64,000 nt of DNA from Hymenobacter sp. BT730 (lineage in GTDB: Bacteria > Bacteroidota > Bacteroidia > Cytophagales > Hymenobacteraceae): contig NZ_JAUOFB010000001.1 of the NCBI RefSeq assembly GCF_030542105.1, forward strand, positions 1,364,001-1,428,000, in the 5' to 3' direction. Within the stretch, counting starts at the first letter, position 1. Each line of letters opens with the position of its first letter. Below the pieces are notes generated by a model that searched no databases, was not told the origin of the DNA, and saw only the letters and a program-made list of their open reading frames with translations. Made by a program: the position numbers and the translations under genes. This document shows positions 1 to 64,000 of this stretch, piece by piece.

Positions 1-534
1 ATCATGAACTGCAACCAGAAGCGCATTCCGCTGGTGTTCCTGCACGATGTGTCGGGCTTTATGGTGGGCTCCCAGAGTGAGCACGGCGGCATTATTAAGG
101 ACGGGGCCAAAATGGTGAATGCCATGGCCAACTCCGTGGTGCCCAAGTTCACCGTCATCATCGGCAACAGCTACGGCGCCGGCAACTACGCCATGTGCGG
201 CAAAGCCTACGACCCGCGCCTGATTGTGGCCTGGCCCACCGCCCAGCTGGCTGTAATGAGCGGTGCCGCCGCCGCCAATACCCTCCTCCAAATTCAAGTG
301 GCTTCCCTGAAAGCCAAAGGCGAAGTCATCACCCCCGAAGCCGAAAAGGAACTGCTGGACCGCATCAAAGCCCGCTACGACGAGCAGCTTTCCCCTTACT
401 ATGCCGCCGCCCGCCTCTGGGTAGATGCCATTATTGACCCGCTGGAAACCCGCAAAGTCATTTCCCAGGGCATTGCTGCAGCTAACCATGCGCCCATTGA
501 AAAGGCGTATAATGTGGGCGTAATTCAGGTGTGA
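1..534 (+). CDS. Acyl-CoA carboxylase beta subunit (carboxyltransferase), 3' part
   Basis: C-terminal part of the biotin-dependent carboxyltransferase that moves CO2 from carboxybiotin to an acyl-CoA. The frame is open at the left edge, so the gene starts outside the window; the first ATG at base 4 is probably internal. The visible 177 codons hold the C-terminal crotonase-like lobe: GFMVG, the oxyanion-type stretch GGIIKDGAKM, then IIGNSYGAGNYAMCGKAY and a WPTAQLAVM segment. The GAGNYAMCG wording is closer to methylcrotonyl- or geranyl-CoA carboxylases than to propionyl-CoA carboxylases, which usually read GGAYDVM there. I therefore infer leucine or isoprenoid breakdown rather than propionate, but the missing N-terminal half and biotin subunit prevent a firm call. 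Confidence 0.9.
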   Translation: MMNCNQKRIPLVFLHDVSGFMVGSQSEHGGIIKDGAKMVNAMANSVVPKFTVIIGNSYGAGNYAMCGKAYDPRLIVAWPTAQLAVMSGAAAANTLLQIQVASLKAKGEVITPEAEKELLDRIKARYDEQLSPYYAAARLWVDAIIDPLETRKVISQGIAAANHAPIEKAYNVGVIQV

Positions 535-593
535 GGGTATAAAAATAATTATCCGGCTGAAGTGTGCTCTTATCTGTATCAGTAGACATTGTT

Positions 594-1115
594 ATGAAGC
601 AGTATTTAAAAACCACCTGTTTACTATTCGCATCACTGCTGCAAGCGGGCTGTTTGGCTGTTGCGCACGTTGGCGATTTTCCTGATTCAGCTGCAGCTAT
701 TGATTTTAATAAGTACGCAGCCGAAAACAGAGCAACAAGGCTGGCTCTAAGTCGTGGGGAGATACCGGCGCAAAATTCTTGGACCACAGCTACCTCCAAT
801 GAATATTATTTGAATAAACACTTTAATGGTAGCGAAACTGAACTGGTCAATTTCATTAAGTATGCCCTCGAGGCACATGGGTATTCAATAATAAAATCGG
901 ATGTGCCCAATAAATACCTGATTGCTAAACGAGGTATGCGCCAGAATGAGTGGGGTTCATTAACCGGGGTTTATTACAAATTAGAAGATAATAATAACTC
1001 TGTGCAGGTCTATATTCAGACCAAAATTACTCAGGATGTTACTGGGGGATTTCCACAGAATCGTGCTATGGGAGTTGGTTTAGTATTACAAAGCATGATT
1101 GATTCTCATCGGTAA
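594..1115 (+). CDS. Hypothetical lipoprotein
   Basis: Unrecognised 173-residue protein. I start it at base 594 because that ATG opens a short lipoprotein signal: MKQ, a hydrophobic run, then the lipobox LQAGC with the cysteine at about residue 20. An upstream in-frame ATG at 564 would put ten extra residues before the signal. The mature part is mixed charged and polar with no repeats or catalytic motif I can name; the middle (SETELVNFIKYALEAHGY) looks like a helix followed by a beta sheet. It is expected to be anchored to the periplasmic or outer membrane face. It is more AT-rich than its neighbours. It lies 59 bases after the carboxylase gene and is probably not functionally tied to it. Confidence 0.7.
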   Translation: MKQYLKTTCLLFASLLQAGCLAVAHVGDFPDSAAAIDFNKYAAENRATRLALSRGEIPAQNSWTTATSNEYYLNKHFNGSETELVNFIKYALEAHGYSIIKSDVPNKYLIAKRGMRQNEWGSLTGVYYKLEDNNNSVQVYIQTKITQDVTGGFPQNRAMGVGLVLQSMIDSHR

Positions 1116-1173
1116 TTGGGAGGTTCCTACAGTGAATTAGCTCGAAGGACTTGCAAAGAGTAGCCCTAATCCA

Positions 1174-1575
1174 ATGAACACCAAACTCGTTATGACCCTG
1201 AGTGCCGCTGTACTAGCCCTGGCCGGACTCAGCCTGACGTTTATGCCGGATGAAATAGCTCGACTATGCGGCATAAGCCCGGCGCCCGCTTTTACGCTGC
1301 TGCTCCAACTGCTGGGCGCGCTTTACTTCGCCTTTGCTATGCTGAACTGGATGGCGAAGGGCAGCCGGATTGGTGGCATCTACAACCGGCCCATTGCGCT
1401 GGCCAATTTCGCGCACTTCTTCATAGTAGCGCTGGCGTTTCTGAAAGCCGTTATAAACACCCCGCAGCTCCCTACTGCGCTGTGGTTGGTGGCAGGTGTA
1501 TACGGCCTTTTCGCGGTGCTTTTCGGCCTGATACTGTTTCGGCATCCGCTGGCCGAGCCGGAAGTTTCGGTGTAA
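1174..1575 (+). CDS. Small four-helix membrane protein
   Basis: A 133-residue integral membrane protein with four hydrophobic segments at about residues 5-24, 40-60, 74-92 and 100-122, joined by short loops. Such small four-helix proteins are common in Bacteroidota and usually carry no assigned role. The start ATG follows a 58-base gap after the lipoprotein gene, and the next gene (a GNAT acetyltransferase) begins 22 bases after the stop, so the two may be co-transcribed. No conserved polar residues inside the helices point to a transport or redox function. Confidence 0.7.
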   Translation: MNTKLVMTLSAAVLALAGLSLTFMPDEIARLCGISPAPAFTLLLQLLGALYFAFAMLNWMAKGSRIGGIYNRPIALANFAHFFIVALAFLKAVINTPQLPTALWLVAGVYGLFAVLFGLILFRHPLAEPEVSV

Positions 1576-1597
1576 CCCAACGTATTAAAACTGGCTG

Positions 1598-2056
1598 ATG
1601 ATAACCCTACTTCGAACAACTTCGGATAATCCCGATTTTCGGGAACTGGTGGCACTGCTGGACCACGATTTAGCCGTGCGAGACGGCGACGACCATGCTT
1701 TCTATGCCCAGTACAACAAGCTGACTGCCATCAACCACGTGGTGGTAGCTTACCTGGCTGATAAAGCGGTAGGCGGCGGCGCTTTCAAGGAATATGAGGC
1801 CGGGCAGGTAGAGGTGAAACGCATGTTTGTGCGCCCGGAATACCGAGGCCAAGGCATTGCCGGTGCCGTGTTGGCTGAGTTGGAACAGTGGGCCTGGGAG
1901 CTAAATTACGCTGCCTGTGTGCTGGAAACCGGTAAACAGCAGCCTGAGGCCATCCGTCTCTACGAGAAAAGCGGCTACGCCTATATTCCCAACTACGGGC
2001 AGTATGCAGGCGTAGACAACAGCGTGTGCATGAAGAAAGAGCTTGCCGTTTCCTGA
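1598..2056 (+). CDS. GNAT-family N-acetyltransferase
   Basis: A 152-residue GCN5-related acetyltransferase, a family that moves an acetyl group from acetyl-CoA to an amine. The diagnostic acetyl-CoA pyrophosphate loop is seen at about residues 78-90 as RPEYRGQGIAGAVL (R/Q-x-x-G-x-G/A), preceded by the beta strand VEVKRMFV and followed by the helix AELEQWAWEL and the C-terminal strand IRLYEKSGYAYIPNYGQY. The last stretch is typical of single-domain GNATs that act on small molecules. The substrate cannot be read from sequence. It sits in a run of same-strand small genes between the four-helix protein and a DinB-like protein. Confidence 0.85.
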   Translation: MITLLRTTSDNPDFRELVALLDHDLAVRDGDDHAFYAQYNKLTAINHVVVAYLADKAVGGGAFKEYEAGQVEVKRMFVRPEYRGQGIAGAVLAELEQWAWELNYAACVLETGKQQPEAIRLYEKSGYAYIPNYGQYAGVDNSVCMKKELAVS

Positions 2057-2098
2057 CAGCTCGCAGTGAAGTACAACCAATAAACAACGCCTTGCACT

Positions 2099-2671
2099 AT
2101 GACAGCCGACTACCTAAACAGCGTGAAAAAGCAGTTTGAGTACTACAAGCTGCTCGGGGATAAGACGTTTGCCCAGCTGCCTGACGAAGCCTTGTTTTGG
2201 CAGTATAACCTGGAAAGCAACAGTATTGCTACCATCGTAAAGCACCTGTGGGGAAACATGCTTTCCCGCTGGACCAATTTTCTCACCACTGACGGAGAAA
2301 AGGAATGGCGCAATCGGGAAGCCGAGTTCGATAACGATGTGCAGACAAGAGAAGAGCTGCTTGCCAAATGGAATGAAGGCTGGGCATGTTTGTTTGCTGC
2401 TCTGGATTCTTTAACGCCGGATAACTGGAACACCACCATCTATATCCGGAACCAGGGACATTCGGTGCTTGAGGCCATTAACCGGCAGCTGGCGCACTAC
2501 CCGTACCATATCGGGCAGATTGTGTTCATCGGTAAAATGGTGAAAGATGGGCAGTGGAATTCCTTATCCATTCCACGAGGTAACTCCCAGGCATATAATG
2601 CGCAGAAGTTCGCACAGCCAAAAAGCACTACCCATTTCACGGATGAATACCTGAAAAAGGAAAAAGAATAG
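2099..2671 (+). CDS. DinB-like (DUF1572-type) protein
   Basis: A 190-residue four-helix-bundle protein of the DinB/YfiT-like superfamily. The histidines that form the metal site in this fold are visible: one in TIVKHLWGN (about residue 49) and a pair in the late helix LAHYPYHIGQI (about residues 131-137). Members bind a divalent metal and several act as thiol-dependent transferases, for example with bacillithiol, but the DUF1572 branch has no settled substrate. Its length is normal for the branch. The tail is rich in lysine and glutamate. It follows the GNAT gene by 42 bases on the same strand. Confidence 0.82.
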   Translation: MTADYLNSVKKQFEYYKLLGDKTFAQLPDEALFWQYNLESNSIATIVKHLWGNMLSRWTNFLTTDGEKEWRNREAEFDNDVQTREELLAKWNEGWACLFAALDSLTPDNWNTTIYIRNQGHSVLEAINRQLAHYPYHIGQIVFIGKMVKDGQWNSLSIPRGNSQAYNAQKFAQPKSTTHFTDEYLKKEKE

Positions 2672-2711
2672 TCGTGAGCATGGGTAAGGCAGTTAGGCTA
2701 ATCTGGCAGGT

Positions 2712-3071
2712 TTAAGCCTGCCGCAGCCAACCTTCCAGGTCAGTTGGAAGGGGCATGGGCTGTTCCGCTGGCACGTTGGCACCACCAGTGTTGCCAATGG
2801 GTACCCGACCTACTAAGGAGCCCAGGAAGCCCAGAAAGACACGCGGGATTTGTCCCAATACCTCGCGCAGGCTGCCGGTTCGCATGCCGTGACGTAGCAT
2901 TAGCATGTGCACATGCGTATGAGATAAAGCCCAACGCTGACCCAAAATGTGGGCGCGCTCCAGATGATGAAAGGCCGTAGCTGATTCTTGGCGTAGATAT
3001 GCGGCGCGCGCAGCCGCCAGCTCGGCGTAGTAGGGAGCCTGCAAAACAGTGGGGAGAAAAGGTGAGGTCAT
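2712..3071 (-). CDS. DUF3703 family protein
   Basis: A 119-residue protein matching the DUF3703 pattern: an N-terminal amphipathic helical region with a histidine-bearing core (AFHHLERAHILGQRW, then SHTHVHMLML), a GSLREVLGQIPR segment and a glycine-rich stretch GFLGSLVGRVPIGNTGG. The closely spaced histidines suggest metal or cofactor contact. Members of this family are often found beside metal-resistance or transport genes, but no such partner is present here. It is convergent with the DinB-like gene, only 40 bases apart. An 8-bp hairpin lies about 90 bases upstream of its start. Confidence 0.75.
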   Translation of the reverse strand: MTSPFLPTVLQAPYYAELAAARAAYLRQESATAFHHLERAHILGQRWALSHTHVHMLMLRHGMRTGSLREVLGQIPRVFLGFLGSLVGRVPIGNTGGANVPAEQPMPLPTDLEGWLRQA

Positions 3072-3161
3072 AAGCTCGGTCTGGTGGTAATTAGAAGACC
3101 AGTCTCTAACATATCAGTTTGCCTGCGTAAGTAGAGAAACTGGTTAAGAGTTTCGCTCTTA

Positions 3162-3184
3162 CGAAGCACTTCAATGGTGCTTCG
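3162..3184. repeat. 8-bp stem hairpin upstream of the DUF3703 gene
   Basis: CGAAGCAC and its exact complement GTGCTTCG are separated by 7 bases. The element lies in the 262-base gap between the divergent DUF3703 and SirB1-like genes, which otherwise shows no gene. It has no T-run and so is not a terminator. An operator or a 5' leader hairpin for the minus-strand gene is possible. Confidence 0.45.
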
Positions 3185-3333
3185 GCAGGGTAAAAGCAAA
3201 AAAATGAACATTCCGGCGCAACAGCCGTGTTACTAGCTGGCAGCCGACAGCAGAAACCGGCGCTAGTTGCGTTTATTTGCACTTCCTTATGCTATTTCTA
3301 CTCTGCCGCTCTACCGCCTCTACGCTCTAAGCT

Positions 3334-4218
3334 TTGACGAATAAAGAAATAAAAGCGCTTATCTCCCTGCTCGATGACCCGGAAATTGCGCCTGATATTC
3401 AGGCCAAAATCCAGACACTGGGGGAGAGTATTGTCCCGTTTCTGGAAGAATCGTGGGAGGAAACGCTGGACCCGGCGCAGCAGCAGCGCATCGAGGACCT
3501 GATCCATCATCTGCAGTTTGAGGGCTTGCAACAGCGCCTGCGCGTGTGGCGCGACTCGGGCGGCGAAAACCTGCTGGAAGGTATGTGGCTGCTCAACAGC
3601 TACCAATATCCCGATGCCGACCTGCAGGCTCTGAACCGTGCCATTGAGCAGCTGCGCTTTGAGGCCTGGACCATGCTGAAGCCCAACCTGCACCCCGCCG
3701 ACCAGGTGCAGGTGCTGAACTATGTGTTCTTCAAAACCCACAAATTCGCGGCCAATACCCAAAACTTTCACTCCCCGGCCAACTCCATGCTGCACCTGGT
3801 GCTGGAGACCCGGCGCGGCAATCCGCTTACGCTGTGTGTTATCTACCTGCTGGTGGCGCAGCGGCTGCACCTACCAGTGTATGGCGTAAACCTGCCCAAT
3901 CTGTTTGTGCTCACCTTTCAGCCTACACTGCCCACCATTGAGCCTTTCTACATCAACTGCTACAACCGCGGCCTGATTCTGTCCCGCACCGATATTGAGC
4001 ACTACATTGCCCAACTCAACCTGACGGCCAATGACATGTTCTTCGAGCCCTGCTCGCACATTGATATTGTGCGCCGGGCGCTGCGGAACCTGGCCGTTAG
4101 CTTTGAGAAAATGCAGGAGCCGCGCAAAGCCGCCGAGGTAAGCCAACTGCTGGCTATTCTGCTGGAGGAAGATAAACAGTCAATTGACTCAGAGCCCGAA
4201 GCAGGGGAGCAGGAATAG
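3334..4218 (+). CDS. SirB1/YchA-like transglutaminase-fold protein
   Basis: A 294-residue protein of the SirB1-like family, in which a transglutaminase-like fold sits in the middle and a helical, TPR-like tail follows. The family segment is seen at about residues 145-190: NSMLHLVLETRRGNPLTLCVIYLLVAQ in two overlapping pieces, then LHLPVYGVNLPN. The cysteine-histidine pair of active transglutaminases is not obvious, so it is probably non-catalytic. A stop codon at 3328-3330 closes the frame just upstream and no ATG follows for about 80 codons, so the TTG at 3334 is the likely start. The C-terminal 60 residues (DIVRRALRNLAVSFEKMQEPRKA) resemble one TPR hairpin. Its function in cells is not established. 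Confidence 0.82.
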   Translation: MTNKEIKALISLLDDPEIAPDIQAKIQTLGESIVPFLEESWEETLDPAQQQRIEDLIHHLQFEGLQQRLRVWRDSGGENLLEGMWLLNSYQYPDADLQALNRAIEQLRFEAWTMLKPNLHPADQVQVLNYVFFKTHKFAANTQNFHSPANSMLHLVLETRRGNPLTLCVIYLLVAQRLHLPVYGVNLPNLFVLTFQPTLPTIEPFYINCYNRGLILSRTDIEHYIAQLNLTANDMFFEPCSHIDIVRRALRNLAVSFEKMQEPRKAAEVSQLLAILLEEDKQSIDSEPEAGEQE

Positions 4219-4239
4219 TCTGCCTAGCGCCGGCCAAAC

Positions 4240-4277
4240 AAAAGCCCCTGACGCTTATGCAGACGTCAGGGGCTTTT
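4240..4277. terminator. Bidirectional intrinsic terminator
   Basis: A perfect 14-bp stem (AAAAGCCCCTGACG and its complement, 4240-4253 and 4264-4277) with a 10-base loop lies between the convergent SirB1-like and redoxin genes. The A-run on one side and T-run on the other make it usable from both strands. Confidence 0.9.
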
Positions 4278-4314
4278 GTTTTGGTGGCGTAGTGCTTTAG
4301 CGCAATGGCTAAGC

Positions 4315-4929
4315 TTAGTTCTTCTTAATCAGGCAACCGGCGGCTCGTTGGTTGGCCACGCCGGCAGGGCGGCCGGCTGTAAGATTAGCCAGCACCGTAC
4401 CTAGGTAGTGCTCTTTTACATAAGCTTCCATCTGCGGATTATCGTCGATGGCCCCTTTATAGCGCACTGCAAAACCATTGCCGCTGGGCTGCAGCACTAC
4501 CGCCTCAGGCGTTTTGGTAGCGCCCAGCAGGCTGCTCACCTTCTGGCTGTCATCGCGCAGGTAGGTTAAATTATTGGCGCTGCTTGATTTGATCTTGAGC
4601 TTGTCCGTTTCCCCCTCGGCCGTGCTGGCCTCCAGGTTGATGGGCGTATCAATAAACAGGAATTCCACGCCCTTGCTGCCGTAGGTGGTAGCCAGCTGGC
4701 TCAGGCGGTCCTGGTAGAGCTTAGAAAAGGGGCAGCTTTGGCTGATAAACACCACCACCACGGCTTTGCTGCTGGCATAGCTGCTGAGCTTTACATCGGC
4801 ATTGGCGGCGTTCTTCAGGGTGAAGTCGGCTACGGTGCTGCCCGCAGACTGAGCCCGAACGGTGCCCACCGCCACCACGCCAAACAAGAGAGCAGCGGCC
4901 AGAGCCAGAGAAATACGGCGGAAAGACAT
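4315..4929 (-). CDS. Exported redoxin (AhpC/TSA-like) protein
   Basis: A thioredoxin-fold protein of the redoxin type with an N-terminal signal peptide (MSFRRISLALAAALLFGV, cleavage near VRAQ). I place the start at 4929, since the longer reading from 4980 adds 17 residues ahead of the signal and overlaps the upstream gene. The fold is visible as VADFTLKNAANADVKLSSY, then VVVVFISQSCPFSKLY and FLFIDTP. The active-site region has a single cysteine (CPFS rather than CxxC), and a second cysteine sits near the C-terminus in AAGCLIKKN, as in many periplasmic redoxins of this type. It begins 10 bases after the phosphopantetheinyl transferase gene, so the two are probably one transcript. Confidence 0.85.
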   Translation of the reverse strand: MSFRRISLALAAALLFGVVAVGTVRAQSAGSTVADFTLKNAANADVKLSSYASSKAVVVVFISQSCPFSKLYQDRLSQLATTYGSKGVEFLFIDTPINLEASTAEGETDKLKIKSSSANNLTYLRDDSQKVSSLLGATKTPEAVVLQPSGNGFAVRYKGAIDDNPQMEAYVKEHYLGTVLANLTAGRPAGVANQRAAGCLIKKN

Positions 4930-4939
4930 GGCAGAAAAC

Positions 4940-5602
4940 TTAGAGGAGGGGAGAGGCATCGAGAGTGTATGTGAGTACATACGAAGAAGAAAGGCGCTGG
5001 TAGTGAATCTGGTGTTGGCTGCGGAAGTTTTCTGTGAGCAGGTGCCCCGTCAAAACACCGGCCTCCCGCAGCCCAAACGGGTCGAGCTGAATATGCTCCT
5101 TAAACACCAGAGCGCGGCGGCTATGCAGTTTGTACAGGGTTTCCTTGGCACTCCAATAGAGACTGTGCTTTACTACATCGTCGCCGGCATCGGCCTGCTC
5201 CGTTTCCGATAGAAACCGCGGGGCCAATTGTTGCGCTTTGGAACGTACTAGCTCAACATCTGTGCCAACGCGCCCACGGGTAGAAAGCAAAGCGGCCACC
5301 CACTCACCAGAATGAGAGAGTGAAACCGCTAATTCCGGCTGTTCCGGGAAGAAAGGACGGCCATTGGCATCGTTCAGAAGCACGACAGAAGGGGCAAAAG
5401 AAAATTCGGCTAGCAGCTGGTGCGCCAGCACGCGGCCGCCCAGCCATTGCTGCGCACGTGCTGCATCGCGGCCGGGTGGCAGGTGCTGCTGGTAGTGCGC
5501 TGGCTGAGGCAATAGGGGCCACAACTGCTCCGCAGACTCCGTCAGGCGCCATAGGCCCAGTAAGCTTTGGTCGGCAACGGTTTCAACGGAATGTAATGGC
5601 AT
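4940..5602 (-). CDS. 4'-phosphopantetheinyl transferase (Sfp-type)
   Basis: Transfers the 4'-phosphopantetheine arm of coenzyme A to a serine of a carrier protein, activating fatty-acid, polyketide or peptide synthesis. The Sfp-family motifs are clear: AVSLSHSGEWVAA (P2 region), GTDVELV with the metal-binding aspartate and glutamate, and WSAKETLYKL (P3). The start is taken at 5602 (MPLHSVE); the frame is open for 24 more codons, but that stretch lacks family sequence. The protein is about 220 residues, the usual Sfp size. No synthase cluster is nearby, so it probably serves housekeeping acyl carrier proteins. The redoxin gene follows 10 bases downstream. Confidence 0.9.
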   Translation of the reverse strand: MPLHSVETVADQSLLGLWRLTESAEQLWPLLPQPAHYQQHLPPGRDAARAQQWLGGRVLAHQLLAEFSFAPSVVLLNDANGRPFFPEQPELAVSLSHSGEWVAALLSTRGRVGTDVELVRSKAQQLAPRFLSETEQADAGDDVVKHSLYWSAKETLYKLHSRRALVFKEHIQLDPFGLREAGVLTGHLLTENFRSQHQIHYQRLSSSYVLTYTLDASPLL

Positions 5603-5706
5603 AGCAGAAAAAGCAACGGTTACGTTGGGCTTGGAACAGGTCCCTGAAAAGCGGGAGCAGCCGCTGCTGGTCAAAACTGCCGTAATTTCGCCCTAAATCC
5701 TACGGT

Positions 5707-6654
5707 ATGTCCACGCTTTTTAGGCCTCAGGCGCAGAAACTAGCTACCCTTACCGGGCACCGTGACTGTGTGTATGCACTGGCCGGTGCTCCTGAATCAA
5801 CTTTAGTCTACTCCGCCGGGACCGATGGATTTGTGGTGGAGTGGGACCTGGAAAATCCGGCGCGCGACGGCGCGCTGGTGGCGCGGGTAGAAAACTCCGT
5901 ATATGCCCTCAAATATATTCCCGAGCAGAATTTGCTGCTGCTCGGCCACAATTTTCAGGGCGTGCAGGCCATTGATCTGCAGGCACGCCAGTTGGTACAT
6001 GCCACGGCCTTGCCTCCGGCGGCCATTTTTGATATAGCCTATTCTAAGCTCCGGCAGCGGACATACATAGCCCTTGGCAATGGCACCCTGGCCGTGCTGC
6101 ATGCCTCTGATTTGAAGCTGGAGCGCCTGGTGCCCCTCTCTCATAAAAGCCTGCGCTGCCTGAGCCTGCATGAAGAGCGTAATGAACTGGCCGTTGGTGG
6201 CTCCGACCACCTGGTGCGCATCCTCGACCTGGAGACATTCACCCTGAAGCAGACTATTCCGGGCGCTACCAACTCCGTATTTGCCACCTGCTACTCGCCC
6301 GATGGACGCTTCCTGCTCACGGCAGGCCGCGATGCCCATTTGCGCGTTTGGGATGTAGCGGCCGGCTACACTGAACGCCTCAGTGTGGTGGCCCATTTAT
6401 TTGCCATCAACCACGTTACTTACAGCCCCGATGGACGCTTTGTGGCTACCTGCAGCATGGATAAATCCATTAAGCTCTGGGATGCCGACAGCTTCCGCCT
6501 GCTGCGAGTGTTAGACCGTGCCCGGCACGCTGGGCACGGCACTTCAGTAAACAAGTTATTTTGGTCAGCCCATCGAAATAGGCTAGTTTCGTGTAGCGAC
6601 GACCGCACCTTGGCCGTATGGCAAATCAGTTCGGAGCCAGAAGTAGGAAGCTAA
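5707..6654 (+). CDS. WD40-repeat beta-propeller protein
   Basis: A 315-residue cytoplasmic protein built almost wholly of WD40 repeats. Clear blades read LTGHRDCVYAL...GTDGFVVEWDL, KSLRCLSLHEE...LVRILDL, SVFATCYSPDGRFLLTAGRD...LRVWDV, INHVTYSPDGRFVATCSMD...IKLWD and SVNKLFWSAHRNRLVSCSDD...LAVWQI; with two weaker ones this makes about seven blades, a complete propeller. There is no signal peptide or enzymatic domain, so it is likely a protein-interaction platform. It is divergent from the phosphopantetheinyl transferase gene and is followed 69 bases later by a DivIVA-like gene on the same strand, which may point to a shared role in cell-envelope organisation; that link is inference. Confidence 0.9.
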   Translation: MSTLFRPQAQKLATLTGHRDCVYALAGAPESTLVYSAGTDGFVVEWDLENPARDGALVARVENSVYALKYIPEQNLLLLGHNFQGVQAIDLQARQLVHATALPPAAIFDIAYSKLRQRTYIALGNGTLAVLHASDLKLERLVPLSHKSLRCLSLHEERNELAVGGSDHLVRILDLETFTLKQTIPGATNSVFATCYSPDGRFLLTAGRDAHLRVWDVAAGYTERLSVVAHLFAINHVTYSPDGRFVATCSMDKSIKLWDADSFRLLRVLDRARHAGHGTSVNKLFWSAHRNRLVSCSDDRTLAVWQISSEPEVGS

Positions 6655-6723
6655 GTGTTGGACTGCCTTTTCGTGCTGCACTGATTGTCTCCTGTCTCCC
6701 GGCCCCCATTTCCAGTTCCTTCC

Positions 6724-7737
6724 ATGAAAATTACCGCTCTCGATATCCGGCAGAAGACCTTTGAAAAATCCTTTCGCGGGGTAGACAAAGATGAAGTTCA
6801 GGCATTCCTGCTCCAACTCTCGCAACAGTGGGAGCGAATGGGAGATGAAAACCGGGAGCTGCGCATGAAGCTGGACCATGCCATCCAGGACGTGCAGAAA
6901 ATGCGGGAAGTGGAATCGTCTCTGTACCGCACCCTGAAAACGGCCGAGGATACCGGTAACAGCATCACGGAGCAGGCCCAGCGCGACGCCGAGCTGCGCA
7001 TTCGGGAAGCACAGCTAAAGGCCGAGCAGCTGCTGGCCGATGCCCGGCAGAAGGCCCGTTCGGTGGTAGATGATGCTTACAAGCAAGCCGAAAAAACCAT
7101 TGCCGAAATGCAGGCTGAAGTGAGTGCCCTGGGCCAGGAACATCAGCGCCTGGAAGGTGTGCTGGAAACCCTGGTGCGCGACCTGCAGCACCTGGCTACC
7201 GATGCCCTGGAGAAAGTGGAGAAAAGCCGTAATCGGCCCAAATCCTCCACTTCTGCCATCCTTTCGCGGGCGGCAAGCGTAAAGGTGAATCGACCCGATT
7301 CATCCCCCGAAACCGCTTCTCCTATGTTTGTTAATACATCCGCTACCTCTTCGGCTGCGGCCGTAGGCAGCCCGGCAGCGCGCCCCGCCACGGCAAGTAG
7401 TGGTAGTGACGCCACCACTACTGCTCGCCCTGCTACCGAGCAGCCTAGTGGCTACAACCCCAAGCCTGGGCAGCAGCCCGACCCCGGGGCTCCGGCTCAA
7501 ACGCCCGGCCCGGATATCAAGCCCAATCCCGCTCCCAACGAAAACCCAGGTAAGAGCGACCCTTCCCGTATTTACCAGCCCGAGCCAGCCCGCGTGCCCG
7601 ACCCAACCGGGCCCCGAATTGAGCCTACCGCCCCGGATATTCGCCCAATCAGCCCCGATCATCCGGAAATCACGCAGCCTTCGCCTTCACGGCACTCGGC
7701 CACGCTAACCGAGAAGTCTTTTTTCGACGAAATCTAA
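6724..7737 (+). CDS. DivIVA-domain protein with long proline-rich tail
   Basis: The N-terminus (MKITALDIRQKTFEKSFRG, then VDKDEVQAFLLQLSQQWERM) is the DivIVA lipid-binding domain, followed by a long coiled coil to about residue 165 rich in E, Q, A and K. From about residue 180 the 338-residue protein becomes a low-complexity tail of P, S, T, A and G (for example NPKPGQQPDPGAPAQTPGP) ending in KSFFDEI. The start at 6724 is chosen because it begins the domain; the upstream ATG at 6685 adds 13 residues of unrelated sequence. DivIVA proteins mark curved membranes and recruit division or envelope proteins in Gram-positives; the role in Bacteroidota is not well defined. Confidence 0.88.
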   Translation: MKITALDIRQKTFEKSFRGVDKDEVQAFLLQLSQQWERMGDENRELRMKLDHAIQDVQKMREVESSLYRTLKTAEDTGNSITEQAQRDAELRIREAQLKAEQLLADARQKARSVVDDAYKQAEKTIAEMQAEVSALGQEHQRLEGVLETLVRDLQHLATDALEKVEKSRNRPKSSTSAILSRAASVKVNRPDSSPETASPMFVNTSATSSAAAVGSPAARPATASSGSDATTTARPATEQPSGYNPKPGQQPDPGAPAQTPGPDIKPNPAPNENPGKSDPSRIYQPEPARVPDPTGPRIEPTAPDIRPISPDHPEITQPSPSRHSATLTEKSFFDEI

Positions 7738-7779
7738 GCCACAGATTCGCCTGAATTTCACGGATTTTGTAAATGGACG

Positions 7780-7809
7780 AAAGCCTACCTAAACGGGTAG
7801 GCTTTTCCT
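7780..7809 (+). terminator. Intrinsic terminator after the DivIVA gene
   Basis: AAAGCCTACC (7780-7789) pairs with GGTAGGCTTT (7796-7805) over a six-base loop and continues into a T-rich run. It lies 43 bases after the stop codon. Confidence 0.85.
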
Positions 7810-7899
7810 TTTGGCTAAAATGCGTTTATGAAGGCTGTTTTTATTGAGTAAGTCATGTATAGGCAGAGGCAAAGCGCCCCAGCTATAATTCCTCCTTCC

Positions 7900-7938
7900 T
7901 GTCATCCTGCGCTAGCGCAGGGCCTTCTTATGTGTTAG
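7900..7938. repeat. TGTCATCC-type intergenic repeat, copy 1 (partial)
   Basis: The sequence begins TGTCATCCTGCGCTAGCGCA, including a perfect CTGCGCTAGCGCAG palindrome, and runs on to GGGCCTTCTTATGTG. The same TGTCATCC start, with a nearby GGGCCTT, recurs at 27436, and the start also recurs at 41266. It lies in the 327-base gap between the DivIVA and folB genes, which otherwise holds only the DivIVA terminator and a promoter element. Confidence 0.5.
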
Positions 7939-7986
7939 TGGCTCCCGCGAAAAGCATTGCAGCGCTCCTTATGCCGCATGACTTGG

Positions 7987-7994
7987 TAGTTTTG
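7987..7994 (+). promoter_or_regulatory. Bacteroidota -7 element upstream of folB
   Basis: TAGTTTTG matches TAnnTTTG exactly. No good -33 TTG is seen at 19-21 bases. Transcription from here would start near 8000, which makes a GTG start at 7996 unlikely and supports the ATG at 8065 for folB. Confidence 0.45.
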
Positions 7995-8064
7995 AGTGGC
8001 TAATACGCCAACCCGGCTTTTCATTTCAGAACTTGCCGCTCTCAACTCACTAATACCGCAGCTT

Positions 8065-8433
8065 ATGGGCCAGATTGCACTGGAAGGCATGGAGTTTTTC
8101 GCATTTCACGGCTATTATGACGAGGAGCAGAAAATTGGTAATAAGTATGGGGTAGACTTATACATCCGTACGGATCTGTACGCGGCCGGCGCTTCTGATA
8201 GTCTGCAGGAAACTGTGAATTACGAAGTGCTGTACCGCATGGTACGGGAAGAGATGCAGGCCCCGGCGCGTTTGTTAGAACACTTGGGCCATCGGGTGAT
8301 TGACCGGGTACTGGAAGAATTTCCTCACGTACTATCCGTAAAGGTGAAGGTGGCCAAGTTTAATCCGCCGCTGGGAGGTATCTGCCGCCGCGCCCAGATT
8401 ACGCTGCTGCGCAAGCGGGGCGGGCAACGCTAG
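8065..8433 (+). CDS. folB: Dihydroneopterin aldolase
   Basis: Cleaves 7,8-dihydroneopterin to 6-hydroxymethyl-dihydropterin and glycolaldehyde in folate synthesis. The family signature starts right at the N-terminus: GQIALEGMEFFAFHGYYDEEQ, read in two overlapping parts, with the tyrosine and glutamate of the active site. Further on are ETVNYEVLYRMVRE, with the glutamate that grips the pterin, and the late strand VKVKVAKFNPPLGG with the catalytic-lysine region. The 122-residue length is normal. I chose ATG 8065 rather than the GTG at 7996 because the family begins here and a -7 promoter element lies at 7987-7994. It is a single-gene unit; no other folate genes are adjacent. Confidence 0.92.
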   Translation: MGQIALEGMEFFAFHGYYDEEQKIGNKYGVDLYIRTDLYAAGASDSLQETVNYEVLYRMVREEMQAPARLLEHLGHRVIDRVLEEFPHVLSVKVKVAKFNPPLGGICRRAQITLLRKRGGQR

Positions 8434-8500
8434 CCGAATTTTTCGGGTCTTCGCTGGAAAATCGGTTTTAAATGCTGATTTTCTGTTGGATAAAATATTG

Positions 8501-8516
8501 TACGAAAAATATCGTA
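8501..8516. promoter_or_regulatory. BlaI-type operator, site 1
   Basis: A 16-bp palindrome TACGA-N6-TCGTA, 93 bases before the blaI-like start. It is the most upstream of three copies and lies just before the -33 element. The shared arms and the downstream BlaI-family gene support it as a repressor site. Confidence 0.75.
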
Positions 8517-8523
8517 GATAAAA

Positions 8524-8555
8524 CTTGACTCTACGAATCTATTCGTATATGTTTG
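8524..8555 (+). promoter_or_regulatory. Promoter of the blaI-like/M56 operon
   Basis: CTTG (8524-8527), a 20-base spacer and TATGTTTG (8548-8555) fit the Bacteroidota sigma-A consensus (TTG, 19-21 bases, TAnnTTTG) with an exact -7 element. The expected start of transcription is near 8562. Operator 2 fills most of the spacer and operator 3 covers the start point, so a bound repressor should block polymerase. Confidence 0.8.
8532..8547. promoter_or_regulatory. BlaI-type operator, site 2
   Basis: TACGA-N6-TCGTA palindrome located exactly between the -33 and -7 elements. Its centre is 31 bases from site 1, close to three helical turns. Confidence 0.8.
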
Positions 8556-8558
8556 ATG

Positions 8559-8574
8559 TACGAACTACTTCGTA
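8559..8574. promoter_or_regulatory. BlaI-type operator, site 3
   Basis: TACGA-N6-TCGTA palindrome covering the predicted transcription start. Its centre is 27 bases from site 2. It ends 19 bases before the repressor's ATG. Confidence 0.8.
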
Positions 8575-8593
8575 CGACCAACCTTTCTGAGCT

Positions 8594-8992
8594 ATGAGTA
8601 AATCCCCGCCCCCCAAGCCTACCGAATCGGAGCTGGAAATACTGCAGGTACTATGGCAGCACGGCCCCAGTACCGTCCGGTTTGTAAACGACCATCTCAG
8701 CCAACGACGTGAGATAGGTTACACCACTACCCTGAAGCTACTACAGCTAATGCTGGATAAAGGGTTGGTGCAGCGCGATGATGCCACCAAGACCCACGTG
8801 TACCAGGCTGCCGTGCGCCAGGAAGAAACCCAGGGGCTACTGCTAGACCGTTTCGTGGAGGCCACTTTCGGCGGTTCAGCCCTGAAGCTGGTAATGCAGG
8901 CCTTGGGCAACCGCAGCACCTCCCGCGAAGAACTGGACCAGATCCGGACGCTACTGGACGAAATCGAAAACGATAAAGGCGAAGCACAATGA
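8594..8992 (+). CDS. BlaI/MecI-family transcriptional repressor
   Basis: A 132-residue winged-helix repressor. The DNA-binding part is clear: ESELEILQVLWQHGPSTVR, the helix-turn-helix VRFVNDHLSQ, and the wing GYTTTLKLLQLMLDKGLV (family form: TTV-KLL-L--KG). The C-terminal third (LLLDRFVEATFGGSALKLVMQAL) is the dimerisation region. BlaI-type repressors bind palindromes as dimers and are cleaved or released when a partner M56 protease is activated. The partner follows with a 4-base ATGA overlap, and three matching palindromes lie upstream, so this is very likely an autoregulated pair. Nothing suggests beta-lactamase genes are among the targets here. Confidence 0.93.
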   Translation: MSKSPPPKPTESELEILQVLWQHGPSTVRFVNDHLSQRREIGYTTTLKLLQLMLDKGLVQRDDATKTHVYQAAVRQEETQGLLLDRFVEATFGGSALKLVMQALGNRSTSREELDQIRTLLDEIENDKGEAQ

Positions 8993-11679
8993 ACTGGCTC
9001 GAATCCCTTTTAACCCCCGCGCTGGTGCGTGCCTTAGGCTGGACGCTGGTGCATTCTTTGTGGCAGGGCGCAGTGGTAGCTTTGTCGCTGGCCGGTTTGC
9101 TGTTGCTGCTGCGCCGGCATAGTGCTCAAATCCGCTACGGTGCCGCGGCAGTGGCCTTGGTGGCTATGCTGGCGCTGAGTATGGTTACGTTTGGCCGTTA
9201 TTACTACGCTGAGCAGGCCGTGCAAGCTCAACCGCAACCGCTGCCACTGCGTACCCTGCCGGCTTCGCTCTCAGGAGCTCAGGTTATTCTGGCTTCCGTT
9301 AATGCGCATACCTCGGCCGAAGCGGCGCTGACAGCACCGTTGATGACGGAAGAAGAATCGGTATCCATGGCGCAAACCTGGCTGGAGTATTTCGACCGCA
9401 ACCTGCCTATTATGGTTACTATCTGGCTGTTGGGTTTGCTGGCCATGACGCTACGGATGTTGGGTGGCCTGGCCTACGTACAGCGCCTGCGCCACTACCG
9501 GGTGCGCCCGCTGAGTGCGGAGTGGCAAGCCCGCCTGGCGGAGCTGGCTGCCCGTGCCGGGGTAACAGAATCGGTTAGCATTCTGGAGTCGGCATTGGTA
9601 CGGGTGCCTTTAGTAGTAGGGCATTTACGGCCCGTTATTCTGCTGCCACTGGGCACCGTTACCGGACTTAGCCAAAGCTACCTGGAAGCTATTCTGGCGC
9701 ATGAGCTGGCGCATATTGCCCGCCGCGACTACCTCATGAACCTGCTGCAGTCGGTGGCAGAAATCCTGTTCTTCTACCATCCGGCCGTGTGGTTTATTAC
9801 CGCCACGCTGCGCAACGAGCGGGAAAATTGCTGTGATGATGCAGCAACGGCATTGGTAGGGGGAAACCCTATGACCCTGGCCCGGGCCCTCACAGCCCTG
9901 GCTGAGCGCTGCCTGCAACCGCATATGGCACCCCGCCTCGCGCTGTCGGCGGTGGGAACGGATGGGTCGTTGCTGGGTCGGGTGCGCCGGTTGGTGCAGG
10001 GCCGCAGTGCGCCTACCTTTACCGAGGGTTTCATGGCTGCCTGCGTGGTGCTGACAGGAATGGTGTTACTGACCACGGCCGTGGCCATGGCAGGCCCACG
10101 GCCCGCAAAGAAGAGCCCTGCCCTGCAAAAAGAGTGGAGCAACCTAGCCGTATACAACCAGGATACGGCCAAGGCAGTAGCCAAAACGAAGTCGGATTCC
10201 AGTGCCAGCTTCAGCACTGATACCAAAGTGCCGGCCGTAATAGAGCGTGAGGTAGAAGAAGCACCCGAAATGGCTATTGCGGTTCAGGAGGATGAACCAG
10301 GTAAGGCCAAAATCAAAAACAAGAAAGACAAAGCCCGCAAAGGCAAAAAAGTAGAACAGGTAGTAGTGGTGGAGCAGGGCGGCCGTGGCCGTCGCAACTC
10401 CCCGGGCACCGTAGTGATTCAGAAGGATAAAAAAGGCCGGGTAACGGATGTGTTTGTCGATGGTCAGCGCGTGGCTTCTGAAGGGAAAGAGAAAGACAAG
10501 GTGAAGACCTGGAAGAAGGCAGACAAACAGGTAGAAGTTATTCGGGTGCGGCCTAACGGCATGGTATTCCGCAACGACGATAACTTTGATGAGCCCGGTT
10601 TCAACCACAACTTCAACCAGTCGTTTTCCTTTGGCGGCAACACCCGCACGCGCACCATTGTGGTGCCCGGCCCGGCAGAGCGGATTCGCATTCGGGAAGA
10701 AGCCCGGCGAGGTAGCTCGGAAGATGTTCGGGCACGCCGGCAGCTACGCCTGAACAACAACCCGGACGTCTTTACTTATGAATACAGGGGCGCAGATGTA
10801 CAGGAGTTGGCAACCCGCGCCCGCGCCCTGGAGCAGGCAGAGCGCAGCCTGCTTGATGCCGAAAGCGGAGATGACTCGGATGAAGCACGCGAACGGCTGC
10901 AGGAAGCCCGCGAGCACCTGCATGAGCAGCAGGAAGAGTTGCTGGAGCGCCAAATGGAATTGCAGGAGCGGCATTCAGAACAGCAGGAGCGGGTGCAGGA
11001 AGCGGAAGAGATGCGCCGCGAAGCGGCTCGCCTCCGCCGCGAAGCCGACCAGCTGCAGCGCGAAGCCGACCGCAACTCCCGCAACGCGTCCCGTGCGGCC
11101 AACACCGAAAGCCGTCTGACAGATGAGCTGCTGAAAGACCGATTGATTTCCAGTTCCCGCAGCTACAAGTTCGATCTGACTTCCAAAGCCCTGACGGTGA
11201 ACGGGAAGCAGCAGTCGGAAAAGATGCGGCAGAAATACGCCAAGCTGTATGCAGAGTTCAACGGCCACCCCTTGACCAGCACCAGCCGCTGGCGGGCCGA
11301 CGTAAACCGTACCGATGGCAGCTATGCTCCCCGCCCTCCTCAGCCACCCCAGGCCCCGCGGGCTCCAAGAGCCCCCCGTCTGAGCAGCGGTAGTAACCTG
11401 TTGGCTCCACCTCCGCCACCTCCCGCAGCCCCTGCACCGCCACCAGCACCTCCCGCACCACCCCGCCTGGATTCCGATAAAATTCGGGCGGAGCTGCGCA
11501 AAGACGGAATACTGGATGCTAACGCCAAAAACTTTCAGTTTCAGCTGAACGGCGACGAGCTAAAAGTGAACGGCAAAACCCAGTCGGCGGAAATGGCCCG
11601 CAAATACCGCCGCATGCTTAACATCCCGGAAGACGGTAAAAACACCAACCATTCTGTTCAGATTTCTATAAACGACTAG
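8989..11679 (+). CDS. M56 (BlaR1-like) membrane metalloprotease with long periplasmic region
   Basis: An 896-residue sensor-protease partner of the BlaI-type repressor. Hydrophobic helices lie at about residues 10-38, 47-70, 138-165 and 345-365. Between the third and fourth is the cytoplasmic zinc protease domain with ILAHELAHIARRDY (HExxH, about residues 237-241) and the ENCCDDAA segment typical of M56. The remaining 530 residues do not form a penicillin-binding sensor domain as in true BlaR1. They contain a lysine-rich region, a strong coiled coil (about 600-705), and two related modules of about 45 residues (about 713-758 and 830-880), each reading L-VNGK-QS--M--KY, separated by a proline-rich linker. 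The stimulus is unknown. Translation is coupled to the repressor by overlap. Confidence 0.92.
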   Translation: MNWLESLLTPALVRALGWTLVHSLWQGAVVALSLAGLLLLLRRHSAQIRYGAAAVALVAMLALSMVTFGRYYYAEQAVQAQPQPLPLRTLPASLSGAQVILASVNAHTSAEAALTAPLMTEEESVSMAQTWLEYFDRNLPIMVTIWLLGLLAMTLRMLGGLAYVQRLRHYRVRPLSAEWQARLAELAARAGVTESVSILESALVRVPLVVGHLRPVILLPLGTVTGLSQSYLEAILAHELAHIARRDYLMNLLQSVAEILFFYHPAVWFITATLRNERENCCDDAATALVGGNPMTLARALTALAERCLQPHMAPRLALSAVGTDGSLLGRVRRLVQGRSAPTFTEGFMAACVVLTGMVLLTTAVAMAGPRPAKKSPALQKEWSNLAVYNQDTAKAVAKTKSDSSASFSTDTKVPAVIEREVEEAPEMAIAVQEDEPGKAKIKNKKDKARKGKKVEQVVVVEQGGRGRRNSPGTVVIQKDKKGRVTDVFVDGQRVASEGKEKDKVKTWKKADKQVEVIRVRPNGMVFRNDDNFDEPGFNHNFNQSFSFGGNTRTRTIVVPGPAERIRIREEARRGSSEDVRARRQLRLNNNPDVFTYEYRGADVQELATRARALEQAERSLLDAESGDDSDEARERLQEAREHLHEQQEELLERQMELQERHSEQQERVQEAEEMRREAARLRREADQLQREADRNSRNASRAANTESRLTDELLKDRLISSSRSYKFDLTSKALTVNGKQQSEKMRQKYAKLYAEFNGHPLTSTSRWRADVNRTDGSYAPRPPQPPQAPRAPRAPRLSSGSNLLAPPPPPPAAPAPPPAPPAPPRLDSDKIRAELRKDGILDANAKNFQFQLNGDELKVNGKTQSAEMARKYRRMLNIPEDGKNTNHSVQISIND

Positions 11680-11697
11680 AAAAACGCACCTGAAAAG

Positions 11698-11729
11698 CCG
11701 GCTCTCTGTATCAGGAGCCGGTTTTTTTT
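11698..11729 (+). terminator. Intrinsic terminator after the M56 gene
   Basis: CCGGCTC (11698-11704) pairs with GAGCCGG (11715-11721), followed by eight T. It lies 18 bases after the stop codon. Confidence 0.9.
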
Positions 11730-11825
11730 GCTATATTCTCGAAGCGCAGGCAACGTTTTCTATATAGTTCGCATCTATTGTTGCGTACTGGAAAAAGCCG
11801 GGTACCTGCGCAGCCCCGGTTCCGG

Positions 11826-11833
11826 TACTTTTG
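11826..11833 (+). promoter_or_regulatory. Bacteroidota -7 element upstream of the DUF5916 gene
   Basis: TACTTTTG is an exact TAnnTTTG match 63 bases before the chosen start codon. No convincing -33 element is seen at the usual distance. Confidence 0.4.
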
Positions 11834-11896
11834 CTGCCCTGCCAGCCTGTTTTCCGCCGTTGATATTCTGATTTGCCCTACTTTTCCTCACTTCCC

Positions 11897-14455
11897 ATGT
11901 CTCGCATCAGGCTATTCCTGTTGTGCTGGCTAAGCGTAGCTGTCTCTTTGCAGGCGGCCGCGCAGTCGGCTCCTGCTCCATCCACCCCCAAAACAGATGC
12001 GCCTGTAGTGCGCCGGCAGTTGCAGGCGGTGCGTATTACGGAAGCTCCCAAGCTGGACGCCCTGCTGGATGAAGCCGTGTGGCAGCAGGCTCCCATTGCC
12101 ACCGATTTTATTCAGAACCGGCCCAATCCCGGCCCGCACGAAAAGCACCCCACGGAGGTGCGGATTCTTTACGATGACGCCGCGCTTTATATTGGTGCCG
12201 TGATGCATGATGTATCATTGGATTCCATTCCCCGGGAACTAACGGCGCGGGACGACTTCGGGAATACTGACTTTTTCGGCATTTTCCTGGATACCTACCA
12301 TGATAAACTCAATGGCTACGGCTTCTTTGTAACCCCAGCCGGGGTGCAGGCCGATGCCCGCTACTCGCCGGCCGGGGGCGAAGACTTTAACTGGACTGCC
12401 GTGTGGGAAAGCCGCACAGCCCTGCGTGGCACCGACTGGGTGGCTGAATTGCGCATTCCGTACTCAGCTATCCGCTTCAGCACCCAAGGAGAGCAGACCT
12501 GGGGGCTAAACTTTATGCGTAACCGCCAGATTCTGAAACAGGGCTTCTTCTGGAACGAAGTGAAGCCGGAAGAAAGCGGTTTCGTGAACCAGTGGGGCGA
12601 GCTAATCGGCATCAAGGATATTAAGGCGCCTTTGCGTTTGTCTTTCACTCCCTACGTGTCTACCTACGTCAACCACTACCCTTACAATGAGCAGGGTGTG
12701 CGCAATACCACTACCAGCTTTAATGGCGGGGCCGATGTGAAGTGGGGCATCAATGAAAGCTTTACGCTGGATGCCACCCTGGTACCCGACTTTGGGCAAA
12801 CCCTGAGCGACAACCAGGTGCTGAACCTGTCGCCCTTCGAAGTGCAGTTCAACGAGAACCGCCAGTTTTTCACGGAGGGCACCGAGCTCTTCAACAAAGG
12901 CAACCTGTTCTATTCGCGCCGCGTGGGCGCCACGCCCATTGGGTTTTACGATGCGCCTGGCCTGGTACATGATAATGAGCGGCTGCTGAAAAACCCGAGT
13001 GAAAGCCGCCTGCTGAATGCGACCAAGATATCGGGGCGTACCAGCAAGGGTTTGGGGGTAGGGCTGTTTAATGCGGTATCGGCTAATATGTACGCCACGG
13101 CCGAAGACACCGCTACCGGAGAACAGCGCCGGATTCTGACCCAGCCACTGTCCAACTACAGCATTGCCGTGCTGGACCAGTCTCTGAAAAACAACTCCTA
13201 CGTTTCGCTCATCAATACCAACGTCACGCGGCAGGGCAGCACTTACGATGCCAACGTAACGGGTGGCCTGTTCCGCTTCAACAACAAGAAGAACTCTTAT
13301 GCCCTGGATGGCCAGGTAGTTTATTCCCGTCGGCGGGGCCTGGGGTTCAACTCCGACCAGCGCGTGAACGACACGGATGGCTACAAGTACCTGTTGGGAG
13401 TAGGAAAAACCGGCGGCAGCTTCACCTGGCGCTTAAGCCAGGGAATTGAGTCGAATACCTACAACCCCAATGATCTGGGCATTCTGTTCAGCAACAACTC
13501 AATTTCGCAGGTGGCTGAGCTCAACTTTAACCGCTACAAGCCTTTCTGGAAGGTAAACAATGCTTACACCTACCTGGTGCTGGAGCACCGGCTACTCTAC
13601 AAGCCTACGGCTTACAGTAACGCCGGCGCCTACTTTGGTGGTAATACCACTTTCACCAAAAACTTCCTGACAGTAGGTTTCAACGGGGATTACACCGCCG
13701 TTTACCACGATTTCTTTGAGCCGCGGGTAGAGGACATTGGGTCTTATTATGTGCGGCTGCCGGCCAACGTGGGCGGCAATGCCTTTATCTCTTCTGACTA
13801 CCGGAAGAAGCTGGCCTTTGACCTCTCCGGCGCATTCCGTCGCTTCAACCTGGATGGCATCCGGCCCCGGCGCACGGGCTATGGCATCAACTTTGGGCCG
13901 CGCTACCGCGTGAGCAACCAGCTGTCGTTCCGCTATAACTTTGAGTGGAGTGTGCGCCCCAACCAGGTGGGCTATGTGAATGGCGGGCTGGATAGCAGCA
14001 ATCCACTGGACCAGCCCTTTGCCGAGCGTGGGGACATTCTGCTGGGCCGCCGCCGGGTAATGACCTACGTCAACACGGTTACAGGTACTTACACCTTCAA
14101 TAACCGGATGTCGTTTAATATCCGCACGCGCCATTACTCCAGCAGCGTGCACTACTACGACTTCACACGTCTGATGAAAGAAGGAGCGGAGGAAAAAGTG
14201 GATTACCGGCGCAACCGCGACACCAGCTTTAATGCCTTCAACGTAGATGCGGCCTTCTCCTGGTGGTTTGCGCCGGGTTCGCAAATGAGTGTGGTGTGGA
14301 AGAATGCCGGCTCTACCTTCCTGGAGGCCGAAAGTGCTACTCCTCTGTATTTCGATAACCTTTCGAACACCATCAACACCCCGCACAATAATTCTGTGTC
14401 GATAAAGGTGCTGTATTATCTGGATTATCTGACGCTGCGGCACCGCCGCTCATAA
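11897..14455 (+). CDS. DUF5916 outer-membrane protein with CBM9-like domain
   Basis: An 852-residue exported protein. A signal peptide (MSRIRLFLLCWLSVAVSL, cleavage after AAAQ) sets the start at 11897; the TTG at 11873 would add eight residues. Residues of about 45-220 look like a carbohydrate-binding-module-9 type beta sandwich (ITEAPKLDALLDEAVW, DDALYIGAVMHD-like strands, WVAELRIPYSAIRF). The rest is rich in alternating strands with aromatic girdles and ends in VLYYLDYLTLRHRRS, which fits the outer-membrane barrel predicted for DUF5916. The family is widespread in Bacteroidota and has no established function; carbohydrate or glycoconjugate contact is inferred only from the CBM9-like part. 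An M61 peptidase follows 83 bases later. Confidence 0.85.
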   Translation: MSRIRLFLLCWLSVAVSLQAAAQSAPAPSTPKTDAPVVRRQLQAVRITEAPKLDALLDEAVWQQAPIATDFIQNRPNPGPHEKHPTEVRILYDDAALYIGAVMHDVSLDSIPRELTARDDFGNTDFFGIFLDTYHDKLNGYGFFVTPAGVQADARYSPAGGEDFNWTAVWESRTALRGTDWVAELRIPYSAIRFSTQGEQTWGLNFMRNRQILKQGFFWNEVKPEESGFVNQWGELIGIKDIKAPLRLSFTPYVSTYVNHYPYNEQGVRNTTTSFNGGADVKWGINESFTLDATLVPDFGQTLSDNQVLNLSPFEVQFNENRQFFTEGTELFNKGNLFYSRRVGATPIGFYDAPGLVHDNERLLKNPSESRLLNATKISGRTSKGLGVGLFNAVSANMYATAEDTATGEQRRILTQPLSNYSIAVLDQSLKNNSYVSLINTNVTRQGSTYDANVTGGLFRFNNKKNSYALDGQVVYSRRRGLGFNSDQRVNDTDGYKYLLGVGKTGGSFTWRLSQGIESNTYNPNDLGILFSNNSISQVAELNFNRYKPFWKVNNAYTYLVLEHRLLYKPTAYSNAGAYFGGNTTFTKNFLTVGFNGDYTAVYHDFFEPRVEDIGSYYVRLPANVGGNAFISSDYRKKLAFDLSGAFRRFNLDGIRPRRTGYGINFGPRYRVSNQLSFRYNFEWSVRPNQVGYVNGGLDSSNPLDQPFAERGDILLGRRRVMTYVNTVTGTYTFNNRMSFNIRTRHYSSSVHYYDFTRLMKEGAEEKVDYRRNRDTSFNAFNVDAAFSWWFAPGSQMSVVWKNAGSTFLEAESATPLYFDNLSNTINTPHNNSVSIKVLYYLDYLTLRHRRS

Positions 14456-14538
14456 GTCTCAGGCAACCCTTTCTGCGCCCCGGCTGTCTCTGGCCGGGGC
14501 GTATTTGCTTCCGGTTCTCTTTCCATCTTCCGTTTTAT

Positions 14539-16344
14539 ATGAAATCTTTCCTGTACGGCGCTCTGCTAACGGCTTTGTTGCCCCTGCATTCCGCCCTGGC
14601 CGCCTCGGAGCTCACCTACACCGTCAGCATCGACCCGGCCGTCTCTACCGATGAGTTTCAGGTGCGCCTGCAGCTGCCCAAGCTAAAAAAAGACCAGGCT
14701 ATTTACCAGTTTGCCTCTACCGCGCCGGGTACTTACCAGGTGATGGACATGGGGCGGTATGTGCGCAAGTTTGAGGCCTTTGATAAGAAAGGAAAGCCGC
14801 TGGAGGCAAAACAGATTTCCACCAACCAGTGGCAGCTGGCCAGCCCGGAAAAAACCCGCGAAATCCGCTATACCATTGCTGAAACCTGGGATACGCAGGT
14901 GCAGGAGCACCGCATCTACCGCATGTGCGGCTCCTCGCTGGAGGCCGACCATGCTCTGCTGAACGGGCAAACCGTATTGGGCTACCCGCAAGGCATGCAG
15001 AACAAGCCGCTGCGTCTCAAAGTAAACTACCCCAGCGGCTGGAAGGCTGGCTCGGCCCTCACCCCCGATTCCAAGGGTTACTACCACGCCAAAGACTACG
15101 ACCAGGCCGTGGACTCGCCCATTCTGCTGGGCCGCCTCACGGAAGCTACTACCAAGCTCGGCGACGCGGAAGTGGCGCTGTACTGCTACTCCAAAACTGA
15201 CTTGATTAAGGCCGAGCCCCTGCTGGCTGATATGCAGAAGATGCTGGGCGCCGCCAAGAATTTCCTGGTGGAGCTACCGGTAAAGCGCTATGCCTTCCTC
15301 TACCACTTCGAGGACCAGAGCCAGGGTGCCTGGGAGCATTCCTACAGCTCAGAATACGTGCTGCAGGAACAGCCGCTCACGCCTGCATATGTGCAAAGCA
15401 TTACGGATATGGCAGCGCACGAATTCTTCCACATCGTGACGCCCCTGAACATTCATTCTGAAATCATTGAGCACTTTAACTTTGTGCAGCCCACCGGCTC
15501 GCAACACCTGTGGCTGTATGAGGGTACTACGGAGTGGGCCGCACATATGATGCAGCTGCGCAGCGGTTTGGTAACACTGGATGACTACCTGAACACCCTG
15601 CACGATAAAGTGCGCTATGACCACCTGCGCGCCGATACCACGTACTCCCTGAAGCGTCTTGGCCTGAATTCTTTCTCTGATGAAGGCCAGCAGCAGTACG
15701 GCAATATCTACCAGCGCGGCGCCATGACGGCAGCACTGCTTGATTTGCGGCTATTGGAGCTTTCCGGCGGTAAGCGCGGCCTGCGCGAAGTACTACTGGA
15801 CCTGGCCAAGAAATACGGCCCCAGCCGCCCGGTTAGCGAGAAGGACTTCTTCGATGACTTCACTAAGATGACATATCCCGAAATCCGGGACTTCTTCACG
15901 CGCTACGTGGAAAACGCCGAGCCGCTGCCACTACAGGAGTACTACGCTAAGGTGGGTATTCGCTACGATGCTAAGCTGAACACTGGTCGTAAAGTAGGGC
16001 TGATTCCTATGGAAGGCTTGGGGTTCCGGCCCGGCCAGGATGGTATCCTGTTCAGCAAAGTGCCCGCCAACCTGCAGGCGCAAGGCATTCAGCCCAACGA
16101 CAAAATAGTAGCTGTTGACGGGGAAAAAGTCACGCCCCAAAACCTGAAGCAGCTGCTGGACGCCGTGCAGGCCCGCAAGCCAGGCTCTGACTATGCGCTT
16201 ACTATCAGCCGCAACGGTACGGAACAAACCTTGCAGGCCCGCACACTAGTGCGAGACGAGGTAAAGACTTACAATTTTTCCTTGAATCCGGAGGCCACGC
16301 CTGAGCAGTTAGCATTGCGTAAGGCTTGGCAGACCAATCTATAG
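14539..16344 (+). CDS. M61-family metallopeptidase with PDZ domain
   Basis: A 601-residue exported peptidase of the glycyl aminopeptidase family. A signal peptide is present (MKSFLYGALLTALLPLHSAL). Domains in order: the M61 N-terminal beta domain (about 25-185), the zinc catalytic domain with DMAAHEFFHIVTPLNI (HExxH, about residues 294-298) and the third ligand glutamate in YEGTTEWAAH, and a C-terminal PDZ domain (about 480-575: GLGFRPGQDGILFSKV, IQPNDKIVAVDGEKV). Known members release N-terminal glycine or alanine; substrate preference here is unknown. The gene is convergent with meaB and shares a hairpin terminator with it. Confidence 0.92.
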   Translation: MKSFLYGALLTALLPLHSALAASELTYTVSIDPAVSTDEFQVRLQLPKLKKDQAIYQFASTAPGTYQVMDMGRYVRKFEAFDKKGKPLEAKQISTNQWQLASPEKTREIRYTIAETWDTQVQEHRIYRMCGSSLEADHALLNGQTVLGYPQGMQNKPLRLKVNYPSGWKAGSALTPDSKGYYHAKDYDQAVDSPILLGRLTEATTKLGDAEVALYCYSKTDLIKAEPLLADMQKMLGAAKNFLVELPVKRYAFLYHFEDQSQGAWEHSYSSEYVLQEQPLTPAYVQSITDMAAHEFFHIVTPLNIHSEIIEHFNFVQPTGSQHLWLYEGTTEWAAHMMQLRSGLVTLDDYLNTLHDKVRYDHLRADTTYSLKRLGLNSFSDEGQQQYGNIYQRGAMTAALLDLRLLELSGGKRGLREVLLDLAKKYGPSRPVSEKDFFDDFTKMTYPEIRDFFTRYVENAEPLPLQEYYAKVGIRYDAKLNTGRKVGLIPMEGLGFRPGQDGILFSKVPANLQAQGIQPNDKIVAVDGEKVTPQNLKQLLDAVQARKPGSDYALTISRNGTEQTLQARTLVRDEVKTYNFSLNPEATPEQLALRKAWQTNL

Positions 16345-16371
16345 GTCTATAAGCGGAGGCTAAAAAATTGA

Positions 16372-16413
16372 AACGCCCCTGGCTGCCGGTTCTAACCGGG
16401 CGGCAGGGGCGTT
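16372..16413. terminator. Bidirectional hairpin between the M61 gene and meaB
   Basis: AACGCCCCT (16372-16380) and AGGGGCGTT (16405-16413) form the base of a GC-rich stem extended imperfectly by the GGCTGCC/GGCGGC region. It overlaps the last codons of meaB, which ends at 16392, so the hairpin lies partly inside the coding sequence. Confidence 0.75.
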
Positions 16414-17399
16414 GTGCTGCCGGACAAGGCCAGCAGTTCCGCCGCCGCCCCAAACGCCGACTTACGACCCTCCAGCACTTGCTGGCGGATGCCAGCCAGG
16501 TGCGCCAGCACCTCAGGGCGGGCATAAAACTGGTCTTCCAGGCCCTGCCGAATAGTTTCGTGCAGCCAGTGCAAATGCTGCTCCTGCCGCCGCTGCCGGA
16601 AATAGCCACTAGCCTGCGTTTGGGCGCAGTAGGTTTCCAGGAGTTGCCACACCTCGGGTACGCCGGCCCCGGTTACAGCGGAGCTGGTGGTTACCACCGG
16701 GCTCCAACCGGAGGGCGCCAGCGGGAACAGGTGCAGCGCATTCTGGTACTCGGTGCGGGCCCGGCGGGCAGGTATTTCATTGGCGCCATCGGCTTTGGTG
16801 ATGACTACGGCATCGGCCATTTCCATAATGCCTTTTTTGATGCCCTGCAGCTCGTCGCCGGCACCGGCCAGCATCAGCAGCAGAAAGAAGTCTACCATAC
16901 CATGCACGGCGGTTTCGCTCTGGCCTACCCCCACAGTTTCTACAAAGATGACATCATGTCCGGCGGCCTCACACAGCAGCATGGCCTCGCGGGTACTGCG
17001 CGTCACGCCGCCCAGGGACCGGCCAGCAGGCGAGGGGCGAATGTAGGCGTGCGGGTGGGCCGCTAACTGGTTCATGCGGGTTTTATCACCCAGAATGCTT
17101 CCACCACTGCGCTGGCTGCTGGGGTCTACGGCCAGCACGGCCAGCCTCTTGCCCTGCTGTTCTACCAGGTGCATGCCCAGGGCTTCAATAAAGGTGCTTT
17201 TTCCTACGCCGGGTACGCCGGTTATCCCCACCCGTACCGAGCGGCCGGTGTACGGCAACACGCGGTCCAGCACCTGCTCGGCCAAGCGCTGGTCGCTGGG
17301 GAGGGTGCTTTCCACCAGCGTAATGGCGCGGCTGAGCAGCATGCGGTTGCCGGCCAAAATGCCGTCGGTGTATTCAGAAATGGAAAAGCGCTTGGCCAA
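16392..17399 (-). CDS. meaB: MeaB/ArgK-family G3E GTPase, methylmalonyl-CoA mutase chaperone
   Basis: A 335-residue GTPase that protects methylmalonyl-CoA mutase from inactivation and gates delivery of adenosylcobalamin. Motifs are plain: Walker A GVPGVGKST (about residues 60-68), VLAVDPSSQRSGGSILGDKTRM (read in overlapping parts), the Walker B region VIFVETVGVGQSE, and the base-recognition motif ITKADG. The N-terminal helical arm and C-terminal helix for dimerisation are present. The mutase genes it should serve lie 8 kb away on the same strand (25298-29361), not next to it. A long inverted repeat sits immediately upstream of the start codon. Confidence 0.93.
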   Translation of the reverse strand: MAKRFSISEYTDGILAGNRMLLSRAITLVESTLPSDQRLAEQVLDRVLPYTGRSVRVGITGVPGVGKSTFIEALGMHLVEQQGKRLAVLAVDPSSQRSGGSILGDKTRMNQLAAHPHAYIRPSPAGRSLGGVTRSTREAMLLCEAAGHDVIFVETVGVGQSETAVHGMVDFFLLLMLAGAGDELQGIKKGIMEMADAVVITKADGANEIPARRARTEYQNALHLFPLAPSGWSPVVTTSSAVTGAGVPEVWQLLETYCAQTQASGYFRQRRQEQHLHWLHETIRQGLEDQFYARPEVLAHLAGIRQQVLEGRKSAFGAAAELLALSGSTTPLPPG

Positions 17400-17409
17400 G
17401 GGAAAAAGG

Positions 17410-17500
17410 AAGTAGCGTAAGCCTGAGCTGGTGAGGCAGCCATTGAACCAGGAAAAGGTTTCCGATTCAATGGCTGCGCAAGCTAAGGCTTACGCTACTT
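17410..17500. repeat. 91-bp inverted repeat upstream of meaB
   Basis: AAGTAGCGTAAGCCT (17410-17424) is perfectly complementary to 17486-17500. The pairing resumes further in with an 11-base match ending CAGCCATTGAA (to 17447) against 17466-17476, leaving a small loop rich in A and G. It lies between two same-strand genes with no long T-run, so it looks like a palindromic intergenic repeat rather than a simple terminator. No second copy was seen in this window. Confidence 0.8.
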
Positions 17501-17524
17501 TTATTGGCAGGATGTCGGCCGGAA

Positions 17525-18607
17525 CTACCGGAGAAAGTTGGGCAGACCCAGCTTGCTACGCTTAGCTCCCAGGTTGAAACCATCATCTACGTACTGGCTA
17601 GCTGCACCGGCCGCGTTAGGATTCTGAATAACTCCCAAATACGGGTTATCCTCGCGGGCTACGTAGATTTTGCCATCAGGTCCTAGCTGTAGGGTCCCTA
17701 CTTTTCGGTTAGCTGATTTCCCAATGCTTTCGGCTTTGCCCGTGCGCAGATCAAACTGCCAGATGGTGGCGTCGCCGCCGCCCGCGCCATTGCTAGAGCC
17801 GTAGAGCTTGCTGCCATCAGGTGAGAATTCTACGCCGTAAGCTTCTTCGTAGGGTCCAAACTGCTGTGGGTTACTGATGATGCCGGTATTACGGTCGAAG
17901 TCAAACAACTCAAACTTGTTGCTCTCCCGCCACAGCGCCGCGGCCAGCTTTTTACCATCGGGTGAGAATTTAAGGCAGCCAATGGCATTACGGCCCGGCC
18001 CGGCATACATGCTGCCCACGTTGCTCATCACCGGCATACCCTGCACACCCTCTGCCGTTACCAGGTAGGAAACAAATGCATTGGAGTTCCAGCGGTGCGC
18101 TACTACCCAAACGTCGCGGCCATTGGCGTGGCGCACGGCCACCAGCTTTTCGGCCACGGGCGTAATGAGCAGCATATTGGCGCGGGGCACGTCGCCCAGG
18201 CCATTGTCGCGGGTCATATCTACCACGGAATACCGTAGGCCGTTGCCGCGCCCCTGCAGGTCCGTAGTAAAGATGTAGAAGGCGTTGCCGCTGCCAGGGT
18301 CGGGGACGATGACGGCGCTTTGGGTGCTGCTGGCGTCGCCCATTAGGTGGCGGCCGTTGGGCATCAGCTTATGCTCGCGGTTCCACACACTTACCCCGTT
18401 GGTATAAAACAGCAGCTGGCCCTGGGCATTAGTAGCAACCGCGGAGCCTTCATACGTATTCATTTTGCCATCGAGCAAGGGTACGGGCTGGCCACTAGCG
18501 AAGCTGATGCCGGCCTGATTGCCAAAATACCAGAGGCTTTGCTCAGCCTGTGCCCAGCCCGTTAGGGCAGACAGGCAGGCAAACAATAAGAACAGGAGTC
18601 GTTTCAT
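17525..18607 (-). CDS. Exported beta-propeller protein of the gliding/T9SS-associated type
   Basis: A 360-residue secreted protein with a signal peptide (MKRLLFLLFACLSALTGWAQ). The opening SLWYFGNQAGISFASG and the closing GLPNFLR are the wording found at the two ends of the propeller in large Bacteroidota surface proteins that usually continue into PKD repeats and a type IX sorting domain. Blades such as GCLKFSPDGKKLAAALW, YGVEFSPDGSKLYGSS and GTLQLGPDGKIYVA are clear. Here the chain stops right after the propeller, so no C-terminal sorting domain is present; release to the periplasm is more likely than surface display. Its binding partner is unknown. Confidence 0.85.
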   Translation of the reverse strand: MKRLLFLLFACLSALTGWAQAEQSLWYFGNQAGISFASGQPVPLLDGKMNTYEGSAVATNAQGQLLFYTNGVSVWNREHKLMPNGRHLMGDASSTQSAVIVPDPGSGNAFYIFTTDLQGRGNGLRYSVVDMTRDNGLGDVPRANMLLITPVAEKLVAVRHANGRDVWVVAHRWNSNAFVSYLVTAEGVQGMPVMSNVGSMYAGPGRNAIGCLKFSPDGKKLAAALWRESNKFELFDFDRNTGIISNPQQFGPYEEAYGVEFSPDGSKLYGSSNGAGGGDATIWQFDLRTGKAESIGKSANRKVGTLQLGPDGKIYVAREDNPYLGVIQNPNAAGAASQYVDDGFNLGAKRSKLGLPNFLR

Positions 18608-18700
18608 ATGCAGAAGAAGCCGGCGGCTACGGATAGAATCACGCCGGTATTAGGCATGCAACGTAATTTCGTGCCAAACTGTGTTAATGCCCACCGTAGA

Positions 18701-19246
18701 TTATACGGCCCACTCATTGGCCAGCAGGCGGGGGAGCAGGGGCTGTACAATGCGGTAGCTGGCGCCCCACAAGGCATATGGCCCCACCCGGTAAAAAGAA
18801 ATGGGCCGGGGGCTGGTCCAGCCCGGCAGCTTCCATTCTTCAGTGGCATGCGCTTCGGGTGCCAGCAAATCCGCTACGGCCACATCCAGAACCTCGGCTA
18901 TTTCCGATGACTGCAGCAGCCAACGGGCCGGCGGATGAATGCGCCCCAGAAACGGCGTGATGCGAAAGCTGGAAACCATGGTCACAATAACTGGCAGCTT
19001 GGTAAGCACCTGTACCTGATTGATGGGCAGGCCCACCTCCTCGTGGGTTTCGCGCAGCGCAGTGGCCTGTAGAGAAGCGTCCTGCGGCTCGCGCTTGCCA
19101 CCGGGGAAAGCCAACTGGCCCCCATGAATGCCTCCCTCGCCCCGGCGCACCAGCACTAGCCGCAAGGAGCCAGTAGCATCGCGGTACACGGGAACCAGCA
19201 CAGCGGCCTCACGCAAAGGGGGAAGTACGCTTTCGAAAGCAGGCAT
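18701..19246 (-). CDS. Nudix hydrolase, CoA pyrophosphatase type
   Basis: A 181-residue Nudix enzyme of the NudL/YeaB branch, which cleaves coenzyme A or its esters to acyl-phosphopantetheine and adenosine 3',5'-bisphosphate. The sequence runs LVLVRRGEGGIHGGQLAFPGG, close to the CoA-binding motif before the Nudix box, then the box itself with ATALRETHEEVGL. A helix and strands typical of the fold follow (VTMVSSFRITPFLGRI). The first cysteine-free 20 residues contain no signal, so it is cytoplasmic. It is divergent from the small exported ORF at 19383 and is followed by the exported propeller gene 93 bases downstream. Confidence 0.9.
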   Translation of the reverse strand: MPAFESVLPPLREAAVLVPVYRDATGSLRLVLVRRGEGGIHGGQLAFPGGKREPQDASLQATALRETHEEVGLPINQVQVLTKLPVIVTMVSSFRITPFLGRIHPPARWLLQSSEIAEVLDVAVADLLAPEAHATEEWKLPGWTSPRPISFYRVGPYALWGASYRIVQPLLPRLLANEWAV

Positions 19247-19382
19247 AGTTTATTATGGAAGATAACGAAGAAGAATGGCTAATATGGTCGCTTTGGCGCG
19301 GTAGCCGTTGCGGGGGCAAATAAACCATCATCTGCCGTACGGCGTTACTCAGAAAGGTATCTGCGTTTTTCTGCTGCATCTC

Positions 19383-19775
19383 ATGCGTCTTTGGTTTACG
19401 AACTTGCTTTTCCCGCACTGCCGGCAATTCGCGCTGCTGCTAGGGGTGCTTTGGGCAGTGCTGAGCCAACCGCTGCCTGCCAGAGCCACGGAAGCAGCCG
19501 CAGTACGCCATGTTTTGCGCCCTTATACCAGCCCTACAGGCACTGCGGCGGGCAAGCGGCTTCTGGCAGCGCACCGGCTGCAGCAGGAAGCCCTGATGCC
19601 CGCCGCAGCCGAAAGACCATCGGGCATGGGGCCCGCCTGGATATGCTCCAGTGCTGGGTGGGAGCCGCTGCAGTACCTGCCCTTGGCCAGCTGGCAACAG
19701 CAAAAAGCGGCCGAAACTATAGCTATACGGTGGGCATGGTCCCTTTTAGGAAATATTGCCCCCAACGCGCCCTAG
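19383..19775 (+). CDS. Hypothetical small exported protein
   Basis: A 130-residue frame beginning with what looks like a signal peptide (MRLWFTNLL, then a hydrophobic run and PLPARA cleavage site). I prefer ATG 19383 to the ATG at 19308 because the signal starts there. The remainder is alanine- and glutamine-rich with no recognised domain. Other frames over the same bases are also open, so the evidence for coding is mostly the signal-like N-terminus and the lack of any better gene in the 680-base space between the Nudix and YitT genes. Treat it as tentative. Confidence 0.4.
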   Translation: MRLWFTNLLFPHCRQFALLLGVLWAVLSQPLPARATEAAAVRHVLRPYTSPTGTAAGKRLLAAHRLQQEALMPAAAERPSGMGPAWICSSAGWEPLQYLPLASWQQQKAAETIAIRWAWSLLGNIAPNAP

Positions 19776-19926
19776 TAGTTTTCAGATAGCGCTGACGGGA
19801 TAGTGAGGGTAGCTTACATAAGCCGAGCCTGTGCGTCAGCCGTTTACTTTTTGTCCTTATTGCCTGAGTCGCATAAGCGTGCTGGGCAATAATGTGGCTA
19901 TTATCTGAAAGCTAACAGGATACAAG

Positions 19927-20907
19927 ATGCTTCTGCAGCAACTCATTTTAGAACGAATGAAAAAGAGGAAGGACGCCTCGCAACCACCAGGTGTCCCTGA
20001 TTTCTCTCACCTTACATCTGAGCATCCTGTCACGGAGCAACCTGCCTTTAGCCGCGTGAGGCGTGAATTGCTGCATGCGGCAATGCTGCTGGGGGGCATA
20101 TTCTCCGCTGCGCTGGGCCTGAAGGGCTTCCTGCTGCCCAACGGTTTTATTGATGGAGGCGTCACGGGTATTTCCTTGCTTACCAGCCAACTCACCGGCA
20201 TTTCTCTGCCACTGCTCATTGTACTCATTAATATCCCCTTTATTGTGCTGGGCTACTTCCAGCTGGGGCGGGGATTTGCGGCGCGCACGCTGGTAACCAT
20301 TCTGGGACTGGCCGTGGTGCTGGTGCTTGTCACGTTTCCGCTACTCACGCAGGACAAGCTGCTAATAGCGGTGTTCGGTGGGTTTTTTCTGGGGGCCGGT
20401 ATCGGGCTGGCCGTGCGGGGCGGGGCCGTGTTGGATGGCACTGAAATTCTGGCTGTGTACATCAGCAAGAAAACGCCCTTGTCAGTAGGGGATGTTATCC
20501 TGGTTATCAACATCTTCATCTTCGGCATTGCGGCTTGGCTGCTCTCAGTAGAAACTGCCCTGTTTTCCGTTTTAGCCTACCTGTCGGCGGCCAAAACGGT
20601 AGACTTTATTATTGAAGGCATTGAGGAGTACACTGGCGTCACCATCATTTCGGCGCGCAGTGAGAGCATCCGGCAGATGGTGACGGAAAAGCTGGGCCGG
20701 GGCGCTACGCTGTATGTCGGCAAGGGCGGCTACGGCTCGCACGGGCAACAGCCCGGCCAAATTGATATCATCTTCACGGTAGTCACGCGCCTGGAAGTCA
20801 CCCGCCTGACGGATGAAATTGACCGCATCGACCCGCAAGCCTTTGTGGTAATGAGCAGTGTGCGCGATACCAAAGGCGGCCTGGTGAAGAAACGGCCCTT
20901 TCATTAA
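19927..20907 (+). CDS. YitT-family membrane protein (DUF161 plus DUF2179)
   Basis: A 326-residue membrane protein with five or six hydrophobic helices between about residues 50 and 225 (for example LLIVLINIPFIVLGYF and TLVTILGLAVVLVLVTF), containing the family segment LLPNGFIDGGVTGISLL and GGAVLDGTEILAV. The C-terminal soluble domain of about 85 residues is DUF2179 (YTGVTIISARSESIRQMV, GRGATLYVGKGGY, then IIFTVVTRLEVTRL), a ferredoxin-like fold thought to bind a small ligand. The first 45 residues before helix 1 are polar and poorly conserved, so the true start may be one of the internal ATGs (for example residue 11). Function of the family is not established. Confidence 0.88.
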   Translation: MLLQQLILERMKKRKDASQPPGVPDFSHLTSEHPVTEQPAFSRVRRELLHAAMLLGGIFSAALGLKGFLLPNGFIDGGVTGISLLTSQLTGISLPLLIVLINIPFIVLGYFQLGRGFAARTLVTILGLAVVLVLVTFPLLTQDKLLIAVFGGFFLGAGIGLAVRGGAVLDGTEILAVYISKKTPLSVGDVILVINIFIFGIAAWLLSVETALFSVLAYLSAAKTVDFIIEGIEEYTGVTIISARSESIRQMVTEKLGRGATLYVGKGGYGSHGQQPGQIDIIFTVVTRLEVTRLTDEIDRIDPQAFVVMSSVRDTKGGLVKKRPFH

Positions 20908-20936
20908 GGTTTGGCCAGGATGTCAATTAAAACCAC

Positions 20937-20974
20937 AAAAAAAGGCCCCTGCCAATGTTGGCAGGGGCCTTTTT
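20937..20974. terminator. Bidirectional intrinsic terminator
   Basis: AAAAAGGCCCCTGCCAA and its exact complement are separated by only two bases. It serves the convergent YitT and M57 genes from both sides. Confidence 0.92.
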
Positions 20975-20991
20975 AAGCATTAAACCCGGGC

Positions 20992-21798
20992 TTAGTAGAG
21001 GTAGTTAAGCGCGGTACGGTCGTTGGAGTTGAAGGGACGGTTAACGCCCGTGCCCACGCAAGCCAGCATCCAAGAGTTTGGATCCTGAGATGAAGGCGTA
21101 CCGGGAATCAGGATAGCGCCCACGGTGCTGGCACCTTCGTTAGTATAAGCACCACCGCAGCTATAGCTCCGGTCCATGTAGTCGGTGTGGCGGAAGCCGA
21201 TGCAGTGGCCAGTTTCGTGCGCCAGAATGGTGGCCAGATAGTTGGTGCCGGGGTTAGAACCCATGTAGGTTGAGTTTACCAGAACCTGGCTGTAGGGGTT
21301 ACCACCGGAAGGGAAACCAGCCGAAGCCAGATACGAAGCGTTGGTAGGAGCCTTCGTGAACAGGATGTTGTAACCCGTTGACACGCGCTGGAATTTCAAC
21401 GTCAGGTTTTCAGCGTTGTAGCGACGAACAGCCTCGTCCAAAGCTGCTACATAAGCTGTTGGCAACGAGGTGCTGATAGCCACCTTGATAGTGCGGGTAG
21501 TTGATACAGTTACCAGGTTGGTAGTGCGATACTGCTCGGTTTCGCCAACACGCAGCAGCTTGCCGTTGCTGTAAGAACCAGCCAGGTCACGGTCCGTCAA
21601 ACGGATGTCACCTTCTACAATGTAAGAGTCACCGTCGCGCTTCACGTCATGGGTGCTAAAGCCCAGTGCCTGGATCTTGGCAATAGTCTCAGTGCTAATA
21701 GCATTTTTAGTAGCTACTTCTTCCTGCTTGCTGCAGCTTGAGAAGAAAGTGGTGCCGGCAATCAGAAGAGCGGAGGCAAATAGTTTAGTTGTTTTCAT
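20992..21798 (-). CDS. M57-type HEIGH metalloprotease lipoprotein
   Basis: A 268-residue lipoprotein protease. The start at 21798 gives MKTTKLFASALLIAGTTFF with the lipobox FSSC and cysteine at about residue 22; an upstream frame extension of 47 codons has no signal. The zinc site is a full metzincin motif, ILAHETGHCIGFRH (HExxHxxGxxH, about residues 193-203), and a possible Met-turn is in SWMLACV. Two cysteines in SYSCGG and LACVG may form a disulphide. Related proteins are called dual-action HEIGH metallopeptidases and are frequent in Bacteroidota; substrates are not known. It should act outside the inner membrane, anchored by lipid. Confidence 0.88.
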   Translation of the reverse strand: MKTTKLFASALLIAGTTFFSSCSKQEEVATKNAISTETIAKIQALGFSTHDVKRDGDSYIVEGDIRLTDRDLAGSYSNGKLLRVGETEQYRTTNLVTVSTTRTIKVAISTSLPTAYVAALDEAVRRYNAENLTLKFQRVSTGYNILFTKAPTNASYLASAGFPSGGNPYSQVLVNSTYMGSNPGTNYLATILAHETGHCIGFRHTDYMDRSYSCGGAYTNEGASTVGAILIPGTPSSQDPNSWMLACVGTGVNRPFNSNDRTALNYLY

Positions 21799-22359
21799 AA
21801 AAATGTGAAAGGTTTTTGGGGTGATGGTTGAAATTATGGCTGAAAAGTAGGTTAAAATTTGATGAATTGTCAAAATGTCAAAATTTTGCACCTTTTCTGT
21901 ACGATTTGAATATGTTAGTTTAGAATTGATTCGTGACACTGATAAAATGGAATATTATCGATATGCAATTGCAATTTTAATAACGTGCTGCTTAAGCAGT
22001 AAATGCCTTTTTTACGGCAATTAGGCAAAATCAACCCCGCCTGCCGCAAAGGCAGAAGAGTTAAAAAACGCCTAAAAAGCAGGGTAAAAAGGACAACACT
22101 ATTTAGCCACCCTAAAAGGGAGGTGTAGGGCTTGTTGCAGCCCAACAGCTGCGTGATGAAAGTACTCTGGTGCAGCTGTTTTTATCAAGCTGTCAAGGGG
22201 TTACCTGACAATGTGGGCCTCTGTGCCTGGTATCTTCAGAGCAACAGGCAACCTCATCAAACTTTTCTTACCAAAAGACCGAACTTCAAACACGATAACG
22301 CACCCGCCCTTTTGCGTATGGCTGGTACTTCCTACTATTAATAATCTATCCGGCGCCAC
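21799..22359. other. 561-base intergenic region with short palindromes
   Basis: Lies between the divergent M57 and ankyrin genes and holds the start regions of both. No convincing gene is seen; two short frames (69 and 76 codons) lack protein-like composition. It is AT-rich near 21800-22000. It contains CTGCTTAAGCAG (21988-21999), CTGCCGCAAAGGCAG (22041-22055) and an imperfect hairpin around CCACCCTAAAAGGGAGGTG (22107-22125), which may belong to intergenic repeats. No exact -33/-7 promoter could be assigned. Confidence 0.5.
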
Positions 22360-22848
22360 ATGTCCTTTACTTCCAACCGCCCCGAAGACCTGCTATTTGA
22401 TGCCGCCCGCAAAGGAGACGTTGCTTACCTGCAGCATCTGCTGGATCAGCAGATTGACGTCAACACCCAGGATGCGAAAGGCTTCACGCCCCTGATTGTG
22501 GCCGCCTATGATGAGCACCTGGAAGCCACCAGACTGTTGCTGGCGGCCGGCGCTAACCCCAACGTGCAGGACCGCGCCGGCAACACCGCTCTGATGGGGG
22601 TATGCTTTAAAGGCTACCCCGAAATAGCCCAACTGCTGATTGCCCACGGCGCCGACCTGAACCTGCAAAACGGCAACGGCGGCACCGCCCTCATGTTTGC
22701 CACCCTATTCGGCCGCAACAAACTGGTGAAAGTGATGCTGGATGCCGGCGCCGACACCACTGTGCGCGACGTGCGCGGCCTCACTGCCTATGATTTAGCC
22801 GTGCAGCAGGGCAATGAGGAAGCCCTGCTGTTGATGCAAAGAGAATAG
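22360..22848 (+). CDS. Ankyrin-repeat protein
   Basis: A 162-residue cytoplasmic protein with about four ankyrin repeats and capping helices: DLLFDAARKGDVAYLQHLL, GFTPLIVAAYDEHLEATRLL, GNTALMGVCFKGYPEIAQLL and GGTALMFATLFGRNKLVKVM, each followed by an AGA/HGADxxxxD-type loop. No signal peptide or enzyme domain. Similar small ankyrin proteins in bacteria are often found beside catalase and are thought to help its activity, but no catalase gene is in the window. It is transcribed alone and is convergent with the UlaG-like gene 27 bases away. Confidence 0.9.
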   Translation: MSFTSNRPEDLLFDAARKGDVAYLQHLLDQQIDVNTQDAKGFTPLIVAAYDEHLEATRLLLAAGANPNVQDRAGNTALMGVCFKGYPEIAQLLIAHGADLNLQNGNGGTALMFATLFGRNKLVKVMLDAGADTTVRDVRGLTAYDLAVQQGNEEALLLMQRE

Positions 22849-22875
22849 CTGAAATTAAGCTAGGTGGTGCCCGCT

Positions 22876-23625
22876 TTACCGCAAATTGCCCAGATCCAGG
22901 GTTTCGCCGGCTTGCAGCACCTGTAGAGTCACGCCATCCTCCGGCTGAAGGAAGGAATGCAGCTGCTCCGGCGTACCCACCAGGGAGGGGAAGGTGCCGT
23001 AATGAAAGGGTACCACCTGTGGTACCCGGAGCAGGCGGGCGGCATAAGCGGCTTCCCGCGGCCCCATGGTGTACCGGTCGCCGATGGGGAGCAGGGCTAC
23101 GGTGGGTTGGTAGAGGTCCGCAAGCAGGCGCATGTCGCCGAACAGGGCGGTGTCGCCAGCGGCGTAGAGCACGGTGTTATCGGAGAAGCGCAGAATGTAG
23201 CCCACGGCCTCGTGCGGGACGGCAGTGGAGCCATCCGGCAGGTCGATGTGGGCGGGGTGGACGGCGGCCGTCATGGTCAGGCGCAGGCCTTCCGGGAGGT
23301 CAACACTGCCGCCTATGTTCATGGGCTCACACTGCGGCGCGGGCACGCCTTGCTCCTGCAGGTAAAACCTAACTGGCGCGGGCGCCGCTACCCGGGCGCC
23401 GGTGCGGATAAGCAAGTCCGGGAGGTCGAAGTCGAAATGGTCGCCGTGGCCGTGCGTGACGAGCACCAGATCCACCTGCTCCGGCTGCCACGCATAAGTA
23501 GGCGTGAATTGCAGGTTGGTGTACCAGGGGTCAATGAGAATAACCCGGCCCTCGGGCGTAGTAATCCGAAAGCTGGCGTGACCCAGAAATTGCAGTTGTG
23601 TAGTGGCAGGCATGGAAATGGGCAT
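22876..23625 (-). CDS. UlaG-like metal-dependent hydrolase (UPF0173 type)
   Basis: A 249-residue metallo-beta-lactamase-fold enzyme of the UPF0173/UlaG branch. The metal motif is VLVTHGHGDHFD (HxHxDH, about residues 58-63), with the further histidines in AAVHPAH and VVPFHYGTFP and the aspartate in YAAGDTALFG. The N-terminal LQFLGHASFRI is typical of the branch. Two in-frame ATGs are available (23625 and 23613); the second gives MPATTQLQ and fits the family start equally well. The substrate is unknown; relatives are described as lactonases or phosphodiesterases. It follows the hypothetical gene at 23669 by 43 bases and may be co-transcribed with it. Confidence 0.9.
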   Translation of the reverse strand: MPISMPATTQLQFLGHASFRITTPEGRVILIDPWYTNLQFTPTYAWQPEQVDLVLVTHGHGDHFDFDLPDLLIRTGARVAAPAPVRFYLQEQGVPAPQCEPMNIGGSVDLPEGLRLTMTAAVHPAHIDLPDGSTAVPHEAVGYILRFSDNTVLYAAGDTALFGDMRLLADLYQPTVALLPIGDRYTMGPREAAYAARLLRVPQVVPFHYGTFPSLVGTPEQLHSFLQPEDGVTLQVLQAGETLDLGNLR

Positions 23626-23668
23626 AGCTACAAACCAAACCGACCCGCTACTGGCGGGCCGATGGTAC

Positions 23669-24112
23669 TTATAAGATGGTGGAAATATCCAGCGAGGTTT
23701 GCTGCGCCACAGAAACCGGCAGCTTGGTTCGGCTCAGCAGCGTGGCTATGTGCTTGGGCAGCTCCGCCACGGTAAGCGGCCGAACGGGCCGGGCAACCAC
23801 GTAATACCGCGCATCGGCCCGGTCGTGGAGCTGGGCCTTGGCGAAGGAAAACAGGCCCCGGTGTGCATAGCGGGCAAAACCCTGAAAGTGCGCATCCTGC
23901 TCCGCACCCGCTTCCAGCGGCACCGCCTCAGCCGATTCTGCTTCCGCTAGCGTCAGGAAATACTGATGCAGCTCCAGCAGCACTTCCTGGGAAGCGGCTA
24001 CTGATTCAGGCAGGACACCGCCGCCGGAGGCTACGTGCAGGATATAACCGTTGCTATCCGTAGCAAACCAGTCGATGTCAGCGTCTTCCTGGTCTATGTC
24101 GTCTATGCGCAT
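23669..24112 (-). CDS. Hypothetical protein
   Basis: A 147-residue acidic protein that I cannot name. It opens with an aspartate-rich stretch (MRIDDIDQEDADIDWFA) leading to DSNGYILHVASGGGVLPESV, then a helix (LLELHQYFLTLAEAE), an aromatic region (FARYAHRGLFSFAKAQLHD) and a terminal YYVVARPVRPLTVAELPKHI. No signal or membrane segment. Base composition matches the surrounding genome, unlike the AT-rich gene just upstream. The WFA-GYILH-SGGG pattern is reminiscent of small proteins paired with toxins, but no toxin-like partner is evident, so I do not assign that role. Confidence 0.7.
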   Translation of the reverse strand: MRIDDIDQEDADIDWFATDSNGYILHVASGGGVLPESVAASQEVLLELHQYFLTLAEAESAEAVPLEAGAEQDAHFQGFARYAHRGLFSFAKAQLHDRADARYYVVARPVRPLTVAELPKHIATLLSRTKLPVSVAQQTSLDISTIL

Positions 24113-24195
24113 ATAGTAGGATGGTAAAACAAATGCTTGATAAAGTGATGGGACTCGTTAATCAATAAATTTGGTTTGTTGGATATAGTCTAGAG

Positions 24196-25212
24196 TTACC
24201 ATATAATCTCTACTTGAGGATAGAACTTCTTTAAAATTATTTCATGAAGTTCCATTACGCCATAGATGTAGTCATTATCTTTATTATAAGTTTTTAACAC
24301 TTCTTTTATTACTTCAGTAGTAGCATTAAGGACTTCTCCTACTGGCGGGTCTGTCACGCCTTGATCAATAAAATTCTGCTTAACAATAGGTAATTGTAGA
24401 ATATATTCACTTTTAATAATTGCAGATCCAATTCTTACGCTTTCATTATCTGTTATCCTTTGTTTAGTGGTTACTTGCATTATTCCAATTGTCTTTGTAA
24501 AGAATGGGAATAAGGCTCTTTCTGCTATTCTAAATAAAGGAGGTCTGTTAAAGTTTTCATACATAATAGTAGCATATATTAATGATTCTAGTATTGGAGT
24601 AGGGTGAAGTTGATTAATTATATGTCCATATTTGTATTTAAATAAACGATAATATTTATTATAGTATTTTTCTCTTCTTATTTCTGATCCTGACGTTCCT
24701 ACATCGATTTTGTTAAAAGTATTGTATATATACAATATAATAATTATCCATAGCTCTCCAGTTAAATTTGCTGGATCTGGTAAAAGATTAGCGCGCACTA
24801 TGATAAATTTTTTATAAATTGCAAAGGTCCCTAAAGTTGATATTATTGATAAGATTATTTCTCTGCGTTTGTCTATTAATTGCCACTTATGTAGCAGTAG
24901 ATTGTATATAATTCTAAATGCAAAATATAGAGGAACAATAATCCAAATATTATGTACAAGATAATCAAAGGATAAAAAATAGTATAGACTAGAAATTACA
25001 ATAGTAAATATAATAGGTGATAATATTCTGAATGTGATGTTATATGCAGGTGATTCGTCTCTTTGGGTGAAGAGATTCATACTTATATAGCCAAATGACA
25101 ATGATAATTTGCCTATCCAATTAACAATTAAGAAAATTATTATTGGTAAAATTAAGAACTGTATATAGTATGTAAACTGAGTAATATTTAGTGTCTGTAA
25201 CTTTTCAAACAT
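24196..25212 (-). CDS. AT-rich membrane protein with possible lysozyme-like C-terminal domain, probably horizontally acquired
   Basis: A 338-residue protein with hydrophobic segments at about residues 15-38, 60-82, 86-107, 118-138 and 153-166, then a soluble C-terminal region. That region contains PILESLIYATIMYENFNRP followed by KTIGIMQVTTKQ (about 241-250). A glutamate in a helix followed by G-I/L-M-Q is the pattern of SLT/lysozyme-fold transglycosylases, so a peptidoglycan-acting or degenerate lysozyme-like domain is possible; this is inference, and the spacing (about 24 residues) is longer than usual. The gene is strikingly AT-rich: I counted 12 G or C in 60 at both 24361-24420 and 24601-24660, against GC-rich neighbours, with AT-ending codons. 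It is a lone insertion between core metabolic genes, as expected for a recently acquired accessory or defence gene. Confidence 0.78.
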   Translation of the reverse strand: MFEKLQTLNITQFTYYIQFLILPIIIFLIVNWIGKLSLSFGYISMNLFTQRDESPAYNITFRILSPIIFTIVISSLYYFLSFDYLVHNIWIIVPLYFAFRIIYNLLLHKWQLIDKRREIILSIISTLGTFAIYKKFIIVRANLLPDPANLTGELWIIIILYIYNTFNKIDVGTSGSEIRREKYYNKYYRLFKYKYGHIINQLHPTPILESLIYATIMYENFNRPPLFRIAERALFPFFTKTIGIMQVTTKQRITDNESVRIGSAIIKSEYILQLPIVKQNFIDQGVTDPPVGEVLNATTEVIKEVLKTYNKDNDYIYGVMELHEIILKKFYPQVEIIW

Positions 25213-25250
25213 ATAAAGGGGGTATGTAAGTAACTCTTTGTTTTACAAAT

Positions 25251-25299
25251 AGACAGAAGAATATGGTGTTGGATGATCAACACCAATATTCTTCTGTCT
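25251..25299 (-). terminator. Long hairpin at the end of mutB
   Basis: Arms of 21 and 22 bases (25251-25271 and 25278-25299) pair with one bulged base over a six-base loop. The outer arm overlaps the mutB stop codon. There is no strong T-run, so termination is likely but not certain. It also marks the border between the GC-rich mutase gene and the AT-rich gene. Confidence 0.7.
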
Positions 25300-27418
25300 A
25301 CTCACTAAGCTTCTCCAAAATCTCCTGCGCGGCCACGGCAATAACTGTCCCCGGACCATACACACCAGCCACGCCGGCATCATACAGGAACTGGTAATCC
25401 TGAGCTGGAATCACGCCGCCGGCAATAACGAGGATGTCTTCGCGGCCCAGCTTCTTTAGCTCCTCAATGAGCTGGGGAATGAGGGTTTTGTGGCCGGCGG
25501 CAAGGCTGCTCACGCCCACGATGTGCACGTCATTCTCAACGGCCTGGCGGGCTACTTCCTCAGGCGTCTGGAACAGGGGCGCAATGTCCACGTCGAAGCC
25601 CACATCGGCGAAGGAGGTGGCAATGATTTTGGAGCCCCGGTCGTGGCCGTCCTGGCCCATTTTGGCCACCATCATGCGGGGGCGGCGGCCTTCGTTGCGG
25701 GCAAAGGCGTCGGCCGCGTCGCGGGCCTTGGCAAATTCCTGGTCGTAGTCCATTTCGGCAGAATACACGCCCGATATAGCGCGAATGGTGGCCTGGTGGC
25801 GGCCGTATACTTTCTCCAGCGCATCGGAAATCTCGCCCAGCGTGGCCCGGAAGCGGGCGGCGTGCACAGCTAGCTCCAGCAGGTTGCCCTGGCCGGTGCG
25901 GGCTGCTTCCGTCAGCACGTCCAGCGCAGCCTGCACTGAGGCATTGTCACGCTGGGCCTTAATGCGGTTCAGGCGCTCAATCTGCGACTCGCGCACGGCG
26001 GCGTTATCAATGTCCAGCACCTCAATGGGGTGTTCCTCGCTGGGGCGGTACTTGTTCACGCCCACAATAATCTCCTTGTGCGAGTCGATGCGGGCCTGCT
26101 TGCGGGCGGCTGCTTCCTCAATGCGCATTTTGGGCAGGCCGGTTTCAATGGCTTTGGCCATGCCGCCCAGCTCTTCCACTTCCTGCATCAGGGCCCAGGC
26201 TTTGTCGGCCAGCTCTTTGGTGAGGCTTTCCACGTAGTAGGAACCGCCCCAGGGGTCTACCACTTTGGTAATGTCCGTTTCGTGCTGGAGGTAAAGCTGC
26301 GTGTTGCGGGCAATGCGGGCCGAGAAGTCGGTGGGCAGGGCAATGGCCTCGTCCAGAGCATTGGTGTGCAGGCTTTGGGTGCCGCCCAGGGCCGCGGCCA
26401 GCGCCTCCACGCAGGTGCGCGCCACGTTATTGAAGGGGTCCTGCTCGGTAAGGGAGTAGCCTGAGGTCTGGCAGTGGGTGCGCAGGGCCAGGCTTTTGGG
26501 GTTGGTGGGGTTGAACTGCCTGATGAGCTTGGCCCATAGCAAACGCCCGGCGCGCAGCTTAGCAATTTCCATGAAGTGGTTCATGCCAATGGCCCAGAAG
26601 AACGACAGGCGCGGTGCAAACTGATCAATGGTCATGCCCGCGGCCAAACCGGCCCGCACGTATTCCAGGCCATCGGCCAGAGTATAGGCCAGCTCAATAT
26701 CGGCGGTAGCGCCGGCCTCCTGCATGTGGTAGCCCGAGATGCTGATGCTGTTGAAGCGCGGCATGTTCTGGGCCGTGTAGGCAAAGATATCGGCAATGAT
26801 GCGCATGCTGGGCGCAGGCGGATAGATGTAGGTGTTCCGCACCATAAACTCCTTCAGAATATCGTTCTGAATAGTGCCCGACAGCTTTTCCGGGGTAACG
26901 CCCTGTTCCTCAGCGGCCACAATGTAAAACGCCATAATCGGCAGCACCGCCCCGTTCATGGTCATCGACACGGACATCTGATCCAGCGGAATCTGGTCGA
27001 AGAGCAGCTTCATATCCTCCACCGAATCGATAGCCACGCCGGCCTTGCCCACGTCACCTACCACGCGGGGGTGGTCGGAGTCGTAGCCGCGGTGCGTAGC
27101 CAGGTCAAACGCTACTGATAAACCCTTCTGCCCGCCCGCCAGGTTGCGGCGGTAGAAAGCGTTGCTTTCCTCGGCCGTGCTGAAGCCTGCATATTGCCGG
27201 ATAGTCCAGGGGCTCTGCACATACATGCTGGCGTAGGGTCCGCGCAAATACGGCGCCTGGCCCGCGCCAAAGCCCAGGTGGCTGATGCCCGCCAAGTCAT
27301 CGGCCGTGTAAAAGCTATGCAGACTGATGCCCTCCGGCGTGCTGGTTTCCGTGGCCTCCGCGGGAATAGTAGGCAGGGGCGCGGCGTTGTAGGGTATCTG
27401 GGCGAAGTTGGGTTTCAT
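25298..27418 (-). CDS. mutB: Methylmalonyl-CoA mutase, large (catalytic) subunit
   Basis: Interconverts (R)-methylmalonyl-CoA and succinyl-CoA with adenosylcobalamin. The 706-residue chain has the TIM-barrel acyl-CoA domain ([20 protein letters not shown], then [20 protein letters not shown], both family signatures) and a C-terminal B12-binding domain with [13 protein letters not shown], where the histidine of DxHxxG (about residue 592) replaces the lower cobalt ligand, followed by [15 protein letters not shown] and [11 protein letters not shown]. Length is normal for the large subunit. The small subunit lies upstream on the same strand, separated by 161 bases that hold a palindromic repeat. 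MeaB and a corrinoid adenosyltransferase elsewhere in the window complete the cofactor support. Confidence 0.97.
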
Positions 27419-27435
27419 GGGGAGTGTTAACGGTT

Positions 27436-27534
27436 TGTCATCCGGACAGTGGAAGGGCCTTGTTAAGTCTGAGCGAGTCGTTTTAACGAGGTTCGTTCTC
27501 TTGATATAAGGTCCTTCGCAAGCTCAGGATGACA
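27436..27534. repeat. TGTCATCC-type inverted repeat, copy 2 (full, 99 bp)
   Basis: TGTCATCC (27436-27443) and GGATGACA (27527-27534) bound an imperfect long hairpin. Inner pairing is seen between GAAGGGCCTT and AAGGTCCTTC (nine of ten) and between GAGCGA and the TCGTTCTC side. It fills most of the gap between mutA and mutB and would be present in their joint transcript. Confidence 0.7.
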
Positions 27535-27579
27535 GTTTACTTACTCGGTACGGGGAGCAGTGCTGGGGTAGTGATTTGT

Positions 27580-29361
27580 CTAGCGGCCTTGCAGGCGCGC
27601 CAGTACGTCTTCGGTGCTGTAGCCCTGCACTGTGAATTCCTGGAAGCCGTAGAGGCGCACGCCTTCCTGCAGTGTAGCCAGGTCGCCGGTAAGCAGGGTA
27701 GGCGGTACAAAGGTGTCGTCGGAGGGCTCTACGCGGTAGACCACCCGCGCCAGCTCCCGGAATTGGGTGGGCGTGGCGTACATCAGCGTCACTTCCTCGG
27801 GTGAGGAAAACAGCACGGAGAGGGTACCGGCCGGGTGGGCAGCATCTATTTCCGGGCGCTCCTGGTGCGGCAGCGTGCGCAGGAAGGATTCCAGAATCAG
27901 TTGGTTGGTGCCGGGGCCCAGCAGCACCACCGCGGCGCGCTTGTTTTTCTTCTCGCGGCGCTCAAAGTGCAGCGCCGTAGCCAGCCGTAGTACCTCGGTG
28001 GGGTAGGTGGCGCGGGTGCTGTCGAAGTTTTTGCTGCGCAGGAGCTTTTTGGGGTTGAAGTCGAACTTCTCCTGTGGGTTCTGGAAGCGGTTGGTGCCCA
28101 CCACCACCTGCTCGCCGGTAGCAATGCGGTGGAACTGGGCCTGGGCCGCGCCGTGCAGTTCCAGCGCCACCATGCTGGCCGCAGCGGGCAGGCCGCCCTG
28201 TGCCTCTACTTTCTGAAACAGGCTCCAGCCTTCACTGGCCAGCTTGTCGGTCAGCGTTTCCAGGTAGTAGGAGCCAGCGGCGGGGTCAGCTACGCGGCCC
28301 AAAAAAGCCTCTTCGCGGAGCAGAATAGGCAGGTTGCGCGCGAGCCGCTCCGAAAACTCGTTGGGCTCATGAAATATACTGTCGAAGGGTGTTACGCTTA
28401 CGGCATCGGCCCCGCCCAGCACGGCCGCCATGGTTTCCGTCGTAACGCGCAGCAGATTGGTATGCGCGTCCAGCGTAGTCTGGCTCCAGGTGGCGGTGGT
28501 AGCAAATATGGGCAGGGCCTCGGCTATCTGCATGGGCACGCTATACGCGTGCAGCAGTGTAGCCCACAAGCGGCGCAGGGCGCGCAGCTTAGCTATTTCA
28601 GGGAAGTAGGATGGATTAAGGCCCACCTGTACCTGCATAGCCGCGGCCACATCCGCCACCGACAGCAGGGCCGAAGGCAGCTCACTTAAATACGCGGCGG
28701 CAGCCGCAAGGAGAAAGCCCAACTGTTGGGTAATGTTGCCACCACGATTGGCAAAGTACGCACCGTTGAGAGCCAGAGCATGAAATCCGGGGTGGGGCTG
28801 CGTAAGGGCAATGGCTTTGCGCAGAGAAATCAGCTGCAGGCTTAAGTCGGGTGCGTGGTTGGTAATTGGGTCACAGCTCAGAAAACCCTGCAGGGTAGGG
28901 GTGCCCGTAGCCAGCAGGCGCTGCACCAGCTCAGAAGGGTTCTGGTGCACCGTGTAGCCTACATAAGTAGCGTGCAGGGGCAGATGCTGATGCAGGTATT
29001 CCACATCAAAACTGGGCGCATCTGCCAGCGCAAAATGTGCGCCCGTAGCGCCCAGCGTAATGGCGGCGGCGGCCCTGTCAATGGCAGTATGGCCGTTTTC
29101 TTTCGCGGGGACCTGGTAGGTAGGCACGTTGCGCCAGCCTTCGGGAGAGGTATGCAGAAGGGGTGAGGGTGGACCACCCAGTACTTCCAGCGCCTCGCGG
29201 TGGTAGAAAGGCTCAATAGTTAGCCCATCCGGCGTGTGCCATTGCAGTGAAGTGAGGTCGGCTCCTTTCAGGTCGCGGCTCAGGCGCTGCTGCCACTGCG
29301 CAGTGGTTACGGGTTCAAACTCGGAGAAAGAAACGGGCACAGGACGCGGAGAATCAGCCAT
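27580..29361 (-). CDS. mutA: Methylmalonyl-CoA mutase, small subunit
   Basis: The 593-residue non-catalytic partner of MutB in heterodimeric mutases. It keeps the barrel architecture (EFEPVTTAQWQQRLSRDL, DGLTIEPFYHREALE, VADPAAGSYYLETLTDKLA, then FQNPQEKFDF) but its C-terminal cobalamin-like domain lacks the DxHxxG motif, as expected for the small subunit. The stretch GGADAVSVTPFDS matches the equivalent [13 protein letters not shown] of the large subunit. It starts the mutA-mutB transcription unit. The upstream 336-base gap is divergent to the nucleotidase genes. Confidence 0.93.
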   Translation of the reverse strand: MADSPRPVPVSFSEFEPVTTAQWQQRLSRDLKGADLTSLQWHTPDGLTIEPFYHREALEVLGGPPSPLLHTSPEGWRNVPTYQVPAKENGHTAIDRAAAAITLGATGAHFALADAPSFDVEYLHQHLPLHATYVGYTVHQNPSELVQRLLATGTPTLQGFLSCDPITNHAPDLSLQLISLRKAIALTQPHPGFHALALNGAYFANRGGNITQQLGFLLAAAAAYLSELPSALLSVADVAAAMQVQVGLNPSYFPEIAKLRALRRLWATLLHAYSVPMQIAEALPIFATTATWSQTTLDAHTNLLRVTTETMAAVLGGADAVSVTPFDSIFHEPNEFSERLARNLPILLREEAFLGRVADPAAGSYYLETLTDKLASEGWSLFQKVEAQGGLPAAASMVALELHGAAQAQFHRIATGEQVVVGTNRFQNPQEKFDFNPKKLLRSKNFDSTRATYPTEVLRLATALHFERREKKNKRAAVVLLGPGTNQLILESFLRTLPHQERPEIDAAHPAGTLSVLFSSPEEVTLMYATPTQFRELARVVYRVEPSDDTFVPPTLLTGDLATLQEGVRLYGFQEFTVQGYSTEDVLARLQGR

Positions 29362-29697
29362 ACGGCAGCAGGGTGGGGTGAGAAATCAAGCTTCGAAAAG
29401 CGGCCTAAAGATATTGTTTCGGGCGTAGATAATGGTTTTGGAAGGGCCGGCACTTATTGGTCATCATTTTGTGCTTTAAAGTGCCTGCCCAGCGGTGCTG
29501 TTCTACTTTGCTGATACATGCCCCGTTCTGTTAGGTTGGGTGGTTTTAGCATTTCAGCTTTATAGAGGAGAATTATGCCCGGACATAACCATATCTACGT
29601 CCTGGCGGTTGGCTTGCTGTTTGCTTCCGGCGGGCATTCCCATCTGCTTGCCGTACCTTTGTCGGCTGCATTCCTTCTTGATTCTTTCCGCATACCT
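29362..29697. other. 336-base divergent intergenic region
   Basis: Separates mutA (minus) from the nucleotidase C-domain gene (plus). A frame from 29575 runs into the downstream gene but lacks a lipoprotein start and is judged untranslated leader. Apart from the -7 element at 29654 and a near-match TAAAGATA (29406-29413, minus strand) that could serve mutA, nothing else is seen. Confidence 0.5.
29654..29661 (+). promoter_or_regulatory. Bacteroidota -7 element upstream of the nucleotidase genes
   Basis: TACCTTTG matches TAnnTTTG exactly, 37 bases before the ATG at 29698. It lies inside the longer frame from 29575 and so supports the shorter start. A clear -33 element is missing. Confidence 0.45.
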
Positions 29698-30453
29698 ATG
29701 CATTCATTTCGTTCCCGCGTAGCAACCCTGGGCCTGCTCACTTCGCTGGCTCTGGGTTCGGCCTGCCAGCGGGCCCCGTACCAGGCCACGGCGCAGCTGC
29801 CCACTGTTACCGCCCAGCCCGTAAGCAAAGCCCTGCCCGCGGACCCCAAGGTAGAGGCCGTTATTGCGCCCTATCATCAGAAAGTAGAAGAGCAGATGAA
29901 CGTGGTGCTGGGTACGGCCCCGGTAGCTATTAAAAAGAACCCGGGAGAGTCGCCGCTGGCCAACTTTGTGGCTGATCTGCAGCGCGAGCGGGCTTCTACG
30001 GCTCTCAAACAACCCATTGACCTCGGTGTAATGACCAACGGTGGCCTGCGGGCAGAGCTGCCTGCCGGAAACATCACGGTAGGTTCAGTATTTGAGCTGA
30101 TGCCGTTTGAAAATGAGCTGGTAGTCCTGGATGCTCCCGGCAGTGTGGTGCAGCAGCTGTTCGATTATGGCGCCCACGTGAAAATGGCATTTTCCAACGC
30201 CACCTATACCGTAACGCCAGACGGCAAGCCTACCGATATCCGCATCGGCGGCAAACCCTTTGATGCCTCCCGCACTTATACCATTGCCATTTCCGATTAC
30301 CTGGCCGGTGGCGGCGACCAGATGACGTTTTTCAAACCCATCACGCCCCGTAAAACCGGGGTGCTGCTGCGCTCCGCCATTGCCGAGCACATACAGGCCC
30401 TTACCAAGCAGGGCAAGCCGGTAGTGGCCAAGGTAGAAGGACGAGTGAAATAA
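29698..30453 (+). CDS. 5'-nucleotidase C-terminal domain lipoprotein
   Basis: A 251-residue lipoprotein made only of the substrate-specificity domain of UshA-type 5'-nucleotidases. The start at 29698 opens MHSFRSRVATLGLLTSLALG with the lipobox LGSAC. The domain features are ESPLANFVADLQRE (about residues 80-95), LGVMTNGGLRAELPAGNI, the VFELMPFENELVVLDAPG stretch and the terminal YTIAISDYLAGGGDQM, where aromatic residues stack on the nucleobase in family members. The metal-binding catalytic domain is absent here and is encoded by the next gene (92 bases downstream), so the two proteins likely form one enzyme on the periplasmic side. Confidence 0.92.
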   Translation: MHSFRSRVATLGLLTSLALGSACQRAPYQATAQLPTVTAQPVSKALPADPKVEAVIAPYHQKVEEQMNVVLGTAPVAIKKNPGESPLANFVADLQRERASTALKQPIDLGVMTNGGLRAELPAGNITVGSVFELMPFENELVVLDAPGSVVQQLFDYGAHVKMAFSNATYTVTPDGKPTDIRIGGKPFDASRTYTIAISDYLAGGGDQMTFFKPITPRKTGVLLRSAIAEHIQALTKQGKPVVAKVEGRVK

Positions 30454-30544
30454 GGAATTTAAAAAGCTGAATGAAGAGCTCTGAATGTGTGTTGAATAAA
30501 GACGCGCCATCAGAACTCCGCTTTCCAAACAGATACTGCATACG

Positions 30545-31465
30545 ATGAACCGCCGCGACTTTATAAAGAACAGCGCCCTGGGCGCTGCCAGCCTAAGCCT
30601 GCTGGGCCTGAGCCTGCCGGCTGCGGCCGCCGATGCTTCGCGCCTCGTGATTCTGCATACCAACGACATGCACTCGCGCATTGAGCCCTTCCCCGATAAT
30701 GCCAGCCAGTGGGCCGGTATGGGTGGTATGGCCCGGCGCGCAGCCCTCATTGAGCAGATTCGTAAGCAGGAGCCGCACGTGCTTCTCTTGGACTCCGGCG
30801 ACATCTTCCAGGGCACACCCTACTTCAACTTCTTCGGCGGCGAGCTGGAATTAAAGCTGATGACGCAGATGGGCTACGAAGCCTCCACGCTCGGCAACCA
30901 CGACTTCGACAACGGCCTGGAAGGCCTGCAAAAGCAGCTGCCCAACGCCGGCTTCCCCTTCCTCGTTGCCAACTACGACTTCTCCCAAACCCCACTGGCG
31001 GGCCGCTTCCAGCCTTATAAGGTGTTTGAAAAAGCCGGCCACCGCATTGGCGTGTTCGGTATTGGTATTGAACTGGCTGGCTTGGTTTCCGACCGCAACT
31101 TCGGTGCTACCAAGTATCTGGAGCCGGTAGCGGTTTCTAAGGAAATGGTAGCCAAACTACGCGGTCAGGAAAAGTGCGACATGGTTATTTGCCTTTCGCA
31201 CCTGGGGTATAAGTACGAAAGCAATAAAATTGACGACCGGAAGCTTGCCGCGCAGGTCAGCGGCATCGACCTGATTCTGGGCGGGCACACGCATACCTTC
31301 TTAGATGCGCCCGACCCTATTAAGAGCCCTGACGGCCGTGCAACGCTGATTAACCAGGTGGGCTGGTCCGGGATTAATCTTGGCCGATTGGATTATACCT
31401 TTGAGCGGGGAACCCGCCGGGCCAGCGTAGCGCAGGCTTCAGTGCTGCCCGTGCACGCCGCCTGA
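30545..31465 (+). CDS. 5'-nucleotidase catalytic (metallophosphatase) domain protein
   Basis: A 306-residue calcineurin-like phosphoesterase of the UshA type. The N-terminus MNRRDFIKNSALGAASLSLL is a twin-arginine (RRDFIK) signal, so it is likely exported folded. Dimetal-site motifs occur in order: ILHTNDMHSRIEP, LLLDSGDIFQGTP, STLGNHDFDNG, ICLSHLGYKYE and LILGGHTHTFLDAP. The C-terminal nucleotide-recognition domain is missing and is supplied by the gene just upstream, an arrangement common in Bacteroidota. It releases phosphate from nucleotides or related esters in the periplasm. dnaA follows 141 bases downstream on the same strand but is likely a separate unit. Confidence 0.92.
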   Translation: MNRRDFIKNSALGAASLSLLGLSLPAAAADASRLVILHTNDMHSRIEPFPDNASQWAGMGGMARRAALIEQIRKQEPHVLLLDSGDIFQGTPYFNFFGGELELKLMTQMGYEASTLGNHDFDNGLEGLQKQLPNAGFPFLVANYDFSQTPLAGRFQPYKVFEKAGHRIGVFGIGIELAGLVSDRNFGATKYLEPVAVSKEMVAKLRGQEKCDMVICLSHLGYKYESNKIDDRKLAAQVSGIDLILGGHTHTFLDAPDPIKSPDGRATLINQVGWSGINLGRLDYTFERGTRRASVAQASVLPVHAA

Positions 31466-31502
31466 TAAACGCAAGCGGAAGTCAGTTTTTTTCTCTGCTG
31501 AC

Positions 31503-31511
31503 TTTTCCACA
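31503..31511 (+). promoter_or_regulatory. Possible DnaA box upstream of dnaA
   Basis: TTTTCCACA fits the relaxed DnaA box TTNTNCACA about 96 bases before the dnaA start. It is alone; no cluster of boxes or AT-rich unwinding stretch is seen, so this is not evidence for an origin. Autoregulation of dnaA is the simple reading. Confidence 0.4.
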
Positions 31512-31606
31512 TTTTTGTCTCCCTCAAAAAAATGGCCCTCCCGGGGACAGGCCTTTTCATCTCTTCTTATTTGCTCTAACCCAGCGTTTTTGCTCCATTT
31601 TCATTG

Positions 31607-33109
31607 ATGTTGAAGGATTGCCGTACCGTCTGGGCCAACTGTCTTCGCATCATCAGGAGCAGCATTGGGGAGCAAAGCTTCCGCACCTGGTTTGAGCCTA
31701 TTGTGCCCATTGAGCTGCAGGGCAACGTGCTGATCATTCAGGTGCCCAGCCAGTTTTTTTATGAGTGGCTGGAAGAGCATTATGTAGAGGAGCTGAAGCG
31801 TGGCATTTACCAGGAACTAGGCCCCGAAGGCCGCCTGGAGTACTCTATTGTAGTAGATCAGGGCAACAGCCAGAATAAGCCACGCACGGTTAACATCCCC
31901 ACGGCCCGCAAGGCAGCCGCGCCTACGCAGGCCGCATCCCCTGCCGGTTCGCTGGCCGTAGGAGCCATGACGGCCTCCGCCCGTAACGTAGCTGCTGCCG
32001 CCGCCGCACCGGCCCAGCAACAGTTGCGCAACCCCTTCGAAGCGGCCAAGGGCATCGACCGGAATTACCTGCATTCGCAGCTCAACAATACCTACTCCTT
32101 CGAGAATTACATTGAGGGAGACTGCAACCGCCTGGCCCGCTCGGCAGGCTTGGCAGTGGCTAACAAGCCCGGTACCACGTCCTTCAACCCGCTCATGATT
32201 TATGGCGGCGTAGGACTCGGCAAAACGCATCTGGTGCAGGCCATCGGCAACCACATCAAAGCCAGCAACTCCGACAAGTTCGTGCTCTACGTATCGGCGG
32301 AGAAGTTCACCAATCAGTTTATCGAGAGCCTGCGCAGCAATGCGGTGCAGGACTTTGCCAACTTCTACCTGTTGGTAGATATTCTGATTCTGGACGACGT
32401 GCAGTTCCTGTCGGGCAAGGACAAGACGCAGGAAATGTTCTTCCACATCTTCAACCACCTGCACCAGGCAGGCCGGCAGATTGTGATGACCTCTGACCGG
32501 CCGCCCCGCGACCTGGTGGGCCTGGAAGACCGGCTGCTCTCCCGCTTTAAGTGGGGCCTCACCGCCGACCTGCAAAGCCCCGACTTTGAGACGCGCATGG
32601 CCATCATCCAGAATAAAATGGAGCAGGATGGCATTGATATTCCGCCGCAGGTGGTGGAATACCTGGCGTATTCCGTGGATACCAACGTGCGGGAGCTGGA
32701 AGGCGTCCTGATTTCCCTGATTGCCCAAAGCAGCCTCAACCGCCGCGAAATTGACCTGGAAATGGCCAAGCAGGCGCTACGCCACATTATTGAGGACGTA
32801 GAGGCCGAGGTAAACCTGGACTTCATTCAGAAGACCGTGGCAGAGTTCTTCAGCATTTCTGTGGATTTGCTGAAAGACAAAACCCGCAAAAAAGAAGTAG
32901 TAACGGCCCGGCAGGTGGCTATGTACTTTGCCAAGGAGCATACCAACCACTCCCTGAAAAGCATTGGCTACCACTTCGGCGGCCGCGACCATAGCACCGT
33001 CATCCACTCGGTACAGACGGTTTCTGATCTGATTGATTCGGACAAGCAGTTCCGGGGGCAAATTCAGGATTTGCGCAAGAAATTCACCAACGGTAAAACC
33101 GGTAAATAG
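31607..33109 (+). CDS. dnaA: Chromosomal replication initiator DnaA
   Basis: A 500-residue AAA+ initiator. Domains in order: domain I (WANCLRIIRSSIGEQSFRTWF, residues of about 8-85) for DnaB contact; an alanine-rich linker (about 110-145); the AAA+ domain with Walker A GGVGLGKTHLVQAIG (about 200), Walker B ILILDDVQFLSGK and arginine-bearing RLLSRFKWGL; and domain IV with the DNA-binding signature FGGRDHSTVIHSV. The start is the ATG at 31607; a TTG just before it at 31604 is in frame. The plus-strand hairpin terminator after the stop separates it from a convergent hypothetical gene. Only one possible DnaA box is seen upstream. Confidence 0.97.
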   Translation: MLKDCRTVWANCLRIIRSSIGEQSFRTWFEPIVPIELQGNVLIIQVPSQFFYEWLEEHYVEELKRGIYQELGPEGRLEYSIVVDQGNSQNKPRTVNIPTARKAAAPTQAASPAGSLAVGAMTASARNVAAAAAAPAQQQLRNPFEAAKGIDRNYLHSQLNNTYSFENYIEGDCNRLARSAGLAVANKPGTTSFNPLMIYGGVGLGKTHLVQAIGNHIKASNSDKFVLYVSAEKFTNQFIESLRSNAVQDFANFYLLVDILILDDVQFLSGKDKTQEMFFHIFNHLHQAGRQIVMTSDRPPRDLVGLEDRLLSRFKWGLTADLQSPDFETRMAIIQNKMEQDGIDIPPQVVEYLAYSVDTNVRELEGVLISLIAQSSLNRREIDLEMAKQALRHIIEDVEAEVNLDFIQKTVAEFFSISVDLLKDKTRKKEVVTARQVAMYFAKEHTNHSLKSIGYHFGGRDHSTVIHSVQTVSDLIDSDKQFRGQIQDLRKKFTNGKTGK

Positions 33110-33125
33110 TCTGCTTAACCGCAAC

Positions 33126-33162
33126 AAAAAAGCCTGCTCCGGTACCGGAGCAGGCTTTTTTT
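33126..33162. terminator. Bidirectional intrinsic terminator after dnaA
   Basis: A fully palindromic 36-base element (AAAAAAGCCTGCTCCGGT and its complement) with A- and T-runs on each side. It lies 16 bases after the dnaA stop and 14 bases from the end of the convergent gene. Confidence 0.93.
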
Positions 33163-33175
33163 ATAGCTGAGGCTG

Positions 33176-33664
33176 TTAAATGGCCGGCTGAGCGTCGCGC
33201 AGCGGAATGTTGTGCTGGGCAGCAAAGTTGCGGACCTGGTCGCGGAGGAAGCGTTTACGCTTTACGCCCCGCACCTCGCGCAGGCTGAGCGCGTGGGTAC
33301 CACCGTCCTGCAACTGCACGCGCAACTGCTGCGGGGCCAGATCCAGGCCTTTAATGGCCTCGGCCGGGAAGGCCTGCTTGGGCCGGAACAGCCCTGCCTT
33401 ATGCACAATGTAGGCCGGCGTGAACTCCAGGTAGCTTTGGGTGCCAAAAATGGGGGCGTTGTGCACCAGCACGTAGCCTACATACACCAGGCTGAAGGCC
33501 AGGAACACATAATGCAGGAAATGCAAGTCGTTCAGGCCACTGTCGGTCACAATCAGAGCAACAGTATAAGCAATCCAGAGCAGGCCAAAACCAATTTGTC
33601 CCCAGAAGGGAAGGCGCGAGTTATTGGCGGGCTGCAGGCGTATTCGGGTAGTTTTTGGCGGCAT
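33176..33664 (-). CDS. Hypothetical two-helix membrane protein
   Basis: A 162-residue protein with two adjacent membrane helices (about residues 24-40 and 48-68) followed by a soluble domain of about 90 residues: SYLEFTPAYIVHKAGLFRPKQAF, read in overlapping parts, IKGLDLAPQQLRVQLQDGGTHAL and a basic tail RGVKRKRFLRDQVRNF. The pattern, helices followed by a small beta domain with a strand-turn repeat, resembles bacterial PH-like domain proteins such as YcxB, but this is only a structural impression. It is convergent with dnaA and shares its terminator. No function is assigned. Confidence 0.7.
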   Translation of the reverse strand: MPPKTTRIRLQPANNSRLPFWGQIGFGLLWIAYTVALIVTDSGLNDLHFLHYVFLAFSLVYVGYVLVHNAPIFGTQSYLEFTPAYIVHKAGLFRPKQAFPAEAIKGLDLAPQQLRVQLQDGGTHALSLREVRGVKRKRFLRDQVRNFAAQHNIPLRDAQPAI

Positions 33665-33703
33665 AGAGGCAGATTAGTCTTGTCAGACCTACAAAGTAAA
33701 CGA

Positions 33704-33736
33704 AAAACCGGCAACGCTGGGAGCGAAGCCGGTTTT
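33704..33736 (-). terminator. Hairpin terminator downstream of the osmC-like gene
   Basis: AAAACCGGC (33704-33712) pairs with GCCGGTTTT (33728-33736). On the minus strand it follows the osmC-like stop by 30 bases and ends in a T-run. Confidence 0.8.
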
Positions 33737-33765
33737 AACCGGAGGCATTGCCGTACTAATGCAGG

Positions 33766-34197
33766 TTAGCTTTTCAGCGTAGCCGAGGCCAGCTCCATTT
33801 CCGGCACGGCACTCAGCAGCTGAGATATAGGGCAATGTAGCTTGGCATTTTCTGCCTGCTTCTGAAATTCTTCCTGGGTAATGCCCTCCACTTCGCCTTC
33901 TGTCTTCAGCGTAATTTTCACCACTTTCGGTATATCCCCGGAAGTATCCAGCGTCACCTTAGACTCCGTGCGGAGCTGCTTTACCTGGGCACCGGCTTTG
34001 GTCAGCTGGCCCGTGAGAAACATGGTGTAGCAGCCCGCGTGCGCCGCCCCAATAAGTTCTTCGGGGTTGGTGCCCTTCTGCCCTTCAAAGCGCGCGCCAA
34101 CGGAGTAGGGGGCTTTTACCAGGCCGCTTTGGGTAGAAACTTCGCCGCTGCCTTTGTTGTCGCCGTTCCAAACGGCATTGCCACGTTGATTGATCAT
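33766..34197 (-). CDS. OsmC-family peroxiredoxin
   Basis: A 143-residue OsmC/Ohr-family protein that reduces organic peroxides through two cysteines. The first is in IGAAHAGCYTMFLTGQL (about residue 57) and the second in AKLHCPISQLL (about residue 122), the expected spacing. GTNPEELIGAAHA and the N-terminal AVWNGDNKGSGEVST are typical of the OsmC rather than the Ohr branch. It is a single gene with its own hairpin terminator. Regulation by osmotic or oxidative stress is known for the family but no operator is recognised here. Confidence 0.92.
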   Translation of the reverse strand: MINQRGNAVWNGDNKGSGEVSTQSGLVKAPYSVGARFEGQKGTNPEELIGAAHAGCYTMFLTGQLTKAGAQVKQLRTESKVTLDTSGDIPKVVKITLKTEGEVEGITQEEFQKQAENAKLHCPISQLLSAVPEMELASATLKS

Positions 34198-34299
34198 GGG
34201 AGGTTGTAGTTAAGTAGAGAGTTGCGTTAAAGACTGTAGGTACGGTAAAATCCAGCGGCAGGATCAATCAGAAGCGCTGGCTTATGGCCATAGTAACTG

Positions 34300-34307
34300 T
34301 ATTTTTG
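34300..34307 (+). promoter_or_regulatory. Bacteroidota -7 element upstream of the GH3 gene
   Basis: TATTTTTG is an exact TAnnTTTG match 62 bases before the GH3 start. The -33 position, 20 bases upstream, reads GCTG and is weak. Confidence 0.45.
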
Positions 34308-34369
34308 ACGGTTGTTTCCGCCGCCCGGCCGGCTGCTTTTCGCATCCTGGCCTTTATTCAAGCTTCTGC

Positions 34370-35866
34370 ATGGGTCTGAAATCTGTTCTTAGCCGCCCTT
34401 TTGCTGCCTACATATATCACCAATACCAACAGTGGCAGCGGAATCCGGTAGCCACTCAGCAGCGCGTATTCAAGCAAATTGTGGAGCAGGCTTCCCAAAC
34501 TGCTTTCGGGCGCGACCATGAGTTTGCGGCCATGAAGACGCCTGCCGACCTGGCCCGGCAGGTTCCGGTGCGTGACTACGAAGGTTTGGCTCCCTACTTC
34601 AACCGCCTGAAGCAAGGGGAAGCCAACGTTTTTTGGCCGGGCAAGCCCCTGTATCTGGCTAAATCCAGTGGCACCACGTCGGGGGCAAAGTATATTCCCA
34701 TCACGGAGGCCAGCATTTCTAACCACATCAATGGTGCCCGCGACGCCCTGTTGCATTATGTGCATGCCACCGGCCGCAGCCGATTTCTGGATGGCAAGCT
34801 GATTTTTCTAAGTGGTTCACCGGTATTGGAGGATGTAGGAGGTATACCTACAGGGCGTCTTTCCGGGATTATCAACCACCATGTACCGGCCTATCTGCGG
34901 CGCAACCAACTGCCCAGCTATGCTACCAACTGTATTGAGGATTGGGAGACAAAGCTGGACCACATAGCCGACGAAATGCTGGGCCAGAAAATCACCCTCA
35001 TTTCCGGCATTCCGCCTTGGGTGCAGATGTATTTTGATAAGATTGTAGCCCGCACAGGCCGGCCGGTAGGAGAGGTATTCTCGGATTTTAATCTGTTTGT
35101 GTACGGCGGCGTAAACTTTGAGCCTTATCGTAAAAAGCTGTTTGAAACTATTGGGCGCCCCATCGACCACATTGAGCTGTTTCCGGCATCAGAGGGTTTT
35201 CTGGCTTTTCAGGATGAGCCGGGCAATCCGGGCCTGTTGCTGCTGCTCAATGCAGGTATTTTTTACGAGTTTATTCCGGCTGAGCGCATTTTTGAGGCAA
35301 ATCCGCCCCGCCTGACCCTGGCCGATGTAGAGTTAGACAAGCAATACGCCCTGGTGCTCAATTCCAATGCCGGGCTCTGGGGCTATAGCATTGGCGACAC
35401 CATACGCTTTGTGAGTCTTGCCCCGTACCGCGTGGTGGTCACTGGCCGTATCAAGCATTACCTGTCGGCTTTTGGAGAGCATGTTATTGGGGAAGAAGTA
35501 GAGCAGGTTCTGCGTGATGCTATGCAGCAGCACCCGGAGGTAGAAGTGGTAGAATTTACCGTAGCCCCGCACATCAGCGACAACCCCTTGGTTGATTCCT
35601 ACCATGAATGGCTTATCGAGTTTGCGCATCTACCCCAAGACATAGGCAGTTTCGCGGCAGCACTTGATGCGGGCCTACGCCGGCGCAACGTGTACTATAA
35701 TGATTTGATAAAGGGCCGCATCCTGACTCCCCTCCAAATCACAAGCTTACCACTAGGGGCCTTCCAACGCTACATGAAGAGTTTAGGCAAGCTGGGCGGA
35801 CAGAACAAAGTGCCGCGGCTGAGTAACGACAGGAAGGTTGCGGATGGACTGCTGAGTGCTAGCTAA
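34370..35866 (+). CDS. GH3-family acyl-adenylate-forming protein
   Basis: A 498-residue member of the GH3 (auxin-responsive promoter) family, part of the adenylate-forming enzymes that join carboxylic acids to amines or thiols through an acyl-AMP. Signature motifs: the ATP-phosphate loop KSSGTTSGAKYIPIT (about residues 100-115), the mid motif FVYGGVNFEPY (about 243-253), and YSIGDTIRFVSL with the ATP-ribose aspartate; the C-terminal mobile lobe follows. Length is normal. Bacterial members have no well-defined substrate; plant enzymes conjugate jasmonate and auxin. It begins a run of same-strand genes reaching to rseP, though gaps suggest several promoters. Confidence 0.92.
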   Translation: MGLKSVLSRPFAAYIYHQYQQWQRNPVATQQRVFKQIVEQASQTAFGRDHEFAAMKTPADLARQVPVRDYEGLAPYFNRLKQGEANVFWPGKPLYLAKSSGTTSGAKYIPITEASISNHINGARDALLHYVHATGRSRFLDGKLIFLSGSPVLEDVGGIPTGRLSGIINHHVPAYLRRNQLPSYATNCIEDWETKLDHIADEMLGQKITLISGIPPWVQMYFDKIVARTGRPVGEVFSDFNLFVYGGVNFEPYRKKLFETIGRPIDHIELFPASEGFLAFQDEPGNPGLLLLLNAGIFYEFIPAERIFEANPPRLTLADVELDKQYALVLNSNAGLWGYSIGDTIRFVSLAPYRVVVTGRIKHYLSAFGEHVIGEEVEQVLRDAMQQHPEVEVVEFTVAPHISDNPLVDSYHEWLIEFAHLPQDIGSFAAALDAGLRRRNVYYNDLIKGRILTPLQITSLPLGAFQRYMKSLGKLGGQNKVPRLSNDRKVADGLLSAS

Positions 35867-35955
35867 CCCTGTACCCTGTTAGAAATACCTGCTTTTCGTT
35901 TTGGCTTAACAAAGTAGCCGCGTTGTCAAATGGCACTTTAAAACCCTCTTTGTAT

Positions 35956-36801
35956 ATGCGCCCATTCGTTCTTTTATTCCTGAGCCTGCTGCTATGCGGC
36001 CCTCTCCTAGCGGCCCCGAAAAAGGCGGTGCCATTGCGGGTGGCCACTTACAATCTGCGTTTGAACATTGCCAGTGACGGCCCCGATGCCTGGCCTTTGC
36101 GCAAGGAAATGGTCAAAGGGCTGGTTCGTTACCATGATTTCGACGTATTCGGCACGCAGGAGGGTTTTCGCGGCCAGCTAATGGATTTGGGGGAGCTGCC
36201 GGAGTACACCTTTGTGGGCCATGGCCGCGAGGATGGCAAGGAAGCCGGCGAGCATTCGGCGATTTTCTACAAGAAAAGTAGGCTGCAGCTGCTGCAAACC
36301 GGTGATTTCTGGTTGAGTCAAACGCCAGATCAACCGTCTAAGGGCTGGGATGCCACGTGCTGCAACCGCATCTGCACCTGGGCCAAATTCCGGGATGTGC
36401 AAACCAAAAAGGAGTTCTTCTTTTTCAGCGTCCACTTTGATCATCAGGGTGTGGAAGCCCGCCGCCAGTCGGGCCGGCTGATGGTGCAAAAGATTCAGGA
36501 AATTGCCAAAAGCGCCCCGGTTATCTGCGCAGGAGACTTTAACTCCACGCCCGACACCGAGCAGATCAAGACCATGCAAACGCTGCTGCGCGACGCGTAC
36601 CAGGTAACCGCGCAGCCTCCGTACGGCCCCACGGGCACCTTCAACGCCTTCAAACTGGATGCGCCCCTTACGGACCGAATTGATTACATCTTTGTCAGTC
36701 AGGGCATCTCCGTGCTGAACTACGGGGTGCTGACTGATTCCTTGCGCGGTCGGTACCCGTCCGACCATTTTCCGGTGGTCGTCACCGTGACGCTGCCGTA
36801 A
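35956..36801 (+). CDS. Exported endonuclease/exonuclease/phosphatase-family hydrolase
   Basis: A 281-residue metal-dependent phosphoesterase of the EEP superfamily with a signal peptide (MRPFVLLFLSLLLCGPLLAA), which fixes the start at 35956. Core motifs: VATYNLRLNI (Asn metal ligand), GTQEGFRGQL (Glu), VHFDHQG (His), CAGDFNSTPD (Asp/Asn) and terminal SDHFPVVVTV (Asp-His catalytic pair). All residues for catalysis are present. Exported members in Bacteroidota act on phosphodiesters or phospholipids in the periplasm; the exact substrate is unknown. It is followed 19 bases later by the GreA-like gene, so the two may be co-transcribed. Confidence 0.92.
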   Translation: MRPFVLLFLSLLLCGPLLAAPKKAVPLRVATYNLRLNIASDGPDAWPLRKEMVKGLVRYHDFDVFGTQEGFRGQLMDLGELPEYTFVGHGREDGKEAGEHSAIFYKKSRLQLLQTGDFWLSQTPDQPSKGWDATCCNRICTWAKFRDVQTKKEFFFFSVHFDHQGVEARRQSGRLMVQKIQEIAKSAPVICAGDFNSTPDTEQIKTMQTLLRDAYQVTAQPPYGPTGTFNAFKLDAPLTDRIDYIFVSQGISVLNYGVLTDSLRGRYPSDHFPVVVTVTLP

Positions 36802-36820
36802 TGAATAGATATCCAGAAAA

Positions 36821-37270
36821 ATGCCCATAAAACTCGCCCTCTTCTCTGCTTGCCAACAATACGTTCAGCAGCGCATTGAAGCCTGCCAGCACGCCATGCA
36901 GGCCGCGCAGGAGTCGGCCAACTCAGAAACTAAGAGCAGCGCCGGCGACAAGTATGAAACCGGCCGCGCCATGGCCCAGAACGAGCGGGACCGAAATGCC
37001 GTGCAGCTCCAGCAGGCCAAACAGCTGCAGGGCGAGCTGGACCGCATCCAGCCCGAAAAATCCTGCGACACAGTGCGCCCCGGCGCGCTGGTGCACACCA
37101 GTATGGGCCGTTTCTATATCAGCATCAGCGCCGGTAAGGTGATGGTAGATGGGCAGGATTACTTCGCTGTTTCAGCGGCCGCGCCGGTAACGGTGGCGCT
37201 GAGCGGCAAGCGTACCGGGGAGCAGGCGGTTTTCAATGGCAAGCCAGTGCAAATTAGCGCCATCCAGTAG
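36821..37270 (+). CDS. GreA/GreB-like coiled-coil protein
   Basis: A 149-residue cytoplasmic protein with an N-terminal helical pair (residues of about 8-75, rich in Q, A and E: IEACQHAMQAAQESAN, then RAMAQNERDRNAVQLQQAKQ) and a C-terminal beta domain (VRPGALVHTSMGRFYISISAG, then VTVALSGKRTGE). This is the layout of GreA/GreB transcript-cleavage factors, although the acidic tip residues of Gre proteins are replaced here by a KSSAGDKYETGR hairpin. Homologues are often labelled 3-oxoacyl-ACP synthase in databases, which the sequence does not support. The stop is five bases before the next gene. Confidence 0.75.
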   Translation: MPIKLALFSACQQYVQQRIEACQHAMQAAQESANSETKSSAGDKYETGRAMAQNERDRNAVQLQQAKQLQGELDRIQPEKSCDTVRPGALVHTSMGRFYISISAGKVMVDGQDYFAVSAAAPVTVALSGKRTGEQAVFNGKPVQISAIQ

Positions 37271-37275
37271 CTCCA

Positions 37276-37944
37276 ATGGCTAGAACACTCTTTATAGTAA
37301 TCCTCTTATTCATTGCAGGCTGCGAATCCAAAACGGTAGTCTCTGAGGTCGGTAAGTCTTCTGCTAAAAAAATGGATAGCCTGCTAGATTCGACGGTAAC
37401 AACCTCAGTCTCAGCGCCCGTATCAGATGATTTTCTGCGCCCTGCAAAGTTTAAGGTGGCGAAGCTGGATAGCTTTCGAATAGTAGATAAAGATGATAAG
37501 CTGGTGACCCTGACCGCTGCTGAGGAGCGTCAATATTTGCAGCATAAAGTAGAGCACAGTGTTTATGCGCCCTACTATTTCTATTCGGTGCAGCAGAATA
37601 CGCCTGCTCGCAAAGTCATTACCGTGTTAACTTATGACGGGGAGTATAAGACCGATTTATTACGTCTGGCGTACGACTCGCATAATAAACTCATCAGTCG
37701 GCAGGTAGTTGCATTTGTTGCTACGGATGGCGAAGTCAGGCACGAGGCTTATGGCTGGTTTGAATCACCAACTGTATTTCAATTTGTGGAGGTACACGAA
37801 GAGCCTGTAAGTGAAACGCCCACTAACGCGAATTACCTGCTGGATTCTCTGGTAACGCGGTACACAGTGAAAAATGAGCAGTTCGAAATAGTTGATAAGA
37901 GCACGTACCAGCGCCAGCGGCAAGTACCCCGCTCAGCAGAGTAA
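37276..37944 (+). CDS. Hypothetical lipoprotein
   Basis: A 222-residue lipoprotein with a short signal (MARTLFIVILLFIAGC; lipobox FIAGC, cysteine at residue 16). The mature chain is polar, with a serine- and threonine-rich linker (about 25-55) and then a domain of alternating strands (LDSFRIVDKDDKLVTLTA, VITVLTYDGEYKTDLLRLAYD, ISRQVVAFVATDGEVRHEAYG). No enzymatic motif. It starts five bases after the GreA-like gene and is likely translated from the same message. dxr begins 65 bases downstream. Confidence 0.75.
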   Translation: MARTLFIVILLFIAGCESKTVVSEVGKSSAKKMDSLLDSTVTTSVSAPVSDDFLRPAKFKVAKLDSFRIVDKDDKLVTLTAAEERQYLQHKVEHSVYAPYYFYSVQQNTPARKVITVLTYDGEYKTDLLRLAYDSHNKLISRQVVAFVATDGEVRHEAYGWFESPTVFQFVEVHEEPVSETPTNANYLLDSLVTRYTVKNEQFEIVDKSTYQRQRQVPRSAE

Positions 37945-38009
37945 CTGGCCGAAGAAGCTGGCAGTTCTTCCCGTACCTTTACGTTGCTTCGGCTTACCAC
38001 AGTCCTTCA

Positions 38010-39179
38010 ATGCCCACTTCAGTTTCCCCCCAACGCGTTACCCTGCTTGGCTCTACCGGTTCCATCGGAACGCAGGCACTAGACGTTATTCGTAGTCACC
38101 GCGGCCGATTCTCGGTTACGGCCCTGTCCGCGCAATCTAACGCCGATTTACTAGTGCAGCAGGCGCGGGAGTTTCGGCCCGCCGCTGTGGTGATTGGTGA
38201 TGAAAGCAAGTACGCGGCGGTTTGTGAGGCGCTGGCCAATCAGCCGGAAACCGAAGTACTGGCTGGTGCCGCCGCCCTGGCCGATGTAGCGGGCCGGGAG
38301 GATACTGACATCGTCCTGACGGCCATGGTAGGCTATGCCGGGCTGTTGCCTACGGTGCGCGCTATTCGGGCTGGGAAATCCATTGCCCTGGCTAACAAAG
38401 AAACCCTGGTAGTAGCCGGTCAGCTGATTACCGAGCTGGTAAAGCAGCACGGCGTGGGCCTGTATCCGGTAGACTCCGAGCACTCCGCTATTTTTCAGTG
38501 CCTGGTAGGGGAGGAGCGCAACCCCATCGAAAAAATCATTCTCACAGCATCCGGTGGGCCCTTCCGGGGGCGCACCGCCGAGCAATTGGCGCAAGTAACC
38601 AAAGCGCAGGCCCTGAAACACCCTAACTGGGACATGGGCGCCAAAATCACCATCGATTCGGCTTCCCTGATGAACAAAGGGCTGGAGGTGATTGAAGCCA
38701 AATGGCTCTTCAACCTGACCAATGACCAGATTGACGTGGTAGTGCATCCGCAAAGCATTATTCACTCGCTGGTGCAGTTTCAGGATGGCTCGCTGAAAGC
38801 GCAAATGGGCTTGCCCGATATGAAACTGCCTATTCAGTATGCGCTGGGCTACCCCGAGCGGCTGCCGTCCGACTTTCCCCGCTTCTCGTTTCTGGATTAT
38901 CCGCAGCTCACCTTTGAACAGCCTGACCGCACCACCTTCCGCAACCTGCCGCTGGCGTTTGAAGCCATGCGCCGGGGCGGCAATGCGCCCTGCGTGCTGA
39001 ATGCAGCCAATGAAATTGCTGTGGCCGCCTTCCTGCGCGACCAGGTCGGCTTCCTGCAAATGCCCGACATCGTGGAGGAGTGCCTCGCGCGGGTTTCGTA
39101 CCTTGCCGAACCTTCGCTGGATGACTATGTTTCTACGGACCAGGAAACGCGCCGCGTAGCGCAGGAACTGGTGGGCTAG
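38010..39179 (+). CDS. dxr: 1-deoxy-D-xylulose 5-phosphate reductoisomerase
   Basis: Second enzyme of the MEP isoprenoid pathway, making 2-C-methyl-D-erythritol 4-phosphate with NADPH and a divalent metal. The 389-residue chain has the Rossmann motif LLGSTGSIGTQALDVI (about residues 12-27), LANKETLVVAG, the metal and substrate motif PVDSEHSAIFQCL (about residues 152-164), TASGGPFRGR, SLMNKGLEVIEA and the late signature LNAANEIAVAAFL. All family residues appear in place and the length is normal. It precedes rseP by 124 bases, a pairing usual in Bacteroidota. Confidence 0.97.
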   Translation: MPTSVSPQRVTLLGSTGSIGTQALDVIRSHRGRFSVTALSAQSNADLLVQQAREFRPAAVVIGDESKYAAVCEALANQPETEVLAGAAALADVAGREDTDIVLTAMVGYAGLLPTVRAIRAGKSIALANKETLVVAGQLITELVKQHGVGLYPVDSEHSAIFQCLVGEERNPIEKIILTASGGPFRGRTAEQLAQVTKAQALKHPNWDMGAKITIDSASLMNKGLEVIEAKWLFNLTNDQIDVVVHPQSIIHSLVQFQDGSLKAQMGLPDMKLPIQYALGYPERLPSDFPRFSFLDYPQLTFEQPDRTTFRNLPLAFEAMRRGGNAPCVLNAANEIAVAAFLRDQVGFLQMPDIVEECLARVSYLAEPSLDDYVSTDQETRRVAQELVG

Positions 39180-39303
39180 CTAACCCAGCCAAGCACTTAT
39201 CCTCCTAACATGAGCTGAGGTTACACATAAGGTAATCCTACTGGCATTCCCGGATAACAAGCAGAATTAACAATACCCAACACCTGACAACTCAACAAAC
39301 TGA

Positions 39304-40614
39304 ATGGATTATTTAGTAATGGCCGGCCAGCTCATTCTGGGGCTGACAATTCTGGTGGGCGTGCACGAAATGGGGCACATGCTGGCGGCTAAGTGGTTTG
39401 GAATGCGCGTGGAAAAGTTTTCCATAGGCTTTCCACCCAAGATTTTTGGTAAAAAAATTGGGGAAACAGAATATATGCTGGGCGCCGTGCCGCTGGGTGG
39501 TTTTGTGAAAATCACGGGCATGGTTGATGAGTCTTTGGACACGGAAAGCCTGAAGCAGGAGCCCCAGCCCTACGAGTTTCGGGCTAAGCCAGCCTGGCAG
39601 CGCCTCATTGTGATGCTGGGCGGTATCATCGTAAACGTAGTAACCGGTATTCTCATTTTCTCACTGCTCACTTACATCTATGGGGAGAGCTACCTACCCG
39701 CTTCGGAGGCCCGCTTTGGTGTGGTGCCCAATGAGCTAGGCAAGGAAATTGGCTTCCAGACCGGCGACAAAATTGTGAAAATCAATGGTCGCCCCTTCAC
39801 GGAGTTCAATGACGTGTATGGTCCTGATGTGGTGCTGGGCTCCGGCAGCTACTACACCGTAGAGCGGAAAGGCCAGCTGGTGGATATTTCTGTGCCCCAG
39901 AACTTCATGGACCGCCTGGCCGACCAGGATCAGTCTTTGTTTGTAGTGCCGCTGGACCCCTTTGTAGTGGGTGAGGTAGTACCGGGTCAGCCAGCTTCCA
40001 AAGCTGGGCTACTGGCCGGCGACCGTATCCTGCGTGTAGCCGATAAGCCCATTCAGTTCTTTCCTGAGCTGCAGCAGGCGCTGAAAGACAATGCCGGCAA
40101 AGAAACGCCGCTACTGGTAGAGCGCAACCGCCAATCCGTATCGCTCAAGGTAAAGGTAGATGAAGACGGTAAAGTAGGGTTCCGGCCTAAGTCCTTGCTG
40201 GAATATGCTACCCGCAAGTATAGCCTACTGGAGTCGGTGCCAGCTGGTACCAAGCAGGCATTTGGCATTGTCAGCACGCAGGTGAAGGCCTTTGGCAAGA
40301 TTTTCCGGGGTGAAGCTTCGGCCCGCAAGTCTCTGGGTGGGCCCATGGCCATTGCCCAGCAGTATGGCTCCACCTTCGACTGGTTGAAGTTCTGGACGCT
40401 GACCGGCATGCTTTCCATGGTGCTGGCCTTCATGAACCTCTTGCCCATTCCGGCCCTGGATGGTGGCCACGTGCTGTTCCTGACCTACGAAATGGTATCG
40501 GGCCGTAAGCCCTCCGACCGTTTCCTGGAAAACGCCCAGAAAGTAGGTATGGCCCTGATTCTGTGCCTAATGGTCTTCGTGATTTTCAACGACCTATTCA
40601 AGTCTCTGTTTTAA
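39304..40614 (+). CDS. rseP: Site-2 protease RseP
   Basis: A 436-residue inner-membrane zinc protease that cuts transmembrane segments of anti-sigma factors and remnant signal peptides. The first helix carries GVHEMGHMLAAKWFG (HExxH, about residues 21-25); the third carries PALDGGHVLFL with the aspartate metal ligand (about residue 385). Two PDZ-type segments lie between (FGVVPNELGKEIGFQTGDKI and GEVVPGQPASKAGLLAGDRI). Hydrophobic helices at about 5-25, 97-120, 370-395 and 410-430 fit the four-helix topology. It follows dxr, and the exported DUF6702 gene follows by 133 bases. The anti-sigma target is not in the window. Confidence 0.95.
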   Translation: MDYLVMAGQLILGLTILVGVHEMGHMLAAKWFGMRVEKFSIGFPPKIFGKKIGETEYMLGAVPLGGFVKITGMVDESLDTESLKQEPQPYEFRAKPAWQRLIVMLGGIIVNVVTGILIFSLLTYIYGESYLPASEARFGVVPNELGKEIGFQTGDKIVKINGRPFTEFNDVYGPDVVLGSGSYYTVERKGQLVDISVPQNFMDRLADQDQSLFVVPLDPFVVGEVVPGQPASKAGLLAGDRILRVADKPIQFFPELQQALKDNAGKETPLLVERNRQSVSLKVKVDEDGKVGFRPKSLLEYATRKYSLLESVPAGTKQAFGIVSTQVKAFGKIFRGEASARKSLGGPMAIAQQYGSTFDWLKFWTLTGMLSMVLAFMNLLPIPALDGGHVLFLTYEMVSGRKPSDRFLENAQKVGMALILCLMVFVIFNDLFKSLF

Positions 40615-40747
40615 AGGCTGAACCCATTGCTCCCCTTCCGTGGTTTGTAGGCGCGGGCTGGTCTGATTGTTGAATAGCGTACTGTTCATCTTTCGGCCTT
40701 CTCAAAGCCCACTCCCGGAAGGGGAGTTTTCTTGTAGCCCACTTCGT

Positions 40748-41245
40748 ATGCGTCGTTTCGTTTTCCTTTTAATAGGCCTCCTGAGCATCAGCCTGGCCGC
40801 CATGGCGCATGCCTACCATGCCAGCATCATGGATGTGCGCTATAATGCCCAGAAGCAACAGTTGGAAATTGCCCTGAAGGTGTTTACCGATGACTTTGAA
40901 AAGGCCCTTTCTCAAGGACAACCCAAGCCCATCAGCCTGCTGCACATGCCGGCCACCCAAACCAAGCCCCTAACGGCCGCATACCTCACCCGCACGTTGC
41001 GCTTCGGCACCAAGCCCGGCGAAACCCTGCCACTTACCTATCTGGGTATGCAGCATGAGGGCGATGCACACTGGCTCTACTGCACAGTAAAGCTGCCCCG
41101 CGCCCTCACTAGCCTCACCCTCAACCATAAGCTGCTGTTGGATCAGTTTTCAGATGAAATGAACATCGTAAATCTGGAAGCCGGCGGTAAAAAGCAAAGC
41201 ACCTTGTTCCGGGGTGGGGAGGAAGAGCAAACATTTAGCTGGTAA
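40748..41245 (+). CDS. Exported DUF6702-family protein
   Basis: A 165-residue secreted protein. The start at 40748 gives a signal peptide (MRRFVFLLIGLLSISLAA, cleavage near AHA); the ATG-less frame to 40667 adds 27 unrelated residues. The mature protein opens with YHASIMDVRYNAQKQQLEIALKVF, a pattern of DUF6702 proteins, followed by DDFEKALS and a beta-rich remainder ending in EEEQTFSW. A YHxS start is a constant of the family; no function has been assigned. It probably acts in the periplasm. A repeat-derived hairpin with a T-run follows the stop codon. Confidence 0.82.
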   Translation: MRRFVFLLIGLLSISLAAMAHAYHASIMDVRYNAQKQQLEIALKVFTDDFEKALSQGQPKPISLLHMPATQTKPLTAAYLTRTLRFGTKPGETLPLTYLGMQHEGDAHWLYCTVKLPRALTSLTLNHKLLLDQFSDEMNIVNLEAGGKKQSTLFRGGEEEQTFSW

Positions 41246-41264
41246 ACAGAGGCGTTTTAATATT

Positions 41265-41302
41265 CTGTCATCCTGAGCTTTGCTCGGGATGACAGTTTTT
41301 TT
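41265..41302. terminator. TGTCATCC-type repeat acting as terminator, copy 3
   Basis: CTGTCATCCTGAGC (41265-41278) pairs with GCTCGGGATGACAG (41282-41295), fourteen pairs including one wobble, over a three-base loop, followed by seven T. It serves the DUF6702 gene and lies just before the end of the convergent PorE-like gene. Confidence 0.82.
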
Positions 41303-41312
41303 GTTCCCCACT

Positions 41313-43310
41313 CTACCAACCAGATCCTCCACCGGCGTCCTTCTTGTCCTCATCGGGACGAATGAGGCGGAACTCTACGCGGCGGTTGGTGCGGGCATCT
41401 TCTTCAGTGGCTTCGGGGTCTTTCAGCGGTTTGGTGCTGCCGTAGCCGAAGCTGTCGATGCGGTTGGGTTTGAGCTTGCCTTTCTGCTCTATGTAGTGCC
41501 GAATAGATTCAGCGCGGTCCTGCGAGAGCCTTTCGTTAAAGTCCGGGTCGCCTTTAGAGTCGGTGTGGCCCGTAATGCTGAGGCGGTAGGTGGGATGGTC
41601 TACCATAAATAGGGCAATGCGGTCCAGCACTGCATACATGCTGGGACGGATGCTGGCCTTGTCCTGATCAAACTCGATGTTCTTGAAAATCATCGGTATG
41701 CCATACTGGAAGGAGTTGGTCATGAGCTTCATCACCGTATCGCCTTTCAGCTCCAGCTTTTTCTCCACGCTAAAGAAATCAGGGCTCTGAATGAGCAGTA
41801 CGTAGTGGGAGCCCTCAATCAGGTCGAAGTCAAAGCTGCCGTCTTCCCGCAGGTATTTACTAGCTACTTCAATGCCGTCATCGGTATCAATCACGCTTAC
41901 AATGCCGCCCAAGGGCTTGCTGGATACGGAGTCAACCAAAGAGCCTTCTACGTGTGTGGTGGCCAGCGGCTGGGCCTCCATGGGCAGTGGGAAGGAGTAG
42001 AGGTCCAGGTTTTTTATGTCCTTCTGTTCAGAGCGGGCATAATATAGGTTCCGGGAGTCGGCATCGATGGTGAAGTAATACTCAGAGCCTTTGCCATTCA
42101 CTAACGGTCCAATGTTGCGCGGCTCCTGCCAGCGCCCCCGTACCCGGTAGGTTTTATAGATATCGAAGTCGCCAAAGTTCAGCAGCTGACCCCGCGAGCT
42201 AAAGTACAGCACGTGATACAGCGGATGATAGAACGGGCTCACCTCACTTTCCCGGGTATTCACAATCGGGCCCATATTCTGGGCCTTCGACCACTCCCCG
42301 TTCTTGAGCTTATGGGTATACCAGATGTCGGAAAGCCCAAAACCACCCAGCCGGTCAGAGGCGAAATACAAGGTGTCCTCTCCCGGCGAGAGGGTGGGTT
42401 GTGAGTCCCAAGCGGGAGAATTGACGTCGGTGCCCAGGCTTTTGGGTACACTCCATTCGCCGTCTTTCAGGGTGGCAGTATACAGGTCGCAGTTGCCGTG
42501 GCACTCCGTGCATTCGCAACGGGCAAAGAAGATGGTTTTGCCGTCCTTGGTCAGGCAGGCCGAGCCTTCATTGAAAGTGGAGTTGATGGGCTTGGGCAGG
42601 GGCTCCGCATCGGCCCAGTATTCACCCTCCCGCCGGGAGAGGTACAAATCCTCATCTACCACGCCATGGATGCCGCGCATTTTGCGCTTGGAGGAAAAAA
42701 TAAGCGTGTTACCCCCTTCTGTTAAGGCCGGGCCATAGTCCGGCGCATCGGAGTTGATGCCGGAGCCCATACTGGTGTACACGCCTTTGGGTGGGTGGAA
42801 GGTGGCTATGTTTTTCCGGTATTCTACCAGGGCATAATACTCCTGCAGGGGCACATACAGATCAATTTCCTTTTTCTCCAGCGAATCATAATACAGCTGA
42901 ATTTTGCGCACATCCTGACGGTGGTGCTTCAGGGCCAGACGATAATAGGCTTTCGCCTTTTCTTCCTGCCCATTCCGCTCGCAGAGCTGGCCCAGGCGCC
43001 AGAGCATGTTGGTGTCCCGGTAGAAGTTCTCGATGCCGAACTGGGCTACATATTGCTCCAGCAGGGTGCGGGCCAGCTTCCAGTTTTTGCGCTTTTCGGC
43101 CTGCTGAATGGCTTTAAGCTCCTTTTTATTGTAGAAGAAAGGCAGGCGGTTTACGTTGGCAAACTCCGGGGTGCCATCGGGTCGGAGCCGCAGCTGCCGG
43201 ATCTTTTTAGCTGTTAAAGGGCGCACCCGCGGCGCCGACTGCGCCAGGACTGCCTGCAGGCTCCCGGCCAAGGCCAGCAGCACCAGAATAGCACGAATAA
43301 AACGAAGCAT
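41313..43310 (-). CDS. PorE-like OmpA-family outer-membrane protein
   Basis: A 665-residue exported protein with the domain order of PorE, a type IX secretion component: signal peptide (MLRFIRAILVLLALAGSL), a TPR-like helical region (about 45-125, including AKAYYRLALKHHRQD), a beta-propeller of PD40-type blades (about 170-440: GNTLIFSSKRKMRG, GKTIFFARCEC, EDTLYFASDRLGGFGLSDIW, LYFSSRGQLLNFGDFDIY), a carboxypeptidase-regulatory-like sandwich (about 455-530) and a C-terminal OmpA domain for peptidoglycan binding (ITGHTDSKGDPDFNERLSQ, then FGYGST and DARTNRRVEF). It lacks the lipobox of the Porphyromonas protein. I infer the PorE role from domain order only. A -7 promoter element lies at 43359-43366. 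Confidence 0.88.
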   Translation of the reverse strand: MLRFIRAILVLLALAGSLQAVLAQSAPRVRPLTAKKIRQLRLRPDGTPEFANVNRLPFFYNKKELKAIQQAEKRKNWKLARTLLEQYVAQFGIENFYRDTNMLWRLGQLCERNGQEEKAKAYYRLALKHHRQDVRKIQLYYDSLEKKEIDLYVPLQEYYALVEYRKNIATFHPPKGVYTSMGSGINSDAPDYGPALTEGGNTLIFSSKRKMRGIHGVVDEDLYLSRREGEYWADAEPLPKPINSTFNEGSACLTKDGKTIFFARCECTECHGNCDLYTATLKDGEWSVPKSLGTDVNSPAWDSQPTLSPGEDTLYFASDRLGGFGLSDIWYTHKLKNGEWSKAQNMGPIVNTRESEVSPFYHPLYHVLYFSSRGQLLNFGDFDIYKTYRVRGRWQEPRNIGPLVNGKGSEYYFTIDADSRNLYYARSEQKDIKNLDLYSFPLPMEAQPLATTHVEGSLVDSVSSKPLGGIVSVIDTDDGIEVASKYLREDGSFDFDLIEGSHYVLLIQSPDFFSVEKKLELKGDTVMKLMTNSFQYGIPMIFKNIEFDQDKASIRPSMYAVLDRIALFMVDHPTYRLSITGHTDSKGDPDFNERLSQDRAESIRHYIEQKGKLKPNRIDSFGYGSTKPLKDPEATEEDARTNRRVEFRLIRPDEDKKDAGGGSGW

Positions 43311-43358
43311 AGAATACAATACCGGCCAGGTGGGGGCCGAAGGGAAATAGGGTAGCAT

Positions 43359-43366
43359 CAAAAATA
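43359..43366 (-). promoter_or_regulatory. Bacteroidota -7 element for the PorE-like gene
   Basis: On the minus strand the sequence reads TATTTTTG, an exact TAnnTTTG match, 49 bases before the chosen start at 43310. It supports that start over the ATG at 43361. No clear -33 element. Confidence 0.45.
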
Positions 43367-43583
43367 GGAGTTTTTCTACGTTTCCGGGTATTTATGACAC
43401 CGCTAAAAGCGGACATAGAGCCCAGCCTGCCGCCCCGACAGTAGCAGATGCCAAAAATGGCACCCTGCAGGCATGGCACGGCACTTGTCAAAGCCGTACC
43501 TTCGATTAGAATCTCTGCTTCTGGCTGTGGTGCTGGCCTTATTGGCTGTCAATCTGGCACCGCTGCTCCCTCCGTCTTTCCTT

Positions 43584-46091
43584 ATGAGCCAAGATAATTC
43601 TTCGCATAAGCTTCCGTTTGCCCCTGTGCTACTTCTCGCCGACGACTCCGAAGAAGTGGTGTCCATTGTAGCCACTGACCCTGAGCAGACCATGCTGGAA
43701 GGCGACATGCCCGAGGTATTGCCCCTGCTGCCGGTACGTAACACGGTGTTGTTTCCGGGCGTCGTGCTGCCCGTTACGGTCACGCGGAAGAAAAGCATCC
43801 GGCTGGTGCGCAAAGCTTATCGGGGAAACAAGCTGGTGGGCGTCATTGCGCAGAAAAACACCCAGAGCGACGACCCTACCCTGACCGACCTCTACACGGT
43901 TGGCACCTTGGCGCGCATCCTGAAGCTGCTGGTGCTGCCTGATGGCAATACCACCATCATCATTCAGGGGCAAAGCCGCTTCCAGGTGCAGGAGCAGGTG
44001 CAGGAAAGCCCGTACCTAACCGCCCGGGTAAGTTATTTCCCCGAGACCTTTCCGGCCAAAAACTCCAAGGAGGTGAAAGGTCTGGTGGCTTCGTTGAAAG
44101 ACGCGGCGGCTAAAATGCTGAAGCTGAATCCCGAAATTCCGCAGGAGGCCCAGGTAGCCCTGGATAATATTGACTCGCCGGCTTTCCTCACGCACTTTCT
44201 CTCTTCCAACATTAACGTGGAAGTGGGCGTGAAGCAGAAGCTGTTGGAAATCAGTGACGGAGTGCAGCGTGGCACCCAGCTGTTAGAGCTGATGCTGAAG
44301 GAAATCCAGCTGCTGGAAATCAAGCGCGACATCCAGACCAAGGTTCATATTGACATTGACCAGCAGCAGCGTGACTATTTCCTGCGCCAGCAGATAAAAG
44401 TGCTGCAGGATGAGCTAGGCTTTGATGGTCCTGACCAGGAAATTGACAAGCTGCGCTCCCGGGCCAAAACCAAAAGCTGGCCGGCCACTGTGGCCAAGCA
44501 CTTCGAGAAGGAACTTGATAAGCTGGGCCGCATTAACCCGCAGGCCGCCGAGTTTCCGGTGAACATGAACTACGTGGAGTTTCTGCTGGATCTGCCGTGG
44601 AACGAGTACACCAAGGATAACTTTAACCTCAAGCGCACCCGCAAAATCCTCGACCAGGACCACTACGGCATGGAGAAGGTGAAGGAGCGCATCATTGAGT
44701 ACCTGGCCGTGCTCAAGCTTAAGCAGGACCTGAAGGCCCCGATCCTGTGCCTCTATGGCCCGCCCGGCGTGGGTAAAACCAGCCTGGGCCGCAGCATTGC
44801 CACAGCGCTGGGGCGCAAATACGTGCGCATGAGCCTGGGTGGGGTGCGCGACGAGGCCGAAATTCGCGGGCACCGCAAAACCTACGTGGGGGCCATGCCC
44901 GGCCGTATTATTGCCCAGATCAAGAAGGCCGGCGCTTCCAACCCGGTTATCGTGCTCGACGAAATTGACAAGATTGCCTCCGACTTCCGCGGTGACCCTA
45001 GCTCGGCCCTGCTGGAGGTGCTGGACCCGGAGCAGAACTCGACCTTCACCGACAACTACCTGGAGGTGGAGTACGACCTCTCCAAGGTGCTGTTCATTGC
45101 CACGGCAAACTCCCTGGACACCATTCAGCCCGCCCTGCGCGACCGGATGGAAATCATTGACCTGACGGGCTACACGCTGGAGGAGAAAACCCAGATTGCC
45201 AAAAAGCACCTCTGGCCCAAACAGCTGACTGAGCACGGCCTGAGTGTGAAGGACGTAAATATTACCACGCCCGCTTTGCAGCGCGTCATCGACGACTATA
45301 CCCGGGAAAGTGGGGTGCGCAGTCTGGAGCGCAAGCTGGGAGCGATTACGCGCAACATTGCCAAGCACAAGGCTATGAAGGAGCCATTCCCCGAAACGCT
45401 GGAGCCGAAGGACATTGCCAAAATCCTGGGTGCGGCCATCTTCGACCGGGATATCTATCAGGACAACGATACGGCCGGGGTAGTAACGGGCCTGGCCTGG
45501 ACTTCCGTGGGGGGTGATATCCTCTTCATTGAAAGCCTGCTGAGCCGGGGCCGGGGCAAGCTTACGCTGTCCGGTCAGCTGGGCGACGTCATGAAGGAAT
45601 CGGCCGTAACGGCGCTGAGCTACCTGCGCAGCCGCGCCGATGAGCTGGGCATTGACTACCGCCTCTTCGATCAGTACGACCTCCACATTCACTTCCCGGA
45701 AGGCGCCGTGCCCAAAGACGGCCCCAGCGCTGGTATTGCCATTTTCACCAGCATTGCCTCGGTATTTACCCAGCGCCGCGTGCGCAGCCATCTGGCCATG
45801 ACGGGTGAAATTACCCTGCGCGGCAAAGTGCTGCCGGTGGGCGGCATTAAGGAGAAGATTCTGGCCGCCAAGCGGGCCGGGGTGCGGGATATTATTCTGT
45901 GCAGCAAAAACCGCAAAGACATTCAGGAAATCCCCGAAGAATACCTCAAGGACCTCACCATTCATTACGCAGACCGGATAGATGATGTGCTGAAAGTGGC
46001 CCTGCTGGATGAACTGGTACCGCACCCCATGAAGCTGGTAGTACGGGAAGAAACACCCGTTACTCTGGGCCCTAGCGTGGAAGTGCAGTAA
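43584..46091 (+). CDS. lon: ATP-dependent Lon protease
   Basis: An 835-residue cytoplasmic AAA+ protease for damaged and regulatory proteins. Domains: N-terminal substrate-binding LON domain (about 45-250: [20 protein letters not shown]), a long coiled helix (about 250-340), the AAA+ module with Walker [15 protein letters not shown] (about 390-403) and Walker [12 protein letters not shown], and the protease domain with the serine in [12 protein letters not shown] (about residue 714) and the lysine in [18 protein letters not shown] start at 43584 (MSQDNSSH); an upstream frame from 43473 would add a hydrophobic segment that does not belong to the family. porQ follows 70 bases later. Confidence 0.96.
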
Positions 46092-46161
46092 TTACCAAAG
46101 CCCAGTGTTCACCTGGCAAACAGTTCATGCCTGCTCTTATAAAATCGGCTACTTTAGAAAG

Positions 46162-47226
46162 ATGAAGCAGGGGCGTGACTTGAGTATATGGCTGTTAGGG
46201 CTGGCGCTGCTCTGTCTGCCTGGTTTTGGTGCCCAGGCGCAGGTGGGAGGGCAGCATGCTTTTGAGTTTCTGACGCTGCCGGGTAGCGCCAAACTGGCTG
46301 GGCTGGGTGGCGTAAATGTTAGCTCCCGGGATGCCGATGCCACTATGCTGCAGGGCAACCCCGCGCTGCTGAACGAAGAAATGGATGGCCGGGCTTCCCT
46401 GGCTTACACCGATTATCTGGCCGATATTCGCCAGAGTACGGCAGCGTATGTGCTCAATTCGACCCGGCTGGGCCGGCTGGGCCTGGGGCTCACTTACCTG
46501 AACTATGGCAAGTTTGAGCAGTTTGATGCCGCTGGGAACAGCCTGGGCGAGTTTTCAGTGAATGAATATGCCTTGGGCATCACCAAAGCAGTAACCACCG
46601 GCCATTTTACGCTGGGTGGTACCGCTAAACTGGCTGTATCGGGCATTGCCGGCAACCATTCGGTGGGTACCGTGCTGGATGCCGGCGGCCTGTTTAAGCA
46701 CCCCACCACCGATTTTACGGTGGCCGTGGCTGTGAAGAACCTGGGCTACCAATTGCGGCCCTACGCTGGCTCCGATAGGGAACCCCTGCCGCTGGATGTA
46801 CAGCTGGGCGCTAGTATTAAGCCTGAGCATATGCCTATGCGCTTTTCTCTCACGGCACATCATCTGCAGCAGTTCGATATCGTGTACCTGGACTCTACCC
46901 AGCGCGGCAAGCTGGGCGAGAACAATGAGGAAATCAAGCCTAAAAAGTCAGTGGGCGACCAGATTGCACGGCATTTTGTAGTGGGAGGGGAGTTGCTGCT
47001 GAGCAAGAACTTTCAGGTGCGCCTGGGTTATAACCATCTGCGCCGCCGCGAACTGCGTCTGGACACTCGTTCCGGCGGAGCGGGTCTGAGCTTTGGGGTA
47101 ACGTTTCGGCTAAGTCAGTTTCAGCTGGACTATACCCGGGCCTATTATCACGTGAGTGGCGCCAGCAATTACTTCACCCTGGCGCGCAACCTGAATTCCA
47201 TTTTCAAAAAAGACAGCGGCAGTTGA
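46162..47226 (+). CDS. porQ: Type IX secretion system protein PorQ
   Basis: A 354-residue outer-membrane barrel protein. The ATG at 46162 opens a signal peptide (MKQGRDLSIWLLGLALLCLP, cleavage after QAQ); a longer frame from 46105 has none. Family features: GGQHAFEFLTLPGSAKLAGLGG in overlapping parts, NVSSRDADATMLQGNPALL, then barrel strands with regular aromatic ends (GLGLTYLNYGKFEQFDAAG) and a late QVRLGYNHLRRRELRL. PorQ is part of the type IX attachment complex (with PorU, PorV and PorZ) that processes and anchors proteins with a C-terminal sorting domain. It lies beside lon and 2.9 kb from the PorE-like gene. Confidence 0.9.
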   Translation: MKQGRDLSIWLLGLALLCLPGFGAQAQVGGQHAFEFLTLPGSAKLAGLGGVNVSSRDADATMLQGNPALLNEEMDGRASLAYTDYLADIRQSTAAYVLNSTRLGRLGLGLTYLNYGKFEQFDAAGNSLGEFSVNEYALGITKAVTTGHFTLGGTAKLAVSGIAGNHSVGTVLDAGGLFKHPTTDFTVAVAVKNLGYQLRPYAGSDREPLPLDVQLGASIKPEHMPMRFSLTAHHLQQFDIVYLDSTQRGKLGENNEEIKPKKSVGDQIARHFVVGGELLLSKNFQVRLGYNHLRRRELRLDTRSGGAGLSFGVTFRLSQFQLDYTRAYYHVSGASNYFTLARNLNSIFKKDSGS

Positions 47227-47375
47227 ATCTGTTGCTGACGATAATTGCGTAAAGCGCACTGCTTTTCGGCAAGGTCCGCCATTTAGAAACCAAGGTCAGA
47301 CAACCCATTGGTTGCAATTTCTATCCTACCGTTTACTGCCGGGCTTTTTCCGGCTCTGCTTTCTACCTGCACGCT

Positions 47376-48788
47376 ATGCTGAACTCCACCACGTTTCTGA
47401 CGCCCACGCAAATTGTGGCCGAACTGGATAAATACATCATCGGGCAACATGAGGCCAAGCGGCACGTGGCTATTGCGCTACGTAACCGCTGGCGCCGCCT
47501 GCACGCTCCTGCCGACATGCAGCGCGAGATAGTGCCCAACAATATTCTGATGATTGGCTCTACGGGCGTAGGCAAAACGGAAATTGCGCGCCGCTTGGCC
47601 AGCATTGCCGATGCGCCCTTCACCAAAGTAGAAGCCTCCAAGTTTACGGAGGTCGGCTACGTAGGCCGCGACGTGGAAAGCATGGTGCGCGACCTGGTAG
47701 AGCAGTCGGTGAATATGGTAAAGCAGCGCCGCAAGGAAGAGGTGAAGGCCCAGGCGGCGCAGGCGGTGGAGGATATTATTCTGGATGCGCTGATTCCACC
47801 CATCAGTGGCACGCCAGCTTCCCGCCCCACCGTAGGTTACTCTGCTGGCGAGGCCGGTGCTGCTCCGGATTCAGACTACGAGCTGAATGAGCGTACCCGG
47901 GAGCGTTTCCGCGAGAAAATCCGCACTGGTGAGCTGGACGACCGTAAAATTGACATCAAAGTGCAACAGAGCTCCACCCCCGGCATTGGTGTAGTAGGCG
48001 GCCCAACGGGTTTGGATGATGCTTCCCTAGCGGGACTGCAGGATATGCTGGGCAGTATGCTGCCCAAGAAAACGCGCAAGCGCAAAGTAACCATTGCCGA
48101 AGCACGCAAGATTCTGCTGGATGAAGAAGCGGCCAAACTCATTGATATGGATGAGGTGAAGGACGAAGCCATCCGGCAGGCGGAAAACGCGGGCATCATC
48201 TTTATTGATGAAATAGACAAAGTAGCCAGCCGCAGCAGCAAAGGCGGCGGCAGCGGCCCCGATGTAAGCCGGGAAGGTGTGCAGCGCGACCTGCTGCCCA
48301 TTGTGGAAGGCTCGGCCGTGAGTACCAAATACGGCGTCATCAATACCGACCATATCCTGTTTATTGCTGCCGGGGCCTTTCACGTGGCCAAACCCTCCGA
48401 CCTGATTCCGGAACTGCAGGGGCGTTTTCCCATCCGGGTAGAGCTGCAGAGCCTCACTAAAGATGATTTCTTCCGAATTCTGAAAGACCCTAAAAATGCC
48501 CTAACCAAGCAGTATGAAGCCTTATTGAAGGCGGAGGAAGTGGAATTGTCTTTTGAGGATGCCGCTTTGGAGCGCCTGGCCGAAATTGCTTTTGAAGTAA
48601 ATGAGGAGGTAGAAAACATTGGCGCACGTCGCCTGCACACGGTTATGAGTCGTTTGCTGAATGATATCCTGTTTGATGTGCCGGACCTCATTGGCCCCAA
48701 CGCGCATATTCTGATTACCCGCGAGCTGGTAGAAGAGCGGCTGCGAGGTATGGTGCGCAACCGTGACTTGTCTCAGTATATTCTGTAA
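47376..48788 (+). CDS. hslU: HslU ATPase of the HslUV protease
   Basis: A 470-residue AAA+ unfoldase that feeds the HslV peptidase. LTPTQIVAELDKYIIGQHEAK opens the family; Walker A GSTGVGKTEIARRLA is at about residues 61-75; EVGYVGRDVESMVRDL is the pore loop GYVG; the I-domain insertion spans about 140-245; Walker B is IIFIDEIDKVAS; and sensor sequences SDLIPELQGRFPIRVEL follow. The C-terminus RDLSQYIL matches the tail that docks into HslV. No hslV gene is in the window, so the partner is encoded elsewhere. A strong hairpin terminator follows. Confidence 0.96.
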   Translation: MLNSTTFLTPTQIVAELDKYIIGQHEAKRHVAIALRNRWRRLHAPADMQREIVPNNILMIGSTGVGKTEIARRLASIADAPFTKVEASKFTEVGYVGRDVESMVRDLVEQSVNMVKQRRKEEVKAQAAQAVEDIILDALIPPISGTPASRPTVGYSAGEAGAAPDSDYELNERTRERFREKIRTGELDDRKIDIKVQQSSTPGIGVVGGPTGLDDASLAGLQDMLGSMLPKKTRKRKVTIAEARKILLDEEAAKLIDMDEVKDEAIRQAENAGIIFIDEIDKVASRSSKGGGSGPDVSREGVQRDLLPIVEGSAVSTKYGVINTDHILFIAAGAFHVAKPSDLIPELQGRFPIRVELQSLTKDDFFRILKDPKNALTKQYEALLKAEEVELSFEDAALERLAEIAFEVNEEVENIGARRLHTVMSRLLNDILFDVPDLIGPNAHILITRELVEERLRGMVRNRDLSQYIL

Positions 48789-48818
48789 GCAATTCTGCGC
48801 TTATCATTGGCTTCGCAG

Positions 48819-48855
48819 AGAAAAGAGGTGGCTAAGGCTGCCTCTTTTCTTTTTC
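48819..48855 (+). terminator. Intrinsic terminator after hslU
   Basis: AGAAAAGAGG (48819-48828) pairs with CCTCTTTTCT (48841-48850) over a 12-base loop and runs into a T-rich stretch. Confidence 0.85.
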
Positions 48856-48895
48856 CCTCGTACTTTTTGCTGACCCCTTCACCTTACCTCGCTCT

Positions 48896-49624
48896 ATGCA
48901 CTACTATATTATTACCGGACCAAGCCGCGGCTTGGGCAAAGCGCTGGCCGAAGCCGTGCTGCAGCAAACCGAAACCGTAGTTATTGGAGTCTCGCGCCAC
49001 GCTACCATTGAGCACGCACGCTACCACCACCAGCCCCTGGACCTGTCGGATATGCTGGCCGTGCAAAACAACCTGCACAAAGTGTTTCCGGATTGTGCGA
49101 AGGCCAGCAGCATCACCCTGATTAATAATGCCGCCGTGCTGGGCGAAATTGGCTATGCCGGCGAGCTGCCGGCTGAGCACTACGAGTTTGTATTTGATGT
49201 GAATGTAGTAGCGCCGGCCATGCTGATGAATACCTTCATTAACCGCTACGCTGAGCTGACTATTCCGCAAACTATTCTCAACATCAGCTCCGGTGCCGGG
49301 CAGCGTCCCGTAGATGGTTGGGGAGCTTACTGCGCCTCTAAAGCCGCGCTTGATATGTTTTCCCGCACTGCCCAGCAGGAGCAACACCAGCGGGGCCGCA
49401 ACCTACGCATCCGCAGTCTGGCGCCCGGCCTGGTTGATACCAGCATGCAGGAACAGATCCGGACCGCCGATGAAACCCAGTTCAGCCAGGCAGCCACCTT
49501 TGTGGCGCACCACACAGAAGGAAACCTGCAGCACCCCGAGCAGGTAGCCCAGCGGATTGTAGCCTGGCTGCAGCGCCCCACCGTAGCAGAGGAAATGGTG
49601 GTGCTCCGCCTCACTGATATCTAG
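48896..49624 (+). CDS. Short-chain dehydrogenase/reductase
   Basis: A 242-residue SDR oxidoreductase. The NAD(P)-binding motif is YIITGPSRGLGKALAE (TGxxxGxG form), NNAAVLGEIG marks the NNAG region, and the catalytic triad is seen as NISSGAG (Ser) and GWGAYCASKAALD (Tyr and Lys). The arginine in SRH after the second strand suggests NADPH preference. The overall wording (LRIRSLAPGLVDTSMQEQIR) is like sepiapterin reductase or benzil reductase relatives. Substrate unknown. It is convergent with the first susD gene and shares a perfect hairpin with it. Confidence 0.9.
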   Translation: MHYYIITGPSRGLGKALAEAVLQQTETVVIGVSRHATIEHARYHHQPLDLSDMLAVQNNLHKVFPDCAKASSITLINNAAVLGEIGYAGELPAEHYEFVFDVNVVAPAMLMNTFINRYAELTIPQTILNISSGAGQRPVDGWGAYCASKAALDMFSRTAQQEQHQRGRNLRIRSLAPGLVDTSMQEQIRTADETQFSQAATFVAHHTEGNLQHPEQVAQRIVAWLQRPTVAEEMVVLRLTDI

Positions 49625-49640
49625 TTTTGGCGGGCGTATG

Positions 49641-49678
49641 CACACAAAAGGCCACCCGCAGAGGTGGCCTTTTGTGTG
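49641..49678. terminator. Bidirectional intrinsic terminator
   Basis: A perfect 16-bp stem (CACACAAAAGGCCACC, 49641-49656, and its complement, 49663-49678) with a six-base loop between the convergent SDR and susD genes. Confidence 0.92.
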
Positions 49679-49693
49679 CTGAAAAGGAAAAAG

Positions 49694-51088
49694 CTAAGGT
49701 TGCGCCCAATACACGGGTACGGTCAGGTCCTGCACTACGGTAGCGTTTTTGTTGTTTACCCGTTCATTCTGGGAAGTAGGGAGCCGCTCCGGAACTATAT
49801 CAATAATACCGGTGGGGTCAGGGGTGAGCACGGGTAGTTTGGTACGGCGGTAGTCGGCCCAGCCTTCCAACTGCAGAAAGGTGGCAATATATTTCTGGGT
49901 CATAATCTGAGCCAGTGCATTGGTCCCGCTTAGGGTACCATTGGCCGCCAGATACGCTGGCAGCTGACCCTGAACACCCAGCTCATTGAAATGCGCCGTT
50001 ATGGCTTCAGTATAAGCGGCCTGAGCCCGTGGCAGCTGGCCCAGCCGTAGGGCGGCCTCGGCCTCAATGAACTTTGCCTCTACATAAGTAACCATTGGTA
50101 TGGAAGCAGCCGGAGAGGCAAAAAATTCACCAATGTCCGAGGTGGACTGATCGGTAGTGCCCAGCGGAGTGCCGCTAATTTCGCCGTTGGTGTCTTCGGT
50201 GGCATACACCGCCAGTCGCGGATCATTCAAAGACTGCATCAGATCTACCAGCCGGGCGCCCATCTTCACGTAGTTGGGGCGGGCATTGTTGAAGGCGTAG
50301 AACTGGTTGAGGTCGGAGCCAGTACCGCCGAAGGGCGCTTTGGCATCATCGGCAGAGCTATTGAGCCCGGCAGCATACGCGGCATCCAGAAATTCCAGCG
50401 CCTGGGTAGCCGAGCCCGATGGGTCGCGGCGGCTAAGGCGGTTGGCATAACGGGCCTTCACAATCCAGGCGGTTTTAATCCAGCCTTCAATGTTGCCATT
50501 GAAAATAAGATCATCGGCGCGAGGTTGATTTTTGTTGCTGCTGGCTGGTTTCTGCAGTTCCGTAATACCTTCTGATAGTAGCGTCTGAATATCCTGCAGC
50601 ACAATTTCCTGGGAATCGTAGGCGGGGTTAAAGTTGCCTTTGCCCTGCAGCGCCTCCCGGTTGGGAATATCCCCAAAAACGTCGGTAGCAATGCCCAGCA
50701 ACATGGCTTTCATGATTTTGCCAATACCTACATAATAAGGAGAGCCTTCCGCGGTGGCTTGGTCTATCATATTTTGGGCATTTATCAGCCCTCCCTGATA
50801 GATAGAGTCGAAGTCGTTGTTGGTATCTGTCTCATTAATATTATAGGTAGCATAGGTAGCATACTGTTGATCAGTACCTGCCAGACGCTGAATGAACACA
50901 TTTGAAATCCTATCAATCTGCCCGGTATAAATGTTGATGAGCTCCAGTTGGGAACCCGACATTAATAACGGTAGGGTGGCAGTGGACGCACTATTAGGGC
51001 TGATGTCGTACCCATCGGTGAATAGGTTACAACCCGTCTGCCCAACGAGCAGCGCGGAAGCCAGAAGTATGGCGAGTCGCTTTTTCAT
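49694..51088 (-). CDS. SusD/RagB-family lipoprotein (pair 1)
   Basis: A 464-residue outer-membrane lipoprotein that captures substrate above its SusC channel. Signal and lipobox: MKKRLAILLASALLVGQTGC, cysteine at residue 20. The SusD-like fold of the SusD_2 branch is seen in DGYDISPNSASTATLPLLM, GKIMKAMLLGIATDVFGDIPNRE (signature segment), GWIKTAWIVKARYANRLSRR and a late MTQKYIATFLQLEGWADYRR. It lies 38 bases after its SusC gene. No glycoside hydrolase, protease or regulator gene is next to the pair, so the imported compound cannot be inferred. Confidence 0.92.
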   Translation of the reverse strand: MKKRLAILLASALLVGQTGCNLFTDGYDISPNSASTATLPLLMSGSQLELINIYTGQIDRISNVFIQRLAGTDQQYATYATYNINETDTNNDFDSIYQGGLINAQNMIDQATAEGSPYYVGIGKIMKAMLLGIATDVFGDIPNREALQGKGNFNPAYDSQEIVLQDIQTLLSEGITELQKPASSNKNQPRADDLIFNGNIEGWIKTAWIVKARYANRLSRRDPSGSATQALEFLDAAYAAGLNSSADDAKAPFGGTGSDLNQFYAFNNARPNYVKMGARLVDLMQSLNDPRLAVYATEDTNGEISGTPLGTTDQSTSDIGEFFASPAASIPMVTYVEAKFIEAEAALRLGQLPRAQAAYTEAITAHFNELGVQGQLPAYLAANGTLSGTNALAQIMTQKYIATFLQLEGWADYRRTKLPVLTPDPTGIIDIVPERLPTSQNERVNNKNATVVQDLTVPVYWAQP

Positions 51089-51126
51089 GATTATACGCTA
51101 TAGTTAAGCTCAGAATGCCCGCCAGC

Positions 51127-54100
51127 CTAGAAATCGGCCTTGAGGCCAAAACGATAGTTGCGGGTATTCGGCATGTTGAAGTAATCGAAACCAGTAATGT
51201 TGGAGCCTGAACCTGTGAGGCTGGTTTCCGGGTCAATACCCTCATAATCGGTTTTCAGCCATAGGTTGGTAGCTGCCGCATACAATTCCAGCCCGCGCAC
51301 AAAGGAGAGGAACTTGGGCTGACCGAAGTTGTAAGACAGCGTAACTTCCCGCAAACGCACCCAGCTGCCCTCCTGCACCTGCGTTTCCTGTGCGCCTCCA
51401 TTGTCGCCCAGGTAACGTTGGAAATAAGTAAAGGCAGGAATGGCAATATCGTTCGGCGAGCCATCGGTCTTAACTCCTGGTACTACATAGTCCCGTTCCC
51501 GGTCTTCGGTTATCTTGGAAATGCCCAACCGGTTGAGGCGGGCAGTAGTGCCGTTCCAGATAGCGCCTCCTTTGCGGATATCCAGCAGCGCCGACAGACT
51601 CAGCTTTTTGTAAGAGAAGTTATTCCGAATACCCAGGGTATAGTCAGGGTAGGGGTTACCCACATTGCCGGTGGTAGCAGCCAGCCGGGGCAAGCCGTTG
51701 GGCTGAATCAGCAGGTCGCCGTTTTCATTCCGCTCCCAGCGTGTGCCATATAATACGCCGTAAGGCTGCCCCACAATAGCATAGGCACTGATATCAAAAG
51801 CCTGCTCAATCTGTAGCTGTTCAATTCCCTCGGCCAGTGCCAGCACTTTGCTGCGGTTGCGGGTAAAGTTGAACAGCATGTTCCAATTGAAGCCATTTTC
51901 GCTTCTGAAAGGCACCAGCGTTACCACGGCTTCAATGCCCTTATTCTGAATTTCGCCTACGTTCTCTAAAGAAGCCAGGAACCCGGAGCCGCTGGAAACC
52001 GGGCGGGCCACAATCAGGTCTTTCGAGTTGTTGTGGTAGTAGGTTAAGTCGAGCAGGATGCGCTCATCGTGCAGCCGTATTTCTGCGCCTACTTCCCGGG
52101 AAATAACCAATTCCGGCTTCAGTTTGCTGTTTCCTAAAGTAGAGCCCAGGCCGGAGCCATTTTGCCCGAGGTAGGGGAAGGATAAGCCGTTGGTAAAGCC
52201 ATCCGTAAAGAAGGGTGCCAGAAAATAGGTGCGCGTGCCGTAGGCAGGCGGAATGTTGCCGCCACGGGCATAGGCGCCCCGGATTTTAAGGAAGTTCAGA
52301 AACGCCATATCCTTTAACCCACCTAGCTCACTGAGCACTACCGCAGCGTTTACCGACGGGTTGAAGAAGCCCTTAAAATCCGGGCCGAACGTAGAAGCCG
52401 TTTCATACCGGCCGGTAGTGCCTAAGAAGAAGGTTTCATTAAAAGAGAAGTTGGCGTCATAATACAAAGCACCCGTACGAATAGTGGTGCGTTGCTCATC
52501 CGCATACCGATCTGAAGCATTGTTCAGGTTATAAAACTTAGGCACTGCCAGATTACGGCCACGCGCAAACAGGCTTTGGTCAAAACGCTCATCCAGGTTG
52601 CCACCCACGGTCAGGCTACCGAACAGCTTTTCTGAAAAATCATGCGTGGCGTTGGCAATTAGGTCATTATACAGCTCCCGGTGGTATTGGGTGTTTTCCC
52701 GAATTTCGCCAGTGGGTTCAGGCGGGTCGTTGGAATACACGGCAAACACGGTTTTTCTGCGGTCAGTGAAAATGTCCGCACCACCGCGCTCTGTAATCCG
52801 GAGCCAGGGGAAAGGCTTATAGGTAAGGGTGAGGTTGCCGAGTACCCGGCTATTATCATCCTTGGTAGGGTTGTTATTAACCGTCCAGTAAGGATTGTCA
52901 TAGCCCTGAAAGTAGTTGCGCGGGGTACCATCGGGGTTTTCAAAGCCCGCCGACAGATCAAAACTGCTGGGGGCCCGCATCAGACCCAGCATGACGCCGG
53001 AAACGTTGCTGCCCTGCTGTGCCCTGGTGCCCCCGGTGTTGGCATAGTTAATAGTGCCGGCGGCATCTACTTTCTCGCTTAGCTTGGTATCGGCACTTAG
53101 TCGCAGCGTGTAACGGTCAAATTTGGTTTCCGGAACAATCCCCTCATTATGCAACTGGCCTAGGGAAAAGCGTACGGCACCTCGTTCGTTTCCTGCTGAT
53201 ACGGCTATATCATTCGTAGTAGAAAAACCAGTCCGGAAAAACTTGTCTACGTTATCCGTAGGGGTAATGCCCAACGATTCATTTGTAGGCCCCCAAGTCT
53301 GGCTAGTGCCGATATCATCATCTTCGGTTTCAAATATGCCGTCTTCCCCGGCAGTCCAGGTAACATAAGAGGGAGTAACAATATTGCCTGCCGCATCCCG
53401 CTGATTTCCCCCACCTACGCCCTGCGCATATTTCATCTGCTGATCAAGGGTGCGGTTTACCTGGCTGAACTCCTGCTCCGTGCGGAAAGAAACACTAGGC
53501 TTTTGCCCGGCCCGGCCCCGCTTAGTGGTGATAACCACTGCGCCGTTACCCGCCCGTACCCCATAAAGTGCCGCTGCTGCCGGGCCCTTCAGCACCGTCA
53601 TGGTTTCAATATCATTGGGGTTGATATCAATAGCCCGGTTAGAATAGCCTACGCCGTTCAGATTGGCATTGAAAGGGTAGTCTTGACCCTCTGTTACTGA
53701 ATAGGAGTTGTCCAGCGGAATACCATCAATAACAAATAAGGGTTGGTTTTCCCCGGTGAAGGAGTTATTGCCGCGAATCAGAATTTTGGAAGAGGCGCCG
53801 GGCGTGCCCGCGCTGCCAATAACCTGCACCCCGGCTACCTTGCCTGCCAGGCCTTCCACAATGTTTTTTTCTCCGGACTGCACCAGCGCGTCGCCCCGTA
53901 CATCCTGCGTAGCGTAGCCTAGCGCCTTTTTCTCACGCTCAATGCCTAAAGCAGTTACTACTACTTCGTTGAGCTGCTTTGTATCTACTTCCAGCGCTAC
54001 ATCTATAGAAGTGTTGTTTCCGATGCTGCGCTCAATGCTGCGGTAGCCCACAAAGCTAAACTGCAGGGTAGTAGCCGAGGCGGGTACCGTTAGTGAATAA

Positions 54101-54282
54101 GTGCCGTCAGCATTCGTAGAGGCTCCGGCAGTAGTGCCCTTGGCCAATACGGTAACCCCTGGCAGTCCCTGGTTATTCTGCCGGTCGATAACTCTGCCCG
54201 AAATTGTTCGGTCCTGCGATAATCCCACCTGGACTAACATAGTCAATGCCAGGAAGCACAGGAGTAGTCGTTTCTCCATCAT
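51127..54282 (-). CDS. SusC/RagA-family TonB-dependent transporter (pair 1)
   Basis: A 1,051-residue outer-membrane transporter. Signal peptide MMEKRLLLCFLALTMLVQVG; then a carboxypeptidase-regulatory-like domain (about 25-100: TISGRVIDRQNNQGLPGVT and following), the TonB box region (KQLNEVVVTALGIE, about 105-120), the plug (about 125-240: GKVAGVQVIGSAGTPGASSK, GAAAALYGVRAGNGAVVITT) and a 22-strand barrel ending in NTRNYRFGLKADF. The first 120 residues are nearly the same as those of the second SusC 700 bases away, yet the barrels differ. Its codon choice is ordinary, unlike the second copy. Confidence 0.95.
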   Translation of the reverse strand: MMEKRLLLCFLALTMLVQVGLSQDRTISGRVIDRQNNQGLPGVTVLAKGTTAGASTNADGTYSLTVPASATTLQFSFVGYRSIERSIGNNTSIDVALEVDTKQLNEVVVTALGIEREKKALGYATQDVRGDALVQSGEKNIVEGLAGKVAGVQVIGSAGTPGASSKILIRGNNSFTGENQPLFVIDGIPLDNSYSVTEGQDYPFNANLNGVGYSNRAIDINPNDIETMTVLKGPAAAALYGVRAGNGAVVITTKRGRAGQKPSVSFRTEQEFSQVNRTLDQQMKYAQGVGGGNQRDAAGNIVTPSYVTWTAGEDGIFETEDDDIGTSQTWGPTNESLGITPTDNVDKFFRTGFSTTNDIAVSAGNERGAVRFSLGQLHNEGIVPETKFDRYTLRLSADTKLSEKVDAAGTINYANTGGTRAQQGSNVSGVMLGLMRAPSSFDLSAGFENPDGTPRNYFQGYDNPYWTVNNNPTKDDNSRVLGNLTLTYKPFPWLRITERGGADIFTDRRKTVFAVYSNDPPEPTGEIRENTQYHRELYNDLIANATHDFSEKLFGSLTVGGNLDERFDQSLFARGRNLAVPKFYNLNNASDRYADEQRTTIRTGALYYDANFSFNETFFLGTTGRYETASTFGPDFKGFFNPSVNAAVVLSELGGLKDMAFLNFLKIRGAYARGGNIPPAYGTRTYFLAPFFTDGFTNGLSFPYLGQNGSGLGSTLGNSKLKPELVISREVGAEIRLHDERILLDLTYYHNNSKDLIVARPVSSGSGFLASLENVGEIQNKGIEAVVTLVPFRSENGFNWNMLFNFTRNRSKVLALAEGIEQLQIEQAFDISAYAIVGQPYGVLYGTRWERNENGDLLIQPNGLPRLAATTGNVGNPYPDYTLGIRNNFSYKKLSLSALLDIRKGGAIWNGTTARLNRLGISKITEDRERDYVVPGVKTDGSPNDIAIPAFTYFQRYLGDNGGAQETQVQEGSWVRLREVTLSYNFGQPKFLSFVRGLELYAAATNLWLKTDYEGIDPETSLTGSGSNITGFDYFNMPNTRNYRFGLKADF

Positions 54283-54860
54283 GGCTGCATTTGATTAAGT
54301 GAAAAGGACAATTAAATCTTATAATAATATGATTTCTTATTGCGCCATTTTCTGATGCCACCCTGAGGCAAATTCCACACGTGTCCTGCTACTTAATCTG
54401 TTAATCAATACAATAGGGCTGATTTCATTTGTGTCGCTAAAACAGATATTGGCCCAGTCAGCACAAGACGTACTAGGGACAACGGTTTTAGATCAGACTG
54501 TATCATACCTGATGGTGCTTCTGCGCTCATCCAGACTGGTGCCTAATCAGCAGTGCAGCCAAGGATTTGCTGGGAAGTAGCTATTGAATAAGAAATGGGG
54601 GTAGGGCGGCCTACCTGTACAGAAACCCCTGCTGAATAAGGGTCTGGGCTTGGTTTAGCTAATAGCCCACTATTTCCAAGTCCTGTTTTATAGTGAGGAG
54701 CCAGGGCCACAAATAGATTTTTAGGGAGACAAAATCTCTCTTATTTAAAATAGTGGTATATTTCTAAGGAATTGATCAGAGGAGGTTGTATTAGCTGTAC
54801 TTAAGACAGCATATGGAGCAGAGTGGTGTTTTCGAGTTGTTAGGCAGCTTTTTTCGCATG

Positions 54861-54886
54861 TAATCCAACTTATAGTAGTTGGATTA
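54861..54886. promoter_or_regulatory. Perfect inverted repeat, likely operator of susCD pair 2
   Basis: TAATCCAACT and AGTTGGATTA, exact complements separated by six bases, overlap the -33 element of the adjacent promoter. A dimeric regulator binding here would compete with, or contact, RNA polymerase. A hairpin in RNA is less likely, since the site is upstream of the predicted start. Confidence 0.6.
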
Positions 54887-54909
54887 TGCCTTATTTACTT
54901 TTATACTTG
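54879..54909 (+). promoter_or_regulatory. Promoter of susCD pair 2
   Basis: TTG (54879-54881), a 20-base spacer and TATACTTG (54902-54909), one base off TAnnTTTG. Predicted start near 54916, leaving a leader of about 73 bases before the ATG at 54989. Confidence 0.6.
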
Positions 54910-54988
54910 CCAACTGTAACCCTACTACCCTCACACTTTTCACCTTTTACTCACCTTTCACCTTTTTCACTCACCAAATCAAAAGCAC

Positions 54989-57900
54989 ATGAAAAAAATC
55001 TTATTCATGTCCATCCTGTTGATGGTAAGCCTGTTGCAGCAGGCCTTCGCACAGGATCGGGCCATTTCCGGACGAGTAACTGACCGCAAGAGCGGTGAGG
55101 GACTGCCGGGAGTGACCGTTCTGGCTAAGGGAACCACCGCCGGAGCTTCAACCAATGCTGATGGTACTTATTCGCTGTCAGTACCTGCTTCAGCTACTGT
55201 TTTGACGTTCTCTTCGATTGGCTATATCTCTATTGAGCGCCCCATTGGTAGCGCTTCTACTATCGATATCAGCCTGGCACCTGACACCAAGCAATTGGGT
55301 GAGGTTGTAGTAACTGCTCTGGGTGTAGAACGTTCCCGCAACTCGCTGCCTTACGCGGCTACGCAGGTTGAAGGTGATGCTATTACCCAAGCTCGTAACC
55401 CTAACTTCATCAACGGTCTGTCGGGCAAAGTTGCCGGTCTGAACGTTCGTCAGGGTAACGGTCTGGGTAGCTCTACCAACGTAGTTATCCGTGGTACCAA
55501 GTCTATTGGTGGTAACAACCAGGCTCTGTTCGTAGTGGATGGTGTGCCGATCAGCAACGCCAACACCAACGGCTCTAACCAGCAGACGGGTCGTGGCGGT
55601 TATGACTTCGGTAACGCTGCCGCTGACATCAACCCCGATGATATTGCTTCGATGAGCGTACTGAAAGGAGCTGCTGCTACTGCTCTGTACGGTTCGCGCG
55701 CTTCTAACGGCGTAATCCTGATTACCACCAAAAAAGGCCGCAAAGGTCTGGGTGTCACCATCAACACCGGTGCCACTGTTGGTAAATACGACAAGAGCAC
55801 CTTCATTAAGCACCAGCAGCAGTACGGCGCCGGATACGGCAACTACTACTCTGACGAAAGCGGCTACTTTGAGCTGGCTGACGTTGACGGTGATGGTGAA
55901 GACGACCTGATTGCTCCTCTGACGGAAGATGCCTCGTTTGGTGGTAAATTCGATCCAAACCTGCTGGTTTATCAGTGGGATGCTTTCGACCCAGCTGGCC
56001 CCAACTTCCACAAAGCCACCCCATGGGTAGCTGCTAAAAATGGTGCTGGCAGCTTCTTCCAGAAGGCTACTACCCTGAACAACAACATCACCATCGATGG
56101 TGGTAACGATGTAGGAACCTTCAAACTGGGTTATACCCGTACGGATGACCGTGGTATCCTCGAGAACAGCAAAATCAGCAAGAACATCCTGAACTTCGCT
56201 GGCTCGCTGAACGTGTCGCCTAAACTGACGACCAGTGCTTCGGTAAACTTCTCGCGCGTTGACGGCAAAGGCCGCTATGGCACGGGTTACGACTCGAAGA
56301 ACATCATGACCAACATGCGTCAGTGGTGGCAGACCAACGTTGACCTGAAAGCTCAGCGTGAGGCCTACTTCCGTAACGGCCAGAACGTTACCTGGAACCA
56401 ATACGGTGCTGATGATCCAACTCCTATCTACTGGGACAACCCTTACTTCACGCGCTACGAGAACTTCGAAACCGATAACCGTACCCGCACGTTCGGTAAC
56501 GTTTCGGCTACCTACAAGTTCGCTGACTGGTTTAACCTGATGGGCCGCGTAACGCTGGATACCTACGACGAGCTGCAGGAAGAGCGTAGCGCTGTTGGCG
56601 CTGTTGACCCCTCGGGCTACAACCGCTACAACCGTACCGCTCGCGAAGCCAACTACGACCTGATTGGTAACTTCTCGAAGCACATCACTGAGGACTTCAA
56701 CTTTACGGGTCTGGTAGGTGCTAACATGCGCCGTGAGCGTCAAAACACAATCTTCGCGTCTACTAACAACGGTCTGGTGGTACCCCACCTGTACAGCCTG
56801 TCGAACAGCGTTGACCCAATCAACCCTCCTACGGAGTCTGATACCAGAAGAGCAGTTGACGGCATTTTCGCCAGCACAACTTTTGGCTACAAAGACCTGG
56901 CTTTCCTGGACCTGACGGCTCGTCGTGACCAGTCGAGCACGCTGCCAGAAGGCAAGAACGTATACTACTACCCATCGGTAGCTACCAGCTTTGTGTTCTC
57001 GGAGCTGATGAAAGACTCGCCTTGGCTGTCTTATGGTAAGTTCCGTGTTAACTACGCTGAAGTAGGTTCTGATGCTTCGCCTTACTCTACCACGGATAAC
57101 TACGACAAGCCTACCGCTTTCGGCTCTACCGCGCTGTTCTCGGTTCCTCTGACCAAGAGCAACCCTGATCTGAAGCCTGAGCGTACGAAGAGCTACGAAG
57201 CTGGTGTGGAAATGCAGTTCCTGCAGAACCGTTTTGGCTTCGACGCTACCGTCTATAAGACGAACACCGTTGACCAGATCATTCCAATCACGATTTCGTC
57301 GGCAACCGGCTACGGTTCGCGCTTCGTAAACGCAGGTAACGTAGAAAACAAAGGCATCGAAATGACTGCTTTTGTAACTCCAGTTCGTAACGACAACTTC
57401 AACTGGACCATCAACGCCAACTGGACCCGCAACAAAAACACGGTAGTTTCTTTGGCTGATGGTGTAGACAACCTTGTAATTGCCAGCTACCAGGGTGGTA
57501 TCTCGTCTAACGCTACGGTAGGTCGTCCTTTCGGCACGTTCCGCGCTACGGACTTCGTATATGACGCTAATGGCAACAAAGTAGTAACCGTAACCAAAAC
57601 GGCTGCTGGTAACTACAGCGCATACTATAAGAAGACCGGTGCTAACACGGAAGTTGGTAACCCTGCCGCCGACTGGACGGGTGGTGTAAACAACTCGGTT
57701 AGCTACAAAAACCTGTCGTTGTCGTTCCTGATTGACGTTCGTAAAGGTGGTGAGGTGTTCTCGCTGGACCGCTACTACGGCCTGGCTACGGGTATGACGC
57801 CTGAAACTGCTGGTAACAACGACCTGGGTAACCCTTCGCGTGATCCACTGATCCGCACAAGTGGCTCTACCTATGCTCCTAACTCGGGTGGTATTATCAA

Positions 57901-58285
57901 TGCCGGTGTTTACGATCAGGGAACTGTTATCAATGGTCAGGATGTTTCCGGACAACCTAACACTATTCGCGTAAGCAACCAGGTTTATGGTGTTTATGGC
58001 TATGTTCGTCAGCCTACCAGCGCTTTCGTTTATGATGCCAGCTTCGTGAAACTGAGAGAGGTTAACCTGACTTACTCGCTGCCTTCTTCTATCGTTTCGA
58101 AAGTAGCTGCTTTCAAAGGCATCGATCTGTCAATCATTGGTCGCAACCTGTGGATCATCCACAAGAACCTGCCAGATGCTGACCCAGAAGAATCGCTGAG
58201 CTCCGGTAACTTCGGCCAAGGCTATTCAAGTGGTGCTTACCCCACCACGCGCACGGTTGGTGCTAACATTAAGTTCCGTTTCTAA
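54989..58285 (+). CDS. SusC/RagA-family TonB-dependent transporter (pair 2)
   Basis: A 1,098-residue outer-membrane transporter with a signal peptide (MKKILFMSILLMVSLLQQAF, cleavage at AQD). Carboxypeptidase-regulatory-like domain at about 22-100, TonB box region KQLGEVVVTALGVE, plug with GKVAGLNVRQGNGLGSSTN and GAAATALYGSRASNGVILIT, then the barrel closing in TRTVGANIKFRF. The gene uses a markedly restricted codon set (GGT, CGT, GCT, AAC, CTG dominate), unlike its neighbours, which is the pattern of very highly expressed genes. This bias also leaves a 921-codon open frame on the opposite strand that I do not regard as a gene. susD follows after 13 bases. Confidence 0.95.
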   Translation: MKKILFMSILLMVSLLQQAFAQDRAISGRVTDRKSGEGLPGVTVLAKGTTAGASTNADGTYSLSVPASATVLTFSSIGYISIERPIGSASTIDISLAPDTKQLGEVVVTALGVERSRNSLPYAATQVEGDAITQARNPNFINGLSGKVAGLNVRQGNGLGSSTNVVIRGTKSIGGNNQALFVVDGVPISNANTNGSNQQTGRGGYDFGNAAADINPDDIASMSVLKGAAATALYGSRASNGVILITTKKGRKGLGVTINTGATVGKYDKSTFIKHQQQYGAGYGNYYSDESGYFELADVDGDGEDDLIAPLTEDASFGGKFDPNLLVYQWDAFDPAGPNFHKATPWVAAKNGAGSFFQKATTLNNNITIDGGNDVGTFKLGYTRTDDRGILENSKISKNILNFAGSLNVSPKLTTSASVNFSRVDGKGRYGTGYDSKNIMTNMRQWWQTNVDLKAQREAYFRNGQNVTWNQYGADDPTPIYWDNPYFTRYENFETDNRTRTFGNVSATYKFADWFNLMGRVTLDTYDELQEERSAVGAVDPSGYNRYNRTAREANYDLIGNFSKHITEDFNFTGLVGANMRRERQNTIFASTNNGLVVPHLYSLSNSVDPINPPTESDTRRAVDGIFASTTFGYKDLAFLDLTARRDQSSTLPEGKNVYYYPSVATSFVFSELMKDSPWLSYGKFRVNYAEVGSDASPYSTTDNYDKPTAFGSTALFSVPLTKSNPDLKPERTKSYEAGVEMQFLQNRFGFDATVYKTNTVDQIIPITISSATGYGSRFVNAGNVENKGIEMTAFVTPVRNDNFNWTINANWTRNKNTVVSLADGVDNLVIASYQGGISSNATVGRPFGTFRATDFVYDANGNKVVTVTKTAAGNYSAYYKKTGANTEVGNPAADWTGGVNNSVSYKNLSLSFLIDVRKGGEVFSLDRYYGLATGMTPETAGNNDLGNPSRDPLIRTSGSTYAPNSGGIINAGVYDQGTVINGQDVSGQPNTIRVSNQVYGVYGYVRQPTSAFVYDASFVKLREVNLTYSLPSSIVSKVAAFKGIDLSIIGRNLWIIHKNLPDADPEESLSSGNFGQGYSSGAYPTTRTVGANIKFRF

Positions 58286-58298
58286 TCAGTACCCTCAT

Positions 58299-59768
58299 AT
58301 GAAAAAACTTCTCTGGTTAGGTTTCCCGGCACTGATGCTCATGTCATCGTGCGTGGACGGCCTAGATGATAACTATAATAAAAACCCCAAGCTGGCTACT
58401 CAGGTACCGGGTGTTACGCTCATGTCGAGCGCACAGCGTAGCCTCGCTCGTGCCTTCGTAAGCACCAGCGTAAACCTGAACCCCTTCCGTTTGTGGGTAC
58501 AGCAGTTGGCTGAAACGACTTATCCTGATGAAAGCCGTTACGATTTCGTAACGCGCCAGATCAACAATGCTTTCTGGAACACACTGTACCGGGATGTATT
58601 GCGTGACCTGCAGGAAAGCAAGAAGACAATTTCTGCTAGCACGGTAATTTCCGAAGGTGGCAAAGCTGCTCAAACCGGTGCCATTGAGGTACAGGAGGTT
58701 TTGGCCTGGTCTACCCTGGTAGATAACTTCGGTGATATTCCCTATTCGGAAGCGCTGGACTTCAATAAGCCCCGTCCTGCTTACGATGATGATAAGGCCA
58801 TCTATAATGACCTGATCAAGCGTCTGGACGCAGCTATTGTTAACCTGAATAAGGAAGACGCTGAGCTGGGTGATGATTTCGCCTCCGGTGATTTGATCTA
58901 CCACGGCGACCTGGATAAGTGGCAGCGTTTTGCCAACTCCCTGAAGCTGCGTCTGGCTCTGACCATTGCTGATGCTGATGATGCTCAGGCTAGGGCTATG
59001 GTTAACCAGTTGACTACTGCCGGCGCTCATTTCATTTCATCAAATGATGAAAACGCCAGCCTGGTATTCGACAAAACTTCGCCTAACACCAACCCCTTGT
59101 GGGAGGATCTGGTGCAGAGCGGCCGTACGGACTTCATTGCTACAGACTTCTTCCTGAAGGCTTTGAGCAATGGCTCTGCAATGCCTGACCCCCGTCTGGA
59201 TGACTACTTCAATGAAGTAAAAGGAGTGGGTGGCTACAAAGGCGGTATCGCTGGTAACCCACATAACTTTGTGTACTCACTGCCCGGCGACAAGCTGCGT
59301 GACCAGCAGTTCCCCGGCACGCTGATGTCGTACTCCGAAACAGAGTTCCTGTTGGCGGAAGCTGCTGCCCGTGGTCTGAATGTAGAAGGTACTGCCGCTG
59401 CGCATTACAGTGCTGGTATTGTAGCTTCTATCACTGAATGGGGAAATAGCGAAGAAGAAGCAGATGCTTATGCATTGCTGCACCCTTACCCTGCAACAGC
59501 TGTTGGTTTTAATGAGGCTGCTAAAGAGGCTATTGGTACTCAAAAGTGGATTGCGCTGTACAACCAGCCAGTTGAAGCCTGGAAAGAGTATCGTCGTCTG
59601 GATTATCCAAAACTGACGATTGCCACTAACTCTGTTCTGACGGCCATTCCAAAGCGTTACACGTATCCGATTCCGGAGCAGAACCTGAACACCTCAAACT
59701 ACAATGCGGCTAAAGCTGCTATTGGTGGTGATGAGGCATCTACTCCTGTTTTCTGGGATAAATTCTAA
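58299..59768 (+). CDS. SusD/RagB-family lipoprotein (pair 2)
   Basis: A 489-residue surface lipoprotein partner of the SusC just upstream. I start at 58299 (MKKLLWLGFPALMLMSSC, lipobox MSSC, cysteine at residue 18) rather than 58230, which lies inside the susC gene. SusD_2-type features: DGLDDNYNKNPKLATQVPG, IEVQEVLAWSTLVDNFGDIP and the segment LDKWQRFANSLKLRLALTI, with a C-terminal TPEFWDKF-like end (STPVFWDKF). It shares the restricted codon use of susC. The substrate is not inferable. An excellent terminator follows 16 bases after the stop. Confidence 0.93.
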   Translation: MKKLLWLGFPALMLMSSCVDGLDDNYNKNPKLATQVPGVTLMSSAQRSLARAFVSTSVNLNPFRLWVQQLAETTYPDESRYDFVTRQINNAFWNTLYRDVLRDLQESKKTISASTVISEGGKAAQTGAIEVQEVLAWSTLVDNFGDIPYSEALDFNKPRPAYDDDKAIYNDLIKRLDAAIVNLNKEDAELGDDFASGDLIYHGDLDKWQRFANSLKLRLALTIADADDAQARAMVNQLTTAGAHFISSNDENASLVFDKTSPNTNPLWEDLVQSGRTDFIATDFFLKALSNGSAMPDPRLDDYFNEVKGVGGYKGGIAGNPHNFVYSLPGDKLRDQQFPGTLMSYSETEFLLAEAAARGLNVEGTAAAHYSAGIVASITEWGNSEEEADAYALLHPYPATAVGFNEAAKEAIGTQKWIALYNQPVEAWKEYRRLDYPKLTIATNSVLTAIPKRYTYPIPEQNLNTSNYNAAKAAIGGDEASTPVFWDKF

Positions 59769-59784
59769 TTCCAGATACAATAGA

Positions 59785-59819
59785 AAAGAGGCTGCCAATT
59801 TTGGCAGCCTCTTTTTTTG
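59785..59819 (+). terminator. Intrinsic terminator after susD 2
   Basis: AAAAGAGGCTGCCAA (59785-59799) pairs perfectly with 59802-59816 over a two-base loop, then T-run. It can also serve the convergent prfB gene, whose stop is 53 bases away. Confidence 0.92.
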
Positions 59820-59871
59820 TGCCTATTGCAAAGCAAAAGCAGGCACTAGCTATAGAACGGCAGAAGTGTGG

Positions 59872-60949
59872 TTAGTTCTGCATCAAGAACCCCTTTATAA
59901 ACTCATCCAGGTCACCATCCAGCACGGCCTGCACATCGGTACGCTCTATACCGGTGCGCAGGTCTTTAATGAGCTTATAGGGGTGCAAAACATAGTTGCG
60001 GATCTGGGAGCCGAAATCAATCCGTTTCTTGCCCGCCTCTACTTTGTCACGCTCTGCGTTCCGCTTGTCTATCTCAATTTGATAGAGGCGGGATTTGAGC
60101 ATACGTATGGCATGCTCCTTATTCATAAGCTGGCTACGCTCAATCTGCACCGCTATAATGATACCGGAGGGGGCGTGGGTAAGACGTACAGCAGTTTCCA
60201 CTTTGTTTACGTTCTGGCCACCAGCTCCACCGGCCCGGTAAGTATCCCACGTAATGTCGGCAGGGTTTACCTGGATGTTGATGGTGTCGTCTACCACTGG
60301 GTAGGCAAATACCGAAGCAAACGAGGTATGCCGCCGGCCGCTACTATCAAAAGGCGACATGCGTACCAGGCGGTGTACACCTATCTCGCTTTTCAGGTAG
60401 CCGTACGCAAAGTCGCCATCAATTTCCAGGGAGGCTGATTTGATGCCGGCTCCTTCGCCAGGCTGGTAGCTGACCTGGCGCACCGTAAAGCCGTGCTTTT
60501 CGCCCCACATGATGTACATGCGCATCAGCATTTCGGCCCAGTCCTGGCTTTCGGTGCCGCCCGCTCCGGGGTTAATTTCAATGATGGCAGAGAGCTGGTC
60601 TTCCTCATCGGAGAGCATGCGCTTGAACTCCAGGTTCTCGACAGCTTTTTCAGCTAATGCAAACTCCCGCTGCATTTCTTCCTCCGAAACGTCGCCCTCC
60701 CGGTGGAAATCATAGAGCACTTCCACGTCATCCACGGCTTTGGTTACTGCTTCAAAGTCATCAGTCCAGACTTTAATGGATTTGAGGTCCTTGAGCGTAG
60801 CTTCCGCTTTTTTGGAATCATCCCAGAAGTTGGGAGCCGTGGTGAGCTTTTCTATTTCGGCTACCTGCTCTTTTCGGGCATCGTAGTCAAAGGTACCTCC
60901 TCAGGGCCTCAGCGCGGCCCTTCAATTCCTTCACCTGGTCGTTGGTCAT
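59872..60949 (-). CDS. prfB: Peptide chain release factor 2, with programmed +1 frameshift
   Basis: Recognises UGA and UAA stop codons and releases the finished peptide. It is encoded in two frames: codons 1-20 from 60949 to 60890 ([20 protein letters not shown]), then an in-frame TGA, and after a +1 slip the second part from 60888 to 59872, starting [15 protein letters not shown]. The total is about 358 residues, the usual length. The catalytic GGQ motif is in [14 protein letters not shown]; the stop-codon recognition tripeptide SPF lies in [13 protein letters not shown]. The first part is too short to appear as a separate gene, so a plain gene call would wrongly start at an internal ATG near 60735. 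ilvE is upstream on the same strand, 99 bases away. Confidence 0.96.
60886..60901 (-). promoter_or_regulatory. prfB programmed +1 frameshift site
   Basis: On the minus strand: AGGAGG (60901-60896), TAC, CTT, then the in-frame TGA followed by C. This is the classic autoregulatory layout in which a Shine-Dalgarno-like hexamer three bases before CTT pushes the ribosome forward when RF2 is scarce at UGA-C. Confidence 0.95.
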
Positions 60950-60991
60950 GGAGTAAAATGAGTAATGTGTTTGGCAAATGTACTAAACCAT

Positions 60992-61027
60992 AACGCCCGC
61001 AACCGGCAAAAGCCAGCTGCGGGCGTT
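60992..61027 (-). terminator. Hairpin terminator after ilvE
   Basis: AACGCCCGCA (60992-61001) pairs with TGCGGGCGTT (61018-61027). On the minus strand it follows the ilvE stop by about 20 bases; the T-run is short. Confidence 0.7.
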
Positions 61028-61048
61028 TAAGCTCTTGGCGAAGGGGAA

Positions 61049-62113
61049 TTATACCTGTACCATCCAGCCGTGCGTATCCGGGGCAGTGCCGGTACGGATA
61101 GCATCCAGCTCAGCGGCTACCCGCTTGGAGAAGGAGGCCGCTGTAGTAGCCGGAAGCGTATAATCCTGCCCATGCTGCCCAATAACGCTAATAGGTGCAA
61201 TGGTAGCGGCTGTGCCTACCCCAAAGGCTTCCTGCAGCGTGCCGTTCGTATGCGCCTCCAGCACTTCGCGCGCCGATACTTTGCGCTCTTCAACGGGCAT
61301 ATCCCAGTCATGGGCTAACTGCAGAACGCTACGGCGGGTAATACCATCCAGGATGGAGCTGCTCAGCGCTGGCGTAATAAGCCGGCCATCAATCACAAAC
61401 ATGGCATTCATGGTGCCGGATTCTTCCACGTAGCGGTGCTCAGAAGCATCCGTCCAGATAAGCTGGTTGTAGCCCTCCTGCTGTGCCAGTTTAGTGGGAT
61501 ACATAGCAGCACCATAGTTTCCGGCATTCTTGGCATAGCCAGCACCGCCCTCGGCCGAGCGCACGTATTTCTCTTCAAAACGTACCCGTAGTGGCTTGTT
61601 ATAGAAGGCCGCCACCGGGCAGGTAATAATCATGAAGCGGTAGCTATCCGATGGGCGCACCCCTAACATGCCATCCGTAGCAAACATGAACGGACGGATG
61701 TAAAGAGCTGTGCCAGCTACATTGGGTACCCAACCTGCATCCAAACGAATCAACTGCGTAAGGCCCTGCATAAACAGCTCCTCCGGCAGGGTTGGCATGC
61801 ACATGCGCTCCGCCGAAGCATTCAGTCTGTGCAGATTATCATAGGGGCGAAATAACGCAATGTCCCCCTGCTCGTTTTTGTAGGCTTTCATGCCTTCAAA
61901 AATGGACTGACCATAGTGTAGGGCCGAGTTGGCTGGACTCACGGTCATGTCGCCGTAAGGAACAATTTGAGGCTCCTGCCACTCACCATTGCTAAAATCA
62001 ACCACAAACATATGGTCGGAAAATACTTTGCCGAATTCCAGGTGGTCGAGGTCCAGTTCCGGCAGACGCGAGGCAGAAGTGCGCTGCGTCCGGATGGTGA
62101 GGGTGTCAAGCAT
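61049..62113 (-). CDS. ilvE: Branched-chain amino-acid aminotransferase
   Basis: A 354-residue PLP enzyme of fold type IV that exchanges the amino group between leucine, isoleucine or valine and 2-oxoglutarate. Family signatures: HYGQSIFEGMKAYKNEQG (about 66-83), LYIRPFMFATDGMLGV, the PLP lysine region AEGGAGYAKNAGNYGAAM (lysine near residue 194), ESGTMNAMFVIDGRLITP and the late TPALSSSILDGITRRSVLQL, read in overlapping pieces. Length fits the long eukaryote-like branch common in Bacteroidota. It lies between prfB and the adenosyltransferase on the same strand; the carboxylase fragment at the window's left end may take part in breaking down its products. Confidence 0.95.
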   Translation of the reverse strand: MLDTLTIRTQRTSASRLPELDLDHLEFGKVFSDHMFVVDFSNGEWQEPQIVPYGDMTVSPANSALHYGQSIFEGMKAYKNEQGDIALFRPYDNLHRLNASAERMCMPTLPEELFMQGLTQLIRLDAGWVPNVAGTALYIRPFMFATDGMLGVRPSDSYRFMIITCPVAAFYNKPLRVRFEEKYVRSAEGGAGYAKNAGNYGAAMYPTKLAQQEGYNQLIWTDASEHRYVEESGTMNAMFVIDGRLITPALSSSILDGITRRSVLQLAHDWDMPVEERKVSAREVLEAHTNGTLQEAFGVGTAATIAPISVIGQHGQDYTLPATTAASFSKRVAAELDAIRTGTAPDTHGWMVQV

Positions 62114-62166
62114 ACAAGTGGTGGTAAAAACGGGTGGGTGGGGAATACTGTATCTAACGGAAGATG

Positions 62167-62715
62167 TCAGAGGCGGGGTTTCCAGGTGACTTCTTCGGCC
62201 TGCAGTTCATGCGCCATAGTGCGGCTAAGCACAAACAGGTAATCAGAAAGGCGGTTGAGGTAAATAGCTACCAAGTCGGCCACAAAGGAATCTTCGCGCA
62301 GGGCTACTACCAAACGCTCAGCGCGGCGGCACACGCAGCGGGCCACGTGGGCAAATGACACGGCCTGATGGCCCCCAGGCAGGATAAACTCGCGCAATTC
62401 AGGCAGCGCTTCGTTCATACGGTCCATTTCCTGCTCCAGCAGGGTAATATCTTCCGCACGCAGGTCCGGGATTTTCATCCGGGACTTCTCCGGATCTGCC
62501 GCCAGTGAGGAGCCAATAGTGAACAGCCGGTCCTGAATTTCCTTTAGCAGGTCGCGGCGGCCTGCATTCACTTCCTGGTCGCGCACCAGCCCTATATACG
62601 AGTTTACTTCATCTACCGTGCCGTAGCATTCAATCCGAAGACTGGATTTGGGTACCCGGGTACCGCCGATCAAAGAAGTAAGGCCTTGGTCGCCGGTCTT
62701 GGTATATATTTTCAT
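62167..62715 (-). CDS. Corrinoid adenosyltransferase (PduO type)
   Basis: A 182-residue enzyme that moves the adenosyl group of ATP to cob(I)alamin, giving adenosylcobalamin. Motifs: the ATP-binding N-terminus KIYTKTGDQGLTSLIGGTRV, the substrate region RIECYGTVDEVNSYIGL with the conserved aspartate and glutamate, and the helix AHVARCVCRRAERLVVAL with the arginine-rich signature R-C-RRAER. Length is right for the single-domain PduO family. The product is the cofactor of methylmalonyl-CoA mutase encoded at 25298-29361, which is the obvious client, with MeaB handling the transfer. It lies 53 bases upstream of ilvE. Confidence 0.94.
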   Translation of the reverse strand: MKIYTKTGDQGLTSLIGGTRVPKSSLRIECYGTVDEVNSYIGLVRDQEVNAGRRDLLKEIQDRLFTIGSSLAADPEKSRMKIPDLRAEDITLLEQEMDRMNEALPELREFILPGGHQAVSFAHVARCVCRRAERLVVALREDSFVADLVAIYLNRLSDYLFVLSRTMAHELQAEEVTWKPRL

Positions 62716-62814
62716 GCAGGGAGAGAAGGTCGATGCCCTATAAACAGGACGCTATTCTTCTGGTTGCAGCAATACGTGAAGAAAGATGCTACTGCCAGTA
62801 AATCAGTAAACTAA

Positions 62815-63543
62815 TTATTGAGCAGAGAAATGATGATGCGACGCCACATTTAAGTTCGGCTGGTCGCTTTCTACCAAGCCGTCGCGCAGGCGTACTACCC
62901 GGTGGGCATAATGCGCAATATCTTCTTCGTGAGTTACCATAATAATGGTATTACCCTTTACGTACAGGGCCTCGAACAGCTCCATGATTTCGTAGCTGGT
63001 CTTGCTATCGAGGTTACCGGTAGGCTCGTCGGCCAGAATAATACTGGGGTCATTTACCAGGGCGCGGGCAATGGCTACGCGCTGGCGCTGACCACCGGAT
63101 AGCTCATTGGGGCGGTGCTTGGCGCGGGTTTCCAGGCCCACACTGCGCAAAGCATCCATAGCCTTTTCCTGCCGCTCTGATTTGCTGTAACCGGCATAAA
63201 TCAGCGGAAGGGCCACATTATCGAGGGCCGAGGCGCGGGGTAGCAGGTTGAAAGTTTGAAAAACAAACCCAATTTCCTTGTTGCGCACTTCTGCCAGCTG
63301 ATTATCACTCATGTGGCTGACATCTTTCCCATTGAGAATATACCGCCCGCCGGAAGGAGTATCCAGGCAGCCAATAATATTCATAAGGGTGGACTTTCCC
63401 GAGCCGGAAGGGCCCATGAATGCCACATATTCGCCCCGCTGAATGGTAATCGTGACGGAGCGAAGGGCATGAATACGCTCGGTGCCCATCTGGTACACCT
63501 TCGATATGTCGTGCGTTTCAATAACTGGAGTCAACATATGCAA
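62815..63543 (-). CDS. ABC transporter ATPase (LolD/MacB type)
   Basis: A 242-residue ATPase of the MacB/LolD branch. Walker A is [16 protein letters not shown], the Q-loop is [10 protein letters not shown], the signature is [16 protein letters not shown] and Walker B is [17 protein letters not shown], followed by the H-loop [16 protein letters not shown]-like segment (MVTHEEDIA). The branch powers lipoprotein release or efflux with a separate FtsX-type permease, which is not in the window. Two ATGs are possible (63543 and 63537). It begins five bases after the partial TPR-like gene, so they are probably co-transcribed. Confidence 0.94.
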
Positions 63544-63548
63544 AGGGG

Positions 63549-64000
63549 CTAGTGCCAGGGGGCAGGAGCTGGTGCAAGGGCAACCCGCCGACGGTTATAC
63601 TGTGTATGAAAGGTAATATATTCTGCGGGTGAAAGCAATGCCCGTAGCTTGGCCAATGGCGCTGTGGTATAATCCGGTAAGCCGGCCTCTAATGCAGCCA
63701 GAATATAGGATTTTAGAACCGGAACAGACTCTGGATTATACTCCAGGCCGCGCAATAATACATTATATACCTGCTGCGGCTGCTTCTGCTCAGTAAAATG
63801 GCGAGCGGCAGCCAGTGCTGCCTCTTCCAGATAAGGTGCTTGCTGCATCAGCTGCTGATACAGCCGACTGGCCTGGGTAGGAGAGGCAGCCGTAGCAGCC
63901 CGAAAATAGAGCCGGTAGGCTTGTTCTGGAGTCGCAAAGTACCCTTGTGCCAGTAGCTGGCGCAAAACTTCCGTCTGGCCAGTAAGTAGGGCATACTGGC
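63549..64000 (-). CDS. TPR-like helical protein, 3' part
   Basis: C-terminal part of a helical repeat protein; the frame stays open to the window edge, so the start is outside. The readable 150 residues show paired helices of TPR type: [61 protein letters not shown] and so on, with a proline-rich end APAPAPWH. No catalytic motif. It is likely a scaffold or a large TPR protein. The ABC ATPase begins five bases after its stop codon, which suggests a shared transcript and possibly a shared envelope process. Confidence 0.72.

Follow-up and report, generated by a model that had tools for sequence, protein, structure and literature searches.

A membrane protein gene with a predicted goose-type lysozyme fold, probably acquired as single-gene cargo at a variable junction in Hymenobacter, as a candidate anti-phage effector

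The goose-type lysozyme and lytic transglycosylase fold is treated here under the GH23 label, together with the motifs by which it is recognised. Among abortive infection and related systems, PrrC belongs to the ecoprrI locus and becomes active upon inhibition of the restriction enzyme, according to the excerpted text of PMC12707154. Premature lysis is given as an abortive infection outcome for AbiZ and Abi-alpha, and AbiZ is proposed to work via the phage holin (excerpted text of PMC6356687). No lysozyme-fold anti-phage effector is named in the titles and abstract openings listed by searches of open-licence PMC papers. The gene described below lies in a stretch of 64,000 nucleotides from Hymenobacter sp. 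BT730 (contig NZ_JAUOFB010000001.1, positions 1,364,001 to 1,428,000), which is referred to as the window.

The 338-aa gene (Table 1) is the sole gene between mutB (25298-27418) and a gene for a 147-aa hypothetical protein (23669-24112), as an earlier note made from the sequence alone had described. From reading of the translations, the neighbours are presumably mutB with a mutA-like partner (27580-29361) on one side and the 147-aa hypothetical gene with an MBL-fold-like gene (22876-23625) on the other; all four share one strand with the 338-aa gene. Taken over 500 bases at a time, GC is 0.27-0.29 inside the gene versus approximately 0.59-0.67 in the coding flanks on either side, and the earlier description of a gene far more AT-rich than its surroundings therefore holds. 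The segment at the mutB end (25225-25300) folds at -33 kcal/mol, z -8.3. Strong folding at the same place is also seen in some other mutB junctions. The mutB-end hairpin was rejected as the end of a mobile element, the genome having no second exact copy and one further site with 3 mismatches.

Table 1. Features of the lysozyme-fold membrane gene and its junction (positions in the window).
Feature	Position	Strand	Basis
Lysozyme-fold membrane gene	24196..25212	(-)	Single ORF, 338 aa, ATG start
Membrane segments, residues 15-169: TM1 15-34, TM2 62-80, TM3 88-106, TM4 118-137, weaker TM5 153-169	24706..25170	(-)	Hydropathy, charge, model
Predicted goose-type lysozyme/GH23-like domain, residues 175-332	24217..24690	(-)	Predicted structure; replicated in second member
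E219, candidate catalytic glutamate	24556..24558	(-)	17/17 invariant; on SLT glutamate in forced profile alignment
G243-V247, GIMQV motif	24472..24486	(-)	G, M, Q, V 17/17 invariant
Y309-N310, counterpart of SLT AYN motif	24283..24288	(-)	17/17 invariant; aligned with SLT YN
Variable junction (hotspot), mutB to 147-aa gene, with the 338-aa gene as cargo	24113..25297	.	Junction comparison
Hairpin at mutB end/stop, terminator-like, very stable	25251..25300	(-)	Folding and scan

The C-terminal half has a goose-type lysozyme/lytic transglycosylase fold that, though predicted, is well supported. For the window protein, AlphaFold gives a model with mean pLDDT 77 and pTM 0.70. Foldseek places a goose-type lysozyme at the top (probability 0.99, E 0.24), and VIA, which ranks within Foldseek's own list, scores 3gxk at Z 10.0 (129 residues, 3.2 A), a value to be read, here and for the second model, with the tool notes, by which a Z below about 13 can be a common arrangement in helical models. 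Rows 1-14 of that ranking consist of lysozymes, lytic transglycosylases and a chitinase sharing the fold, followed by an autolysin domain in row 15, the fifteen spanning Z 6.8-10.0; the first unrelated entries come at Z 5.4. The replicate model, of an alphaproteobacterial member that is 30% identical (L017), has a pLDDT of 78 and a pTM of 0.62. For this model Foldseek lists a GPCR entry first and lysozyme 3wyh_A third (probability 0.85, E 1.7), and VIA is led by Tse3, a T6SS muramidase effector, and g-type lysozymes, tied at Z 9.8 (143 residues, 2.9 A). Rows 1-29 of its best 50 are lysozymes, transglycosylases, other wall-hydrolases and one T6SS effector-immunity complex, with the first unrelated entries at Z 6.4. 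The fold search thus returns lysozymes for both models, in line with the lysozyme-like motif proposed beforehand, and not a fold unrelated to lysozyme.

At the level of profiles, Pfam SLT has no match in the window protein and none above cut-off in the family, being found by 2/17 members with a best E of 0.04. A viral fold library gave zero confident matches, a phage lysin ranking second (probability 0.04) and a phage lytic transglycosylase third (0.06). Comparison with a profile of 29 SLT domains (L122 was left out of 30 loci as clipped) gave E 0.009-0.015, calculated for a single pair, versus 0.58-0.72 in the reversed control, with an hhalign probability of just 3-4%. In the forced alignment E219 coincides with the SLT glutamate and the two YN pairs with each other, with GIMQV out of register. 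With such a fold, the domain may cut peptidoglycan.

The YENFNRP...TIGIMQV pattern of a helix glutamate followed by a GLMQ-like motif, to which the earlier note had drawn attention, is by its conservation real and above chance. E219, R223, G243, M245, Q246, V247, S258, Y309 and N310 are all invariant in 17/17 aligned members. Further invariant positions include R228, E231 and Y315 in the C-terminal region and, within the membrane part, N31, G34, G41, Y42, N58, P66 and R100. In a 15-row set that includes the member on a viral contig, the E, G, M, Q, V and N are still invariant and Y309 is near-invariant. Glu, GLMQ-like and AYN-like motifs are all present, in lysozyme-superfamily order.

About five membrane helices had been proposed for the N-terminal part; four segments lie above the hydropathy cut-off, and the fifth falls below it yet is helical in the model. 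Across 17 members, mean K+R per segment is 0.06 for the N-terminus, 1.06 for loop1, 0.76 for loop2, 2.35 for loop3, 1.59 for loop4 (where mean D+E is 2.41) and 7.47 for the 31 residues after TM5. In the five-helix form both positive stretches, i.e. loop3 and the region after TM5, are on the same side, and by the positive-inside rule the positively charged side is the cytosol. With five helices assumed, this charge bias and the rule suggest that the lysozyme domain faces the cytosol, a position from which it could attack the wall directly only after a trigger or a change of topology. Since TM5 is below the hydropathy cut-off, an alternative with four helices and the lysozyme domain in the periplasm may apply instead.

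Searches of Pfam, NCBIfam, PADLOC and PHROGs gave the 338-aa protein no usable match (0 PADLOC families at E up to 10), and a PDB sequence search with family member A2 gave no useful match. Relatives include one in another Bacteroidota genome (36% identical) and one on a conjugative plasmid of Rhizobium beringeri (29% identical), annotated as hypothetical. Single-sequence searches returned zero relatives in genome_contigs and viral_contigs, and by tblastn zero matches in 50,697 phage records and one among plasmids, where the Rhizobium member as query matched itself alone. Detection in genome_contigs needed a three-row profile (the window protein and two relatives), which gave 17 loci, 16 of them intact and one broken (L028), and detection in viral_contigs needed the 17-row profile, which gave one further member, located on contig L105 from the viral collection. 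With the window included, the intact members total 20, in Bacteroidota, in Alphaproteobacteria (one on the Rhizobium plasmid) and on one viral contig.

Within the genus, a family match is present in 4/120 genomes and absent from 116/120. The window copy is intact; the other three have internal stops (G039), are interrupted (G522, by a transposase-like insert according to ORF reading by eye) or are a fragment at a contig edge (G497). A phylum sample gave matches in 2/395 genomes, one being the window's own. This distribution agrees with the acquired island of the earlier note, and not with the same gene at the same locus with matching composition in all relatives. GC of the gene is below both measured flanks in 18/18 intact loci listed; in L012, L015, L016 and L023 the gap on one or both sides is just 0.01-0.03. 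Purifying selection operates among relatives: dN/dS is 0.09-0.29 in five of eight pairs, those with dS 0.34-1.9, three of the five sharing members. The pair L018/L027 gives 0.50 at dS 0.02, L020/L024 are without synonymous change and L020/L023 are saturated.

The junction between mutB and the 147-aa gene is a cargo hotspot, often AT-rich and partly defence-like. mutB is present in 116/120 genomes of the genus (E up to 1e-200), and 56 junctions were examined. These comprise that of the window and, from the 115 other genomes, those next to the 55 best mutB matches (a set of 29, in which 14 were taken with longer flanks, and a set of 26). The 147-aa gene is downstream in order at 37/56 junctions, window included, and was not found in the sequence covered at 19/56, among which L050 and L088 are partly resolved otherwise. 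Three of 36 resolved congeners are empty at this junction, with intervals of 2, 30 and 34 bases (DNA alignment makes the first 17 bases, against 2 in the junction test), so that the empty site for which the earlier note had suggested a search does exist in relatives. More than 200 bases are found at 33 congeners and the window, with a median of 1.35 kb and 20/34 below 0.42 GC; the longer GC-rich inserts may be native genes. The two closest congeners by mutB (98%) carry different sequence. With the junction empty or differently filled in congeners, the likeliest history of the window gene is arrival on its own at a site of recurrent insertion.

Twenty chosen cargo proteins were compared with Pfam, where 8/20 had no match, and ten with PADLOC, where eight matched, including two of the eight without a Pfam match. 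The cargo includes a SIR2 gene with a CBASS-type cyclase (L063), AAA_15 ATPases (L065, L070, L088), an ATPase/partner pair matching PDC-M31A/B (L069), Fic (L075), SLFN_AlbA (L094), DUF4062 (L060) and DUF4145 (L056). That of L084, a secretion-signal protein, is plainly non-defence. The SIR2 gene and CBASS-type nucleotide cyclase form a two-gene cassette (L063:334-2060). An unnamed family of approximately 190-240 aa recurs at the hotspot in five genomes (L042, L049, L055, L086 and L092), the L092 member being without a Pfam match. The mutB junction offers a ready hotspot for finding further unknown defence genes in the genus.

The defence context of the family is strong. In L019, L020, L023 and L024 hsdM lies upstream, in type I restriction-modification (R-M) operons (split into two ORFs in L024), and hsdS lies downstream in the three of these whose contig continues; because L020 and L024 are near-identical, the hsdM-linked cases count as three distinct ones. 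Other genes of these operons are a YhcG-type nuclease (L019), Bro-N (L023) and a 207-aa ORF without a Pfam match (L020). HsdM_N has 92 matches in 61 genomes, approximately 0.45 per Mb with rounded genome sizes, and the chance of a random site falling within 3.5 kb of one is about 0.3%, a base rate that covers the HsdM count alone, the neighbours to scan having been picked by eye. Placement in an hsd operon is absent for the window gene and, as far as visible, for the other 15 intact loci.

Among these, L013 lies next to genes for a C5 methyltransferase, Vsr, an SDH-type protease and GmrSD_N. L015 has AbiEi/AbiEii approximately 2.8 kb upstream and RES and YhcG nuclease genes downstream, L016 has a Dsr1-like SIR2 gene and an mREase_IV/HNH-like gene, and L017 has a PDC-M36A-like gene 300 bases off. 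In L018 and L027 the gene overlaps the next by 4 bases, with Fic in L018 and, by eye, the same in L027; a RES gene is near L025, and L010 has an HNH gene with a weak restriction-type match. Homologues thus do lie in defence loci (type I R-M, AbiE, Dsr1-like, Fic and methyltransferase/Vsr), a point on which the earlier note had asked for a check. No recognisable defence neighbour is present in 6/20 intact loci (L004, L012, L014, L021, L022 and L026, the last a 4-kb contig). GC of the member on the viral contig L105 is 0.31, against about 0.5 for most of the genes around it, among which one gives a weak portal match (E 0.021). Three more AT-rich minus-strand genes of that contig (9047-9553, 13204-15678), between genes of about 0.5 GC, are candidate accessory cargo. 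Gene groups beyond the family itself that are common to at least three loci are four, i.e. hsdM, hsdS, alpha/beta-hydrolase and secreted-protein-like ORFs, the latter two named by eye. No conserved partner gene, sensor partner or immunity gene is found among the neighbours of family members, consistent with the remark that no sensor gene is seen beside the window gene.

Taken with some reserve, the gene is probably a horizontally acquired, stand-alone anti-phage effector, the anti-phage role being read from genomic context. What underlies this reading is computed: a membrane anchor, a predicted lysozyme fold, kept key residues, selection, mobility and defence company. At rest, the lysozyme domain would be tethered to the inner membrane, probably on its cytosolic face, and harmless. 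The trigger would be a phage event, either a breach of the membrane or, as for PrrC, inhibition of a neighbouring restriction system; by analogy, the position inside R-M operons suggests that some members act as guards in the way PrrC does. Once triggered, the domain could reach glycan, i.e. wall peptidoglycan or a lipid-linked precursor, and the cell would lyse or halt wall growth ahead of phage release, as in abortive infection. A more specific version is doubtful, namely that an active goose-type domain is caged in the cytosol by its tether and, upon a breach or the disabling of a guarded R-M system, flips or leaks, cuts glycan and brings about early lysis. If true, it would be a bacterial counterpart of phage holin-endolysin logic, present as single-gene cargo across phyla. 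If the broader anti-phage reading is right, cleavage of peptidoglycan-type glycan would join nucleases, NADases and pore formers as a route of self-sacrifice, by one gene that crosses phyla. Against the anti-phage effector reading stand the weak Foldseek E, VIA scores within the range of the tool's warning, the low hhalign probability, the cytosolic charge bias, the 6/20 loci without a defence neighbour, the lack of a conserved sensor partner and the zero single-sequence matches in phage records.

Conserved residues throughout the membrane part, and the member that is an AT-rich insert among genes of about 50% GC on a viral contig, would also fit superinfection exclusion, by which the membrane protein would keep phage DNA from entering and its lysozyme-like domain would interfere, where the DNA is injected, with the tail lysozyme or channel, with no killing of the cell. 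This is unlikely in that just 1/20 members comes from the viral collection and none matched the phage records, placement in R-M operons fits intracellular sensing better and the invariant catalytic-type residues suggest an enzyme. An enzyme without a defence role, accessory to remodelling of the cell wall or envelope glycans, would agree with the lysozyme/lytic transglycosylase fold and with the members that lie among metabolic genes; it is improbable for a gene so rarely found (4/120 genus genomes, one seen intact; 2/395 in the phylum sample, its own included), with GC below both flanks in measured loci and at a dispensable junction.

The charge-based cytosolic placement leaves no wall substrate, as would suit a catalytically dead lysozyme fold acting as a scaffold, a sensor or regulator of the membrane part, but the invariance of E219, Q246 and N310 across two phyla makes this highly improbable. 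The inter-bacterial competition factor that the earlier note had offered beside the abortive effector went unsupported. As an antibacterial or bacteriocin-like lysozyme it would be in keeping with Tse3 as the best match of the L017 model, tied with g-type lysozymes at Z 9.8; given several membrane helices, defence neighbourhoods and no conserved partner or immunity gene among the neighbours, it is scarcely credible.

Like the GH23/goose-type lysozymes (MltF, SLT35, Slt), the window family has the predicted fold in residues 175-332, with Glu, GxMQ and YN in order. Unlike them, it is fused behind four or five membrane helices, and the window protein has 24 residues from Glu to GIMQ, lies probably on the cytosolic side and is without a Pfam SLT match (E 0.04 at best in 2/17 members). 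Early lysis of infected cells, the outcome proposed here, is shared with AbiZ and Abi-alpha, whose descriptions in the excerpted text of PMC6356687 mention no lysozyme domain, unlike the window family; the comparison is by description and by the absent PADLOC match. The likeness to PrrC lies in the members found inside hsdM...hsdS operons. PrrC is an anticodon nuclease, whereas the family consists of membrane proteins with a predicted lysozyme fold, found also outside R-M loci.
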